This document shows positions 1-64,000 of a stretch of 64,000 bases of DNA, in pieces. Positions within the stretch are counted from its first letter, which is position 1; every line of letters begins with the position of its first letter. Made by a program: the position numbers and the translations under genes. Source of the DNA: Cladocopium goreaui (taxonomy: Eukaryota > Sar > Dinophyceae > Suessiales > Symbiodiniaceae); contig CAMXCT020000376.1 in the NCBI GenBank assembly GCA_947184155.2, positions 124,001 through 188,000 of the forward strand, written 5' to 3'. The notes beneath the pieces were generated by a model. That model made no database searches and was not told the origin of the DNA. It saw nothing but the letters and a program-made list of their open reading frames with translations.

Positions 1-1
1 G

Positions 2-457
2 ATGGAAATGGAACCAGCTGTGGAGAAGGACAACATGGAGAAAGCCACATCGATGGAAATGGAATCAGCCGTGGAGAAGGACATGGAGACAGCCACATCG
101 ATGGAAATGGAAACAGTTGTGGAGAAGGAACTGGAGACGGCCACGGAGAGTGAGGAGAACATTGACCAGGCGACGGGCCTCAGAGCGAAGTCAGCTGCTG
201 CCCAGGCACCAGTCTCGCTGCGAAGATTTCAGCGTGGTGTCGGGGAATCGGATGCAGCTGGCTTCTTCATCCCGATCAACTACGGGATCAATTGGCAGGC
301 GGTGAGGGAGTCTCGGTTAACCAGAGCTGGATCTGGGACGATGGATACACCGACTCCAAACCATGACGATCCATCACCGCTGGAGTCATCAGACTGGAGG
401 CCAAGTGGATATGTGCCGACTCGGGCACCTCTGTCCGATACGTCGCCTGCGAAGTAG
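2..457 (+). CDS. 5'-partial acidic repeat exon(s) of a dinoflagellate-type gene
   Basis: An open reading frame enters from the left edge of the window. It starts with three imperfect copies of a roughly 16-residue acidic motif (MEMEPAVEKD, MEMESAVEKD, MEMETVVEKE, each followed by a short Thr/Ala/Glu stretch) and then becomes less repetitive. Near the 3' end a second frame reads DSGTSVRYVACEVG, which resembles the start of the dinoflagellate multigene family encoded downstream, so a frame change or a splice may fall within this interval. GTAGG at the end could be a donor. I do not recognise a function for the repeats. The span may contain more than one exon, and the boundaries are uncertain. 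Confidence 0.4.
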   Translation: MEMEPAVEKDNMEKATSMEMESAVEKDMETATSMEMETVVEKELETATESEENIDQATGLRAKSAAAQAPVSLRRFQRGVGESDAAGFFIPINYGINWQAVRESRLTRAGSGTMDTPTPNHDDPSPLESSDWRPSGYVPTRAPLSDTSPAK

Positions 458-608
458 GAAAAAAGAGATGTGCTGATTGGCCCCATGTCAAGCTGATTGG
501 AATTTGGATGTTGTTGTGACTTTGCAACTTGACACAGCCTTGCCTTGCATGTTGTGATGTCATTGAAATTAGTTTTGTTTCCATTGCGCTGAAAACCATG
601 CTTTGCAG

Positions 609-943
609 GACCAAGCCGATGCTGCTGAACCGCCATCTCCTGCGCTGCTGCAGTTTTGGTCGAAGTTCAAGGTGCCTGCAGCTGTGCCAGTGGCGACACC
701 ACCAAGGGCCAGGAGCACTGATGCTGTTGGAGTTGACACAGTGGCTTCGACATTGCCGGATGTGGAGTCGTACCATCCGGACAACCAACTAGGATTGGTA
801 TCGTCGCCAAGCCCGTCTCCTTCTCCTCTCATGGTGAGGTCCAGTGGCCCAGCACAGCAGAACCAGATCCTCCCTTGCATGGCCGAGCACCAGCAGAAGC
901 AGCTCCTTCCTTACCTCCTTCGACTCCTGTCCGAGGCAGTGAG
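609..943 (+). CDS. Pro/Ala/Ser-rich exon of the upstream gene
   Basis: The exon follows an acceptor (TTTGCAG) and ends at a good donor (GAG/GTGAGTGG). It is open for 111 codons in the phase that begins DQADAAEPPSPALLQFW and contains an SPSPSPSP run. Composition is low-complexity and GC-richer than the flanks, as expected for a dinoflagellate exon. No domain is recognised. It may continue into a short basic exon after the acceptor at 1140 (reading ARRRRAAKAM), but that junction is uncertain. Function unknown. Confidence 0.4.
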
Positions 944-1292
944 GTGAGTGGCACTCCCAGTGGTCCGGTTGCTCTAGCTTTGACAAGGGCGACCACAGTG
1001 GATCTTCTTTCTCCCAGTGCACCACCTGGTTCCGTAGCTTCGCAGAAACTGGAAGATGTGGATGCAGCAGTACAGAACTCAGTACTGGAACCACAATCAT
1101 TATGAAGGAAAACATCATTGTTCTGTTTTTTTTCTTTTAGGCAAGGCGTCGCCGTGCAGCGAAAGCCATGTTTCATCGCTCCATGCGCAGTTTCTAGTCT
1201 GCAGTCTGCAGCATTCAGCATTTTGTTTTGGTTTGGATATATCCTCAACTCCTCAACTGTTTGATCGCTGCTAAGGTCCCAATTGTCCCGAG

Positions 1293-2894
1293 GCAGTGAA
1301 GAAGAAGCTGAAGGAGGTGCAGGAGAGCAACTTGGTTTATGATGGTTTACACATACCGTTTTATATATATATATAATATATATATATATACACTGTCCTG
1401 AATATCAAGTTCCCTTTAAACAAACATGATTGTGTGACAACATCCCTGCATTGTGACCTAGGTGCCAAGGGAACCAACAGTTGGGAATGGGAGAAGCTCT
1501 ATGACCAGTTTACCGCATGCGGAGGGGATTGGTTGAAGTCTGAGTTGGTCTTGGAAGCAAAGGATTCCAAGGAGACTTCCAAGTTTGGCCGATGGAAGAC
1601 TATGTCCAAGTTGGTTACTCATCTCAAACCCAGAGGATCCATGTATGGAATATTTACCTACACCGACTCCTAAAGTAATTTAAAATAATCCCAATGTAGG
1701 TAAATATTCCATACATGGATCCTTAGGGAAATTTAAACAATTCAATTAATTAATTATGATGTGTACATGAGTATTATCACCCTTGATGTAAGGAACTTCT
1801 GGAGCGCTACAAAGACTCCGACTTGGTTGATGATCTCATCCAGCGCAAGACTGACCAGAAGATGTACCAAGCGGATGAAAATTTCCCGACCCGGGAGGTG
1901 GAACCTGTATGCATTTGTAGTTGTTGTCAACATTGGCATTTATATTCTTGTGACAAAACATTATCATGTTTAAACACACATTATCTCCATAAACATCCTG
2001 CCAGGATCTGCGAGTCTATTGGGTCTGGGCCACCTGTGAAGAAGAGGATGCCCAGCGCCATGTGGAGTCTGTGGGCATTACCTCGAGAGGAGCTGGAGTT
2101 GGCAAGGTTGCTGGGAATCTGGTGTCGGAGCCCCAGAACCACTGATCTGACGCCATCTCAATATCATTGCATATGTCATCTGCTCTATATATATATATAA
2201 TATGTTTTTTATTTATATCATGAATGCTCCACACATTCTGTTGCTGAGGGGTGCCATTCCGATGTGCCATGGTGGATCCAGTCCCCCTACTACCATGGCA
2301 GCAGCCAAGCCAAAGCCAAAGGCCAAAGTGAAAGCAGTCCCAAAGGCTAAGACAGCACAGCAAGAAGCAACCAAGGCAGATTTTTTTTGTTTCAATGTCA
2401 TGGTCATATTCAACCAAACAAATTGATGTATACATATCTGTAACCAAACCTTGTCAGGTCATGAAGGATGCCTCCACGGCTATTCTGGAATGCAAGAGCT
2501 GGAAGAGCAAATTGGAAGCTGCTGGCACGTAGGAGCCCCAATATATATTATAACATATATATATAAGGTGTTGTGTCGTCTAAAATTTAATGACATGAAT
2601 CCTTCTTAGTTGTGGCGATTCCCAATGCCAACCTTTATCATTCTAAGGCCTGTCAACATGTTGAAAGCCTTGGTGGATGATTGCAATACCTATTTGGATG
2701 ACCTGGAGAAGAACCGCATTAGCTTGGAAGCTGATGTTGCATCGGGGAAATCTGAGGATGAAATTCGTGATAAAACCCAGGCACTGTCAAAAAACCTGAT
2801 CGACTACCGAGCTGCTGCGAAGCATTGCAAAAAGCATTGCCAAAAGCCAAGCGTGCCAAAGGCCAAGGCTGCTGCAGCAGCAAATTCGACTTAG
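1293..2894 (+). CDS. Multi-exon N-terminal module of a Symbiodinium-type multicopy gene family
   Basis: Seven exons can be read in one direction: about 1293-1343 (AVKKKLKEVQESNLVYD), 1462 to about 1640 (NSWEWEKLYDQFTACGGDW), 1793-1897 (exactly 35 codons, ELLERYKDSDLVDDLIQRKT), 2005 to about 2138 (DLRVYWVWATCEEED), 2302-2375 (Lys/Ala/Pro-rich linker), 2458-2528 (VMKDASTAILECKSW) and 2648-2894, ending in TAG. The 2375 junction uses a GC donor. The WEKLYDQF...GGDW, VDDLIQRK and VYWVWATCEEE segments resemble, from memory, hypothetical proteins that recur in large numbers in Symbiodinium-type genomes; their function is not known to me. The last exon is Lys/Glu-rich and likely helical. A MITE lies at the end of the second exon and may have disturbed the copy. 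It could be the first half of one gene with the module that begins at 3481, or a separate gene. Confidence 0.55.
1635..1722. mobile_element. MITE-1 copy a (88 bp, perfect 28-bp inverted repeats)
   Basis: The element begins GGATCCATGTATGGAATATT and ends with the exact reverse complement of its first 28 bases, leaving about 32 bases of AT-rich centre. It lies immediately after coding sequence of the exon that ends near 1640. Its centre is the reverse complement of the centre of the copy at 6365-6452, so the two copies are inserted in opposite orientations. Confidence 0.85.
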
Positions 2895-3480
2895 TTGAGA
2901 AGGAGCTTGGGCGGGTGATTTTGGATAAAACTATTGTTTCGTCCAAGAAAAAAAACTGGTGCTGTTTGATGCTATCATGATGCCAAGCCATTGGGCTCCT
3001 CAATACAAATTTTGAATGTGAAACGGAGTAGTTCGAAGCTCATAGCATCTTTTGGCCGTACAAAGGATATCTGCAATGTATCCTGGGGGTATGGGCAGTG
3101 AGGCATGGAACAATGTGTGCAATTTGTACCATGAACTTGATCGAATCTCTATATATATAAATATCATATATATATATATATTATATTACGGTTCATACCC
3201 AACCAAAAATATTTGTCAATCAGTTGTGCCATGTTGGGGAACTGCCCACTTTTTTGAACCTCAAACTGTAGCCTTAGAACCCATCAAATCCGTTGGGCAT
3301 GGCTCTTGGGGCCTGATTCATGGCCAGATCGATCTCTGAGTTGAAGTGCTGGGTGAGAGAAAAAGTACACCAGTTGCCACTCATTGGTGCATGTGTCCTA
3401 CATTGCATTTATCATTTGGCATCCAGTGCTCATGTGTGCTTTGGATTTCTGATTACATGCAGTTTCTATTTGCTGCGCAG

Positions 3481-6400
3481 GTGCTACCAATGTGAATGAC
3501 ATTGATTGGACAACGAGGAAGAACACTGCTTTCGCGGATGACCTGCTCAAGACTTTGGGTAAAGGTGCAGAAAGTTGCCAGGGGATACAGGAGGCTGCAC
3601 GATGTGTGGTTGAAGAAAGTAATGGCAACTGCTCAGAACTCACAAAACGGTTTGCCAAGATAGGAACCTCTGGAAGGAATCCTCAAAACTGTGAGCGTGA
3701 TTTGTTTCGACTTATCAACTTGCCTGTTGAATCATGGCTTTGATATTGGGTTTCTTTGAATTATGTTTTGTTTTCCCCTATAATATGTGTGTGTCTACTA
3801 CAACAAAGAAACTTGATTTATCAATTTGGCCTAACATTGCCCAAGGATCCAGTTTTTGTCACCATCCCTGTGAAAGACAAGATCAAGAAGAATCGTGTCA
3901 GATATCTACGGTGTCCAGTCATCCTACCTCATGAGCTTCTGCATCATATGGCATCCACTGGTCAATTTCATGTTGATTCTCAAGAACTTCAAGAATTCTG
4001 GAGGCTTTGGTCTTTGCACAAGCCACATCACCCAGCTGCAGCTCAAGGCCTTCATTGGCCATTGGGATTGGGAGGTGATGATGCGAAGTACACCTTGGCT
4101 GGCAGCAAAGTTATCATTATCTGTATGAACCATATCCTGTTTGACCGCAAGTGTCGCCGTGAATCACACAGGGGAAAAACTCCCATTATGGCTGATAGTT
4201 GCCTGAATATGAACTGTTTATATATTTTTTTTTATTTGTTTTGGTGGAGCCAGTATTTCTTGAACCCACACTGAAGTATATATATTTAGTCAGCTTTGAT
4301 TCTCTATCTAAGGTGACATGGCCATCAACCGGAGACTACTTCTTGCTGCATTGAGATACGAAATTTCATTGGGCTGTCGATCGTTGGATCCGATCTATCG
4401 TGTCATAGCATGGTCACTCAATGACACTTGTATGAATAATGATTATAGTGCTTTGTATGTTTCAGTCTGGTATTTATGTATGTATATATATATATATTTT
4501 TAATTACATAATATTTGTTCAGTCATGTGGCCAAGGTAGCCTATGGAGGCGTGTTTCCTTTGATGGATTGGCGTGGGCATTTATTTTCTGGCAGCAGAGC
4601 ATCTTTGGCAGGGAAACACATACCTGGAGGGCCCTATACACTGACAGAAGTCAGGCTGGGCTTTGTGTGCACAATTTCAACTTAACATAATACGAATTAC
4701 ATATGTTTTTTGGCCTTTGACATGTCCCTGACCAGGGGTGATTGGAAGTGGCACAAGGAGGTATTCGACCTGCGGCATTTTTGGAAATTTGTACGTGGGA
4801 CATGTTTCAAATGCAAAGCAACGAAATGCTTTGGACCGTTTCAGTATCTTGGTTGCTTTAAGCTAGCTTGAACTTGAATCTTTGTGGATCCCCCAAAAAA
4901 AAACTCAAACTTTCATTCTCAGGTATGTCAAGCTGCAGAACTTCGAGAACACCCCAAGACTGACCACCAATGAGTTCTTCAACATGGCCCTGACTCTGGG
5001 TGCTGATTACATATATATAATATAATATAATATATATATATATATATGACACAATATATATATATATATAATTATATATGCATGAATGCTTGGTTGATCC
5101 TCTGACCTTCTAAGGAAGCAATATGTCAATCCACTCTGTATGACAGTTGGGTGGCAACCTACGATGATCAAATATTGCATGATGCATACTCTTCATCTCG
5201 GACTATGTCATTGGGTGAATGCTGGTGCTTTGCTGACTTTAATCCAGCACAATTTCTTTGGTAGCTCAACCGCAAGGAAAAAAACTAATATTAATATATA
5301 CTTTACTTTGAGTTATCCCCACCATGACATTTATATTATATGTTTTGTTACAAGCAAATCTTCTGTCATTTTATCTGGCATATCTCCTGGCATATCTCCT
5401 GGCACTCTATCTGGCATATCTTCTGACATTCTATCTAGCAAATCTTCTGGCATTCTATCTGGCAAACATTATGGCACTTTATCTGGCATACCTTCTGGCA
5501 CTTTATCTGGCATACCTACTGGCATTCTATCTGGCATTTTATCTATCTTCTGGCATTCTAGCTGGCATATCTTCTGGCATTCTATCTGACATATCTTCTG
5601 ACATTCTATCTGACATATCTTCTGGCATTCTATCTGGCCGTTGAGGTCCAGCGGTGCTCACTAAGCTCGGAGGGTCCCAGGTTGAGGTCCAGCTGAGCTC
5701 ACTGAGCTGGGCAGGTCCCTGGTTGAGGTCCAGCGGTGCTCACTGAGCTGGGCAGGTCCCAGGCTGAGGTCCAGGGGTGCACACTGAGCTCGGATGTTGG
5801 CAGAGAGCTTGGCGAAGAGCTTGGCAGAGGAGGACGAGGAGGAGGAAGAGGAGGAGGAGGAGGACGAGAACAACTGTGATAAAATCTAACAACCCTCACT
5901 TGGCATGAGGGAAAAAAAAATCCACATCAAACCTGAATCGATATGTTTCCTTCCAAACAGTTGGCATCCAAGGCACCCAGTCGATGACCGAGATCATGCA
6001 CCTATTGAATCGTCGATTCCTCGACTGGTGCCGGCTGCATTCAATAAACCCAGGGCAAACCTTCATTGGTACAGCACATTTGCATCAAGAGGACTGGGCA
6101 GAGCTTCGGCTCAAGGCCTATGCTAGCCGGGTGTTTACTGCCTTCATGGCTGTGTGCCTACAAGTTGTGCAGAGACAACATGGAAATGCTGACATGGATC
6201 TCAATCTGATCACAGTTGCTACTCAACAATTGTCCACGTGGATGCTCGATGTGGAAATCTATCCTTTGAATTTAACTGACGAGCAAAGTGAACATATATA
6301 TGCTACAGGGTTCCAGTCACTTGGTTTTGCACAAAAACATGTGTATATATATATATATCCCTAAGAATCCATGTATGGAATATTTACCTACATTGGGATT

Positions 6401-6971
6401 ATTTTAAATTACTTTAGGGGTCAATGTAGGTAAATATTCCATACATGGATCCTATGGGTATATATACATATATGTATTAATTAATATATTAAAGCATTAA
6501 ACTGCACCTTGATCTGTTTGATGTCATTTCAGGTTTCTGCAGACATATCGACTTCTTGCTCAACACCACGTGCAACTGAGCAGCCGTCGATACCCAATGA
6601 AGCCGAAAGTCCATGCAACCAGGCAGAAATTCGTCATGGCACCAATGATGATGTGAAATGAATATTCTTTGTTTTTGTGGCTAAGGCATTGTTGGAATCC
6701 TGCCATGAAGCCCGAATCTTCAAGGAAAATCCCAGAATCTTGCCTTTAGACATGAATCAATGGCATGTTGCAACATGTTGATTAAACTTGCTATTGCCTT
6801 GGCTTGCTTGATCTTCAATTGTTGTGCTCAGGAGCAACACATTGCTATGGCGATGAGGATTTCATGGGCCAATGTAAGCGGCTAGCACGGAAGGTGCATA
6901 AGAACACCTTGGAACTTCGCATGATCATGCGGTGGTTACTAAGAGTACGCCATCCTGATCTCGATGCTTAA
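3481..6971 (+). CDS. Multi-exon C-terminal module of the same multicopy family
   Basis: Exons read in order: 3481 to about 3729 (FAKIGTSGRNPQNCERDLF), 3846 to about 4170 (DPVFVTIPVKDKIKKNRVRY, LQEFWRLWSLHKPHHPAA), 4523-4654, 4736 to about 4830 (VRGDWKWHKEVFDLRHFW, CFKCKAT), 4923 to about 5001, 5115-5260 (MHTLHLGLCHWVNAGALLTL), 5961 to about 6315, 6533 to about 6648 and 6832-6971, which ends GDEDFMGQCKRLARKVHKN...RWLL and stops with TAA at 6969. An extra exon may lie near 4318-4430. The 4654 junction (GC donor) rejoins exactly to VRGDWK, a strong check. The family is known to me only as recurrent dinoflagellate hypothetical proteins. The H-x-LHLG motif, paired cysteines and late acidic/basic block recall CACTA/plavaka-type transposases, but that is inference. 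No internal stop was found in the exons read, so the copy may be intact. Confidence 0.6.
5340..5640 (+). repeat. Intronic TCTGGCATWTC-type short tandem repeat
   Basis: About 300 bases of imperfect head-to-tail TCTGGCATATCT / TCTGGCATTCTATC units lie in the intron between the exons ending at 5260 and starting at 5961. The open frames here (Leu/Ala/Tyr or Ser/Gly periodic peptides) are products of the repeat. Confidence 0.85.
5641..5800 (+). repeat. 41-bp tandem repeat (about 3.8 copies) followed by a purine tract
   Basis: Units start TTGAGGTCCAGCGGTGCTCA and are about 41 bases long, with few differences between copies. They are followed at about 5826-5870 by a GAGGAGGAC-rich purine tract. Both lie in the same intron as the preceding repeat. 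Confidence 0.8.
6365..6452. mobile_element. MITE-1 copy b (88 bp, inverted relative to copy a)
   Basis: It has the same length and terminal repeats as the copy at 1635-1722, with one base different at the left end (GAATCC for GGATCC). The central AT-rich block is the reverse complement of that of copy a. It lies in the intron before the 6533 exon. Confidence 0.85.
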
Positions 6972-7824
6972 GGGAAAAAGATTGGTGATCTGCCTGTGGA
7001 TTTACCCACAAGATGTAATAGAAATCTATCGGAAATTATCGGAAATTATCGGATTTTGAATGTACCCACTTTTTGAGGACATTGGCTCTAACATGTCGAA
7101 TGTACCCAAAAAACGGGGACGAAGCTGAATGTATGAAATATTTGCTATCATTGGAGCCTTTGGGTAGTATAGATATGAAATTATATCATGATATAATATG
7201 CATGTATACATGTATACATGTAAATAGAACACATATGTACAGACCTATTATCATAGTTGATAGCATTTTCTTCCTTTCAAAGCAACATTCTGTTTTTTTC
7301 CCGTTCCACTTCGCCAGTTCCCCCATGTGTTTCCCAGGTTTTCCCACGCAACGACACGGCAGGTGTCGTTTCAGAACCATTCCTTGCACTTTGCGCAGAG
7401 CGCCGTGGAGTTTGTCCGGCACCATGCGTTGCACAGCTTGGCGGAACGCGCTCTGATGTCACCCGGCGTGCTTGGCGAAGGAACGCGACGGCGTTTTGGT
7501 TCATGAATGGTGATGATATACGACACACCTATTATAGACCATATATATATATATATATATATACATCATCATGATATATATATATATATGCTATATATTT
7601 AGATATACATAATACATGTTGTGTAAGGGTTTGTAAGTTATAAAAGATAATTTTGGTTTAATTACCCTGACTTTGGTTGGATGACAACTGTCGGAAGACA
7701 GACATTTGGCATGTGTTTCTCATAGTTGCCATCCAACTGCAGTTTTGGTGAGCAACTGAGTGGCGATAGAATCCGATAGAACATAAATACGTGTGCTCAT
7801 TAAGTAGCCCTCCATTCCTCATAT
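6972..7824. other. Gene-poor spacer downstream of the multicopy gene
   Basis: No convincing exon is seen. The interval holds a short triplication of ATCGGAAATT near 7028, a GC-richer stretch at 7310-7500 that is open on both strands but has no recognisable motif, and TA dinucleotide runs at 7540-7600. Confidence 0.5.
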
Positions 7825-7914
7825 GCTCCATGTATGGAATATTTACCATTAATTTACCCTAAATACATGGCCCAGTTTTGTAGGGAAATATTCCAGCACC
7901 ATGGTTCGCATCAC
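7825..7914. mobile_element. MITE-1-related element, degenerate
   Basis: The left end GCTCCATGTATGGAATATTT matches MITE-1. The right end (GGGAAATATTCCAGCACCATGG) and the centre, which contains CCCAGTTTTGTAGG, match the related element at 25801-25882, so this looks like a mosaic or intermediate. Confidence 0.65.
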
Positions 7915-8512
7915 AACATATCCAACCAAATCTGAGATCTACTCAGTTGACTAATCTGAGTAGTTTCCCTTTGGATTCTCCTTGAAACACTGACGGATTC
8001 AACCGTGCTAGGAGCCATAAGGTTCCTATAATGTAGAAGTAGAGTTGTATGGCACCAATATATACGGTTCCTATTTTTTTTGGATGTTTATGGCACCAAT
8101 GTATCCATAACTCTACAATAGGGTTCCTATTTTTTTGTAGAGTTGTATCACCACATATTACCACGACCATAAAATCGGTGATTTCTTCTGGGAGATCGCT
8201 TACTTTTTTGTAACTTGCACCGTTTTCTGATCGCTTGTGACCTTGGACGTGCCGCAAGTGATTCCCCAACCATTTGAGTTCCATCCACAAACATATCATT
8301 TAAAATCATTTAAGATCATTTAACTCACTTTGTTGATGTTATGCATGTCTTGCTGTAACATCTAATATGTGATGAATTGATGATGTTTCTTTCCGGGACG
8401 CCTCTGAGACGTCGCGGTCAACTCATCCAGGGGCTTGGTCCAGAAAAATCCTATAATTTGACATAGCAATTGATCATCTGTATGGGATGAAATATCACAG
8501 TAAATCATGGGC

Positions 8513-8612
8513 CAAATCATTTTTCAGAATGGGCCATTCTGCATAGGTAGCTGCATCTTCATGGGATTTTATAGGTAAATCATCTTTCAGAATGGGCCAT
8601 TCATGGGCCATC
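8513..8612. repeat. Short direct repeat around TTTCAGAATGGGCCATTC
   Basis: The block AAATCATnTTTCAGAATGGGCCATTC occurs at about 8513 and again about 63 bases later at about 8576. GGGCCAT variants follow to 8620. No gene is seen here. Confidence 0.6.
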
Positions 8613-8805
8613 ATGGGCCGGTGGAAAACAGTCCAGTACCGGGTACCCCCTGCCATGTTTCCCAACGGTTCCAACGACTCGGTGACCACTGGTGACTGAG
8701 GATGATGTCGCCAGCTGATGGTGAGAATCTCATGAAGTCCCAGTCGATCAACTTTGAACGCTGGGGCCTTTGGATCAAAGCTCTGAATGCTGGGAACATG
8801 TGTCT

Positions 8806-8918
8806 TACCCTCTGGTAAACGTTTACGTAGCGATAGAAAATCACAATTATTAATGGGTAGTCATCAACTATTTCGACTGGCCATGTTCAATAGCTATGTA
8901 ACAAATTACCAGAGGGTA
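8806..8918. mobile_element. MITE-2 copy a (TACCCTCTGGTAA family)
   Basis: It starts TACCCTCTGGTAAAC and ends TTACCAGAGGGTA, a 13-bp perfect inverted repeat. The internal halves are also partly complementary around an AATGGGTA...TGGCCATGTTCAATAGC centre. Confidence 0.8.
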
Positions 8919-9249
8919 ACATGGTTTAAGCATCGGAAATGTTGACTGTTTACTAGCAATTCTGGGGAGATCATGGGTAATGTGGGATGATATTTTTTTA
9001 AAACAATGAGATATTGGTTAAATATTGGAGGGTTTCATGGGATTTCAACATAGAATATCTGGTATACCTATGTATAACTGGTATATAAAAAGAAACCACA
9101 ATTTAGTGGGGATTTCATGGGAATATCAGAACCAATTTGGTATATTAGTCACTTTTTTCGTGTGCCTCAAACCGTGGGTGAATACCCCAAGTCATGGCCG
9201 TAACATTAGCAGTGAATATATAATGATAAAGCATCAACGGTACTACCGG

Positions 9250-9368
9250 TAGCCTCTGGTAAACATACAAAAAACTATGGAACATCACCATTTTTTCATG
9301 GGAAAATTCATGAAAATTCACTATTTCTATGGTGATTTTCCATAGTTATGTTAAATTACCAGAGGGTA
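9250..9368. mobile_element. MITE-2 copy b
   Basis: TAGCCTCTGGTAAACATACA at the left pairs with TTACCAGAGGGTA at the right, with one mismatch. The internal ACTATGGAACATCACCAT and GGTGATTTTCCATAGT also pair, so nearly the whole element folds back. Confidence 0.85.
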
Positions 9369-10122
9369 CCCGTTTTTAGACAAAGCCACATTGCGAAGAA
9401 TCTTGGATGTCCAATATGTACATATATCATCATATATCCATACAGTCTATCAACGAAATGAGTATTGCTTAAGAGACACTCCAGCGTCAGTTTAAGACAA
9501 GAATGTATCAAGGACCACAGAGTTATATGATATTATAGCATCTTATAACTATATAGATAGTGAAAGAAAAAACAAAAAACATCAAACAACAATCACTAGT
9601 ATCACCCCATGTTTGTCATGGCCATTTATCTTGAACAGTCACTTAAAACGGACAAGATCTCGTGGAGCAGCCTGCCTCAGATGTTGGAATTCATTCAGCC
9701 AAATATTTGGTCCCTGATATTTCTACCCTCGTGTAATGATTAAACCTGCTTTAATGGGGCAAATCATCTATACATGGGCAATTTTTTAAATGAATGCTCC
9801 ATAGCTATGTGAAATTATATAGAGTGTATACCATTACATAATCCTGTTTGTTTGCATTGGTTTTTCTGGCTTCGCCTTGCAACCCTGTGGGTTCATTGAC
9901 TAGCTTGGCTGGCTCGGGAAGTTTATCGCTCTGAGGTCGCAAGGGTCTTCGTGACAAAATGAGACATTTCTTTTACTTGGTGAAGAGCAAGGACAGGAGC
10001 GGAGAGGCTGTCAAGCACTTCAGCTGTTTTTTCAGCTGACTTATTTGTGTTGTGATTTGTTGTTTATAGCCTGATAACGGAGTTTTTTTTTTGGTGCGTA
10101 TGTGGTGGGGGAGAGGTAGAAA
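9369..10122. other. AT-rich spacer without a convincing gene
   Basis: The interval is AT-rich. A short stretch at 9956-10020 is open from an ATG (reading MRHFFYLVKSKDRSGEAVKH) before a CAG, and could be a 5' exon, but I see no independent support. Confidence 0.4.
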
Positions 10123-10233
10123 ATGGGAAGCATGGAGGAATGGTGGGAAAACTATCCCCTTGATCGACCAGGATTAAACGGGATGAACATGTCCGACCTG
10201 GGATGTGCTTTAGCCAGGATTCTCTATCTTCAG
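10123..10233 (+). CDS. Putative first exon (MGSMEEWWENYPLD...)
   Basis: The frame opens with ATG in the context AAAATGG and reads 37 codons (MGSMEEWWENYPLDRPGLNG, then MNMSDLGCALARILYLQ) to CAG/GTTGGTG. It is acidic and Trp-rich, with no known domain. It is a possible initiating exon of the split gene. Confidence 0.35.
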
Positions 10234-12492
10234 GTTGGTGAGTTGGTCAGTTGCAAAGTTTCACCTGAAAATTGTGTATCATTGTCATATATGTTCAATA
10301 TTCACCCTTAAAGCTTAACTCCTTTATCATAAACTTCTGTTGTTGTGTTTTTTTATTTACCAAACAACAGACATTTATGATAAAGAAACCACTAAGTTAC
10401 CAGAAATTCAGTTTCTTTAACAAACCACAACTGGTTGGTGGTTTGGAACATTGCTTTTATTTTTCCATCTATTGAGAACGTCATCATCCCAACTGACGAA
10501 CTCATATTTTTCAGAGGGGTAGGTCAACCACCAACCAGTGGATGATTAATCATGGATAATTGTTTGACTAATAATGATGGATAATTATTGGATTATTATA
10601 ATGGATCATTATTATCATTAATATAGATATTATAGATATACATAATCATACAATTATACATATATACATATACGTATATATACAATAATGGATTAATCAC
10701 CAACCAGAGAAAGTTACCACTGGTCCGGGTCAAACGGTTCAAATCTCCCAGCTAGGTGGAAGCCATGGTGTCACACGCCTGGGATCTCATCAAGCAGAAG
10801 GCCGAGACGGGACCGGAAAATGAAATCAACGGAGATGGGGATAGAATGAGGATAGAATGCGGATATATATATATATAATTATACTGATTATACTGTATAT
10901 ATTTAAAAGTATTATTATATATATAATATATACTGTATATGACCATATATATATATATATATATTATAAATGGTGTTTTCCCTGATTACGACGATGAGTC
11001 AAAATCCTGTACCCCTTCTGTCCACATCAGAATAGCTGGGGTCTCTATGGATGTTCATCCCCCTAAAATCTGTATTTAGAGGTATTGCTCCATTTCCACA
11101 TATGTGTATGTATGTAATCCATTCAGGGCCTTCAACTCAGGATAAACTTATGTAACAAGTTTACAAAGTTGCTGGATTTTTTTGGTGGATGGGGGGGTAC
11201 TATATCATACATATAACGTATACATATACATATACGTATATATATATGTACATATATACATATACATATACGTATATATATATGTATATATATACATTAA
11301 TACATTGTATACATATTATAATGCTATAATTGATGTGGGGATATATTTGAACCGGGATGTGTCTCGAAAATGACTGCGATACCCCAAATTTAACCAAACC
11401 ACAGTTTATGTTGACTTGCTGACTAAACTTGCCAGTAACCCCCCTTATTGAGACACGACCCCGTGCACTAAGACATTTCAGATTTGTTTTTGGATGTTTT
11501 TGGATTCTTCTCACGAACGGTGCTAGTGACTAACCAGGGTTTTACAGTACTCCCAACAGCACTGACCGTGACTGTTGGGTTTCTGAGTATGGAAGTGGTG
11601 CGACGTTTGTTTGAAGAATATATATATATATACACATGCTTTCCGGTGGAGTGTCGAAAGATACCAAACTGTTTGACAGTCAAACAGTTCATGTTGTCCA
11701 GCTTTGGAGCTTGGAGTGGTTCATGACTATGGTTAAGGATCTCCTTCTTCATAAGTGAGTTGTAGTTGATATCATTTGCTGCCTCCTGGAATCTCAATAG
11801 TTCCAAGCCAAGTTTAATCGCCTAAAACAGCCACATATCACCAAATATGACTTGAAACACCCAAATTTGAGCATATATAGAACCATAAACATTCGTTTTC
11901 ATCTAGTTGGACTGATCCACCAAATCGGCTGCCAGTTCGGCCTTCCAAAATGGCCTTCCTCGGTTGGCGCAGGCTGCCCCTGAGGCATCGCGGTCTCGTT
12001 CTCGAAAGGAACGCTCCAGGAGCACATTGGGACGTTGGGAGGAATGGGTCAATCATCCAAGATTCTTCCAAGATTCTTATTGGTATAATGATCTTGAAAT
12101 ATCTTCCCTATGGGATCCATGGCCACTGAGAAGGTACTTAACCGACTTCACCCCCTAAATGATACACCAGTCATACTTCCTAAGAAGCTACGGAAAACCT
12201 GGATCCATAGGGATTGAATCATGGCCACCAAACTGGGGGACACCAACTGGCGGCTGGTAGTCTCATATCGATGATGTGTGTTGCGATGGTGAAAATCTGG
12301 AAACAGTGTCCACCTGAACATCTGGGCAAAAACAAATTGCAGCTTCATCCCATAGATCGTTTTAGGTGGTGAGTGACCCTTTTTGGGGTTGACCTCGACC
12401 TGGTGCTTGGAAAGGTCACTTGAAATAATATATATATATATATAGATAGATCGATAGATAGATAGATGGATGGATGGATGGATAGATAGATG

Positions 12493-12523
<31 letters not shown>

Positions 12524-15500
12524 TATTATGTATATATACATATATTATATATATATCCACATATTTAGATATGGGCTATACATTCAATCACTGCAGGAGT
12601 CGCCGTTCGCGGCGCCGCTCCAAGTCGCGGCGTCGCTCGAAGTCGCGGCGTCGTTCGAAGTCGCGGCGGCGGCGCTCCAAGTCTCGCAGCCGAAGGAGTC
12701 GCAGGCGACGAATGGGGGGGTGTATTAATTTATGGGAAAATCATAGGAAAACCCATAGGAAAATGGTGGTTTTATGGGAAAATCATAGGAAAACCCTTGG
12801 AAAATACCATAATTAATCTATTAATCTATTAATTACCCATAATTAGCCATGATCTATTACCCATGAATTCTATTAATATCCATTATAGAATTACTCATGA
12901 ATTACCCTCTGGTAAACATACAAAAAACTATGGAAGATCACCATGTTTCATGGGAAAACTCACTATTTCTATGGTGATTTTCCATAGCTATGTACCAGAG
13001 GGTAATGGATTTTCAAATCGTGGATTAATGCTATCAAATGATACATATTTCACATATTATCCCATGATTCATGGGTATATAATTTATGTTCAAATGGTAG
13101 ATATGTGAAATCATTGGGATTATACATGGGAAAAATATATTAACAGTATCCCATGATTGGATGATAGTTAGTTAATTAATGAGCTATTATTGGTAATTCT
13201 CCCAATGTTATTCGACGTTATTGTCGTTGATATCTCTCTGGAATATTCTGAAATATCATTGTTAATATCATAGTATTACAAATAATGTTGGTAAAACAAT
13301 GCCATAAACCACCCATTTGGGAATGATTTATACCACCAATAAAAATGGTGATCTGGGGGTTGGTGTCTTATTGTTTTACCCACATGAAATCATGGACTTT
13401 CAAATGTTAAATATGTGAAATCATGGGATAATACATGGGAAAAAAAACATTGTAAAACATATGGGAAAATCAATGGACGAAAACATGGTGTAAATGGAGG
13501 TTGGCATCGCTGGGAAGATCATTAAACTCAATGGAGATTTAGTGAAAAAAAACAAGGTTTGCTGGAAAAAATAAACAATGTATAGATAAAATTTCCCATC
13601 AAAGCCTCTATTTCTAGGGGATTTACATGGATTTCCGGTTGCTGTGTTTGAAAACTGAAGGGTATAAAGGGTTTGTTTTTACATGAACAGTGTTCATGAC
13701 CCCTTTTGACTGATTTCTATAGGGAACTATCATTGGGAATGATCACCATCCATCCATGGGAAGTCCTACTGTACTACCAAACCAAGTAGAAAGGGACGAC
13801 CTTCTGAACATTGCTCAAATAGATGAATATACACATATTTATTTATATATACATATACATATACATATATCATATCATATGTATATATATATAAGTTATA
13901 TATATATATATACATATACATGATGTCCAGCAAAAACAAATCCTCAACTCAAAAAACCTCAGGCGCCGGAGCAGCAAGCGTAGCAAGTCACGCCGCAGCC
14001 GCAAGCGCAGCAAGCGCTCCAAGACCAAGTCGAAGGCCTGGTTCCCCAGTGATGTTCGTTGGTTTATGGCCCCCATTAACTATAAGATAGCTATAAATTA
14101 ACCATAGATTAACTATGGATAACTATAGAACTACTATTTTAAAAGTCTATAGAAATACTACAGACAACCGTAGATTAACTATATATAAGATAACTATAGA
14201 TATATGTATTATAAAGCCATATAAACCCTATATACAGTTATAAACCAAGTTAGCTATGGGGGGCTGTCGTCAATCCATGCATAAGGACGTACATACTCAT
14301 GAGAAAGGGTTGACCGTACCACACATACCGTATTTTGTCCATGGCATGTATATTTCAGGTGTCTTAATTTTTGGGATTGGTTTCCCACAGAATGATAGGC
14401 TTCGGCTGTGCCTGCTTGAACAATGGGTTTTGAACTGGGCTTATGAATCAGGGTTGTTCCAGTCCATTATAGGTAAATGATAGCCACAAGGAGGATAAAT
14501 TATTTTTCCGCTATATTTGCTAAAGTTACATAAATTTGCACCGTAGCTGGTGTGTTGGGAGCAACCCTGTGAATTTTGCTGATTCCAACGTTGATTTGAG
14601 CATCAAAAAGTAAGGGTTTCACCATCAAGAATGACCCCCCTGCGAGATGGAGTGGAGGGAAGGATTGAAGACGCTGAAGACGCCAAGATATCATTTGTTA
14701 AAGAAATGAAGCGGTGACGCCTTAGAATCAGATTTGGGGATGGTTTGGGATTCATTACATATATCGTCATCACTAGTGTTGTTATTATTATCTATAATAT
14801 TTTGTGCATAATGCTGTGCATATATATATATATATACATATGGAATGTCCAGATAGAATGAAAGGGGCGGCTACCAGGTTACCAGCCACTGGTCTTATGG
14901 AAAACTAGTAACATTCAGATCAAGTCATGTTTTGCCACCTCTGGACACACCTCTTTGCTAACCGTCCCAGCCATCCACAGAATTATCCAGCCATGGCAAT
15001 CAAACATAGATTTCGCTGGTTTTTTTCCCCATTGATTTCGATGATTTTCCCTTGAAAAAAACTGCATTTATAGTGGCTTTGTGTTCACTTTGCCAATATA
15101 TCCCTATGATTTAACCCATTTATAGGATTGGAACCATCACCCTGACTCTCAATGAATTCGCTGGACCCAAAAAAGGCCCCAAAGGCTGTGAACATTGTGG
15201 CAATGATTGTTAGGATCGCCAGTTTTGGATGTTTGTCATTGTTTGTCCATTAATTACTATATATATATACACAATGTGCCACTAGTACCACATATATACA
15301 TGCGTTGATATGTACATAGTAGTCCATATAATTTGCAATAATGGTTGTTAATATATAAGAATCTATTAGATATGTTTAGCATATTTATATAAACATATAT
15401 ACTACATATGCCCATGATATTACCATATTAGTTGATGTTAATCCCCTTTTTGTAATATGTATCTATAATATTAGATGTGTCATTCATGTTTTAACTTTTT

Positions 15501-18500
15501 AGATAATAATATGATATTATATATATACATGTCGATCAATATTATATATATATAGTCTGGGTAAATTATAACGACCCCACTGTTCTCCCTCACTGGAACG
15601 GTGGTGAATAGGGGAAACAATAGGGACATCATCCTCAAATAGCCTTATTTCAGGTCGGTGAAATATTATAATTTACCCAGATCCATTGATTATCCATTGT
15701 TTGTCCATTGATATTGATGATATTTATTGATATTATCGTTGAGAAATCCCATTGGTATTGTTGATATTTGTTGATGACATATCACAATGTCTTCATGAAT
15801 GTGTATCAATATTATAGATACATATAGTATGCAGCCATTGCTCAGGACATATCAAATACACTGCATTCTTACATATACTAGTACATATCAATATCATCAT
15901 TATTACACTGCATATATTGCTCAGGTCATATCATCATATACATTACAGATATCATCAATGGGAATTCCAGGATCCTAAAATGGAGGTACGTTAGTACCAT
16001 TTTTCAGGCCATATTTTGTGGTGATATTCACTTACATAGGCCTCCATTTTAGGATCCTGAAATTCCCATTGATATCATAATAAGATCATCATTATGTCAA
16101 TATCATCATTACAGATATCATCATTATTACAGATACAGTCCCAGCCGCTCAGGACAGCAGCAGCAGTAGCAGTAGTTCCTCCAAGCCTGTGGCAAAGGCC
16201 AAGGCGAAGGTGGCTGTGAAGGCCAAGGCCAAGGCCAAGGCCAAGGCTGGGAACCATAGGAAAACCTATGGGAAAAGCATAGGGAAATGGTGATTTAACC
16301 AAGAATAATGATGTTTTTAATGGGATTTAACCATCGAGTCTTAAGGCTTTGGGGATAGCTATAGCTAATGATGGGTGATTGGTTAGGGGGAAAAACTACC
16401 GGGGTTATTGGGGATTAAACAAAGCTATAGTAAGAGAAAACTACCAGCTAGCATAATGAGATGGGATAGGGCTATTGATCACTGTAACCCATTTCGTGGG
16501 GATTAATGATTGTCGTAATGCTGAGCAATACTATCCAATAGATTGGGGTTTAGCATGGTTTAGCACGAACCATTTAGATCGGTTGCCTGGTTGATTGGGA
16601 TGTGAAAATGGTCTTTGATCAGGATTTACCCATCAATTCTTGAGTGTATATAGATGTACAACCAATCAAACAACGGCAATTTTGAATGATATAATTGATA
16701 AATGATGGGTGATTGGTTATAAGGAATTATTCTAGTGGGGTTATTGGGGACTATAAGCTAAGCCATAGTAGGAAAACCTATCAACCAGCTAGTATAACTT
16801 TAGCTGCTTACAATTGTATAATCATATCCCCACTAAATCCTTAAGTGGAATCACCTGCCCAACCAGCGTATATAACGTATATCCGATATCACAAACAAGG
16901 AGGCAGCGGCGCTGTGACAATGAGAGAGTGGGAGACCCTTTCGTATGTTACCCTTTCAAAAGTGCTTGGGAACTTGGAGGACTGACTAAACTTACTACAA
17001 TGTGATGCCCCCAAAGCCTATCGACAAGTTGGTGTATAGTGGAAATATGGTGGATATATGGTGGATATATGGTGGATACAACTCTGACAATAACAAGGGT
17101 TTATGGTGGATATAACTCTGATTTAGATGGGTTTATAAGCCAACAAACATCACCAAGGGGGCCACCTTGTACTCACGACTGGCCAGTTCCACAAGATCTC
17201 CCACAGACCAGCGATAACGCTGGAATCTATCCGGGGCACTGGAGGAAAGAAGGTGATTTCTTTTTAACAGGATAATGTCCAGATTTAAGCCTGAAATGTG
17301 GCGATTTATCCTTGACAAACATGAAGAAATGCAAGTGCTTGGTGCTGATGAATTTGTTCGCCACCTGTGGATTTAACTTGTGATACACATGCAAAAGATA
17401 TGGAAGACTGATGGGGAAATCCGAGGAACATGATCTGTGCATGGTAGAGTGTCCATCGTTTTTTCTAGCTTTATAGGAGGGTAAAGATGAAACATGGTAA
17501 TTTAGCCAACAAACATATCTAAACATGGGGATGAATTTAGCCGACAAATCCATGAGCTCAGTATTCGAACTGCAAAATCCTGGGAAAGGCATCAGTGATT
17601 GCCGCTGGGCCCCTCAGATTATTATACAATGCAATCTTACACAGTGTTTGATCTGTACTTGATGTTTCGTTGGTCAACAAGGGGAACGTTCTGCGTGGGA
17701 ACAATGCGTGGTTCATTGGGGTCATGTTTGAAACCATGCTTTTCTGATCCCCCCTGATGCCCGAAACGACCAATCATGTCCCGCGAAATCCATCAGCTAC
17801 CTATGGTTTTCCATAGGGTTTTTCATGGGACTTGTGAACTATGATGTGGCTGAGTTTGAACCATTTTGTGTACTAATATATTCATCACTATATAATGGGT
17901 TCGGAACAATATAATCCTACTAATATTACTAATATTAGATAAACATGTTTCCCTTTGTGATAGTTCAAGCACCATTTTTCAAAGTGAAGTGGCTGAATTT
18001 TCCTCTCGCCAGGCTTCAGAGACCTGTAGTAGCAGTAGTGATGACGAGCCACAGGTAGGACCGGAGCCTGCGTTGATCTGTTCGTTGGATTGGTTGAATG
18101 GAAATGAATGGAACAAAAAAGGCCATTGTAAGTACCGAGCCACTGGAAGTACCAGGTACTTGTATCATGTACAGCCATAGAACTTGGGTGTATAGCCCCT
18201 TCACTTTGCAAATATGATTCCAGGAAATCCCCAAATTTCATGCATGGGAAAAAAAAACATGGTATCCTGTAGATGTTCAAAAAAAAACATCGATCCATCG
18301 ATGGGTGGATGATGTGGATGTTTGCCCCTTTCCAATGGATTGGATGTTTCAGCGCGCAAATTTTATTATCAAGATGTTTTGGGAACACCCTTTGTTAGTG
18401 AAAAACATGGTAATCAAGAACTGAATTTCCAAGATGAACATATGTGCAAAGGGGCACTTGTTCTTTGCTATGTTCGAGGCCATCGCAAACATCCAGTTTT

Positions 18501-21500
18501 ATCCAATGGCACATATCCCAGTGGCAGGAGTGTACTCGTGTTTATCCACTTGTTGGCCGAGATGTTCACAATGTGTTTTTTGTTTTTGTAAAGCAGTTGT
18601 TCTATTTCAATTAACAATAAATGTTGTTTTTTTCTTAACCAGTTTTGTTAACCAATGTTTTTTTCTTAACCAGTTTTGTTAACCAATGTTTTTTATTAAC
18701 CAGTTTTGCACAATGAATTGACCAGTTTGCATTGCTCACCAATCTTAGTTCATGTTTCCAATTTCGAAGGTGTTTTATCAGCACGATGGTTTCAGAGTGT
18801 GCATCCCCGGCATCACAATGTGGTTATTTCTTAAGCACTTATTACAAGCCATGTAGATTGTAATAAATGAAAAGTAATACATGGGATGTAATCATATTTA
18901 TCTTTCCCCATCTAGTTCATTTATTACAACCCATGTTTTGTTGACAATGGATATTATCTATTATACATGAACTATATGACTTTCCTGAAATAGGGGTACC
19001 TCCAGTTCTCATCCAAGTCATGAATGACCACTTTAGGATTGAAACCTATGGTGACTTGCGTATCCCCCATTTTAGGACACCTCCATTCATATGAATATAC
19101 CGGTTGTAAACCACTTCATAGCACGCACATCTGGTTCGTAGCCATCATGAATTGTCTTTTCCCAGAATCAAATTCAATTTATCATCCTATGATGAACTGA
19201 ATAACTGCTGTGTGTCCAAATTTGGGATAAGTTTGGCGTATACTTTTCTTGAATATTGGGTTTCACCATTACTAACTCCTATTAAATCACATTTGTTGGT
19301 TTTTGAATCTCACACATCTTATACCACAATTTTTAGTTGGCTATATCACCATTGGTTATATTGTATTCCATTAAAGTCCCAGTACATCCCATTGTAATCT
19401 TAGTAGTTCACATTTGTTTGTTGAACAATAGTGCTGGAATATAATCACAACCAACAAGCATCTCACAAGCATCTCAAAAAATAAAAAACATTCTAATCTA
19501 AATCATATCCCATTGTAATGCAAAAGTGTTCACTAGTTTAATGGTTATATCACCATTGCCTAATCTTAGTCGTTCTATCACCATTCTCACCATTGGATCA
19601 CTATACAGACCTACTATTAGTACAATCACTATTGATGATCCACATCTCAACCACTAAAACAATCACTACTAGTAATATTAACCATTGCTAGATCATCACC
19701 ATTTCGCATTTTACTATATGATTGTAATCTTGTAACAAATCCCATTGGTGGTCCACTTCTTAACTATTACTACTATGGACTATGGCTATACTAATTAGTA
19801 ATATTAGTACCACCATTAATAGTAATTTGTTTTACCACCATTAACTATACTATATAGTTATATTGTTTATGGTTAAACTATTGGTTATAGTTAGTATAAT
19901 CACTATATTTTACTGTTGTCACTAGTGAATATATTGAAACTAAAGATTGAAGTGTTCACTAATATTAGTAGAATACCAATTTAGTTTACTATTGTCACTA
20001 ATAGTGCATCGTAATGACTTTTAGTTATACCACTGAATATTGCTGTTGTGTTATTATTATTATTAGTGTTATTGTTATTATAGTTATTATCACCATAGTT
20101 ATTATCACCATAGTAATATGATTACTATTGTTATTGTTATCACCATAATTATTATCACTATAGTAATTCGTTCTATCAATGGGAATTTCCGGATCCTAAA
20201 ATGGAGGTACGTTAGTACCATTTTTCAGGCCATATTTTATGGGGATATTCCCTTACATAGGCCTTACATAGGCCTTATATATGGTAGGTACCTCCAATTT
20301 ACCCTCTGGTAAATATGGAACATCACCATTTTCAATGGGTAAATCCACTATTTCGACTGGGCCATGTTCAATAGCTTTTTGTATGTTTACCAGAGGGTAT
20401 ATCCCATTAATCCCATGAAAATCACCATGAAATCCCATTAAAATCCCATTAAATCACCATTTTCAATGGCCATTGACTCTACCACCATTGCACCCAGTCA
20501 CCGCTCTACGTCAGGTGGTGGAGCCCGAAGAGGCGGAGCGCAAGGCGGCGGCCACGGCCACCAAGGCGGCGGTGGAAAAAAAGCTGAAGGACGCCGTTGT
20601 GAAACGACGAAGACGTGGAAAAAACGTGGGGAAAACCATGGGAAAATGGTGGAAATTGAAGGAAAAGCCTAGGAAAATGGTGAAAGTTTGGGAAAAACTT
20701 AGGAAAATGGAGGAAAATGGTGATCACCAACAAACCAACTGGAGATTTGACGGGATTTGAATCGCTGATTCACGGGAAAACATAGGACATATATGGACAT
20801 ATGCACCCAAATGGTTCTTTTAATGGAGAACATGATGCTCATAAAATGGATAAGACAAACCCATGTCGTTAACGTTTGTGGATTGATATAATTCATTGTC
20901 GGAAAGATTTATATAGCTGTTTGGATTCCCATTGTTTTTTTTCACACATATCAATATATGTTGTTCATACTTAGGCGCTTATCTTAACATCTTTGGATTT
21001 GTTTCCGAAATGATCAGAAAATAACTGCTAATCTTAATATCTTAATAGACCGCTTGGGATTTCAGTTGGATTTTGCTGAGTTCACCCTGGAGTGTGTTTC
21101 GTGATGTTTGTTCCAACCCCCCAAAAAACATGAATGACGGAGAAATTGGAATCCAGGATAGTATAGACGACCATGATTCCCTGGTGTAGAGTATCAAACT
21201 TGGTGCAAATACTTCCAATCACAAGGCTTTTTTTTGGAGGATACAAGATGCTATTTTACTATATTTACATATATTTACTATGGTTATCTATGGTTTATAA
21301 AAAAAAAAAATATAGACATGATTTCCCAACGTTCTTGCAGAGTGTCCACCCAATTTCCCATCGATTTTTGTCAAAACCCCAGGAGCCGCCTGCCGCACCG
21401 CCGGCGCAGCCGGCGGCCAAGTCGAAGGCCGCCGCCGTGGCGGCGAAGTCGGCGGCATGCGGAGCCAGGCCGAAGGCCAGCGCAGGCGGAGAATGGCCGG

Positions 21501-24500
21501 GAGGAGGGGATGGGGATGGATCTGGGTATGGTATTATGGTATTTAATGGTATTTATAACTATGGTTTATGGTATTTATAACTATAGTTACTGGGGATAAT
21601 TTACCCAGATGGATGACTCATGGCCGGGAGCAATGGATGCCATGGACGCTGATCCACCATCCACTTTGTCGAGAGGGAGGCCAAATTGCGGCAGCTGCGC
21701 CGGATCCCACTGAGGCACTCAGGGAGCGGTGATTGACAAAGGCGAAGGCACACGCTTCGTGAAGGGAACGGGCCGTTTTTGGACGGTCCTTTGGAACTTC
21801 GGTGGATCCCAGCAGAGGGATCAGAGATATCCTCCTGTGGCAGAAGTGACCATAGCTTCTGAGCTTGTTCCTTTGGAAGGTGCAGATCTGGGGCATGATT
21901 TGCTGACAGCATATCTGGAGTGGCTCCCTCCTGATGATTGCTTTGATCAGTTGCTTGGACCTAATGTCATGTGACAAAATTGATAAAATTGTAAGTATCG
22001 GGAAAAAAGGGGCAGTCTCCGTGACTATGTTATATAAATTACGAGAGGGTAAGATATCCAACCATAGGGGATTTCAGCAACAAACAATCTTCAATATAAT
22101 TGGGTTTTAATGGTGACCGAATGGGAATACGATGGGGAGTATAATATATTATAACGACCAACCTATGCCATAAATGGGGGATTAAACCAATCAAAGATGT
22201 ATGTCCAGCGACAAAACGGGAAATTTGACCAACAAGAATAAAATATATGTCAGGTGCCATAGGGAATTGAACCAACAGAACTTCGGATATGGATACAATC
22301 CGTTATATGACCGAACCAACTTATATATTATTAATATATACAGTATATATTTATATACATTTTTTTTTGTTTTATCAAGAAAACCCTGGAAATAAATGTG
22401 ATTCATATAACGGTGACACAGAACCTGCAACATGATATAGTATCGGTCCGAGTGTGTCGGAACGTTCCACGACATTCACACCACAACACATTTACTTGGA
22501 ACATTATGAAACACATGGATTTAAGCTGGGGCGATCATATTTCAGATAAAAGCCGTTACAGTTGGGATGTTTGTTGATATTCGATTTGTTTTATTGGGAT
22601 CTATGGATACCGGCTTCAACCTTGAAACATGGGCGGGGCTAACGTCAGCTGGTGACTGACGATCATTTGGGATTCGGGATTGTGATGAGTTTCAGGTGAT
22701 TTAGCAAGCAATGTGAACTTTGGGAAAGAACTTGGGCTTGTGAGAACAATATTAATGAAAAATCAAAGGAATTGATTCTTCAAATTGAGATTTGACCAAA
22801 AGGTACGTGAACTCCCGCCTCGTAGGTGTAAGATGCTGCCTTCCCACGCCTTCCCAATGATTTACGACACCCATGTAGCATTTTGAGTGGGCTATATAAT
22901 CCTTATATATACATCCCCACCAAATACTATATCACTATATCACCATATCATACATATCTGCATACTATATCCCCACCTTAAATGCTATATATCACCATAT
23001 ATCCCCACCAAATACTCACATTTTTGTGGCTTCTGTCAACTATATCTGCATAGACGGCTTGGTCTCCATGAAATCCATCGACGCCTAACGTTAAGAAAGG
23101 CGATGGCAGAAGCCACGTGAAGAAAGTCATGGCCTCAGCCGGGCTCGGGTCGTCGGCTCGGTGGCAGTGAAATTCTCGATGAATGAAGGGAAAATCATTC
23201 GAAAATCATGGAAAATTATGGAAAAAAACATGGAAAATCATGGAAAATGTAGGGAAAATCATGGAAAAACATGGAAAAACATGGAAAATTATGGAAAATC
23301 ATGGAAAATCATGGAAAACATGGAACAAAATCATCTGTAAGTGTTGTAAATGAATGTAAATGACGTGATTTTGGTGGCTTTCCCAGCCATGTTTGATGAA
23401 CAGAGGATCCCAACATGATGGGCGTATCTTTAGAAACCAACAGTATGGGAATATCATTACAGTTGTGGCCATTTATTAGTTATAACTGGTTATTTCTATG
23501 GGATTATACATAAACTATAAATGGAGTGACTTGTTAGTACTCATAACTGGTATTTCAGGCCATAACTGTAGAGTCTGCAAGACCGCAGAACCAAGGGCCG
23601 ATGTCAGCCAGTTAAACCCTTCACCTATCCCCATTTTGTTCATACCTTTTCGAGAATATATGCGGAACAATTTGTCCATTTCCCTTGAGAGGTTCAAAAT
23701 CATTCAGGAACCCTTACGAACCTTGTTTGCCAACCCATTTTGGTAGTAAATGGTTTGAACCTCGCAGATGCCCCACTGAGTTATCTGAAAATCATTGAAG
23801 CGAGTACTGTTCCGTTTGCTGGAACAGACCTGCATCAAGTCTGACAAGGTTTTTCACATGTTCATACTGCTTTTGGAGGCGAACGTGTTTCCAAGACCTT
23901 CAGGAAACGGTGGGATTTTTCGGTCCATTTCATGAGGATTTCAGCAACAATATGTTTTTTTCATGTTTTTTTGGGATACCCTCTGGTAAATTAACATAAC
24001 TATGGAAAATCACCATTTTTAATGGGTAAATCCACTATAAATGGCCATTTTCAATAGCTATGTTAAATTACCAGAGGGTACCAAAAATGGTATGAGCTTG
24101 TCAAGAAATGGGGATATAGCAAACTACCACCATCTATAGCATCTAAAAAAAATGCTATAACACTAACTGTAAGAAACCCGCCTGTTTATTGTGTATGAGG
24201 GTATGAAAGAATTATATGATGTGGTTTTGCCCTATTCGGATATGATTGCATTTGATGGCCACGTCAAAGAGAGAACATATGATCAAGCAAGGGACTTATG
24301 GTAAACACTACTTGGTGGTTCATCCCACTTACTAAGTAAGTTATAACCCAGTTATAAGTGGATTAAGCCTACTTATCCCACTTATAACCAAGGAATTCAC
24401 CTACGTCGGTTACGTGGGATGAACCACCAAGTGTTTTCAAACAAACCCATACCAGGTGGTGCCCCATAGCTAGCTCAGTTGGTTTATGACTACAGGGTTC

Positions 24501-27500
24501 ATGGTAGATATAGCTACGTGTTGCAATCAGATGGCGGTTCTAGAGTGACCATCAGCCACCCCCAAAAAGGTGAGTTTGTTTGCCAAAACACATTATCCCA
24601 TAAATCCCATGATGTTGGGGGTTGACGATACATTTCTTTATCTAAATGAATGCCAACTCCAGATTAATCAATTCCGGTTGATTAATCTAGACCCAAACAG
24701 TGATAATTTCCTATGAAAATGGTACCCCCGCCTTATTATTTTAGATTGGTGTTTATTAATTTAGGGCTGATAGAATCAAACCATCAATTCATCAATATTC
24801 AGGGTCTGTTGGTTGCACTTCCATTACATCCCCATCACCCCATCAACAAAATAGTGTTGGGGATCCACCAAGATGGTGAACAACATTGTGCAGGAGCCAA
24901 TGCATTTTTCATCAGAAAGCTTATTGAGCATGAGTCAATCTGAATACATGCTATTGCGTAATGATAGTGGCTAATACTTTGCAGACACGTTCGTGTTTTG
25001 GAGGTAGTCTAAGATCTGCTACGTCAGAGCTATCACAGCACATCCATCAACGGTAACGGTTGCACATGTTTTTCAGGCTTGGAGAAAAAACGAGAGCGAC
25101 AATGCATGCTGGCCGCCCATATTTGGCCGACAATATTTGCTTCGTTGATTGGAATATTTTATATGGAGGTTTCCTAAAATGGGGGGTACCCCTAAATCAT
25201 CCATTTATGGATGGATTTTCCCTTATAAACCATCGATTTTTTGGGATTCCTTTGGACCGACAGTCGTCCCCGGGAGCTTCCATGGACTGCCCAGCGAAAA
25301 AACTCCATGACCAGCTATCCATCGACACTGGGGAGGTAACCTCAACAATTATATAATAATCATTTATATTATATTAAACTATTTAAAACTATTATATATA
25401 TATATATATATGTATAGTTTTATTATACATATACATAAATATATTATTATATATATATGTAATGTATCTTAAATTATCCTAATATAGAAAACAAGCAACA
25501 TGATTGTTTGTTAAATCAGGGGAAACCTCAAATCTGACCACAGTTTTCCTCCATGTTTTCTGGTGATTATCCAACTTGCTGACCGAGGTGGCAGCAGCCT
25601 TCTCCCACGATGATCTTGAGGCAATCCTTTGTTTTACCGGGGATACCGGGGTTCCAATGGTGATTTACCCTCTGGTAAACATACAAAAAACTATGGAAAA
25701 TCACAATGTTTCATGGGAAAATCCACTATAAATGGCCATGTTCAATAGCTATCATTATGTTAGTTTACCAGAGGGTAACATGATTTACCCATACCCAGAT
25801 GCTCCATGGTGCTGGCATATTTACCTACATATACCCTAAAAATTGCCCAGTTTTGTAGGTAAATATTCCAGCACCATGGAGCATTTGGGATATGTCACCG
25901 GGAAAGATGGGGAAGTTACAGTAAACAGGAAAGATGGGGAAGTTACAGTAAACAATTACTTTGTAAACAGTCTATATAGTCAGCATCTGGGTTCACTTAA
26001 CCAGCCGATTCAACGACCAGCTGGGTGTTTTTTCGCACTTTCCCCAGATCTTAGATCCCTGCCTGAGACTTGATGTGAGGGCCAGAACTAAATCCCCAGA
26101 AAAAGTTGTTTTTTTCCCGGCTTTGTGTCTCCTCCCATAGAAAATCCATCTTTGCTACGGTGTTCCGAACTGTTCTTTTGCTGGTGCTTGTTTCTGGTCT
26201 TCGATGCCACTGACATGGCAGACCTCGTGGTCGGATGCAGCCGGGGCGTTCTGCATCTTGAGCGATGACGCAGCTGCAACAAGCGAGCAGGCAACGACGA
26301 TCAAAGCTGGCCTCCGGCAGATATCGGCAGCGCTGCTTCGATTCTACCAGGGATTCCTGCTGTGCCCGCAGCAGAGAAGGCTGCAGTGCCTGCAGCAGAG
26401 AAGGCTGCAGTGGAGGCGAACGTGAAGGTGACTGCAAACTACCTGCTCTCCATTCAAGGGGCAGTCTGGTTCATGACCTACACGTCGGGCGCAGGGGGGT
26501 TTTTGACGCTTGATTTTGGTGGTGACTGTGTTTCCACTCCAAAACCTCATGTTCAACCAAATATTCGATAGCTAAACCTAGCTTAACCCAGTAGTTTACA
26601 TGAATCAAACCTAATATGGTTGGATGGTTTAACCCCCTAAAAGCATCTAAAAGCCATATAAAACTTGGTGTTGGGACGCATCCAACCCCCAAATGGCGTC
26701 GCTTTTTGGTAGGTGGAACTGCAGACGATGCGCCGGGAGGAAACGGCCAAGCGAAACCAAGCGGCCAAAGAGGTGGAGATTTTTTTTCTGGGTGGCTCAC
26801 TTTTTAAGCATCAATAATCAACAAGACTGGGGATGCCATTAATATGGGTTTGTCTGAAAATAGGGTATATTCCCAATTATAGCCATTTAATAGGGATAAT
26901 GATCATTAACCATTGGGTTTAGGGGTACACTATTTTCAGACACACCCATATCAATACTCAAAAAGAATGGGGATTTGAGTTTCAAATATGTTATTTTTTG
27001 GGGGCAGACCAACAGAATCAATGATACTTTTTTTTTAATCTTTTTTTACCATCAATAATTTAATAATCAAAGAAACTTGTCACCATCAAATTTATGAAGA
27101 TTTCTCAAGCATCAATATTCAACAAAACTTAACTTGAGATACTTATTCACCATCAGTCATTCATATACAATCAAGAGAAGTCGGCATGTAACCAGAAACA
27201 ATGGTTATCTTAATGTCAAATATTTGGGGTTACAACCAGAAGTTTGGAGTGCGATGGGTCTGGGGTGCGGGATCCAGGCATCGTTTTTTGTGGGTAACAA
27301 CCATGTGAAATACTCCAGTAACTGCAGTATGTAAAATAGACCCAGCGTTCCCCCAGCCATAATATAGTATTATGCAATAATATGTATAGTATATATAATT
27401 ATATATATATGTATATAATATTGGGTTTGAGCAACGTAGCAACTGGGATGGCTCTGATATCACTGGTGGTTTCAATGTGGGACCATCCCGTACGGCCCTC

Positions 27501-30500
27501 GAATCGAGATCTAAGCTGTTTGAAAAAACGAAATGCTAACAATGGGTACAGGATGGGGCCCCCAAGATAGCTAAGTTGGTTTATAAGTGGCTTAACAATG
27601 GTTTATGGTAGATATAACTACAGTTAATGGGGATTATAATGGTTTATAAACCAATTTATAAGTGGGGGGCCCCATCCTGTATGTATAATGGGAATATGTT
27701 ATACATACATTAATATATCTAGAAGTTCAAGAATCCGTGAAGATCCATGAAGCTAGAGGAATAGCTGGGCTGAAACACCAAAAAAACTACTTGGATGCTG
27801 GACTTGGTGCAGTTCCAACTCAGCGGTTGTCCATTGTTATAGGGGCCCCAGCCAGTGACGTTCCAGTGAAGCCTAGGTTAAACTATTAGCTGTAGAGAGG
27901 ACCTAACTGGACATGCTCTTTGCACGTGATGATGGCGAGGCGGTTTCTTTGAATCCATATCTCCAAATGTTTTGATTTCAGGTTGCATTCCATGGTAAGA
28001 AGCCACATTTGCAGATCAAGTTCCTTGGGTTTCCCTGTAGCTTTTCCAAAGATGTGAACGTGTGTATCCCATCCCAGTCTATTGGTTTGTCAGTATGTGT
28101 TTCCTATTCTCAGTTATCCGAATCCCTGTGAACATCTAAAGCCAGGGGGTATAATCTACCATGACCAGAATCAACAAGCTGATTCTCTGTTTATCTCCTT
28201 ACAGCATGACAATCTGTTAAACCAGGTGGGATATTATCTACCACAACTACCATGCAACTTTTTGATGTCAGGAGAAGGAGAGGCAAAGGGGCAAGATCGA
28301 GTTTCAGTGTCCTGGCAGCAGCTGGTTTGGTTAAACACCCCCATTCTATGGTTCCAAAATGTTCCAAATCTGTGTAGATCCGCTACTAAACTATGGTTTT
28401 ATAGGGATGTGGGATGTGTCATATTTAAGGGATAACGTTGATAAGGATATAAGTCCTTACTAAATTGCTACACAATAGGGATGATAATTCGACAACAAAA
28501 AGGACAGTCAGGTCACATAGGGACGATGAGGTTTACGGCACTGGATGGTGTCCATGCCCTTTGTCGGATGATGATTCCTAGTTGATGAGTTTTTGCTCAG
28601 TTATCCCTCATTTTCAAGTCGGTTATAGTTGTTACTTCTGATGGTTACATTCCCAGGTTTCTCCCAAGCCATTCCCCTTGTATTTGTGGTGTTTGGAGCA
28701 ACCCTGATATAATAGTGTTTGATAGTTGCCATAGTTCAGCACATTTGACTCAAGTAATCATAGTTAGGCCATAGTTCGTCAATGATCATTATCCCGTGGT
28801 CCCGTATTATCCTTATTATTTGATCAATAATCAACACCTATTTGGTCAATCGGACATACTCATATTACCCCCAGTGGTTTCAATGCCACTAATTACCATA
28901 CTATCCCCAATGTTTTCAATGGAGTGATAAAATGCCGAAATCAATCCCATAGTCATGTTCTCAGTACCACAATGGTTTCAATTGAATTAATATTAGTTAC
29001 TTGATCAGTCAACAATCATCATCCCATATTCTCCTAAATTTATACTAGAATATATTATTATATGATCATATTACCCTTACCTGAATGGTTTCAAAGATAC
29101 AATGTGGTGCCCCCCTAGTTGTAAGTTGGTTTATAACCCCCTTAAAAAAAAAAAAAAAACTAGTTAGATATATGATGATCTGATCTGATATATGTATCAT
29201 AAGCCCTAGTTAATATGGTTGAAACAATGTCATACACTACCCATGACTGGGAATGGTAAGTTTATACCACCTATTTATGGTGATTTGGGCGAATGTTTAT
29301 GGCATTGTTTTAGCCACATAGCTATTGAACATGGCAATAGAAATAGTTGTTTTACCCATGAAACATGGTGATGTTCCATAGTTATCTTACTTTACTCACA
29401 ATATTATTTTACAAGTCAATGAAGAATATCATATTATTATTGTCCTCACAATATTTAATGATGGTCATTACTCACAATAGCTACTTTTCCAATAATGCTA
29501 ACCATGCCACCTATAAAGATGCTGATGACTGGGGATGGTTTATTATTGTTAACTATTTCATGATGGTCATTACTCACAATAGCTTTTCCATTTTACAATA
29601 TCCGGTTGTTGGTTTGGATCATTTTTTATTTTTTCCATATATATATATATTGGAATTATCATCCCAACTGACTTTCATATTTTTCAGAGGGGTAGGTATA
29701 CCACCAACCAGTAATGGATGATTAATCAAGGATAATTGTTTGATGAATAATGATGGATAATTATTGGATTATTATAATGGATCATTATTATCATTAATAT
29801 AGATATTATAGATATACATAATCATACAATTATACATATATACATATACGTCTAGTACTATACACTATTATAGATATATTACTATTACGTATGTATATAT
29901 ATACATATTTACAATAATATATTACTATAATATATGTCATGTATAATTATATGTATCTATTACTATATATTATAGATATATAGCTATTACAATCTTGTTT
30001 TTCCTGGCGATGATTGGAGCCATGACCCAAGTGGCGTTACCCGTTACTGCACCCCCCGTCTTGACGCGCCAGGATCAAAGGCCCCAACGATCCGGTGGCC
30101 CGTGTCCTGAAGCTGAAGGTGAAACGTGGCCCTGCCGGTGGGGGACTTTAAAAGGTGGGTAAACATGTTGGATAGCATGGAGATAGCATGTGAAAAACGT
30201 GGCTTATACCAGGTTAATCAATGTTAATCATTGGTTCTAGCATGGTTTTACTGGTTATACATGGTTATACCATAATGTACAAGTTGGTTTGTAAAGCCCA
30301 TGGTGTCTCTAGTTGTATTCTCCATCAACTATGGTGAACCAAGTCATTTGCAGCAACTTAGCTAACACAAATTGCAGTAGCTATATCAACTACAGTATAA
30401 ATCCTTTTTGTTGTTGATTACTGTACATTCCCATTCTTATTTGGTCAGAAAAACAAAAAAAAACGGCAATGAAGTTATGATTGGTTTCTTGATGAAGCGA

Positions 30501-33500
30501 TATTAAACCTATACTGGTTGGTGGTTTCAAACATTTTTCCCGAGAGCGTCTGAGCGCAGGGTTCTTCCAATAGTGGGGGTCTGTAAAACATCTTCTCATC
30601 TTCACATCTCATCTTCACATCTCATCTTCACATCCTCTCATCTTCACATCTCATCTTCACATCCTCTCATCTTCACAGCTTTGTTTAAGTCAGGTACACA
30701 CGCGCATCTGCACATCCTTCTCATCTTCACACTTTTCATCTTTACATCCTCTCATCTTCACATCCTCTCATCTTCACATCTGCTCATCTTCACATCCTCT
30801 CATCTTCACATCCTCTCATCTTCACATCTGCTCATCTTCACACCTTCCCATCTTCACATCTTCTCATCTTCACATCTGCTCATCTTCACACCTTCCCATC
30901 TTCACATCTGCTCATCTTCACATCTGCTCATCTTCACATATGCTCATCTTCACATCTGCTCATCTTCACATCTGCTCATCTTCACATCTGCTCATCTTCA
31001 CATCTGCTCATCTTCACATCTGCTCATCTTTACATCTGCTCATCTTCACATCTGCTTATCTTCACACCTGCTCATCTTCACACCTGCTCATCTTCACATC
31101 TGCTCATCTTCACATCTGCTCATCTTCACATCTTCTCATCTTCACATCTGCTCATCTTCACATCTGCTCATCTTCACATCTTCTTATCTTCACACGTGCT
31201 CACCTTCTCTCTCACGCCTTCTTTTTATCTTTCTCTCTTAAGGCCGAGGGTGGTGCCGGCGGCGAGTCACGAAACGTCAACCCTTTCGCACGAAATGAGG
31301 GTCGATCGTCAAAAACTGAAGAAAAATTGCGATTTTACTTGTGCTAAAGCAACCCTTTCGCACGAAATGAGGGTCGATCGTCAAAAACTGAGGAAAAATT
31401 GCGAATTTACTTGTGCAGGACTTGTCCCGGAGCAACCCTTTCGCACGAAATGAGGGTCGATGCGCAAAAACTGAGGTTAAATTGCGATTTTACTTGTGCT
31501 GGAGCAACCCTTTCGCACGAAATGAGGTTCGATCGCCAAAAACTGAGGAAAAATTGTGATTTTACTTGTGCCAGAGCAACGCTTTCGCACGAAATGAGGG
31601 TCGATCGTCAAAAACTGAGGTTAAATTGCGATTTTACTTGTCCCGGAGCAACTCTTTCGCACGAAGTAATGACCCACCGGTCTCGATCGCAAAAACGAGG
31701 TAAAATTGCGATTTGACTTGCCCCGGAGCAACCCTTTCGCACGAAATGAGGGTCGATCGGCAAAAACTGAGGTAAAATTGCGATTTTACTTGTGCCGGAG
31801 CAACCCTTTCGCACGAAATGAGGGGCGATCGGTAGAAACTGAGGTAAAATTGCGATTTTTCCTGTGCCGGAGCAACCCTTTCGTCTGTGTGTAAAAGCGT
31901 CTGTGTGTAAAAGCGTCTGTGTGTAAAAGCTTCTGTGTGTAAAAGCGTCTCTGTGTGTAAAAGTCTCTGTGTGTAAAAGCGTCTGTGTGTAAAAGCGTCT
32001 ATGTGTAAAAGCGTCTGTGTGTCAAAGCGTCTGTGTGTAAAAGCGTCTGTGTGTAAAAGTGTTTGTGTGTAAAAGTGTTTGTGTAAAAGCGTTTGTGTGT
32101 AAAAGCCTCTGTGTGTAAATGTGTTTGTGTGTCAAAGCGTCTGTGTGTAAAAAGCGTCTGTGTGTAAAAAGCGTCTGTGTGTAAAAGCGTCTGTGTGTAA
32201 ATGTGTTTGTGTGTCAAAGCGTCTGTGTGTAAATGTGTTTGTGTGTCAAAGCGTCTGTGTGTAAAAGTGTCTGTGTGTAAAGGCGTCTGTGTGTAAAAGG
32301 GTCTGTGTGTAAAAGCGTTTGTGTGTAAAAGCGTCTGTGTGTCAAAGCGTTTGTGTGTAAAAGCGTCTGTGTGTAAAAGTGTTTGTATGTAAAAGCTTCT
32401 GTGTGTAAAAGCTTCTGTCTGTAAAAGCTTCTGTGTGTAAAAGCTTCTGTGGGTAAAAGCTTTGTGTGTAAAAAGCGTCTGTGTGTAAAAAGCGTCTGTG
32501 TGTAAAAGTGTTTGCGATGCAAACTATTGTCTTGCACTTCTCACTATTTTGTCTTGATACTCCTCTTCTCGACTGCCTATAACACAGCTTTCATATACCG
32601 TTTCTAAAATTGCATCTCCATACTAACAAGAGAAGACCCTGCTCCTCTACGCTCTCGGGCCATCCGTCGTCTAGTTTATTTTCCCATTGCATATGGGATC
32701 ATCCTTCCCATTGACTTTCTTATGTTTCAAGATGGTTATTGCACCACCAAGCAGTAATGGTAGTAAGTAGTAATACTACTAATAGTAATAATAGTAATAG
32801 TTAATATACTTACCATTATAATAGTTGATGAAGCGATATTAAAGCTATTTACTATATCATATCTATATCATATCTATATCTGGTTGGTGGTTTGGAACAT
32901 TTTTTGTTCTGTATATTGGGAACAATAATCCCAACTGACTTTCATATGTTTCAGAGGGGTAGGTATACCACCAACCAGATATTACATGTTCATACATATC
33001 ATTACATATTAGATTTCACGGTTTGTAGAGTTTTCCAGCACAAGATATTAAACCTATTGGTTATTGCACCACCAACCAGAATGAGTTTAAGGTACTATAT
33101 CATTATATCACCTATATAGATCATCACTATATCACCATCTATATTGTTTTAAGGCACTATATCACTATATCACTATATCACTATATCACTATATCACTAT
33201 ATCACTATATCACTATATCACTATATCACTATCTATATATCACTTATTAGTTTAAGGTACTATATTGTTTTCCCATGCATTCTCCCATAACTTGTTAGCG
33301 AATTCTCCGATGTTTTCTGGCAGGAAAGCCTCAACGAAGGAGCCACACCTCCGAGTGCGGATGGTGTGCCTGGCAACGGACGAGTAATATATGGGGGACC
33401 GGTGGATGCAAAAGGCAGCTTGAATGATACATATATATATATATATAGAATATTATAGAATATATCATCATCCTGAAGTTGATTGAATATCAATTTGTCA

Positions 33501-36500
33501 CTGATATTCCCATTTTGATGAGAATGTGTTTGAATTTCCAGATTCTATCTAGTCCAGGGTGACTAAATTACATGTATAACAACCCGCAAAACAAATAGAA
33601 CAGTCAAACATACATACATACCATAGCATAGCATAGCATAGCATCGCATACCATACCATACCATACCATACATACACACACATACAACATACATACATAC
33701 ATACATGCATGCATGCATGCATACATACATACATAATTCCATTACATTACATTACATTACATTATATTACATTACATTACATTACATTACATACATTACA
33801 TTACATTACATTACATTACATTACATTACATTACATTACATTACATTACATACATTACTTACAATACATACATTACATACATTACATACATTACATACAT
33901 TACATACAATACATACATTACATGCATTACATATGTATGTATATATATATAATCATCTATCTCTCTCTATGTTTTTTTAATACATACGTATAGCAATTTA
34001 AACAGCCAACATTGGGGATTGAACTAGCAAGTTTGGGATTGTTCAGTGATAAAAAATTGGGATGAAACGGTTGATGAGATTTAGCCAACCAAAATGGTGG
34101 AGTTTTCCTATACCAACTGAATAATTAATGATTATGATCTTTGGGTGAGTCTGAAAGTAGGGTTTCCCCGGAAGCAGCAAATGGATTTTGGGGTATGCCA
34201 TTAACTAAGTTTAGATATCCATGTATAGCAGGGCTTGGACAGTGGCATTTGCAACATCACCTGTTGCATGGTTGGTATAGATACAGGGATATCACTGTAT
34301 GAGTGGATTAATGTTCAAATGGATCCTTCAATCATCCTTTAATCCCCTTCTATATTTTTTCCCCAACAGCGTAAGCTTGGGGTCTCTACCGGAGCAGGTC
34401 GGAGCAGCCAAAATCCGGATTGCCAAAGTTCCCAGGTTCCCAGGAAGGGGTTCCCAAAGATTCCCAAGCCAGGTTCCCAAGCAAGGTTCCCAAGGAAGGT
34501 GGCCAAAGGTTTCGAAGCAAGGTTCCCAAGCCAGGTTCCCAAGCAAAGTTGCCAAGCAAGACTCGCAAAGGTTCCCAGGAAGAGGTTCCCAAAGATTCCC
34601 AAGCCAGGTTCCCAAGCAAGGTTCCCAAGGAAGGTGGCCAAAGGTTTCGAAGCAAGGTTCCCAAGAGCACGTTTCCAAGCGAGGTTCCCAAGCAAGGTTC
34701 CCAAGGTTCCCAAAGGTTCCCAGGAAGAGGTTCCCAAAGGTTCCCAGGAAGAGGTTCCCAAGGCTCCCAGGAACAGGTTACCAAGCAAGGTTCCCAAGAC
34801 AGGTTCCCAAGCCAGGTTCCCAAGCCAGGTTCCCAAGCCAGGTTCCCAAGCCAGGTTCCCAAGCAAGGTTCCCAAGCCAGGTTCCCAAGGTTCCCAAGCC
34901 AGGTTCCCAAGCCAGGTTCCCAAGCCAGGTTCCCAAGCAAGGTTCCCAAGCAAGGTTCCCAAGCAACGTTCCCGAGCAAGGTTCCTAAGAGCAGGTTCCC
35001 AAGCAAAGTTGCCAAGCAAGACCCGCAAAGGTTCCCAGGAAGAGGTTCCCAAAGATTCCCAAGCCAGGTTCCCAAGCAAGGTTCCCAAGGAAGGTGGCCA
35101 AAGGTTTCGAAGCAAGGTTCCCAAGAGCACGTTTCCAAGCGAGGTTCCCAAGCAAGGTTCCCAAGGTTCCCAAAGGTTCCCAGGAAGAGGTTCCCAAGCC
35201 AGGTTCCCAAGCAAGATTCCCAAGAGAATGTTTCCAAGCAAGGATTCCAAGAACTGGTTGCCAAGCAAAGCTCCCAGGAACAGCTCTCAAAGAAAGTTTT
35301 TGTTTCCCGACAGATTGTCAATCAAAGGTTTATTTCGTTTTTTTCACCAACAGCGTAAGCTTGGGGTCTCTACCGGAGCAGGTCGGAGCAGCCAAAATCC
35401 GGATTGCCAAAGTTCCCAGGTTCCCAGGAAGGGGTTCCCAAAGATTCCCAAGCCAGGTTCCCAAGCAAGGTTCCCAAGGAAGGTGGCCAAAGGTTTCGAA
35501 GCAAGGTTCCCAAGCCAGGTTCCCAAGCAAAGTTGCCAAGCAAGACTCGCAAAGGTTCCCAGGAAGAGGTTCCCAAAGATTCCCAAGCCAGGTTCCCAAG
35601 CAAGGTTCCCAAGGAAGGTGGCCAAAGGTTTCGAAGCAAGGTTCCCAAGAGCACGTTTCCAAGCGAGGTTCCCAAGCAAGGTTCCCAAGGTTCCCAAAGG
35701 TTCCCAGGAAGAGGTTCCCAAAGGTTCCCAGGAAGAGGTTCCCAAGGCTCCCAGGAACAGGTTACCAAGCAAGGTTCCCAAGACAGGTTCCCAAGCCAGG
35801 TTCCCAAGCCAGGTTCCCAAGCCAGGTTCCCAAGCCAGGTTCCCAAGCAAGGTTCCCAAGCCAGGTTCCCAAGGTTCCCAAGCCAGGTTCCCAAGCCAGG
35901 TTCCCAAGCCAGGTTCCCAAGCAAGGTTCCCAAGCAAGGTTCCCAAGCAACGTTCCCGAGCAAGGTTCCTAAGAGCAGGTTCCCAAGCAAAGTTGCCAAG
36001 CAAGACCCGCAAAGGTTCCCAGGAAGAGGTTCCCAAAGATTCCCAAGCCAGGTTCCCAAGCAAGGTTCCCAAGGAAGGTGGCCAAAGGTTTCGAAGCAAG
36101 GTTCCCAAGAGCACGTTTCCAAGCGAGGTTCCCAAGCAAGGTTCCCAAGGTTCCCCAAGGTTCCCAGGAAGAGGTTCCCAAGCCAGGTTCCCAAGCAAGA
36201 TTCCCAAGAGAATGTTTCCAAGCAAGGATTCCAAGAACTGGTTGCCAAGCAAAGCTCCCAGGAACAGCTCTCAAAGAAAGTTTTTGTTTCCCGACAGATT
36301 GTCAATCAAAGGTTTATTTCGTTTTTTTTCAAACAGCTCTCAAACATCATTCCGACAAACATTTGTTGACTTTTTCATGTGGTTGTTGCTGTTGGGGATA
36401 TGTTTTGGGTTTATTTTCTGGTTATAGTTACGGACTGAAACTTCGAATGGGCGGTCGGGTTTCCAAAATTTCTACCCTTAAGAGACGGGATCGGGAGATC

Positions 36501-36617
36501 AGCCCCGGCGCCAGGTATCCCAGAGCCGCCCTCCGAAGCCCCACCAGAGGAGGCACCTGAGCCACCGCCACCACCAGAGGAAACGCCTGAGGACGGTGGC
36601 GCCCACACTAGGGAGAG
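10123..36617 (+). CDS. Candidate long split gene(s) with RS/KA/PE-rich microexons
   Basis: Across about 26 kb of AT-rich DNA, isolated GC-rich stretches each sit directly after an AG acceptor and end near a GT, GC or GA donor, all on the + strand. In order they encode an ATG-initiated acidic exon, an SR-type basic exon set (RSRSRKERSRS; RRRSKSRRRSKS; KRSKSRRSRKRSK), a poly-Ser to Lys/Ala exon, an acidic Ser exon (SSSSDDEPQ), charged helical exons (VVEPEEAERKAAATA; TMRREETAKRNQAAKE), and a final Pro/Glu-rich exon with a strong GTAAGT donor. RS domains are typical of splicing factors, which would place the product in the nucleus, but no RNA-recognition motif is visible, so function is inference. 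Whether this is one gene or several cannot be settled from sequence alone. It continues beyond 36617. Confidence 0.35.
10431..10538. mobile_element. MITE-8 copy a (CTGGTTGGTGGT family)
   Basis: It begins CTGGTTGGTGGTTTGGAACA and ends ACCACCAACCAG, a 12-bp perfect inverted repeat. The conserved right half contains CATCCCAACTGAC and TTTCAGAGGGGTAGGT. It is followed by a 140-bp segment that is duplicated at 29712. Confidence 0.85.
10539..10678. repeat. 140-bp flank duplicated at 29712-29850
   Basis: The segment beginning TGGATGATTAATCATGGATA and ending in the ATACATATACGT run recurs almost unchanged after MITE-8 copy b. The MITE and this flank therefore moved or were duplicated together (about 250 bp). 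Confidence 0.85.
10756..10828 (+). CDS. Candidate exon with ATG (MVSHAWDLIKQKAETG...)
   Basis: CTAG/GTGGAAGCCATGG gives an acceptor and a favourable ATG at 10765. The frame reads MVSHAWDLIKQKAETGPENE and is GC-rich in an AT-rich setting. The donor is unclear (GGAG/ATGGGG or similar). Function unknown. Confidence 0.35.
11210..11310. repeat. TATACATATACG simple repeat
   Basis: About 100 bases of alternating TATACATA/TATACGTA. It generates spurious Tyr/Ile/Val peptides in several frames. Confidence 0.8.
11973..12040 (+). CDS. RS-rich exon 1 of the SR-like gene
   Basis: After the acceptor GGCGCAG the frame reads AAPEASRSRSRKERSRSTLG and then RWEEW. The 3' limit is uncertain; TCCAG/GAGCAC would be a GA donor. 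The Arg/Ser dipeptides are typical of RS domains. Confidence 0.5.
12430..12560. repeat. TAGA/TGGA tetranucleotide microsatellite
   Basis: Runs of ATAT, GATA, GATG and GATA units directly precede the RS exon that starts at 12597. Confidence 0.85.
12597..12712 (+). CDS. RS-rich exon 2 (RRRSKSRRRSKS)
   Basis: After CACTGCAG the frame reads SRRSRRRSKSRRRSKSRRR and ends SRSRRSRRRR: an almost pure Arg/Ser/Lys exon made of CGGCGTCGCTCGAAGT-like units. It is strikingly GC-rich between AT-rich introns. The downstream intron starts with a G run and then GGGAAAATCATAGG repeats. Confidence 0.6.
12903..13004. mobile_element. MITE-2 copy c
   Basis: TACCCTCTGGTAAACATACA at the left; TACCAGAGGGTA at the right, slightly shortened. 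Strong internal complementarity through ACTATGGAAGATCACCAT and its partner. Confidence 0.85.
13290..13380. mobile_element. MITE-6 copy a (GGTAAAACAATG family)
   Basis: 91 bases starting GGTAAAACAATGCCATAAAC and ending TGTCTTATTGTTTTACC. The ends are an imperfect inverted repeat of about 20 bases, and the centre contains TTTATACCACCAATAAAAAT. Confidence 0.7.
13963..14046 (+). CDS. RS/KS-rich exon 3
   Basis: After AACCTCAG the frame reads RRSSKRSKSRRSRKRSKRSK and then TKSKAWFPSD. CCCAGT/GATGTT would be a GA donor. A MITE-5-like element starts about 20 bases downstream. The composition fits the preceding RS exons. Confidence 0.55.
14068..14263. mobile_element. MITE-5-related element, long version
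   Basis: GGCCCCCATTAACTATAAGA at the left and TAGCTATGGGGGGC at the right are inverted, as are many internal TATAGTTAACC-like tracts. The right subterminal TTATAAACCAAGTTAGCTAT is shared with the element at 27547-27681. Confidence 0.6.
14264..15556. other. AT-rich spacer, no convincing exon
   Basis: I see no exon with good boundaries. Short TA-rich runs occur at 14820 and in 15230-15550. Confidence 0.5.
15557..15680. mobile_element. MITE-4 (CTGGGTAAATTATAA family)
   Basis: 124 bases with CTGGGTAAATTATAA at the left and TTATAATTTACCCAG at the right, a perfect 15-bp inverted repeat. The centre contains CACTGGAACGGTGGTGAATA. A solitary right end (AATTTACCCAGATGGATG) occurs near 21598. Confidence 0.8.
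15954..16073. mobile_element. MITE-3 copy a (ATCAATGGGAATT family)
   Basis: 120 bases whose first 33 and last 33 are inverted repeats with one mismatch. It starts ATCAATGGGAATTCCAGGAT and the inner edge of each arm is AAAATGGAGG/CCTCCATTTT. The centre contains TACGTTAGTACC. Confidence 0.9.
16153..16250 (+). CDS. Poly-Ser then Lys/Ala-rich exon
   Basis: After GCCGCTCAG the frame reads DSSSSSSSSSKPVAKAKAK and then VAVKAKAKAKAKAG. It ends near GCTGG/GAACCATAGG (a GA donor), and the intron begins with GGGAAAA/AGGAAAA repeats. Ser runs and KA repeats are common in nuclear low-complexity tails; no domain is visible. Confidence 0.5.
16367..16457. repeat. Dispersed direct repeat, left copy
   Basis: AATGATGGGTGATTGGTTA...GGGGTTATTGGGGA...CTACCAGCTAGCATAA recurs at 16701-16797 with many substitutions. 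Confidence 0.65.
16701..16797. repeat. Dispersed direct repeat, right copy
   Basis: This is the second copy of the repeat at 16367-16457, 334 bases away. Shared blocks are AATGATGGGTGATTGGTTA, GGGGTTATTGGGGA and CAGCTAGTATAA. Confidence 0.65.
16798..18012. other. Spacer without a convincing exon
   Basis: No well-bounded exon is seen. The open minus-strand stretch at 17227-17592 lacks codon bias and any motif. GGTGGATATAT repeats lie near 17040-17110. Confidence 0.45.
18013..18054 (+). CDS. 42-nt acidic Ser microexon (ASETCSSSSDDEPQ)
   Basis: Exactly 14 codons between CTCGCCAG and the donor GTAGGACC. The SSSSDDE motif is a typical CK2-like acidic Ser tract. It keeps the reading phase (phase 0 at both ends). 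Confidence 0.5.
18610..18715 (+). repeat. TTTTTTCTTAACCAGTTTTG tandem repeat (3 units)
   Basis: Three head-to-tail units of about 33 bases, each with a polypyrimidine run followed by TTAACCAG. Each therefore looks like a 3' splice acceptor. Confidence 0.75.
18981..19085. mobile_element. Possible MITE-10, degenerate
   Basis: TTTCCTGAAATAGGGGTACC at the left and GTATCCCCCATTTTAGGACA at the right are imperfect inverted repeats. A similar half (TTTCCTAAAATGGGGGGTAC) occurs at about 25167. Confidence 0.4.
19100..20174. other. AT-rich spacer with ATTATTATCACCATAGT repeats
   Basis: The interval is filled by degenerate ACCATT/TATTACTA/TTATTATCACCATAG tracts, densest at 20040-20165. No exon is supported. 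Confidence 0.55.
20175..20298. mobile_element. MITE-3 copy b, broken in its right arm by MITE-2
   Basis: The left arm and centre match copy a (ATCAATGGGAATTTCCGGAT, then TACGTTAGTACCATTTTTCA). The right arm begins ACCTCCAATTT and is then cut by the MITE-2 copy that starts at 20300. The remainder of the arm is not found after that copy. Confidence 0.75.
20300..20399. mobile_element. MITE-2 copy d, inserted at the MITE-3 arm
   Basis: TACCCTCTGGTAAATATGGA at the left pairs with TTTACCAGAGGGTA at the right. It abuts the interrupted right arm of MITE-3 copy b. Confidence 0.85.
20515..20617 (+). CDS. Charged helical exon (VVEPEEAERKAAATATKAAV)
   Basis: After CGTCAG the frame reads VVEPEEAERKAAATATKAAV and then EKKLKDAVVKRRRR. 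It is GC-rich with GCG/AAG codons and predicted helical. The end at CGTG/GAAAAAAC suggests a GA donor, and the intron starts with GGGAAAACCATGGGAAAATG repeats. Confidence 0.5.
21383..21488 (+). CDS. Pro/Ala/Lys-rich exon (EPPAAPPAQPAAKSKAAAVA)
   Basis: After AACCCCAG the frame reads EPPAAPPAQPAAKSKAAAVA and then AKSAACGARPKASAGG. It is very GC-rich. GGCG/GAGAATGG would be a GA donor. It is low-complexity with no domain and fits the KA-rich character of the neighbouring exons. Confidence 0.5.
21611..21976 (+). CDS. Unidentified GC-richer segment, one or two exons
   Basis: The segment follows a solitary MITE-4 right end. One frame opens with ATG at 21611 (MDDSWPGAMDAMDADPPSTL) and closes near 21714. 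A second frame from 21729 reads through AEVTIASELVPLEGADLGHD and LEWLPPDDCFDQLLG to a TGA. Composition suggests coding origin, but the frames disagree and no family is recognised, so it may be a degenerate retrocopy. The minus strand is also open here, which weakens the case. Confidence 0.3.
22026..22051. mobile_element. MITE-2 remnant, right end only
   Basis: TATGTTATATAAATTACGAGAGGGTA matches the right subterminal and terminal part of MITE-2. The left part is missing. Confidence 0.55.
22060..23190. other. Spacer with CCATATATCCCCACCAAATACTATA repeats
   Basis: Imperfect repeats of TATCCCCACC(AA)ATACTATATCAC lie at 22910-23020. A GC-richer stretch at 23050-23170 after GCATAG could be an exon, but each frame is interrupted or short. 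Confidence 0.4.
23195..23335. repeat. GGAAAATCAT 10-bp tandem repeat
   Basis: About fourteen imperfect GGAAAA(T/A)CAT units. It resembles the shorter GGGAAAA-type runs that follow the exons ending at about 12712, 16250 and 20617. Confidence 0.8.
23977..24080. mobile_element. MITE-2 copy e
   Basis: TACCCTCTGGTAAATTAACA at the left and TTACCAGAGGGTA at the right form a perfect 13-bp terminal inverted repeat with further internal pairing. Confidence 0.85.
24303..24435. mobile_element. MITE-7 (AACACTACTTGGTGGTTCAT family)
   Basis: AACACTACTTGGTGGTTCATCCCAC at the left is matched by GTGGGATGAACCACCAAGTGTT at the right, with a small gap. The subterminal ACTTATAACC/GGTTATAAG tracts also pair. About 133 bases. 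It is the only copy seen. Confidence 0.75.
24470..24515. mobile_element. MITE-5 left-end fragment
   Basis: GGTGCCCCATAGCTAGCTCAGTTGGTTTATGA resembles the left end of the element at 27547. No matching right end is seen. Confidence 0.5.
25077..25120 (+). CDS. Candidate charged exon (LEKKRERQCMLAA)
   Basis: After TTTTTCAG one phase reads LEKKRERQCMLAA. Acceptor and charge fit the neighbouring helical exons; the donor is unclear. Confidence 0.3.
25380..25460. repeat. TATA-rich simple repeat
   Basis: AT-dinucleotide and TTATATA runs; no coding signal. Confidence 0.8.
25587..25625 (+). CDS. Candidate short exon (VAAAFSHDDLEAI)
   Basis: GACCGAG/GTGGCAGCAGCC followed by VAAAFSHDDLEAI. It is GC-rich relative to its surroundings. 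A MITE-2 copy starts 40 bases downstream. Confidence 0.3.
25666..25777. mobile_element. MITE-2 copy f
   Basis: TACCCTCTGGTAAACATACA at the left and TTTACCAGAGGGTA at the right. The centre contains GGCCATGTTCAATAGCTA, as in copies a and e. Confidence 0.85.
25801..25882. mobile_element. MITE-1-related element with GCTCCATGGTGCTGG ends
   Basis: 82 bases with nearly perfect inverted repeats of about 29 bases (left GCTCCATGGTGCTGGCATAT, right reverse complement with one or two changes). It shares the ATATTTACCTACA core with MITE-1 but differs at its outer ends. Confidence 0.8.
26351..26427 (+). CDS. PAAEKAAV-repeat exon
   Basis: Between CTACCAG and the donor GTGACT the frame reads IPAVPAAEKAAVPAAEKAAV and then EANVK, a tandem duplication of PAAEKAAV. 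GC-rich and low-complexity, it continues the Lys/Ala theme of the other exons. Confidence 0.5.
26725..26772 (+). CDS. 48-nt helical microexon (TMRREETAKRNQAAKE)
   Basis: Exactly 16 codons between AACTGCAG and GTGGAG. Strongly charged and helical. Phase 0 at both ends, as for the 18013 exon. Confidence 0.5.
26842..26951. mobile_element. MITE-9 (ATATGGGTTTGTCTGAAAAT family)
   Basis: The left end ATATGGGTTTGTCTGAAAAT and the right end ATTTTCAGACACACCCATAT are inverted with one mismatch, continuing inwards to about 26 bases. A possible half copy is near 34141 (GGGTGAGTCTGAAAGTAGGG). Confidence 0.75.
27547..27681. mobile_element. MITE-5 (TACAGGATGGGGCCCCC family)
   Basis: 135 bases. TACAGGATGGGGCCCCC at the left is inverted at the right as GGGGGGCCCCATCCTGTA. 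The subterminal AAGTTGGTTTATAA and TTATAAACCAATTTATAA also pair. Confidence 0.85.
28272..28318 (+). CDS. Candidate charged exon (EKERQRGKIEFQ)
   Basis: After GATGTCAG the frame reads EKERQRGKIEFQCPG to GGCAG. Charge resembles the 26725 exon. There is no independent support and the donor is not canonical. Confidence 0.3.
29216..29315. mobile_element. MITE-6 copy b
   Basis: GGTTGAAACAATGTCATACA at the left and TTTATGGCATTGTTTTAGCC at the right are imperfect inverted repeats matching the element at 13290. A reversed internal piece of MITE-2 (ACATAGCTATTGAACATGGC) follows directly. Confidence 0.6.
29602..29711. mobile_element. MITE-8 copy b
   Basis: CCGGTTGTTGGTTTGGATCA at the left and ACCACCAACCAG at the right. 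The uninterrupted CATTTTTTATTTTTTCC in this copy represents the empty site of the composite element inserted in copy c. Confidence 0.8.
29712..29850. repeat. Second copy of the MITE-8 flank
   Basis: Matches 10539-10678 over about 140 bases, with a few substitutions (TAATCAAGG for TAATCATGG, GATGAATAATG for GACTAATAATG). Confidence 0.85.
30073..30118 (+). CDS. 46-nt candidate exon (IKGPNDPVARVLKLK)
   Basis: Between GCGCCAG and GTGAAAC the frame reads IKGPNDPVARVLKLK. GC-rich against an AT-rich background, with a canonical GT-AG pair. It may be preceded by a further GC-rich stretch at 30030-30070. Confidence 0.45.
30590..31200 (+). repeat. 16-bp CTCATCTTCACATCTG array (element A, left module)
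   Basis: Roughly 35-38 units of CTCATCTTCACATCTG with minor variants. A less regular related array occupies the same place in element C. Confidence 0.9.
31279..31885 (+). repeat. 72-bp array with two dyads per unit (element A)
   Basis: The core AACCCTTTCGCACGAAATGA recurs at 31279, 31351, 31434, 31506, 31578, 31650, 31730, 31802 and 31874, mostly 72 bases apart (83 and 80 at two insertions). Each unit has the near-palindrome TTTCGCACGAAA, and many have the potential stem-loop GTAAAAT-TGCG-ATTTTAC. Confidence 0.9.
31886..32515 (+). repeat. 16-bp GTGTGTAAAAGCGTCT array (element A)
   Basis: About 40 units of GTGTGTAAAAGCGTCT with one-base and length variants. Continuous on both strands without strong internal order. 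Confidence 0.9.
32880..32978. mobile_element. MITE-8 copy d, with half copy at 33059-33078
   Basis: CTGGTTGGTGGTTTGGAACA to ACCACCAACCAG, uninterrupted. The upstream flank GATGAAGCGATATTAAA also precedes copy c at 30491. A right-end half (GCACCACCAACCAG) follows at about 33063 after another TATTAAACCTAT. Confidence 0.85.
33130..33245. repeat. CACTATAT microsatellite
   Basis: About a dozen perfect CACTATAT octamers. Confidence 0.9.
33324..33383 (+). CDS. 60-nt exon (ESLNEGATPPSADGVPGNGR)
   Basis: Exactly 20 codons between TTCTGGCAG and GTAATA, phase 0 at both ends. Gly/Pro-rich and GC-rich. Similar in size and phase to the 18013 and 26725 exons, and a plausible part of the same long gene. 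Confidence 0.5.
33600..33950. repeat. CATAC / ATTAC / CATACATTA microsatellites
   Basis: Successive runs of CATAG, CATAC, CATG and CATTA units. All apparent peptides here come from the repeats. Confidence 0.95.
34358..35340 (+). repeat. 984-bp tandem duplication, copy 1 (CAGGTTCCCAAGC 13-mers)
   Basis: Starts after an acceptor-like T run (CCCCAACAG) with CGTAAGCTTGGGGTCTCTAC and ends with CCCGACAGATTGTCAATCAA plus a T run. The body consists of degenerate 13-bp CAGGTTCCCAAGC units arranged in a higher order: the block AAAGATTCCCAAGCCAGG...GGCCAAAGGTTTCGAAGC appears three times. Because 13 is not divisible by 3 and the unit lacks stops in any frame, very long open frames exist on both strands. 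A coding role is possible but not shown. Confidence 0.9.
35341..36324 (+). repeat. 984-bp tandem duplication, copy 2
   Basis: Base-for-base repeat of copy 1 at an offset of 984. I noticed only a couple of differences, for example TTCCCAAAGG in copy 1 against TTCCCCAAGG at about 36150. The 328-codon offset keeps the frame, so one frame runs from 34499 to 36427. Confidence 0.9.
36485..36617 (+). CDS. Pro/Glu-rich exon with canonical GTAAGT donor
   Basis: The frame reads PAPGIPEPPSEAPPEEAPEP and then PPPPEETPEDGGAHTRER, ending GAGAG/GTAAGTATA. It is acidic and proline-rich with codons typical of a disordered linker, and GC-rich beside AT-rich intron. The acceptor is one of the AGs in TTAAGAG just upstream. 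Confidence 0.6.
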
Positions 36618-36926
36618 GTAAGTATAGTTCAGAGATATTTTTCGGGCTTTGGAAGGGCTCAAATATTTTTGTTCCTAGATATGTTTTTTTTTTTTAAATT
36701 GTGTTGTTGTTTGGATGGTTTTTGGAAGATAGAACTGGGATTTAAGTGAGGAAAATACGGGGATTTGAGATGATTTGATCAAAATAGGGAAATTATTAAA
36801 TGACCAACCTTATTATATAGTGTATGTGTTTGGAAAGTGAATATTTGTTGATTTTTGTTGTTTGATTGTTGTTAGATGTCTCATGTATTTTCATTTTGTT
36901 CTGTTTCTTTAGTTATTTTGGTGATT

Positions 36927-37037
36927 TACCATCTGGTTATGACTAACATAGCCATGGAAAGATCCACCCATTTTTAATAGGTAAACCATCTATTTCTATA
37001 GGCCATTTCCATGGCTATGTTAAATAACCAGAGGGTA
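36927..37037. mobile_element. MITE-2 copy g, degenerate left end
   Basis: TACCATCTGGTTATGACTAA at the left against TAACCAGAGGGTA at the right. The internal CATAGCCATGGAAA/TTTCCATGGCTATG pair is stronger than the ends. Confidence 0.7.
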
Positions 37038-37039
37038 TA

Positions 37040-38460
37040 AAGCGCATGCATTTTTTGAATATGTTGGTCATTTTTGGAGAACCAAACGTGGGGATCATGG
37101 AAATGATAGTTTATGATAGCTTAATTATGTATGATAGGCAGGTTTCTGCCGGTATTCAACTAGGCCAACTGTGGTGTGTTTCTTGGATATATCGAACTGT
37201 TTAGATGGGTGAACATACAATGAGCCAGGTGAAACCAGTTTTTAAGGGGGGGGGTGTTTTTCCTGTAGGTATATTGGGGAAAGGTACCAGCACTGATTTG
37301 GATATACATGACAGCTTCTTTGATTTAACCCACGAAAAAATGGATGGGCAGTTGATTTCGCATCAAAAAATGGAATCCAAACAATATGTTCCTCTATGTT
37401 TGATTATATATATATATATACATGTTATATGTTTTTTGCTTTGATTGGCAGTATGCACAATGTTCAAATGTAGGTGTAACCTCTGGCAATAGAAATTGGT
37501 CGGAAGTTTCAACCCTTGGTAGACAATTTGCCTACTCTCACTTTTTATTTTTCAGACTTCCACGCTGGATTGCCAATATTCATGGTAAATACCATACACA
37601 GTTGGCATATTGTTTTCTATAAATTAGATTCACGTGAGCATTGAGGTAGCTTAGTCCAATAAGCGGGGGATGCTCCAACGGGGCAAGTTTACTGGAGAAC
37701 ATGATGGTCAAACATGAGACTTTGCAGGTATGGCAGCGCCCTCAGCCTTAGTTTACATAACCCGCATGGACTCTTCCATGAAATTTCAGATGGCCTTTGT
37801 TTGGGTTCGTGATGTTAGAAGATTTTAGGGGGATATATTGACTAAATAGACTTTGATTTGCTCCCGTTACTATGTAGGAACCCCAAGAATCCCATGGATT
37901 AATGATGATGTCCCCTGAAAACCCAACCATTCCCAAACGCCAAATGGTAGAGTCACCATCCCCAAATGGTAGTTGTTTATCTTATTGGGTTCCCCACATT
38001 TTCACATTTCATCACATTTCTATAAAATTACAGGTAAGTAACGCACCCATTTTCAACACACACACACACTCTTTTTTTTGCAATACCTGACATGGGGGAA
38101 GTTTATGCTGCATTTGTTGGTCTTGGACCACGATTTTCGCGGTCTCTTGAAGGTTGCAGTGTTGCACCATTCTAAACTCTCAATTTAAATCATGTTAAAC
38201 TCCCATTTCTTGAAGGTTACAGCGTTACACCATTCTAAACTCTCAATTTTTGCTGTGGCCGTAGCCCCCCCAACCCATGTTTGAGGGTCAAACCATGTTG
38301 CATATTACAAAACCCCGATTGTGATGATCACACCACTTTTTTAATACAAAATCCAAAACCGTACGTTACCACGCCGATGTTTTTGGTGTCGACGCTGTTA
38401 AGGGGCCGTGTGCTGTCTCCATTTTTTCGGTTTTGTGTGTTCTTCTTGTCATTGTGATTG
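37040..38460. other. Spacer without a supported gene
   Basis: Open frames at 37205-37444 and 37902-38090 lack codon bias or motifs. A near-repeat TTGAAGGTTRCAGYGTTRCACCATTCTAAACTCTCAATTT occurs twice (about 38140 and 38212). A G tract lies at 38468-38502. Confidence 0.45.
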
Positions 38461-38467
38461 TGAACCG

Positions 38468-38502
38468 GGTGGGGGGGGGTGGGGGTGGGGGTGGGGGGGG
38501 AT
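38468..38502 (+). repeat. Poly-G/GGGGGT tract
   Basis: GGGTGGGGGGGGGTGGGGGT-type run of about 35 bases on the + strand, directly before the 45-bp array. It has at least four G runs, so a G-quadruplex is possible. Confidence 0.85.
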
Positions 38503-38524
38503 GTTAACGTTCTTTGCGACTGCA

Positions 38525-39015
38525 AGGTTCTCTTGCACTTCCACACATACGTCATGCTACGCTACTGCTAGTTTCTTGCACATTCAGACATACGTCATGC
38601 TACGCTACTGCTAGGTTTCTCTTGCACTTCCACACATACGTTAGCCTACGCTACTGCTAGTTTCTCTTGCACATTAAGACATACGTCATGCTACGCTACT
38701 GCTAGTTTCTCTTGCACATTCACGCATACGGCGCGCTACTGCTAGTTTCTCTTGCACATTAAGACATACGTCATGCTACGCTACTGCTAGTTTCTCTTGC
38801 ACATTCACACATACGTCATGCTACGCTACTGCTAGGTTTCTCTTGCACATTCACACATACGTCATGCTACGCTACTGCTAGGTTTCTCTTGCTCTTCCAC
38901 ACATGCGTCATGCGACGCTACTGCTAGGTTTCTCTTCTTCCACACATACGTTATGCTACGCTACTGCTAGTTTCTCTTGCACATTCACACATACGTCATG
39001 CTACGCTACTGCTAG
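38525..39015 (+). repeat. 45-bp array: TTGCACATTCACACATACGT ... ACGCTACTGCTAG
   Basis: About eleven head-to-tail units of TTTCTCTTGCACATTCACACATACGTCATGCTACGCTACTGCTAG with small indels. No unique spacers separate them. Confidence 0.9.
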
Positions 39016-39499
39016 GTGGCTCTTACGTCAATATTCATGTCACACAAAGTTTCGGAAACAAGGGTTGTGATAAAAAAATGTCATTTTATGAGGTAAAACG
39101 CTCAAAAATCAATATTTTCGGTGAACACTACGTGGTTTTAAATTCATTGAAAACACCATGATATGATGAAAATGTTGAAAAACCCTCACGAAATTGAAAT
39201 TGAACACTTATGATGGAATGTCGATCTTACACCACTGCACGGCCTCTTATCAACGCCGTTACCATGTTTTTCTTCACCGAAGTTTTACTTGAAGTACCTT
39301 GGCTTATGGCAATTTACAACTCACAACTTGCAACTGACATCACTTGTCTTACAACTTTTCTTCCTCTTATAATTTGTAACTAACTTAAAACCTCATAGCT
39401 TAAAACCTTTACTTGCTTACAAGTCATGCATCTTCAACTTGTTAACTTAAATGATAATACGTTGTGAAAATTGCCCACTTTTAAGCTTAGAATCTAAGG

Positions 39500-39685
39500 C
39501 AAAAACCTGATACGCTTGAACCGTTCTGAACCGTTCGGATGTATCGGAGGCCTGAGTTCGGATTAGTTCGGAATAGTTCGGAATGGTTCGGGATAGTTCG
39601 GAGACGCCTGAACCGTTCTGAACCGTTCGGATGTATCAGAAACTGATACGCCTGAACCGTTCTGAACCGTTCGGATGTACCGGAA
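39500..39685 (+). repeat. GAACCGTTCTGAACCGTTCGGATGTA repeats
   Basis: Three copies of CTGAACCGTTCTGAACCGTTCGGATGTA (about 39516, 39609, 39651), separated by degenerate GGAATAGTTC units. Confidence 0.8.
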
Positions 39686-39894
39686 ATTTACCATGTTTTT
39701 AAAAGTATTTTTCTATATTTTTTGAACTTAACTTGAACTTAATGTTTAAACATGTAATTTTATCATCATTGACATGGATAACTTACTGATAACTTAATAA
39801 CCTTTCAACTGGTGGGCTGACAAAAACAGATACTTTAACTTAACTTATCACTTATCAGAATAATGAATCAAAACTTCATAATCATAATGAATCA

Positions 39895-40530
39895 AAAATG
39901 CCAAATTTACAGCATCAAAATTTACGTCGGGAAAAAAACACCAAATTTACAACAAAAATTACGTGAGGAAAAAAAACACCAAATCTACAACACCAAAATT
40001 TACGTGAGAAATCGTGGGAAAAAATATGCCAAATTTACAATATCAATATTTACATGAGAAAAAAACGCCAAATTTACAACATCAAAATTTGCTTGAGGAA
40101 AACAAAAACGTCAAATTTACAACATCAAAATTTGCGTGTGAAAAAAAACCGCCGAATTTACAACATCAAAATTTACGTGAGAAAAAAACGCCAAATTTAC
40201 AACATGAAAATTTACGTGAGAAAAAAAACGCCAAATTTACAACATCAACATTTACGTGAGAAAAAAAACGCCAAATTAAAAACATGAAAATTAACGTGAG
40301 AAAAAAAAACGCCAAATTTACAACATGAAAATTTACGTGAGAAACAAAACGCCAAATTTACAACATCAACATTTACGTGAGAAAAAAAACGCCAAATTAA
40401 AAACATCAAAATTTACGTGAGAAAAAAACGCCAAATTTACAACATCAAAATTTACGTGAGAAAAAAACCGCCAAATTTAAAACATCAAAATTTACGTGGA
40501 AAAAAAAACGAGAAATTCACAACATCACTT
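39895..40530 (+). repeat. 39-bp array: AAAATTTACGTGAGAAAAAA + CGCCAAATTTACAACATC
   Basis: About fifteen units, each with an A run of variable length. They create Lys/Asn/Gln-rich open frames that I reject as genes. Confidence 0.9.
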
Positions 40531-40594
40531 ACAACATCGAGGACAACATTGGACGTGTGCCATAACACAAATAGAGGCAGGTGCCCGAACCAAG

Positions 40595-41489
40595 GTTTGT
40601 GTGTAAAAGCGTCTGTGTGTAAAAGTGATTGTGTGTAAAAGCGCTTGTGTGTAAAACCGTCGGTGTGTAAAAGCGTCTGTGTGTAAAAGTGTTTCTGCGT
40701 AAGTGTTTGTAGGTAAAACCGTCTGTGTGTAAAAGCGTTTGTGTGTAAAAGCTTCTGTGTTCAAAAACGTCTGCGTGTAAAAGCTTCTGTATGTAAAAGC
40801 GTCTGTGTGTAAAAGTGTTTGTGTGTAAAAGTGTTTGTGTGTAAAAGTGCCTGTGTGTAAAAGCGTCTGCGTGTAAAAGCTTCTGTGTGTAAAAGCTTTT
40901 GTGTGTAAAAGCGTCTGTGTGTAAACGCGTCTGTGTGTAAAAGCTCCTGTGTGCAAAAGGGTCTTTGTTAAAAGTGTCTGTGTGTAAAAGCGTCTGTGTG
41001 GAAAAGTGTCTGTGTGTAAAAGCGTCTGTGTAAAAGCGTCTGTGTGTAAAAAAGCTTCTGTATGTAAAAGCTTCTGTGGGTAAAAGCTTTGTGTGTAAAA
41101 ACGTCTGTGTAAAAGCGTCTGTGTGTAAAAGCTTCTATGTGTAAAAGTTTTTGTGTGTACAAGCGTCTGTGTGTAAAAGGGTCTGTGTGTGAAAGTGCCT
41201 GTATGTAAAAGCTTCTGTGTGTGAAAGCTTTTGTGTGTAAAAGCTTCTGTGTGTAAAAGCTTCTGTGTGTAAAAGCTTTTGTGTGTAAAAGCGTCTGTGT
41301 GTAAAAGCTTCTGTGTGTAAAAGTGTTTGCGATGCAAACTATTGTCTTGCACTTCTGCTATTTTGTCTTGATACTCCTCTTCTCGACTGCCTATAACACA
41401 TCTTTAATATATTGTTTTGTAATATGGTGTCTCCATACTAACAAGAGAAGACCCTGCTCCTCTACGCTCTCGTGCCATCCGTCGTCTAG
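40595..41489 (+). mobile_element. Composite element relative B: 16-bp array plus conserved tail
   Basis: A GTGTGTAAAAGCGTCT array (40595-41330) is followed by the same tail as element A (GCGATGCAAACTATTGTCTT ... CGCTCTCGTGCCATCCGTCGTCTAG). I find no CCCGAGAGCG left end and no 72-bp array. To the left lie the 39-bp array and two other arrays, so either the left part is lost or B has exchanged modules. Confidence 0.7.
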
Positions 41490-43600
41490 TTCTTGTACAG
41501 AATAGCTTATGGGTGTGTTTCACCTTTATTGTACTACTGCCACTTTCACTGAATTTGATATGGATTTCTTCCGCAATTAGTTTAAATTGCATGCTTTTGT
41601 TTTCCTGCATTGGTGGGTTGAATGCCCCATCAATGCTGCTTGTGGCAGCTTGTGGTGTTTTGCTCTGGGCTCTGGCCCCGTTTTGTTTTTGTGTTTTTTT
41701 TTGCGTGGGATGATATGCAAATCTGGCTGGGGGATTTGCATTTCGTCCTTCCGCCTTTGCGTTTTGGTTGTTGGTTTTTGCGATGTGTTGCTGCCCAAGT
41801 AAGCATATTTGTACAGCTGTGACTTGGGAAACCTGGTCCGATGTTTTGCCGATTTTATTCGTTTTGCCAGCTTTCAGGACCGAGCCTCTGAGCTTTATCG
41901 GCCGTACTCCGAGGAAAAAAAAGGTACAGATATGCATATGTAAAGACACATGGAGTGACGATACGACTTCGTCGTCCATGTGTACAGTGGTGACTTTTGG
42001 GCAGTGCAATCCACAGCAAAAGGGGGTGTGAATGGATATATATATATATATCCCACTGAGTGCCGTGTGTTGCACCTTTTACCTTTGAGATATCCGGAAA
42101 GGCATTTTCGACGACTTCCTGCATTGGAGACCAGATGTTTCGAGTCTGACTCGTTGACATGTTTTGGAAGATTCGGTCATTTCAGACCGTACAAGTGATT
42201 TGCTGGCGTTGTTGGCCGTTTAGAGGCTATTCTGCAACACTGGACAACGGGGATGACCTTTCTTGTCATCCTTGACATTGGTTGTTGTTTTGGACTTGCG
42301 TGGTCAACTTTGAGGTTATGGCCTGTCTTGGCCGTTCTGGACATGATTGGCCTGTTTTGGCCAGCTTCAGTGTCTCAAGCCATTTTGAGATGTTTTCGAG
42401 ATCAACAATGTGGATGTGATGCGTTTACCTGGAATTTTTGAGATTTCGAAAGCATTGACAATGCAAAGAGATGGAATGCATGCGTTATGGGCGTGTTTTT
42501 GCATCCAGGGAGTAAAGCTGAGACAGCATGGTTTGAGAGGAATTTCATTTTTTTTTGATGAGATCGATGACAAACAATGTCATCGAACAGTGAGGAAAAA
42601 ATCGTTTTGCTGCACACGTTTTCATGTCCGTTTTTCGACCACGTGAAACCAATTTTTTCACCCAAACAATTTAAACAAACAGTTTGAAGCAAGCGAGTTT
42701 GACAGAAATCGTTTTTTTGGAAGAGACGTCACAAGAAGTGACATTTTGCGTTTATGACTTCTCAAGGAAGCAACCATGTCAACAAAGATGTGGAAGAAAG
42801 ATAGCAACATGGGCATGTCAGACAGCTCATGTGTCTTTGTGTGTTGCGTGTAAAAGGAAAGCTGGGACCGGTGATTTCCGTTTTGCTGGGTTGTTTTCAC
42901 GACGTTTTTCACGGAGTTTGTAGGTGGTTTTTCTAGGAGACTTTGTAGTGAGGTGTAACTAGTTGTTTCTCGGTAACTAGGTTGAGCGCACGCACGCGTA
43001 AAGATTCCTGTTTGGAATTCTACATCGGGGCAAAGAAGGGGCCTTTTTTTGGACTTCAAAACGTAAGAAAAAGCAGGCGCGCAAAAATGGGCTTCCCCAG
43101 TAAACGTACTAGAAAAGTGCAATAGCACGGGTAAAGTATCATCGACTAAGAAGTCGGCCGAGATCCGCAAAGTTAATTACGGCGTGGTAGCAGAGGAATA
43201 CGTCCTCCAGTTCGCTTTTGCGTGAGCACCACCTCCGTGGCATAGGGGGTAACTATCCAAAGAGGAGAGCGGTGTCCATCTGGCCATGCTCCGTGAGGTT
43301 CAGCTGTTGCCATCTGCCAGTTTAGCAATCCTGTGGGAGATCTGCTGCCTTTGAATGCTGTCCGGGCGGCATCACTCATGCGAAGCTTGTGTAGGTGGGA
43401 TACTACCAAGTGAAACCTCCCATACTTTGTTCGATTTCCCAACCCAACCAGACTGGCAATAGGTCGTTCCTGTGCCATTTTGGATCAAGTCCTTCAACAA
43501 AGAAAGCAACATGAACAAAGAGTTCAGGGTATGTTCCATGTCATGTCATTGATTGCAAATAATCCGATATATAGGACTTGCAGTTGACATGACAACTCAT
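41490..43600. other. Spacer of unclear nature
   Basis: No recognisable protein. A short candidate exon at 41880-41922 lies between TTTCAG and GTACAG (DRASELYRPYSEEKK). The minus strand is open at 43173-43478 without any motif I know. Repeated GGCC(G/T)TT(C/T)TGG-type phrases occur at 42200-42370. Confidence 0.4.
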
Positions 43601-43638
43601 GGACATGTAAACATGTCACAGTCTTCATAAGAAAATTT

Positions 43639-44430
43639 TTGACTTTATCCAACCCGCCGGGAGCGTTGAACCATTGGCACACTGCTGCACCATGGAAGCC
43701 GAGGATGCGGAGCTGCAACGAGGAGTTCATCCTGATGACCTGGGTCGACGTGAAGTTCTCCCTGCAGATTTTGGAGGACAAAGAGGCGATTCCGGAAGAG
43801 GTCATCCCCTTCTTAGGGTTGAAGCTCAAGAGATTGAACGGCTCGATCTACCCGGTGAAGGTTCCGGCCAGCCAGCTGCTCCTCCCTCCGCTTGTCAACC
43901 TCGCCTCCCATTGGGTGTCGTTGGATGAGCCTTTGGAACCCAACCGAAGGTACTACCTGGTGTGCGTCAACCGCCGCTTGTTCGATGTCTTGAAGGCCTG
44001 CACAGAAGGATCAGATCAGACCATAGATCTGGTTCCTGACGGTGCTGATGAAACCATGACCCGCACAGTCCGCATGGTCTTCATGCAGCTGGCCACCACG
44101 GAGATCATTGACCTCATGGGCCGGCAGAATGAGCATCTTCGCACTGTTGAAGAGCGCCTGGAGAAGTTGATGGCGGAGGTCTGCAGGATCCGCAGCCGCC
44201 TTGGGCTGACAATGGAGTACATCCGTGCGACGCACCCTTACGCGGGCACTTCAGTTGCACATGCTGTTGCCGCCATAGCCATCATCTTGGACCTCATCAA
44301 CTTCCAGGAGCTCATCCAGGTAGTTTTTGAAAAGTCGGCATTGGCCGGCCACCAGAGGCACCATTGGGAAATCAGATCGCCTTTTCTGTTGTTGGCCATG
44401 GCCACTCTGTATCCTGAATCATTGACATGA
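43639..44430 (+). CDS. Unidentified GC3-rich coding exon or intronless gene (up to 263 aa)
   Basis: The longest non-repetitive open frame in the window. It has clear dinoflagellate-like codon use (many CTC, ATC, GTG, AAG, GGC), in contrast to the AT-rich flanks. It reads WVDVKFSLQILEDKEAIPEE, NRRYYLVCVNRRLFDVLKAC, an acidic stretch, then a helical TVEERLEKLMAEVCRIRSRL and a hydrophobic AHAVAAIAIILDLINFQELI. CCAG/GTAGTT at 44319 is a possible donor, in which case the last 37 codons are intron. The start is uncertain: the ATG at 43639 is followed by about 28 residues of weaker coding character, so an acceptor near 43700 is also possible. I do not recognise the family. It lies just upstream of a Copia remnant on the same strand, but its composition is not retrotransposon-like. 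Confidence 0.55.
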   Translation: MTLSNPPGALNHWHTAAPWKPRMRSCNEEFILMTWVDVKFSLQILEDKEAIPEEVIPFLGLKLKRLNGSIYPVKVPASQLLLPPLVNLASHWVSLDEPLEPNRRYYLVCVNRRLFDVLKACTEGSDQTIDLVPDGADETMTRTVRMVFMQLATTEIIDLMGRQNEHLRTVEERLEKLMAEVCRIRSRLGLTMEYIRATHPYAGTSVAHAVAAIAIILDLINFQELIQVVFEKSALAGHQRHHWEIRSPFLLLAMATLYPESLT

Positions 44431-44587
44431 TTTTACAGTTGCATTTCTTAGTTACACCTATTTTCATTTTTGGGCTCAAGGTTGGATCCTCAACACGACT
44501 TGTCAGAACACATCAGAGTGTACCATTGATCACCTGAAATCGAAGGATAGACCAACGAAAGGAAACCCCTGTTGGTGACATTTGTAC

Positions 44588-44600
44588 TTGGCATCAGAGC
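44588..44600 (+). promoter_or_regulatory. Copia-like primer binding site (TTGGCATCAGAGC)
   Basis: TTGGCATCAGAGC differs by one base from the TTGGTATCAGAGC sequence that many Copia elements use to prime from initiator tRNA-Met. It lies about 280 bases upstream of a Copia RNase H remnant on the same strand, so most of gag-pol would have to be deleted. The flanking LTR could not be delimited. Confidence 0.45.
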
Positions 44601-44859
44601 TGAGTGAAGTTTTTGAGATTTGCACGAAATCAGGCCAAAGATGGTTCTGTCGGGCCCTCAAGTCAGGTGACGTCAGAGTCAGAGGGAATACCCAAGTTGG
44701 AGATCGAGAGCAATTGAGAATTAGGGTATCTCAAACCCTGTAGGGCATCTCGAGCCCAGTTTAGCGGCTGGATGCTCAGTTCAAGTAACTGGTAGGATGT
44801 TGAAGGAAATCGAATCCTTGACATGACATCCGTATACAGGGCATCTGGACGATAGGTTG

Positions 44860-45343
44860 GCTATGGAGGAGAGCTACAGCGATGCAGACTGGAGCGCAAA
44901 CAAAGCAACGCGCGGATCGACGTCATGTGGGGCGCATTCCATTAAATTGCTTCATGTATGCCAGCAGTAGGAACCAGAAGGTGATCTCTTTGAGTTCTTG
45001 CGAGAGTGAGTTGGACAGTTTGGTAAGTTGTGCATGTGATGGACTTTTACATCAAAGCCTGCGCCATGTTTGTTCTCAATGGGTTGGTTGAGCATTTGCA
45101 ACATGCTGATTCAAGTTCGGCACGGCAGTTGGCATGCAGGCAGGATTGCGTGTGAGACATGTATCAGGGAAGCTGTTATGGATCCAGGAAAAGACGGCTG
45201 ATGGGGCATTTTCATTGCAACCAGTATCCACAGCTTACAATGTAGCAGACATCGGAACAAAGACTTTGAGTCGACAACGTTTGTTCTATCTCTTACATTC
45301 ATGTGGGTTGGTTCATGGTTTAGATTTTTCTGCAGTTGGTTAG
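44860..45343 (+). pseudogene. Copia-type retrotransposon RNase H domain, frameshifted
   Basis: Three successive frames carry consecutive parts of one domain: YSDADWSANKATRGSTSCGA, then FMYASSRNQKVISLSSCESE, then HADSSSARQLACRQ, and finally RVRHVSGKLLWIQEKTADG...NVADIGTKTLSRQRL. DADW, S-x-S-S-x-E-S-E, DSS-A and ADIGTK are the hallmarks of the RNase H domain that closes Copia polyproteins. At least three frame changes plus a stop make it non-functional. Reverse transcriptase and integrase are not present upstream. Confidence 0.85.
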
Positions 45344-46330
45344 CAGGAGTTTGCAAGTGTGAATGAGAAACTGATTGGATCACAACAGCTGAAAAAGGTG
45401 GCAAAGGCCATTTTGAGGATAGGATTGGCAATGGGCATTTCTGAGGGCCTTTGGCCTACAGGCGCTATGGCCGCTATGGCACAACAGCGCAACGACGTGG
45501 AGAAGATTCCAAAGAGCCGCATTTCTGTTGTGGTGGCATGTGCGTTTTTCTGCGTTTTCTTTTTCATGGTGATTGCAGCTTGCTGGAGAAGATTGAAAAA
45601 GATGGTGGAAAGCTTTGAGAAGGAGATGCGTTGGCAGGAGTCAGAACTTCATTGTTTGGAGCGGGAAAATCCAAGTCCATGGCAATCCTTAGTCTAGCGC
45701 TGCTGCAGGCAGCTTGGGAAACCGCATGGACGCACCAGACGTGAGATGTGAAAGCATTGAGGCTTCAATGGACTCTGAAGCGGCCAATTTGGCAACGTTT
45801 GACGAGGAGCACTTGGAAGCACATGGCTTCATCGACGAGGCCATTGATTGCGTGAGATTTGGATTGATGGAAATAGGTGATTTGTGAGATTTACCTCACT
45901 GGACAGGCAGCAACGTTCACACATGTTCACTCAGGAACGTGCCAATCTGGTGATTTGGAACTTACGTAATCGTGCAGAGACTACAGATACCCAAGATTCA
46001 ATCTACCTCAAGCTGGAGAAGATGCAGAAGAAGAGGGTCAAACAGAAGATCCACTTGTGGAGCCAAATGTGCATTCCCCTGGCCAAATAGAGGCCTTGCT
46101 GGAGAATATGCGGCGGGACCAAAACGTGGCCCTATCAAATGAACGTTGGATGGACGCTTCACAGATTCAATCAGAAATTTCAACTTTGATCGATGCAACA
46201 GCTGGAGGTGGTACGAGACATCCGCAATGTCTTCCAGCAGTTTTCAGAACGCACCGAAATAGAGGATCAGATGAGAGAATGGAGAGGTTTAGAGTCTATG
46301 TTGAAAACATTGCCTCATTAATGACATGAG
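45344..46330 (+). pseudogene. C-terminal extension of the Copia element, with a membrane segment
   Basis: Directly after the RNase H remnant the strand stays open in pieces. 45359-45697 reads KKVAKAILRIGLAMGISEGL and then a clear transmembrane segment, ISVVVACAFFCVFFFMVIAA, followed by a basic flank. 45730-45888 reads an acidic piece (FDEEHLEAHGFIDEAI), and later pieces at 45884-46329 are charged and helical. The pieces change frame, as in the RNase H part. My recollection is that dinoflagellate Copia polyproteins often extend past RNase H with a hydrophobic segment; that should be checked. The 3' LTR was not found. Confidence 0.5.
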
Positions 46331-49300
46331 GGAAAAGTTTGGTAGGATCAGATGATTTGTCCAGCCAAAAACGCTGGAAAATACGTCAAAGGTTGAATGG
46401 CGAGTTGTGCTCAACATCCAAAGGAGGAGTGCAGAAAACCGTAGATCCTACTCATAGCTTGGAGTTGCATGGATGACACAGCACAAATCGAGAAGAGTTC
46501 ATTTGCAATTTGCACAGTGCAGTTACATGAATATCATGTGGAATGTATTTACCTTGAGGCCCTTTTAGGCACAAAACAGAGAGCGCTGAGTTTTGCCCGT
46601 TGCTACGCAGTTTTACCAATAAACGTTGAAAATGGGCGTCAGTTTGTAAGGATCATTTTCTAATTTAAAATAAATATGGACAACGTAAATGTTTCTGATC
46701 CTGAAAGGTGTTCCTTCAAGGGCGGGGTGTGCCCAATTTCGGGCCCTGCACCCCTCCAACCTCGACTTCTCCATTTCATTTTGCAGAATTCTTTCCAAAT
46801 CAGCTTTAATCAGTGTCCAAACATCGAAAATCACAACACAGAAACCATGGTGGGAAAACAACGGATTCAAGTTTGGTTTCGGCTCTTTTTCTTGTGTCTT
46901 GCATCAGCGCAACGGTTGAAATCATTAGCAAAAAACTCAACAAAACCACTGGATATGTGCGGAGCTGGGCTAAACGAATCCTGAATTTGTAAGACAATTG
47001 TGCTCATGTGTAAGGTCGGCAACGAAAAACAATTTAGCGTTGTGCGCTTTAATGTCCACCATTGGCCCCGCTTTCAAAGTTGTTGCCGAGAGGCGTGGCA
47101 AAAAAAAACATTGCGTTCGGTTCCCGTCTTACTGTGTTTGATGCGTGCAAACCGCCTAGAGTGGAACCACGAAAAATGTGCATGTGATCAACAGGGATCT
47201 AATGCGTTGGTAATGGTGTTTTCATTCAAACTGTCAACGGAGACGCGTGACATGCGCCGTTCTCAAACAAAACCGGCGGTTCATTGCTTTGCGGGTGGCC
47301 GATTCATGCTGCCATGGATGACACAAAATGATTCCCATATTGTGCTGACATTTTTTTTTTCCTACCCACGAGACCCATTTGCTTTGGATTGTCACAGACA
47401 CCTGCCGATTTTGAAATATGGGACTGTTTGCATGACAAATTTCCAACCTGCTGCTCCACCACGCCCCCGGCGGGCGCAAGGCTCCCCGTCCCAATCTGAG
47501 GGGTTTGCAAGCTCTTGGATTTTCGGGCTGCTATTTACTTATGGACTTTGACATCTTTGACGCGAGATGACGCGAACAAATCTCAAGATTGGCCAGTAAA
47601 AACAACCGTTCCAACCGGTAACAATTGTGTTTTTGGAGATCAATTTACACAAAAATAATGCGCAAGGGAAACATATTTTTCTGGAAACGACAGTCTTTAA
47701 ATCATTCAAATACGAGGTTAAATTTCTCACAAATTCTCAACAGCAATGATCGTTGGGTTTCAAATTTTGGGTTTGGGAATGGTGCGTAGTTTTTTGCCGA
47801 ACCCAAAACAAAAAACGGAACCGCAACGCTGGAATATCTGGAATCTTGGAACCTTGGAACCTTGTAGCCCCGGGCCTTACACACAGCCACCACAGTTTGC
47901 TGTTATGTTGCAAAACTGGATCAATATTTAAAAATAAACGAGTAGGAACCACCGGGAACAAAGAGCAAAATGTTGTCCGCAAAACCTACCACGTCCACAG
48001 GAGGAACAAATTAAACAGATCCAGCCCTGCATGCCCAGTTGAGCCTCCACTTCCTCGTCGTTATTGGCACAACCAAACAAAACACCCTAGGTTTCAACAA
48101 ATTTCGAGTCGCAACAGGGGTTGTCGCGTGCCTGAATTTATGGAAAATGTTGATCCCCGTTCTTCCAATCAGGAAACATTTCGCTGGACTGGTTAGGAGA
48201 CAGGGAAAAAATCTCCATATTGCATGGTTGCATATGGTCGCACATTCCATCGGCAACCACTGTTTCCCACAATGCATCCCATGTTGTGTCGTCACAGGCG
48301 TTTGACATTTCCAATCTCGCAATCCATGCCGGCGCAATGGCACTAGCACTTTTGTTACCCACCAAATTTGCATTTCTACGCACGCTTTATAATTGTAATT
48401 TTTAAGTTCCGTCGTGGTTTGCACAAAAATGTGCTGAGAATGAGCAAGCAACGTGTGCGCAACGGTTTTCCGGACATACATACTCGGATTGTGTAAGGCA
48501 AACAGAAATCTGACATGCTATGACGCACAGGCGTGCGCTCCGCACAAAAATCCACCAGGGTGATCAAACATTGTCTTAACAACCAAGCGTTGGGCCGATT
48601 TTGCCAGCACAACTCCCCTCACTGTAGTGTCTGGATCGCCACATTCAAACATCTATTATATTGGTGAAGGCTTGTTCCCTGAGAATCCAAAGTGGCGAAA
48701 TAGAAAACAACAGAGCTCTCAGACAAAAATGCTCTGCGCAACAGGCTCTCGGAAAAAATGTTTTCCACGAAACATATACGAAACATCTTCTCGGGCCAAA
48801 GCCAACCTTTGGAAGATCGTGCTATCAAACACTCGATCATGCGTCGCGCCATTCCATCACGTTGTTGGCCGAAGTCACCGATATGTTGACTCACTCGCAG
48901 GAATATGTATCTGTCTACATTGATTTTCCACATATAGACTAATATAGACATAAGTACCTAAAGCTGAGGAAGGGTTTTGTTGTTTGCTCGGTAGAGGTTT
49001 TTTTCTTTGAGGCAAATGTTTTCAAAATTTGAAGAGTTCTTTGGACCCCCTAGGCTATCAGCTATTATCAGTATCAGCTTACGGATTTTTGTCAAAACTG
49101 TGAGCGGACAGGGTGCACATGTATTGGGAGTTTTGTAACCCAAGAAGTCCTAAGACCTCAAAAAGTACATCCTTGCGAAAAGTGGTCCTAAAAAGGGTTG
49201 TCGCCGAGCATTCATAGCAATGCCGAGGATTCCCCGGCCGAGGATTTTATAATTTTGCCGAAACTTCTACAGCCGAGGGTTTGTAGCGTTGAAAACTGTG

Positions 49301-49500
49301 CCGAAGATTCTACCGCCGGGAGTTTATATAGTAGTGCCAATAGTGCTAGATGTTTTGTTTCAACATCCACTTTGCAACCCCACTGAGGCAGCTGACATAG
49401 TTTTTTCCAATTTCAATGTTTGTGCCGTGCTGATTTACTGTTTTCGTTTTCTGGCCTGGATACAAGTGAGCGATTTTTTGTTGCGAAATGTTGTCATCAA
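46331..49500. other. Spacer without a supported gene
   Basis: Several open frames of 60-180 codons exist on both strands (for example 47000-47551 + and 48011-48481 -), but none has a motif, plausible codon bias or consistent splice signals. GCCGAGG/GCCGAAG phrases recur at 49200-49320. Confidence 0.45.
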
Positions 49501-49502
49501 GA

Positions 49503-49780
49503 ATGGGCTGCTCACGCTTGCTCACGCTTTGCTCACGTTTTGCTCACGCTTGCTCACGCTTTGCTCACGGTGTGCTCACGCTTTAGGGTCCTTTTGAGTC
49601 CTTACGAGGTTCCTTTTGGGTCTTTACGAGGGTGTGCTCACGGTTTGCTCACAGTTTGCTCATGGTTTGCTCATGGTTTGCTCACGGTTTGCTCACGGTT
49701 TGCTCACGGTTTGCTCACGGTTTGCTCAAAGTTTGTTCGCGCTGCTCACGCTTTGCTCATGCTTTGCTCACACTTTGGGG
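49503..49780 (+). repeat. TTTGCTCACGG 11-bp tandem repeat
   Basis: About twenty units of TTTGCTCACGG and variants, split by a short non-repeat containing GGTCCTTTTGAGTCCTTACG. Open frames here (Leu-Leu-Thr-Val-Cys-Ser-type peptides) are repeat products. Confidence 0.9.
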
Positions 49781-49989
49781 GATTATGTGTGTATCATGAT
49801 GAAGAAACCCAGAAGCAAACCATGCCACTTTTTTGTTGTTCCGAACCATGTGTACGTAAGGCACACAGCTTTCAGGCTGCAGACTCCTTGAGGCTGATTT
49901 TCAAATCTGGAAAAAAAACGCCCACATGCCATTCACAACCCTTCGCTGAAGCGGGGTTACCACACCCCTGCCTCAGCCTGAGATGTATG

Positions 49990-50220
49990 TGCAACGTTCC
50001 CTTTGAGCCTAAAGGACCCAGGAAGTATATCCTATATTATGGTATTATGACATGTTCCTTTGTAGCCCAAAGGGCCCAAAGAGTATATCTATAGATGGTA
50101 TTGTGTAACGTTCCTTTTAGGCCCAAAGGACCCAAAAAGTACATAGTCCCAACTATGCTGAATATGTTCCTTTTGGGACCACTTTCCACGAGATCGCATA
50201 GGACCTCAAAAAGTTGTCCC
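49990..50220 (+). repeat. Degenerate GTTCCTTTnRGCCYAAAGGACCC repeat (about 70 bp, 3-4 units)
   Basis: Units at about 49995, 50053, 50109 and 50165 share GTTCCTTT, then CCAAAGGACCC(A) and AAAGTATA. A relative (CCTAAGACCTCAAAAAGTAC) is at 49149. Confidence 0.7.
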
Positions 50221-50229
50221 TTAGACTTG

Positions 50230-52225
50230 CTGGGTAATCTACGTGCAAGATCGCCTGCCCATTGTCACTACGCCACTTCACCGCACAAATTTCGTTCGAA
50301 ACGGATTTTCTTGCACACGTGGTTGTGATTTCAGCAAACAAATCGTGACCATTGAAGTCCAAATCACTAGACTTTGTGTGTGTGTGCGTAATATATATAC
50401 ACATGTGCGTGAGTCAAGTCATGGGATTTTAATCCATGTCAAGCGAAATCCAGATATATTTCCGAATATCAAACGAACTAGAAGAAACAACTGGCCAGCA
50501 AAATCAGAACTTTATGAAGTTTTCTGCCTTCAGAAAAGTATGTGATACCACTGCTTGTGGTGGCAAATGCGTGGCAGCCAAGTAATGGCTAGGATGAAAG
50601 GATTTTTGTGTTATTTGTCCCAAAACAGGGAAGAACACGTAAAAGGTAGGATGGTCGTCCGGCAACTTTTGCACAAACTTAATGTCATCCGAAACTGAGA
50701 TTGCTAGGGGTTGACGAGGTTAGAGAACCTTCTCTGTAGGCACCTGCCTTCCGAGAGCAGGTCTATTCATCACAACCTGACATTACTGAACAAGGGTGCT
50801 GGTCAACAAACATGCAACATGTTTTTCCGCGGGCACGGTAAGTAATTTCGGCCACGATGCGCGCCTGGTGATGGCTCCGTCAACAGTTTGTCGGAGGCGA
50901 TCGGTCCCAGTGGGGGTGTGGCGCAGAACAGTTTTTGGACATGAGGAAGCAGAGAGTCAAGGGAGTCAAGCGTGCAAACCCTGAGGCAGTTCACCGTTTG
51001 GCGGGGAAAAAACAACCGAGGTCGCAGATCCAAATTTTGTGTTGTCTTTTTTAATGCTTACATACAGTCCATCCTACCCAGATTGCCATGTCTTGGAGCT
51101 GGGCACCGGGCAGCTTGGAAAGAAAATGTGAAAGACTCGGATGTTGAAATGCGAAGGCATTATTTTCCACCAGCCACCATTGATTGGGGCAAACCATGGC
51201 ATGAAAATTCGATGTTCTGGAACGAGACAATCGTGTCCGTTTGGCCCACAACAGACATGGAAACGCGAAGCGAACACATTTCCTCTATCCAATATTCGGA
51301 TTTTTGCAACCGGCAAATGGGGTAAAAAAATCATAAAAATCCAATGTGGAAATTATATCCCATTCACAAACGGGTGGGAGTCGGCTTTCGAAAATAAACT
51401 TTTTGGAGAGAGTTCAGCCTACCCAAAATAGTTTCTCGCCGATCACTGACCGAGCACTTATTAGCAAACCATGCATGAAATGTATCTCAAGAACGTAATC
51501 TGGGCAAAGGTACGAACCCTTTCGCCCTTCCGAGTCAATTCAAATTTATCATGGTCTTGAAGGGACACGGGAAAACAACCACGAACTAATCAGTCAGAAA
51601 GTTCCGGCAAAATTCTACATATAATTTCTCATTCATATTCCGGGAAGAATCGTGCTCAGCAATCAAAAGCCAGTGTTCGTTTCCAAAGTGTTGCGCAGCA
51701 AATTGGGGAAGAAGGTCGTCCCACCGTTGTGCTGGTCGTCCTCGTTTGCGATTTGGTTTGTGTCAAAATTTTGGCCCCAATCTGTGCGAGGATGCCATAA
51801 TAGATGTGCCCCGTGCCGCCAAACCTCTTTTAGTGCCCGTGCTGGCTGCGTGCCGGTCACGTTCTTCTCTCAAAAAATGAGTTCAAGTAGCGTTGCTCGA
51901 GCGCGTTTAAATGTACAACACGACAAACATGTTCCAACCGCTTCTGGGCATCATCATGCGTGTCCACAAAATCTCAAAAAAGGGCACATAACAACTGCTC
52001 TAAATCATCTCACGTCTCACAGGCGTGCCGCTGCGCAAGACGAACGTCACACCAAAGAAAGCGTCCCGAGTGCAAAGTACTTTCCCAATGTGTTTTCACT
52101 TTCTGACAACAATTTGCAATATATGACTCTCCACTTGCACTCACAAAATAGAAAGCCCCACTTGTCTAAAGTATTGCGCCGGCCAAGTGCCCCAGATGAC
52201 ATGTCAGTTCATGATTTGCAAAACG
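50230..52225. other. Spacer without a supported gene
   Basis: Open frames such as 51652-52230 on the + strand have no domain or codon bias that I can see. No repeats beyond short TATATA runs. Confidence 0.45.
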
Positions 52226-52299
52226 TTTAAACATGTAATTTTTCCCGAGAGCGCCTGCGAAGGGTTCTTCGTAAAAAAACAGCGGGTATATACATCTTC

Positions 52300-52680
52300 A
52301 CACCCTCACATTTGCTGATCTGCAGATCTTCACACCTTCACACCTGCTGATCTACATCTTCACACTCTCACATCTGCTGATCTACATCTTCACACCTTCG
52401 CATCTGCTGATCTACATCTTCACACCCTCACATCTGCTGATCTACATCTTCACACTCTCACACCTGCTGATCTTCACACCTTCACATCTGCAGATCTACA
52501 TCTTCACACCTGCACATCTGCAGATCTACATCTTCACACCTTCACATCTGCTCACGTACATCTTCACACCCTCACACCTGCAGATCTACATTTTCACACC
52601 TGCGCATCTGCGGATCTACATCTTCACACCTTCACATCTGCAGATCTACATCTTCACACCTTCACATTTGTAGATCTCCT
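52300..52680 (+). repeat. About 30-bp CATCTTCACACC...CATCTGCTGATCTA array (element C)
   Basis: About twelve units of ACATCTTCACACCTTCACAT followed by CTGCTGATCT or CTGCAGATCT. This looks like a doubled form of the 16-bp unit in element A. Confidence 0.85.
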
Positions 52681-52738
52681 CTCGCTCTTCCTTCTATCTC
52701 TCTCTTAAGGCGGGGGCGGTGCCACCGGAGCGCCACGC

Positions 52739-53150
52739 AACCCTTTCGCACGAAATGAACGTTGGACGTCAAAAACTGCGGTAAAATTGCGATTTTGAGG
52801 TGTCCATCGCAACCCTTTCGCATGAAATGGACGTTGGACGTCAAAAACTGCGGTAAAATTGTGATTTTCGTTGGTCGCCCGCAACCCCTTCGCACGAAAT
52901 GGACGTTGGACGTCAAAAACCGAGGTACAATCAGGATTTTAGTTAGTCGAGCGCAACCCTTTCGCACGAAATGGACGTTGGACTTTGAGGTGCCCATTGC
53001 AACTTTTCGCACGAAATGGACGTTGGACGTCAAAAACTGAGGTAAAACTGCGATTTTGAGGTGTCGCGGGCAACCCTTTCGCACGAAATGGACGTTGGAC
53101 GTCACAAAAGCAGAAGAAAAACTGAGGTAAAATTGCGATTTAACTTGTCC
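52739..53150 (+). repeat. 72-bp array (element C)
   Basis: AACCCTTTCGCACGAAATGG cores occur at 52739, 52811, 52883 and 52955 (exactly 72 apart), with later shortened units. GGACGTTGGACGTC replaces the GGGTCGATCGTC of element A. The AAAAT-TGCG-ATTTT dyad is retained in several units. Confidence 0.9.
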
Positions 53151-53154
53151 CATG

Positions 53155-54020
53155 TAAAAGCGTCTGTGTTTAAAAAAGTCTGTATGTAAAAACGTGTGTG
53201 TGTAAAAGCGTCTGTGTGTAAAGCGTCTGTGTGTAAAAGTGTCTGTGTGTAAAGGAGTCTGTGTGTAAAAACTTCCGTGTGTAAAAACTTCTGTGTGTAA
53301 AAACATCTGTGTGTAAAAGGGTCTGTATGTAAAAATTTCTGTGTGGAAAAAAATCTGTGTGTAAAAGGTACGACTGCACAACTATGATCGTGCAATCTGA
53401 AAGTTCCGAGGTGGTTCTTGCGCCAGTTGGGTACCGGCTTGGGTTTTTGATGGATGTTTTTGGTCTTGAAGTAAATCAAATTACTGGAATGTGTTCAGCG
53501 CTGTGCTGTGCACTAAGGTTGGCACTTCTGAGCCACGACGTTTCACTGCGATTTCAAAGCATCATTTCGTGTTGGTATGTGTTGTAAAAGCGTCGTCCTG
53601 TAAAAGCGCCTGTGTGAAACGGGTTTTGTCTATAAAAGCGTCTGTGTGTACAAGAGCCTGTGAGTAAAAGTTTCTGTGTGGAAAAACGTCTTGGTGTAAA
53701 AGCTTCTGCGTGTAAATGTGTCTGTGTGCAAAAAGGGTCTGTGTGTAAAAACGTCTGTGTGTAAAAGTGTCTGTGTGTAAAAACTTCTGTGTGTAAAAAC
53801 CTTTATGTGTAAAAGCGTTTGTGTGTAAAACAATATGTGTGTAAAAGGGTCTGTGTGTAAAAGTGTCCGTGTGTAAAAGCGTCTGTGTGTAAAAGTTTTT
53901 GTGCGTGTAAAAGCGTCTCTTTGTGAAAGCGTCTGTGTGTAAAACTGTCTGTGTCTGTGTGTAAAAACGTCTGTGTGTAAAAGCGTCTCTGTATAAAAAC
54001 GTCTCTGTATGAAAGCGTCG
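53155..54020 (+). repeat. 16-bp GTGTGTAAAAGCGTCT array, interrupted (element C)
   Basis: Two blocks (53155-53370, 53580-54020) of the same 16-bp unit as in A and B, separated by non-repetitive sequence. Confidence 0.85.
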
Positions 54021-54430
54021 CGTTTCTTCACATCCACGGAATGATGGTGCCAAATTTTTTCGGCAATGTGTGTAGGAATTACCATAATAAAATGAAATTA
54101 CACATTTCGTTCGCAGCATCATGGTACCGAGCCTCCTCCTGTGCATTTTTGTTGCTCACATTATATTTCTCCATGTTTTCTTTCTACCCCCCTTTCATTC
54201 TCTCTCTCTCTCTCTCTCTCTTCCCTCTTTCTCTCTGTGGTTGCAAGACACGTGTCATCTGATGTCCTTTACCAAGTACCCTCTTCTTAATCAATCTTAC
54301 TTTTTCACACCATATCTTTCCATAGCTCATATAAAATTCACCAACTATTCACCGACTATCTTTTACGATTACCATCCTCAGAGCTGCTTGAAAAACTGTT
54401 TTTTTCGCTCTCGGGCCAACCGTCGTCTAG

Positions 54431-55450
54431 TTTCAAATTTTTTCCCATAGGCACGTCTATAGGGAACACACTACGAGCGGTGGCGAAAGGTTGTGCGAAC
54501 TGTGGCATGAAACATGTCACCTGAGCGGGAACCCGACCGACTTTGATTGTCAAGAGTCAGGGAACCGGCCCAAAATTATGACATCCGCAAAATGGGTATT
54601 TCAATTGTGGGTTTGTTGACGCCCAAATTTTGCCGTTTATCCAGAACATGATGATCAAACACATTGCAGTATACAAATGCCCGCTGGCAACATTCTTGCT
54701 TGCTGCGGCTGTTTTGGCTGTGGCAAAGTATGTGCACGCATTCTCACACAAAGAAAGGTTGCATTTTTTGTATTCATGTGAAACAACCAGTGAGCACACA
54801 AGTCAGCAGAATTGCTTTTGCAGCATCTGCCCAAAACTAGAAATACACATGTACAGATTATTGAGATGAAATTCATTCACAATAGAAGATGCAAGTGGGA
54901 GTTCCGCTGCAAGTCACATCCAAATCATCGGATCGGGTGCATGCCGCTTTCATGGAGCGGAGTCACTTGCTGTCAGAGTTTAGACGCACCAGACCAGCAA
55001 GAGCTCCCGGGCTTCGCGCAGTGGTGCAAGGAGTGCAAAAATTACAAAATATTGTTGGTGGAATTGTTTCCACATACTTTGCTCTTGCATGCGTGAAAGA
55101 AAACATGGCTTTTGCAAACTTGTGCGGCCGGTGGTTCTTGAAGGAAAATCCTTACTTCATCCCTTTGTGTTCAGGCTCGCTCTTTCCAGGATGTTGTTGG
55201 CAAAGTTTGTAGCATTTGAGGGAGCGAGGTGGCATTCACCCGTTTTCGTTTTTCCGAAAACAAGAATGAATGGTTCCCAGTGATTTCTATGTTTTGTTCA
55301 CCCACATGAAACGGTTTTCAAATCTTCTTAAATCCCCTTTTATCAGGTTGTTGATCGGGCATCCAATAGTGTATGATCCGAACCCATCTCGAGCATTGAA
55401 ACCGTGCATCACCATGACCCAACAAAAGTCATTGGGCCATTGGGATCAAT
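54431..55450. other. Spacer with one weak coding candidate
   Basis: The + strand is open at 54889-55212 (RVHAAFMERSHLLSEFRRTR, then LRAVVQGVQKLQNIVGGIVS). It has a balanced composition and looks protein-like, but no splice sites or family support it. Confidence 0.3.
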
Positions 55451-55760
55451 AAGCATATGTAGAAATATGTGTGTATATGTACATGTACATGTGCACGTGC
55501 ATGGGCATGAAAATGCATACGTATATGTATATGCGGATCTGTATGTGCAGGTGTATGTGTGAGTGTTTGTGGATGTGTATGTGTATGTGTAAGCGTGCGT
55601 TACCATATGCACGTATATGTTAAGGGATTTGGATGTTACACTTGCATTTGTATATGTACATGTGCATATGTAAATGAAAATGTTTATGTTCCTGTACATG
55701 CATGTGTATACGTAGACGTATGAGTATACGTTTATGTATTTTTGTACGCAGATGCCGCAT
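55450..55760 (+). repeat. TATGTGTATG/TACATGTGCA simple repeat
   Basis: Degenerate alternating TATGTRCATGTG units, similar to those at 56085-56400 on the other side of the LINE fragment. Confidence 0.8.
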
Positions 55761-55764
55761 ATGT

Positions 55765-55885
55765 GTATGAATATGGATTCGCACTGGTATTTGTATGAGA
55801 CTTGTGTGAGAAGAAGGTCACAATTTGACGCACGCAAAATGTGTCCAGCCAACCTTCCTCGCCTCTCATCTAACACACGTCTCAT
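55765..55885 (-). pseudogene. LINE reverse-transcriptase 3' region, inverted 5' part
   Basis: Read on the minus strand: VLDERRGRLAGHILRASNCD, then LLLTQVSYKYQ. The R-x-G-x-L-x-GHILR block is characteristic of the C-terminal part of non-LTR retrotransposon polyproteins. It runs away from the plus-strand fragment at 55879, and both contain the same VSY(Q/K) codons at the junction. Confidence 0.65.
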
Positions 55886-56080
55886 ACCAGCCAGATAGTG
55901 CTGAACCCATCGATGTTGGCAAGCGTCGAGTTGGACGCCCTAGACGGCAGTGATTGTTTAGGTTTAAGGTAATCATTCACAACCAGATAAGCCCCACAGA
56001 CTATGATGGGGACCCATTTCAAAACAATAAAGATTCTACGGGCAGCGGGACCAAGGGCAAGCGAAAAATTGGCATTTGTA
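55879..56080 (+). pseudogene. LINE C-terminus and 3' end, direct part
   Basis: Read on the plus strand: VSYQPDSAEPIDVGKRRVGR then PRRQ and a TGA at 55951. The GKRRVGRPR-Q motif is the usual C-terminal signature of this LINE group. About 125 bases of non-coding 3' sequence follow before a simple repeat. Confidence 0.65.
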
Positions 56081-56084
56081 TTCG

Positions 56085-56400
56085 TATTTGTACATATGTA
56101 GAGGTACATGTATGTGTGTATGTATAATATTTTTTTTCCTATGTACAGGTATATGTACATGTATTTGTATGTGTAAATGCAAATATTTATGTACATTGTG
56201 AATGCGTGTGCTCATGTACATGTAGACGTGCATGTGTACATGTATTTGTCCATATGCAGGTGTATGTGCATGTGCCTGTGTATGTGTATGTGTCTGTGTA
56301 TGTGTATGTGCATACGTGTACGGGCACTTGTACGTATATGTAGATGCTTAAGTCGGTGTACGTGTATATGTAAATGCTTATGTATATATATATATATATT
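56085..56400 (+). repeat. TACATGTATGTGTATATG simple repeat
   Basis: Degenerate TATGTGTATGTG/TACATGTA units between the LINE fragment and the first carrier exon, ending in a TA run at 56383-56399. Confidence 0.85.
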
Positions 56401-56501
56401 TGTTTAGATGTACGTATGCATGCATGAATTTATTTACAAATGATTTTGTAGATACTCATGCACATCTAAATTTACTGAATGTTTTTTTCAAACCTTGCAA
56501 G

Positions 56502-56580
56502 GGCATAGCTGTTGGCTGGAACCGCTTTGAAGGTGCGTTTGCTGGAGTAGCATCCGAAACGCTGCTGTTCCCGTTGGACT
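56502..56580 (+). CDS. SLC25 exon: repeat 1, helix 1 (GAFAGVASETLLFPLD)
   Basis: After TTGCAAG the frame reads GIAVGWNRFEGAFAGVASET then LLFPLD. The exon ends GGACT with GCCTCGG as a GC donor; joined to GTCTCAAG at 57022 it restores PLDCLKTR. The start codon is not evident. A small-residue-rich helix followed by P-x-D is typical of the first carrier helix. Confidence 0.75.
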
Positions 56581-59500
56581 GCCTCGGCTCCCAGCGGGCT
56601 CATGGTGTTGTGTTGTGGGGGTGAACCACATCCCATTACCGTTGCAATGGAGTTTTGAATTTTGAAGGAAAATGTCGGAGTTTTCTGACTATGGAAATAA
56701 AACAACGAAGAAATGCATGAAAAAAAAATAATTTGTAAATTGATGAACTATGGATGCCTGACATCCTATTGCCATTTGTAATTTGTGGAGGATTTATCAC
56801 CAACATTGTTGGAGTATGCATAATCTTGAAACACCTGGCGGAACAAACAACATTACACAAACAAATCCATATTATCAAAGGCACTGGATTTTTTCCAACT
56901 GACATTTTTTTTCTGGATTGTAAAACTGGCTGTTTCTGTTGTTTTTTTTTTGTCCCCACACCAACCACCACTGATGAAGTGGATTTGTTATCACCTTTTC
57001 TGTGGGGCACTGCCCTGCCAGGTCTCAAGACTCGCCTTCAAAGTCGGCACGGTTTCATCGAACCTTGATTTCACTGCTGGAGTCGTTCGATTATGATCAG
57101 CCTGAAGAGGAAAACCAACCAATTGATGGTATCCAAGATCAATCATTTTTTTCTTGTAAATCAATCGTTTTCTTGATCATACAATTATCGACTGTTTGAA
57201 TGAACGATTAAGTGTTGTGTTTGCGGACAGGTGTGCACCTGGCTTAACAACTAGACCAGATCTTGCAACGCTCCTCATGCTGACAGAGCCAAGGAGTCCG
57301 GAGGTTTTCGGAACATCTATCGAGGAGTTGGAACCTTAAGTCCAATTGGCGTTTGGAAAATCAATGTGTCAACAATAAGTCAGCTGGTCAGTGAAACCTA
57401 CCACATATCAAGTCAGGTAGTCGGTGGTCACTTGGTTTTCTGGATGTGCTATATTTGCCATCCTATTTTTATTCATTCAGCCTCATGTGTCAGCCTGGGG
57501 CGCAGCTGCAGTTGGTACTTGCTGAGGTTTTCATTTCGATAACTGCTGCAGCTCCCGCCTCCGCAATTTTCTTCTCAACATATGAGACACTTGTTGGCAA
57601 AGGTACATGACCCAGAGAGCGCAGAAAACGGCAGAGAAAGTCACTCGAAAAGCCCAAATTGAGATCCGAAACCATTTGGGTTGATCCACAAATCTTGTAC
57701 CCTATATCATTCACTGGTTGATGATCATTGTCCCAATTAAATGACATTAAATTAGCATTTTGAGAGAAAATCCACCATTTTCAGACACAGATATTTCTAC
57801 TTGCAAATGTTTACGGGACTTCCCAGGCGAATTGAGGCACCACGGTGCTTGGTCACGAGATTGTGGTTTTGATCAACCATTGTTGAGAGTTTTGCGAAAG
57901 AAGTTACATAGGTGAAGACCAGACGGTAGCAGGCAAGGTCCGAAACGCCGTCCAAGGACAACAAAAAAGGCGCTGATGCCTTTTGCGCCTTGATTGCAAG
58001 CAGCAACCAGGTCTGGTTTCAGCCATTCATGCAGCCAGGAGCTATCAGAATATACGTCTCAAAGAAACCACCCATCGACCCCACCTATATATATATAGAG
58101 TTATATATGTACATATTTATTTGAAAGGGCAGAATTGTGACAAAAATGGAAAAACACCAGTTGAAGATAGCAACTTGACCGTTGATGAACTTGGGACCTC
58201 GACTTGTGCAAGATTCGATAGATCCCGGCAACGGTGGTCACGATCACACCCTCCCCTCATATGAATACCTTAAGGCTTTATCGAGACGGGGCCGTGACTT
58301 TCAAATACTTTGAATCTGGACGTTTGGAGTTGGTGGTTGTTTGTTTAAACATAGCTTTTATTCTGCTGCCCTTAGCAATGCCTAGGACAAGAGCAATTCT
58401 GCCGGCACCTCAGAACATAGCGAACTGAAAGGGTCCTTGAGCTCGAGCCTTGCCGCTTAAGTCAGGCTGATTCTGAGCTCTGTCGGTTCAATGACATCTC
58501 CTCAACAACATACCATGTAAGTAAGTGGCTGCAGGCCATGACTTCAACAAATCTCATCCTCCGGAGTGATAGCACGCTACATAGTAGATTCGAATCTCTC
58601 AGGACCCACATCCATGTCCAGATTCCTTTCTTTGCCCACATCAATACCCATATCTTTAACTATATCAATATCCATTTCTTTACCTACATTAAAGTCCATA
58701 CGGTATCTATGTCTATGTATCTATTTCTTTATCTCTACGTCGATATATCTATCTATAGCCATGTGTTCATGCGCAGGGGTGATGATTCGTTTATTCGGAT
58801 GCATACTTCTGGACATTAAAACACAACAGGCTAGCCCCTCTTTATACGATGATGGTTCCAAACCGAATGAACATCCATAAGACATCAGCTATTTTCCACA
58901 CTCACATATACACATATACATGCATATACATACACGTGTATATACATATATACATACATACAGACAAGACCAGACCAGACCAGACCAGACCGTGACCAGA
59001 CCCGCCCAGCCCAGGACAGGACAGACAGACGGACAGACAGACAGACATTCATTCATTCATTCATTCATACATACATGCATGCATGCATGCATACATACAT
59101 ACATACACACATACACACACACACCTACACACAGACACGTACACACACACACATATATATATATATATTATAAATAAATAAATGAATAGATAGATAGATA
59201 GATAAATATAAATATAAATATAATTATAAATATAAATTAAAAAAATATAAAAATAAATAAATAAATATATAAATAAATAAAAAAATAAATAAATATATAA
59301 ATAAAAAAAATAAAAACATAAATAAATAAATAAATATATAAATAAATAAATATATAAATAAATAAATATATAAATAAATAAATACATAAATAAATAAATA
59401 AATATATAAATAAAAAATAAATAAATAAATAAATATATAAATAAATAAATAAATATATAAATAAATAAATACATAAATAAATAAATGAATAAATATATAA

Positions 59501-62500
59501 ATAAATAAATACATAAATAAATAAATACATAAATAAATAAATATATAAATAAATAAATAAATACATAAATAAATAAATACATAAATAAATAAATAAATAC
59601 ATAAATAAATAAATACATAAATAAATAAATAAATATATAAATAAATAAATACATAAATAAATAAATAAATACATAAATAAATAAATAAATATATAAATAT
59701 ATAAATAAATAAATAAATACATAAATAAATAAATAAATACATAAATACATAAATAAATAAATACATAAATAAATAAATAAATACATAAATAAGTAAATAA
59801 ATAAATACATAAATAAATAAATAAATATATAAATAAATAGATAAATACATAAATAAATAAATAAATACATAAATAAACAAATAAATACATAAATGAATAA
59901 ATAAATACATAAATAAATAAATACATACATAAATAAATAAATACATAAATAAATAAATATGTATATATACACATACACATAGCACTCCAAAATGCCATGG
60001 TTGCTTCATGGTGCCTTAGGTCCTGGCCTACTGCGGCATCGGCTTGGTGGCCTCCATCCTGGGTGAACTGGCCGCGGGCATCTGGCGTGTCCCGGTGGAT
60101 TTGGTGAAGCAACGGCAGCAAGCGGGCGGTGGGCAGCGCTTGGGCGCCGTGGTGCAGGGCGTGGTGAGCACACAGGGCTCCATCTTTGTGGCGTCCTTGC
60201 AGGATGGACTGGCAGGATGGTATTTCTCGTTGTTTTTTTTTTAAATGATGAATATGAACATGTTTGTGTTTTGTTGTCTTTTGTTGTTGTTGCTATCAGT
60301 ATTGTTATCAGTATTGTTATTCTTATCATTGTAATAAGAATGACACTGCAGTCAGTGGCATAATGGGCTGATGGGATGGTGGGATCCGCAATGCATTTTT
60401 TTGGCATCCCGCATGTCTTTGATCACTGCCCGGCATGCCCAAACATGCCGAAACAGTAAAAACTAGGGATATCATAGTGCATGAAGTAATTGAAGGCGAT
60501 TCAACATGGGGATGTGTTTTTACATGCTGTTCCACATCATGTGTTCCAGGCATCACTGCTGAGGGATGTGACCCACAGCAGCTTGCAGTTTCCCATGTAT
60601 GTGCCTGGTCCCAACTGGTGAAGCTACCTGGTTGCTGCAGGTGGCCAAGTTGGTTGTAGATTGGAGGTACCTTCGCCCAAAAAGGATATCAAATGACCCG
60701 TTTGCAAACCAGTTTTTAAACCCTTTGTGAACATCAGGGGGAAATAGGGGGAACATCTTTTTCAAGCAGGATTTGTCACCGGAAAAAAGAACAATTTTCC
60801 TCACTGCTCACTGGTACAGCAGAATTTGGCAAATCTCAAGGTGTGCGAGGTCACCAAAGACAGCAAGTGTTGTTTGATGTCAAGCAAGTTGCAGTGAATG
60901 CTTGACTTCTACACTTGTGCAGTATCGTATCGTTTCTGATCTTCTGGCCCAAAACTAGGGTAACTCACCTGAAACGCTGAGAGCCTTCCCGGCACAGCCT
61001 TCCCGTTGTCTCTTTAACGACGATGCGCTTCGTGTTGCTTTTGTGCCTTGTGGCGGTCCATGTCGCCATTCGGACCGACGATCACACACATCATAACCTT
61101 ACGGCACCTGGAAAAGGACAGGGTTGGAGTATTTTGGCCGTGGCGTACCCCCCAAAAAGATAGAACAGTAATTTTCCACTATTCTAGTCGGACCATTTCT
61201 CAGTAGGAAACCACTGGCCAGTTATGTTGTTTTCAAAGCGCTTGTGCCCCAAGAATCAGTTCTTGCAGGGGAACGGAGTTGAAAGGGTTGAAACCCTGGA
61301 GGCGAACCGTGCTATTGTGACAAAATCCCCTTGAGGGAGCAGCCCGAAGGGTGCTGCGCAAAAGGCTTGGAATGTGCCCGGCCACTGGGGCGTGGCCCTC
61401 GGTGCAGGGAATCCACCCTCAAACCACCACCGGAGAAAGGACAGCCACACGACATTTTATGTTGCCAATTCTTCTGGGCCAAAGTTTCTGGGACCTGAAG
61501 TTCCTCCTCCCACCTTGTGCCAAAAGCTTGTGCCAAAGCTTATGCCAAAACCATGGGTTCTGTTAATACCAATTTCCAAGTTGAAACCCTGGAGGAGAAG
61601 CGTGCTACTGTGAGCTCATTCCCTTGAGGGAGCAGCCTGAAGGGTGCTGTGCCAAAGGCTTGGAATGTGCCAAGGTGCCAGGTCGTGGTGCTAGGTGCAG
61701 GACATCCACATTCAAAACACCCACAAAAGGCGGAGTTTGCGAGTGTGCTCACATGGAACGGTGGGAACAGCCTGTTGGCTGCTGTGAAACTGGCTATGCA
61801 TGCACCGTTGTGAAGGGCCGGGGACCCCGTTGCACACGCTCCTACCAGATAGACCAAGCGAAAGGAAAACCATGTCAAAGACGCTGTGGCGACTTGCCAT
61901 GGAATGAACAGCCAGCGCGTTGCTGTGCTGAAGGCTTGATGTGCAACAAAGAGATAAAGGAAAATAGCTACCGCAACCGTTGTCGGCCTCGCATTCAAGC
62001 AAAGTGTCGAAGAAAATGGAGCGAAAGTGTTGACAACACGGAGTGTGGTCACACCTTGGTCTCAGACTCCAAGGTTCTTTGCGGAAGAAAGAACCGCTGT
62101 TGCATCCCATCAGCTGGCACACACAGCAACAAGTCCCAACACGTGGCTTTCGGGCCTGCTGATCAGCCCTTGGAAGCATCCTGCTGCAGTGGCAAAGCAA
62201 AACCATGGAAAGTCGGCGATGTAGAGAAGATGGTTTGTGTAGATTGACCGGTGCCAAGCGGGCCGATTTCTTTCGACCAGCGTGCGCGTCTGCTTCGCAT
62301 TTTGTGGCCCAGTGGTGATTGGAGGTCACCACACTGCAATTTCTGTACGGTGTATCACGTTGGATGATTGAAAAGTGATACTGACCACCACACAGTACGG
62401 TTGCTCACATCGAAAAGTTATGGCGCCACCACTGAGGAATACTTAAAGCTGGTATGTGCCAATCTCAACGAGATCTCAAAGGACTCTTTGCCCACTTGGC

Positions 62501-63866
62501 AGGTGGGAGGGTCTGGGCTGTCATCGCTTCTGTCGCCCTCCTTGTTGCCAGGATCCTTAGATCCTCATGGTCCTCTTTTTCAGTGCTGTTGATATCAACA
62601 TCTCGCTACCACTGTCTACAACAACCTAGGGCACTAGGAACACTCTGGTTCATACAACTGTGCTGTAGGTCTAGGAGCAATAGATGTGAATTTCAATGAG
62701 TGCTATCCCCAAAGATGTCTTTCAATGTTTTTCATACATTTTAGAAGGTGACATCTTGCCTTTGACAATTCTCCAAGATCGTCAGGGGCCGATATTTTGA
62801 TCAAATTCGAGCCCCAAATCTCGTCACCGGCGCCCCAAATGGTCCAAGGCTGCGTCTTGTGGGACAGCACTTTGCCTGCATTATTTGGTGCCTGCCCTGC
62901 CACAATCATTTTAAACAATTGGAAGATTTGAATGAATTTGAATGAACAAATGAATCGTAATTCTAAACTTAAACATGGAGAACCTATCTCATGTGTCCAA
63001 ACATTGGGATTTTACATGATTTTACCAGTATCTATCTAAAAAAGCCTTTTCGATCAAACAGAGTCGATCATCAATTTTGGTTTGGCTCAAATTGGGGGAT
63101 GCCCAAAGATAGCCATCAAAAACAATAGGAAAACTGCTGATAAACTATGGGATGGACTCGGGTACCAATTCTGAGACATTTTGAGACAGAACCCCATTGA
63201 CGGGGTGACAACTGACGACCAAAGATAGGGATATCATATGATTTACGCAATGGATACAAATACAGATGTAGTTCCTGGAAGCAAAAAAAGTTAGGAGAGA
63301 GAGAGAGAACCAAAATTAGTTTAGTTATGACAAGCTATTTCACTGCTCAGAGGATCGCGTGGATTGCGAGCACACTTCAGCTGGATATTCACATGTCTGG
63401 GAATAGGTGGCAACTTGGATCGGGACCACCAAGGTGGCCGGAGTCATCTCTGCCTTTCTGTCCACTCCTTTAGATGTCCAGGGGCCCAGGGGCCATGGTG
63501 GCAGTGCCTGTGGGATCTGAGTTGCATCCATCCATGAAAAGATCTGAATCGCACAGGGGTCACAGGGCTGTCGATGTAATGACTCAACTTTCAACTCCAA
63601 GTCACTTTCAAAGCATGAAGTTCCTATAAGTTCCTTGTTTTTCACAACCTTGCAGACTTCGTTCACCCTGAGTCACTGAGGTGCTGCGGACTCGTCTGAA
63701 CCTCCGCGAGGATCACCTCTGCCCGAAGACCCAGCACCCGCGGCCGCCTCCGAAGAAGGCCTCACAGCTGCTGAAGGAGGCAAGATCCGCCCGTGATGGA
63801 TTGGAAGGATATGATTTACAGGAAGCCATAGAAAAACTGCAAAAGAGTCTCACTTCCACCAGCTAG
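56502..63866 (+). CDS. Mitochondrial carrier family (SLC25) gene, S-adenosylmethionine-carrier-like
   Basis: Exons read: 56502-56580 (FEGAFAGVASETLLFPLD), 57022 to about 57061 (LKTRLQSRHGFIE), 57287-57348 (AKESGGFRNIYRGVGTLSPI), 57552-57602 (APASAIFFSTYETLVGK), 60020 to about 60220 (ILGELAAGIWRVPVDLVKQR), 60550-60600 (ASLLRDVTHSSLQFPMY), 62437-62502 (EYLKLVCANLNE...PTWQ), 63407-63475 (VATWIGTTKVAGVISAFLST then PLD) and 63681-63866 (VLRTRLNLRED...), ending TAG. The three P-x-D-x-x-[KR]-x-[KR] signatures (PLDCLKTR, PVDLVKQR, PLDVLRTR), one per repeat, identify a six-helix inner-membrane carrier. KTRLQS...GGFRNIYRG and GE-x-x-A-x-x-x-R-VP-x-x-x-VKQR resemble S-adenosylmethionine carriers (SLC25A26/SAMC), but substrate is inference. 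Exons 60550 to the end are all phase 0. The N-terminus, and probably one exon between 57602 and 60020, are not located. The last exon lacks a sixth membrane helix. Confidence 0.8.
57287..57348 (+). CDS. SLC25 exon: repeat 1, matrix loop (ESGGFRNIYRGVGT)
   Basis: Reads AKESGGFRNIYRGVGTLSPI and ends ATTG before GCGTTTGG (GC donor). Joining to CTCCCGCC at 57552 gives SPIAPASAIFFSTYE, as expected for helix 2 of a carrier. Confidence 0.75.
57552..57602 (+). CDS. SLC25 exon: repeat 1, helix 2 (PASAIFFSTYETLVGK)
   Basis: After CTGCTGCAG the frame reads PASAIFFSTYETLVGK and ends AAAG/GTACATG. The F-x-x-YE motif marks the end of the second carrier helix. Confidence 0.75.
58910..59165. repeat. Mixed microsatellites (ATACATAC, CAGAC, ATTC, ACAC)
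   Basis: Successive short blocks of ACATATAC, GACCAGACCA, GGACAGACAG, CATT and CATG units in the carrier intron. Confidence 0.95.
59166..59965. repeat. 800-bp AAAT/AAATACAT tract
   Basis: Continuous AAAT tetranucleotides with interspersed ACAT and ATAT in semi-regular 12-28 base spacing. Minus-strand open frames of about 300 codons (Ile/Tyr/Leu/Phe periodic) are repeat artefacts. Confidence 0.95.
60020..60220 (+). CDS. SLC25 exon: repeat 2, helix 3 (GELAAGIWRVPVDLVKQR)
   Basis: After TGCCTTAG the frame reads VLAYCGIGLVASILGELAAG then IWRVPVDLVKQRQQAGGGQR and continues to GSIFVASLQDGLAG. PVDLVKQR is the second carrier signature. The 3' limit is uncertain within 60215-60228; GLAGWY at this point would match the usual GLYRGY. 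Confidence 0.8.
60550..60600 (+). CDS. SLC25 exon: repeat 2, helix 4 (ASLLRDVTHSSLQFPMY)
   Basis: Exactly 17 codons between GTTCCAG and GTGCCTGG. LRDVTHSSLQFPMY matches the LR-[DE]-x-P-F-x-x-x-QFP-x-[YW] pattern of the fourth helix. Joins in phase with EYLK at 62437. Confidence 0.8.
61023..62247 (+). CDS. Secreted cysteine-rich repeat protein, nested in the carrier intron
   Basis: The gene lies inside the 60601-62436 intron on the same strand. The ATG at 61023 starts MRFVLLLCLVAVHVAIRTDD, a clear signal peptide. The first exon ends CAGG/GTTGG and joins in phase to 61303 (GEPCYCDKIPLREQPEGCCA, KGLECARPLGRGPRC). A second, similar unit begins near 61595 and runs to TGA at 62245-62247: CYCELIPLREQPEGCCAKGL, then EQPVGCCETGYAC, then EQPARCCAEGLMC, then CGRKNRCC. 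Four EQP-x-x-CC-x-x-G-x-x-C units with a following basic G-R-G-x-R-C make it a tandem disulphide-rich secreted protein. The family is not recognised, and there is no evidence that it is a toxin. The junction between the two units is not resolved and could be alternative. Confidence 0.65.
62437..62502 (+). CDS. SLC25 exon between repeats 2 and 3 (EYLKLVCANLNE)
   Basis: 22 codons between CCACTGAG and GTGGGAGG. QFPMY plus EYLK restores the canonical QFP-x-YE-x-LK end of helix 4, confirming that the intron spans the nested gene. Confidence 0.75.
62503..63406. other. Carrier intron
   Basis: A stretch at 62780-62940 is open in two + frames but matches no carrier segment. No repeat or MITE is obvious. 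Confidence 0.5.
63407..63475 (+). CDS. SLC25 exon: repeat 3, helix 5 (AGVISAFLSTPLD)
   Basis: 23 codons between GGGAATAG and GTCCAGGG. TTKVAGVISAFLSTPLD is a fifth-helix pattern ending in P-x-D, which continues as VLRTRL at 63681. Confidence 0.8.
63681..63866 (+). CDS. SLC25 terminal exon (VLRTRLNLRED...)
   Basis: After GTCACTGAG the frame reads VLRTRLNLREDHLCPKTQHP, then a Pro/Lys linker, LLKEARSARDGLEGYD and a helical tail to TAG. It completes the third signature and a matrix-helix-like segment, but the sixth membrane helix is missing. Confidence 0.75.
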   Translation: MLRTRLNLREDHLCPKTQHPRPPPKKASQLLKEARSARDGLEGYDLQEAIEKLQKSLTSTS

Positions 63867-64000
63867 GCGGTCTTTCTTGCACATTTCTCCTATTTTCCCT
63901 GCTAAATTTGCCCAAAGGACAAACGGGCGAACCCTGAGTACGGACCCAGCACCCCAGTGCCAGGAAATTTTCCATGAAGGGGAAGATTAGGACCCCCTAT
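63867..64000 (+). other. 3' flank of the carrier gene
   Basis: 133 bases to the window edge. TTTTCCCTGC and TTTGCCC runs; no AATAAA signal. The next gene is outside the window. Confidence 0.5.

Follow-up and report, generated by a model that had tools for sequence, protein, structure and literature searches.

The region analyzed here, hereafter the window, is a 64,000-nucleotide stretch of the Cladocopium goreaui genome (G000:C376:124001-188000; genome of 1.17 Gb in 6,202 contigs). It holds three related copies, A, B and C, of what we consider to be a mobile element, all on the forward strand. Copy A (30539-32674) reads as a complete non-autonomous Helitron-type element with the boundaries TTTT|(T)CCCGAGAGCG ... 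CGTCGTCTAG|TTT. Its 5′ asymmetric terminal inverted repeat, CCCGAGAGCG (30539-30548), was recognized both by reading the sequence and by an end-pattern match. This is followed by array 1 (30588-31207), with approximately 39 copies of the 16-bp unit CATCTTCACATCTGCT, a linker with the core CTCTTAAGGC (31235-31244), array 2 (31278-31883), with 8.2 copies of a 72-bp unit, and array 3 (31882-32508), with 39 copies of the 16-bp unit TGTGTGTAAAAGCGTC. A single-copy 3′ tail (32514-32649) then leads to the 3′ asymmetric inverted repeat, CGCTCTCGGG (32650-32659), which lies 15 bp inside the 3′ terminus CTAG (32671-32674).

Copy C (52244-54430) is a complete element of a second subfamily with the same arrangement: a 5′ asymmetric inverted repeat (52244-52253), array 1 (52291-52667) of 30-bp units TACATCTTCACACCTTCACATCTGCTGATC, the linker core CTCTTAAGGC (52702-52711), array 2 (52736-53100) of 72-bp units, one of them shortened, array 3 (53153-54019) of 16-bp units in two blocks (53153-53366 and 53578-54019) separated by single-copy sequence, and a 3′ asymmetric inverted repeat (54406-54415), again 15 bp inside a CTAG terminus. 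Array coordinates in A and the matching blocks in C were obtained with Tandem Repeats Finder. Copy B (40598-41489) comprises only the right part of the element, namely a 16-bp array (40598-41323), an A-type tail with 92% identity to that of A, and the right end CGCTCTCGTG...CTAG; its left end was searched for upstream and not found. Two further arrays, of 45-bp (38519-39015) and 40-bp (39894-40525) units, sit upstream of copy B.

A sequence-only reading of the window had proposed A and C as two copies of one unit, and their coordinates, ends, module order and near-equal length (2136 bp and 2187 bp) were reproduced. It had also described an inverted counterpart of the left end at the right end; this counterpart is present but is not terminal. 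Exact matches to the left-end pattern lie at 30536 and 52241 (five matches in the window with up to two mismatches; shuffle mean 0.61), and the right-end pattern matches at 32650, 41465 and 54406 with zero, two and one mismatches, respectively (shuffle mean 0.00). Four left-end-like matches between 34657 and 36101, inside an array of AAGGTTCCCAAGC, were dismissed as chance. Within the mismatch limits applied, all 83 16-bp units, 13 72-bp units, 42 CATCTTCACA units and two linkers in the window fall on the forward strand inside A, B or C.

The proposal that the element holds no protein gene agrees with our searches: none of the four open frames of at least 150 aa in A and C reaches a Pfam cut-off, with three matches lying below the curated score. 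No Pfam family was found in three window frames outside the element copies, no Rfam family was found in the window, and copy A had no match to phage records. Two other repeats were observed in the window. In a 1.8-kb array of the 13-bp unit AAGGTTCCCAAGC (34457-36260), the content recurs roughly every 984 bp, which yields long open frames that look spurious, and a long ACAT/ATAA microsatellite array occupies 59033-59977.

Paired ends, copy structure and target sites

The ends of the element are abundant in the genome. The exact A-type right end occurs at 2,109 places (1,058 + 1,051) and the exact left end at 1,783 (893 + 890), while neither reversed-pattern control matched anywhere. Among the first 100 right ends listed, all from contigs C2-C147 (94 of the 100 left ends listed fall within that range), 43 were preceded on the same strand by a left end at a distance of 0.3-4 kb, and 58 by one within 12 kb. 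Control placements of the left end gave far fewer pairs for the same right ends, with the mirrored position yielding 1 (4 kb) and 3 (12 kb) and the two opposite-strand positions yielding 0 and 0 at 4 kb and 1 and 3 at 12 kb. Exact ends of the C subfamily were found at 583 (right) and 596 (left) places; for the first 100 right ends listed, with 95 of 100 listed left ends in range, pairs numbered 30, 56 and 59 within 4, 12 and 20 kb, and controls gave at most 3. Exact matching overlooks mutated ends, and at the longer spacings some pairs may be neighbors rather than one element. The sequence-only reading had named a genome-wide lack of co-occurring ends as the result that would speak against a transposable element; the ends do co-occur, paired and oriented, as its interpretation of a non-autonomous transposon carrying satellite-like arrays requires.

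A DNA search with copy A as query returned 5,450 first-look candidates, of which 40 were scored. Eighteen complete copies were recovered from 20 loci and the window: 16 of the loci contributed one apiece, and A and C are the other two. The remaining four loci (L036, L037, L046 and L048) lack a full end pair and hold a left end, or the tail and arrays only. The complete copies are 2,052-3,010 bp long (mean 2,297), and in every one array 1 is followed by the linker, then the 72-bp array and then the 16-bp array; 17 carry the A-type tail, the tail of C being different. This uniformity of the 20 loci is overstated, because they were drawn by similarity to A. Eight further loci, which include L049, L051, L055 and L056, were drawn solely by a right end. 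L051 has both ends without the 72-bp array, and L055 has both ends, no 72-bp array and only two units of array 1 (the CATCTTCACA array). In L056 (G000:C5:108203) the match to A is limited to the last 35 bp, and an inverted-repeat insertion is visible by eye upstream; this locus is perhaps a further subfamily sharing just the ends. Module content is hence more variable than the earlier reading implied, as these three loci and the C57 and C134 elements described below demonstrate. A weak right-end match at L045:2327 was dropped as chance. Two A-type right ends, L053 and L054 (G000:C3:560859 and 565873), lie 5 kb apart with an identical right flank, which suggests a local duplication that includes the element.

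Insertion sites are T runs. Every left end examined follows TT (25/25), and 21 of the 25 follow TTTTT; a T follows each of 28 right ends examined, L053 and L054 sharing a flank. At all 18 complete copies the abutting direct repeat consists of T alone, 1-6 long, so the target-site duplication that the earlier reading had proposed looking for is absent from them. As the cut falls within a run of T, both CCC...CTAG and TC...CTAG are possible readings of the ends. Copy A is inserted in a dispersed repeat of another kind: when its flanks are joined, they match 10 uninterrupted places (three in the window and seven in other loci) at 72-87% with small gaps. One such empty-site paralogue lies at 29604-29717 on the forward strand and another at 32865-32978. 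This target repeat has inverted-looking ends (TGGTTGGTGGTTT ... CACCACCAACCAG) and looks like a MITE family; it was seen in the window at 10422-10468, 29604-29717 and 32865-32978, and at L029, L035, L040, L042 and L055. For the other 17 complete copies, no usable empty site was found in the sequence examined, and a spanning match for L032 was a T run.

These observations bear on whether the unit is simply dispersed satellite DNA, moved by recombination or extrachromosomal circles, whose apparent ends are conserved array edges. Most of the element is indeed tandem repeat. Against this, left and right ends pair in the expected orientation across the genome, the repeat that A splits is found intact at other places, the window has no array unit outside the element copies, and L051 and L055 keep their ends while some arrays are missing. 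We therefore regard free satellite as scarcely credible and treat the unit as a transposon.

Of 29 right ends inspected, the weak match L045:2327 among them, a single one showed a target duplication; for nine just 0.6-1.5 kb upstream was examined. The duplication is at L049, which retains nothing but a C-type tail (89.5% across 229 bp) that begins at 1303 in a CT microsatellite. This tail is flanked directly on both sides by TTACTTACAAAAACCT (1289 and 1526), the upstream copy following TTT, and the repeat constitutes a 16-bp target duplication at a 5′-truncated copy. Exact 9-10 bp matches elsewhere upstream of three other right ends were taken as chance. Copy B was likewise considered as a truncated copy with a target duplication and rejected: its right flank has no exact repeat of 9 bp or more, and matches were only 8-10 bp with one mismatch, the longest lying in the unrelated 45-bp array.

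Candidate autonomous partner and class assignment

The genome is rich in rolling-circle transposons. The Helitron_like_N domain (PF14214) was found in at least 145 places (150 of 330 candidates scored) belonging to several classes, some of them in open frames of up to 4,798 aa. A Pfam scan of Rep frames confirmed the presence of Helitron_like_N, and a protein homology search with the Rep frame of L011, which is of another class, gave seven matches. We compared 26 of the 145 places, those on contigs covered by the C-type end lists, with the C-type ends. On contig C242 an exact left end (23908, forward), a Helitron_like_N domain (34603-35202, forward) and an exact right end (40545-40570, forward) occur in order on the same strand, the left end 10.7 kb before and the right end 5.9 kb after the start of the domain. 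The interval C242:23910-40569 (16.66 kb) is the longest of the 59 pairs found within 20 kb among the first 100 right ends listed. Based on end densities, the chance of finding both ends around one of 26 places is on the order of 1 in 10,000, a figure for which the distances were chosen after the fact. C242 is thus a likely autonomous partner, a candidate by position.

Among the 26 places, only C242 has both ends around the Rep domain, and only C120 has one end at a fitting distance. There, an exact left end is followed by array 1 (seen in L057), and the Rep domain, covering the same profile range as that of C242 (58-191), lies 11 kb downstream on the same strand; from the left end to the far edge of the domain is 11.6 kb, and no exact right end was found. 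On C418 a right end is 22.9 kb away from the Rep domain and there is no left end. A left-like end at L012 faces the direction opposite to its Rep frame and was discarded. The earlier reading had suggested searching for an autonomous relative with a transposase and the same ends. A candidate for such a relative is indicated by position on C242, with a Helitron Rep domain between the ends.

The 10-bp perfect inverted repeat near both ends, the non-autonomous structure and the high copy number might also be expected of a cut-and-paste (DDE) DNA transposon or MITE, with CCCGAGAGCG and CGCTCTCGGG as its inverted repeats. However, the 3′ arm lies 15 bp inside the end, all 18 complete copies lack an abutting duplication beyond a T run of changing length, and a Helitron Rep domain stands between the same ends at C242. 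Terminal repeats at both termini together with a constant-length duplication, which define TIR elements and MITEs, are not found here, and an origin of this type is very improbable.

Since the element combines an asymmetric inverted repeat, insertion in T runs without duplication and a CTAG end, we conclude that it is a non-autonomous Helitron, and it is highly probable that A, B and C form one family of non-autonomous Helitron-type (RepHel-mobilised) transposons closest to Helitron2/HINE. The asymmetric repeat, 10 bp long, is placed 0-1 bp inside the 5′ terminus and 15 bp inside the 3′ terminus, which fits Helitron2, as does the T-run target without duplication. Central tandem repeats, a common but not universal trait of non-autonomous Helentron/HINE copies, are present as three arrays in all 18 complete copies, 17 of which were drawn by, or are, copy A. 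An autonomous partner of the Helentron/HINE group would also be expected to have an endonuclease domain. The 3′ palindrome of Helentron/HINE elements is absent from the ends folded and 5-10 bp stems of the DINE-1 type were not seen: stems at the ends are weak, that at the 3′ end being 3 bp, five of six end folds are within 0.6 sd of shuffles, and the 5′ end of C folds slightly better, with a z of −0.88. We do not file the family as a certain member of Helitron2/HINE, because no convincing hairpin was found and the 3′ spacing is shorter.

The termini raise the question of a canonical Helitron1, with 5′-TC and CTAG-3′ ends. If the last T of the left run is assigned to the element, its ends read TC...CTAG|T as in that group, and target duplication is likewise absent. 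Insertion is T|T within T runs instead of A|T, though, the 10-bp asymmetric repeat is a feature of Helitron2, and the 16-20 nt palindrome near the 3′ end of Helitron1 is absent. We consider a canonical Helitron1 unlikely.

Arrays, proposed mechanism and comparison with known systems

The earlier reading held that each array is homogenised within its copy. Among 132 72-bp units from the 17 A-type copies, units of one copy are 0.936 identical to each other, versus 0.931 and 0.928 for units of different copies at the same and at other positions. The difference of 0.0076 was reached by none of 1000 label shuffles, so homogenisation is detectable, but the effect is very small (less than 1%). In array 3, adjacent 16-bp units share 0.865 identity, other units of the same copy 0.852 and units of different copies 0.841; the corresponding values for array 1 are 0.914, 0.903 and 0.904. 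Because identities are nearly equal within and between copies, the arrays appear to derive for the most part from the source copies, local turnover having added little. The 72-bp units of C and the A-type copies are 0.766 identical, and the difference between A and C units is at the subfamily level.

In the 17 A-type copies, the mean distance from the majority sequence is 1.4% for the linker and 1.9% for the tail, with single copies reaching 14.8% and 9.6%; the first 45 bp at the 5′ end do not differ among the 17. This closeness suggests that a large part of the spread is recent, in copies that were chosen for likeness to A. The family is high-copy and looks recently active. The two longer elements sampled contain other sequence. 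One kb of interior sampled from a 10-kb C-type element on C57 (L061, G000:C57:211800-212800) is a GC-rich complex array with GGTTCCCAGGCCGCGCTGGGACGCCGCGGCG blocks. The 1 kb sampled from a 6.7-kb element on C134 (L060, G000:C134:80000-81000) is a coding-looking stretch with a 146-codon open frame that adjoins the 16-bp array. This extra content is consistent with Helitron capture, nested insertion being a possible alternative.

Based on these observations, we propose that the Rep-helicase of a large autonomous relative would recognize the shared ends, that is CCCGAGAGCG at the 5′ side and CGCTCTCGGG plus ...CGTCGTCTAG at the 3′ side, and nick one strand. That strand may then be displaced by rolling-circle replication, and the copy would enter a T run, leaving the target unduplicated. 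The 5′ and 3′ asymmetric repeats, which are able to pair, probably mark the end point of replication. Arrays 1-3 would be passengers, or structural filler, copied along with the element; their order may be set because copies descend from few masters, and their length may shift via slippage or unequal exchange. The strand mechanism, mobilization by the C242 partner and the role of the repeats are inferred.

The ordered arrays might instead be a working part that has been kept, as binding sites or spacers for the Rep-helicase, or a product of rolling-circle copying. This idea draws on the left end near the Rep domain of C120, which opens with array 1, and on the order being kept across subfamilies whose units are only 0.77 identical. 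Against it, L051 and L055 have moved or persist with both ends and some arrays missing, and we hold it to be rather doubtful; passenger arrays remain our preferred reading. The family illustrates how rolling-circle transposons can spread satellite-like DNA to thousands of places in a genome. In addition, search programs for Helitrons that rely on canonical ends could be tuned with the help of the combination seen here, a CTAG terminus, an asymmetric repeat and a T-run target in the absence of a clear hairpin.

For comparison with known systems, published features were taken from parts of PMC3627910, PMC5148889, PMC4067079, PMC7492417 and PMC4778049. According to the portions of PMC3627910 compared, Helitron2 elements of Chlamydomonas reinhardtii (Helitron-1N1_CRe and CRe-1/2/3) have an asymmetric repeat of 8-15 bp whose 5′ copy is 0-2 bp from the end. 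In the same account (Bao and Jurka 2013), the 3′ repeat is about 20-30 bp from the end, hairpins occur at both ends, and insertion takes place after TTTT and before T or C, with no duplication at complete copies; truncated copies have duplications of about 7-19 bp after T-rich tetranucleotides. Our element resembles these in its asymmetric repeat, its T-run target without duplication and the truncated copy with a duplication at L049, which is an apparent further case, beside Chlamydomonas, of a 5′-truncated Helitron copy of this sort. In contrast to what those portions describe, it has three ordered arrays, a 3′ repeat 15 bp from the end and no clear hairpin (PMC3627910).

Cg_HINE of the Pacific oyster belongs to the Helentron group and, in the sections of PMC7492417 used, has one array, exceptionally two, and a 3′ palindrome. 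Our element is similar in being non-autonomous and dispersed, with a satellite-like interior and a T-rich target that is not duplicated. It differs in its three arrays, which follow a fixed order (units of 16, 72 and 16 bp in copy A), with other content in some copies, and in having no clear 3′ palindrome (PMC7492417). DINE-1/HINE elements of Drosophila and mites share with it subterminal inverted repeats, a TT or T-rich target and, in some copies, central repeats, and their autonomous partner has the same ends, as far as the relevant sections of PMC4067079 describe. The mite elements in these sections have a 3′ palindrome and repeats of 12-15 bp, placed 2-4 nt inside the 5′ terminus and some 38-60 bp inside the 3′ terminus, whereas our 10-bp repeat lies at 0-1 nt and 15 bp, respectively, and a clear palindrome was not seen (PMC4067079). 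Helraiser/Helibat1 has the 5′-TC and CTAG-3′ termini that our element shows when a single T of the run is assigned to it; the 19-bp palindrome of Helraiser lies 11 nt from the 3′ end, and the parts of PMC4778049 compared do not mention an asymmetric repeat.

HINE, DINE-1 and Cg_HINE are, in the sections of PMC4067079 and PMC7492417 considered, non-autonomous Helitron2/Helentron members with central tandem repeats. The earlier reading called the element undescribed, which does not hold for its kind: in anatomy it agrees with the Helitron2/Helentron group, whose HINE members carry tandem repeats. We did not encounter Helitron-type elements with three arrays in the literature listings searched or in the portions of the published descriptions compared. 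In conclusion, the kind is already known from oysters, flies and algae; what is unusual within it is the lack of a clear 3′ hairpin, the mixture of Helitron1-like ends with Helitron2 repeats and target, and the presence of three ordered arrays.
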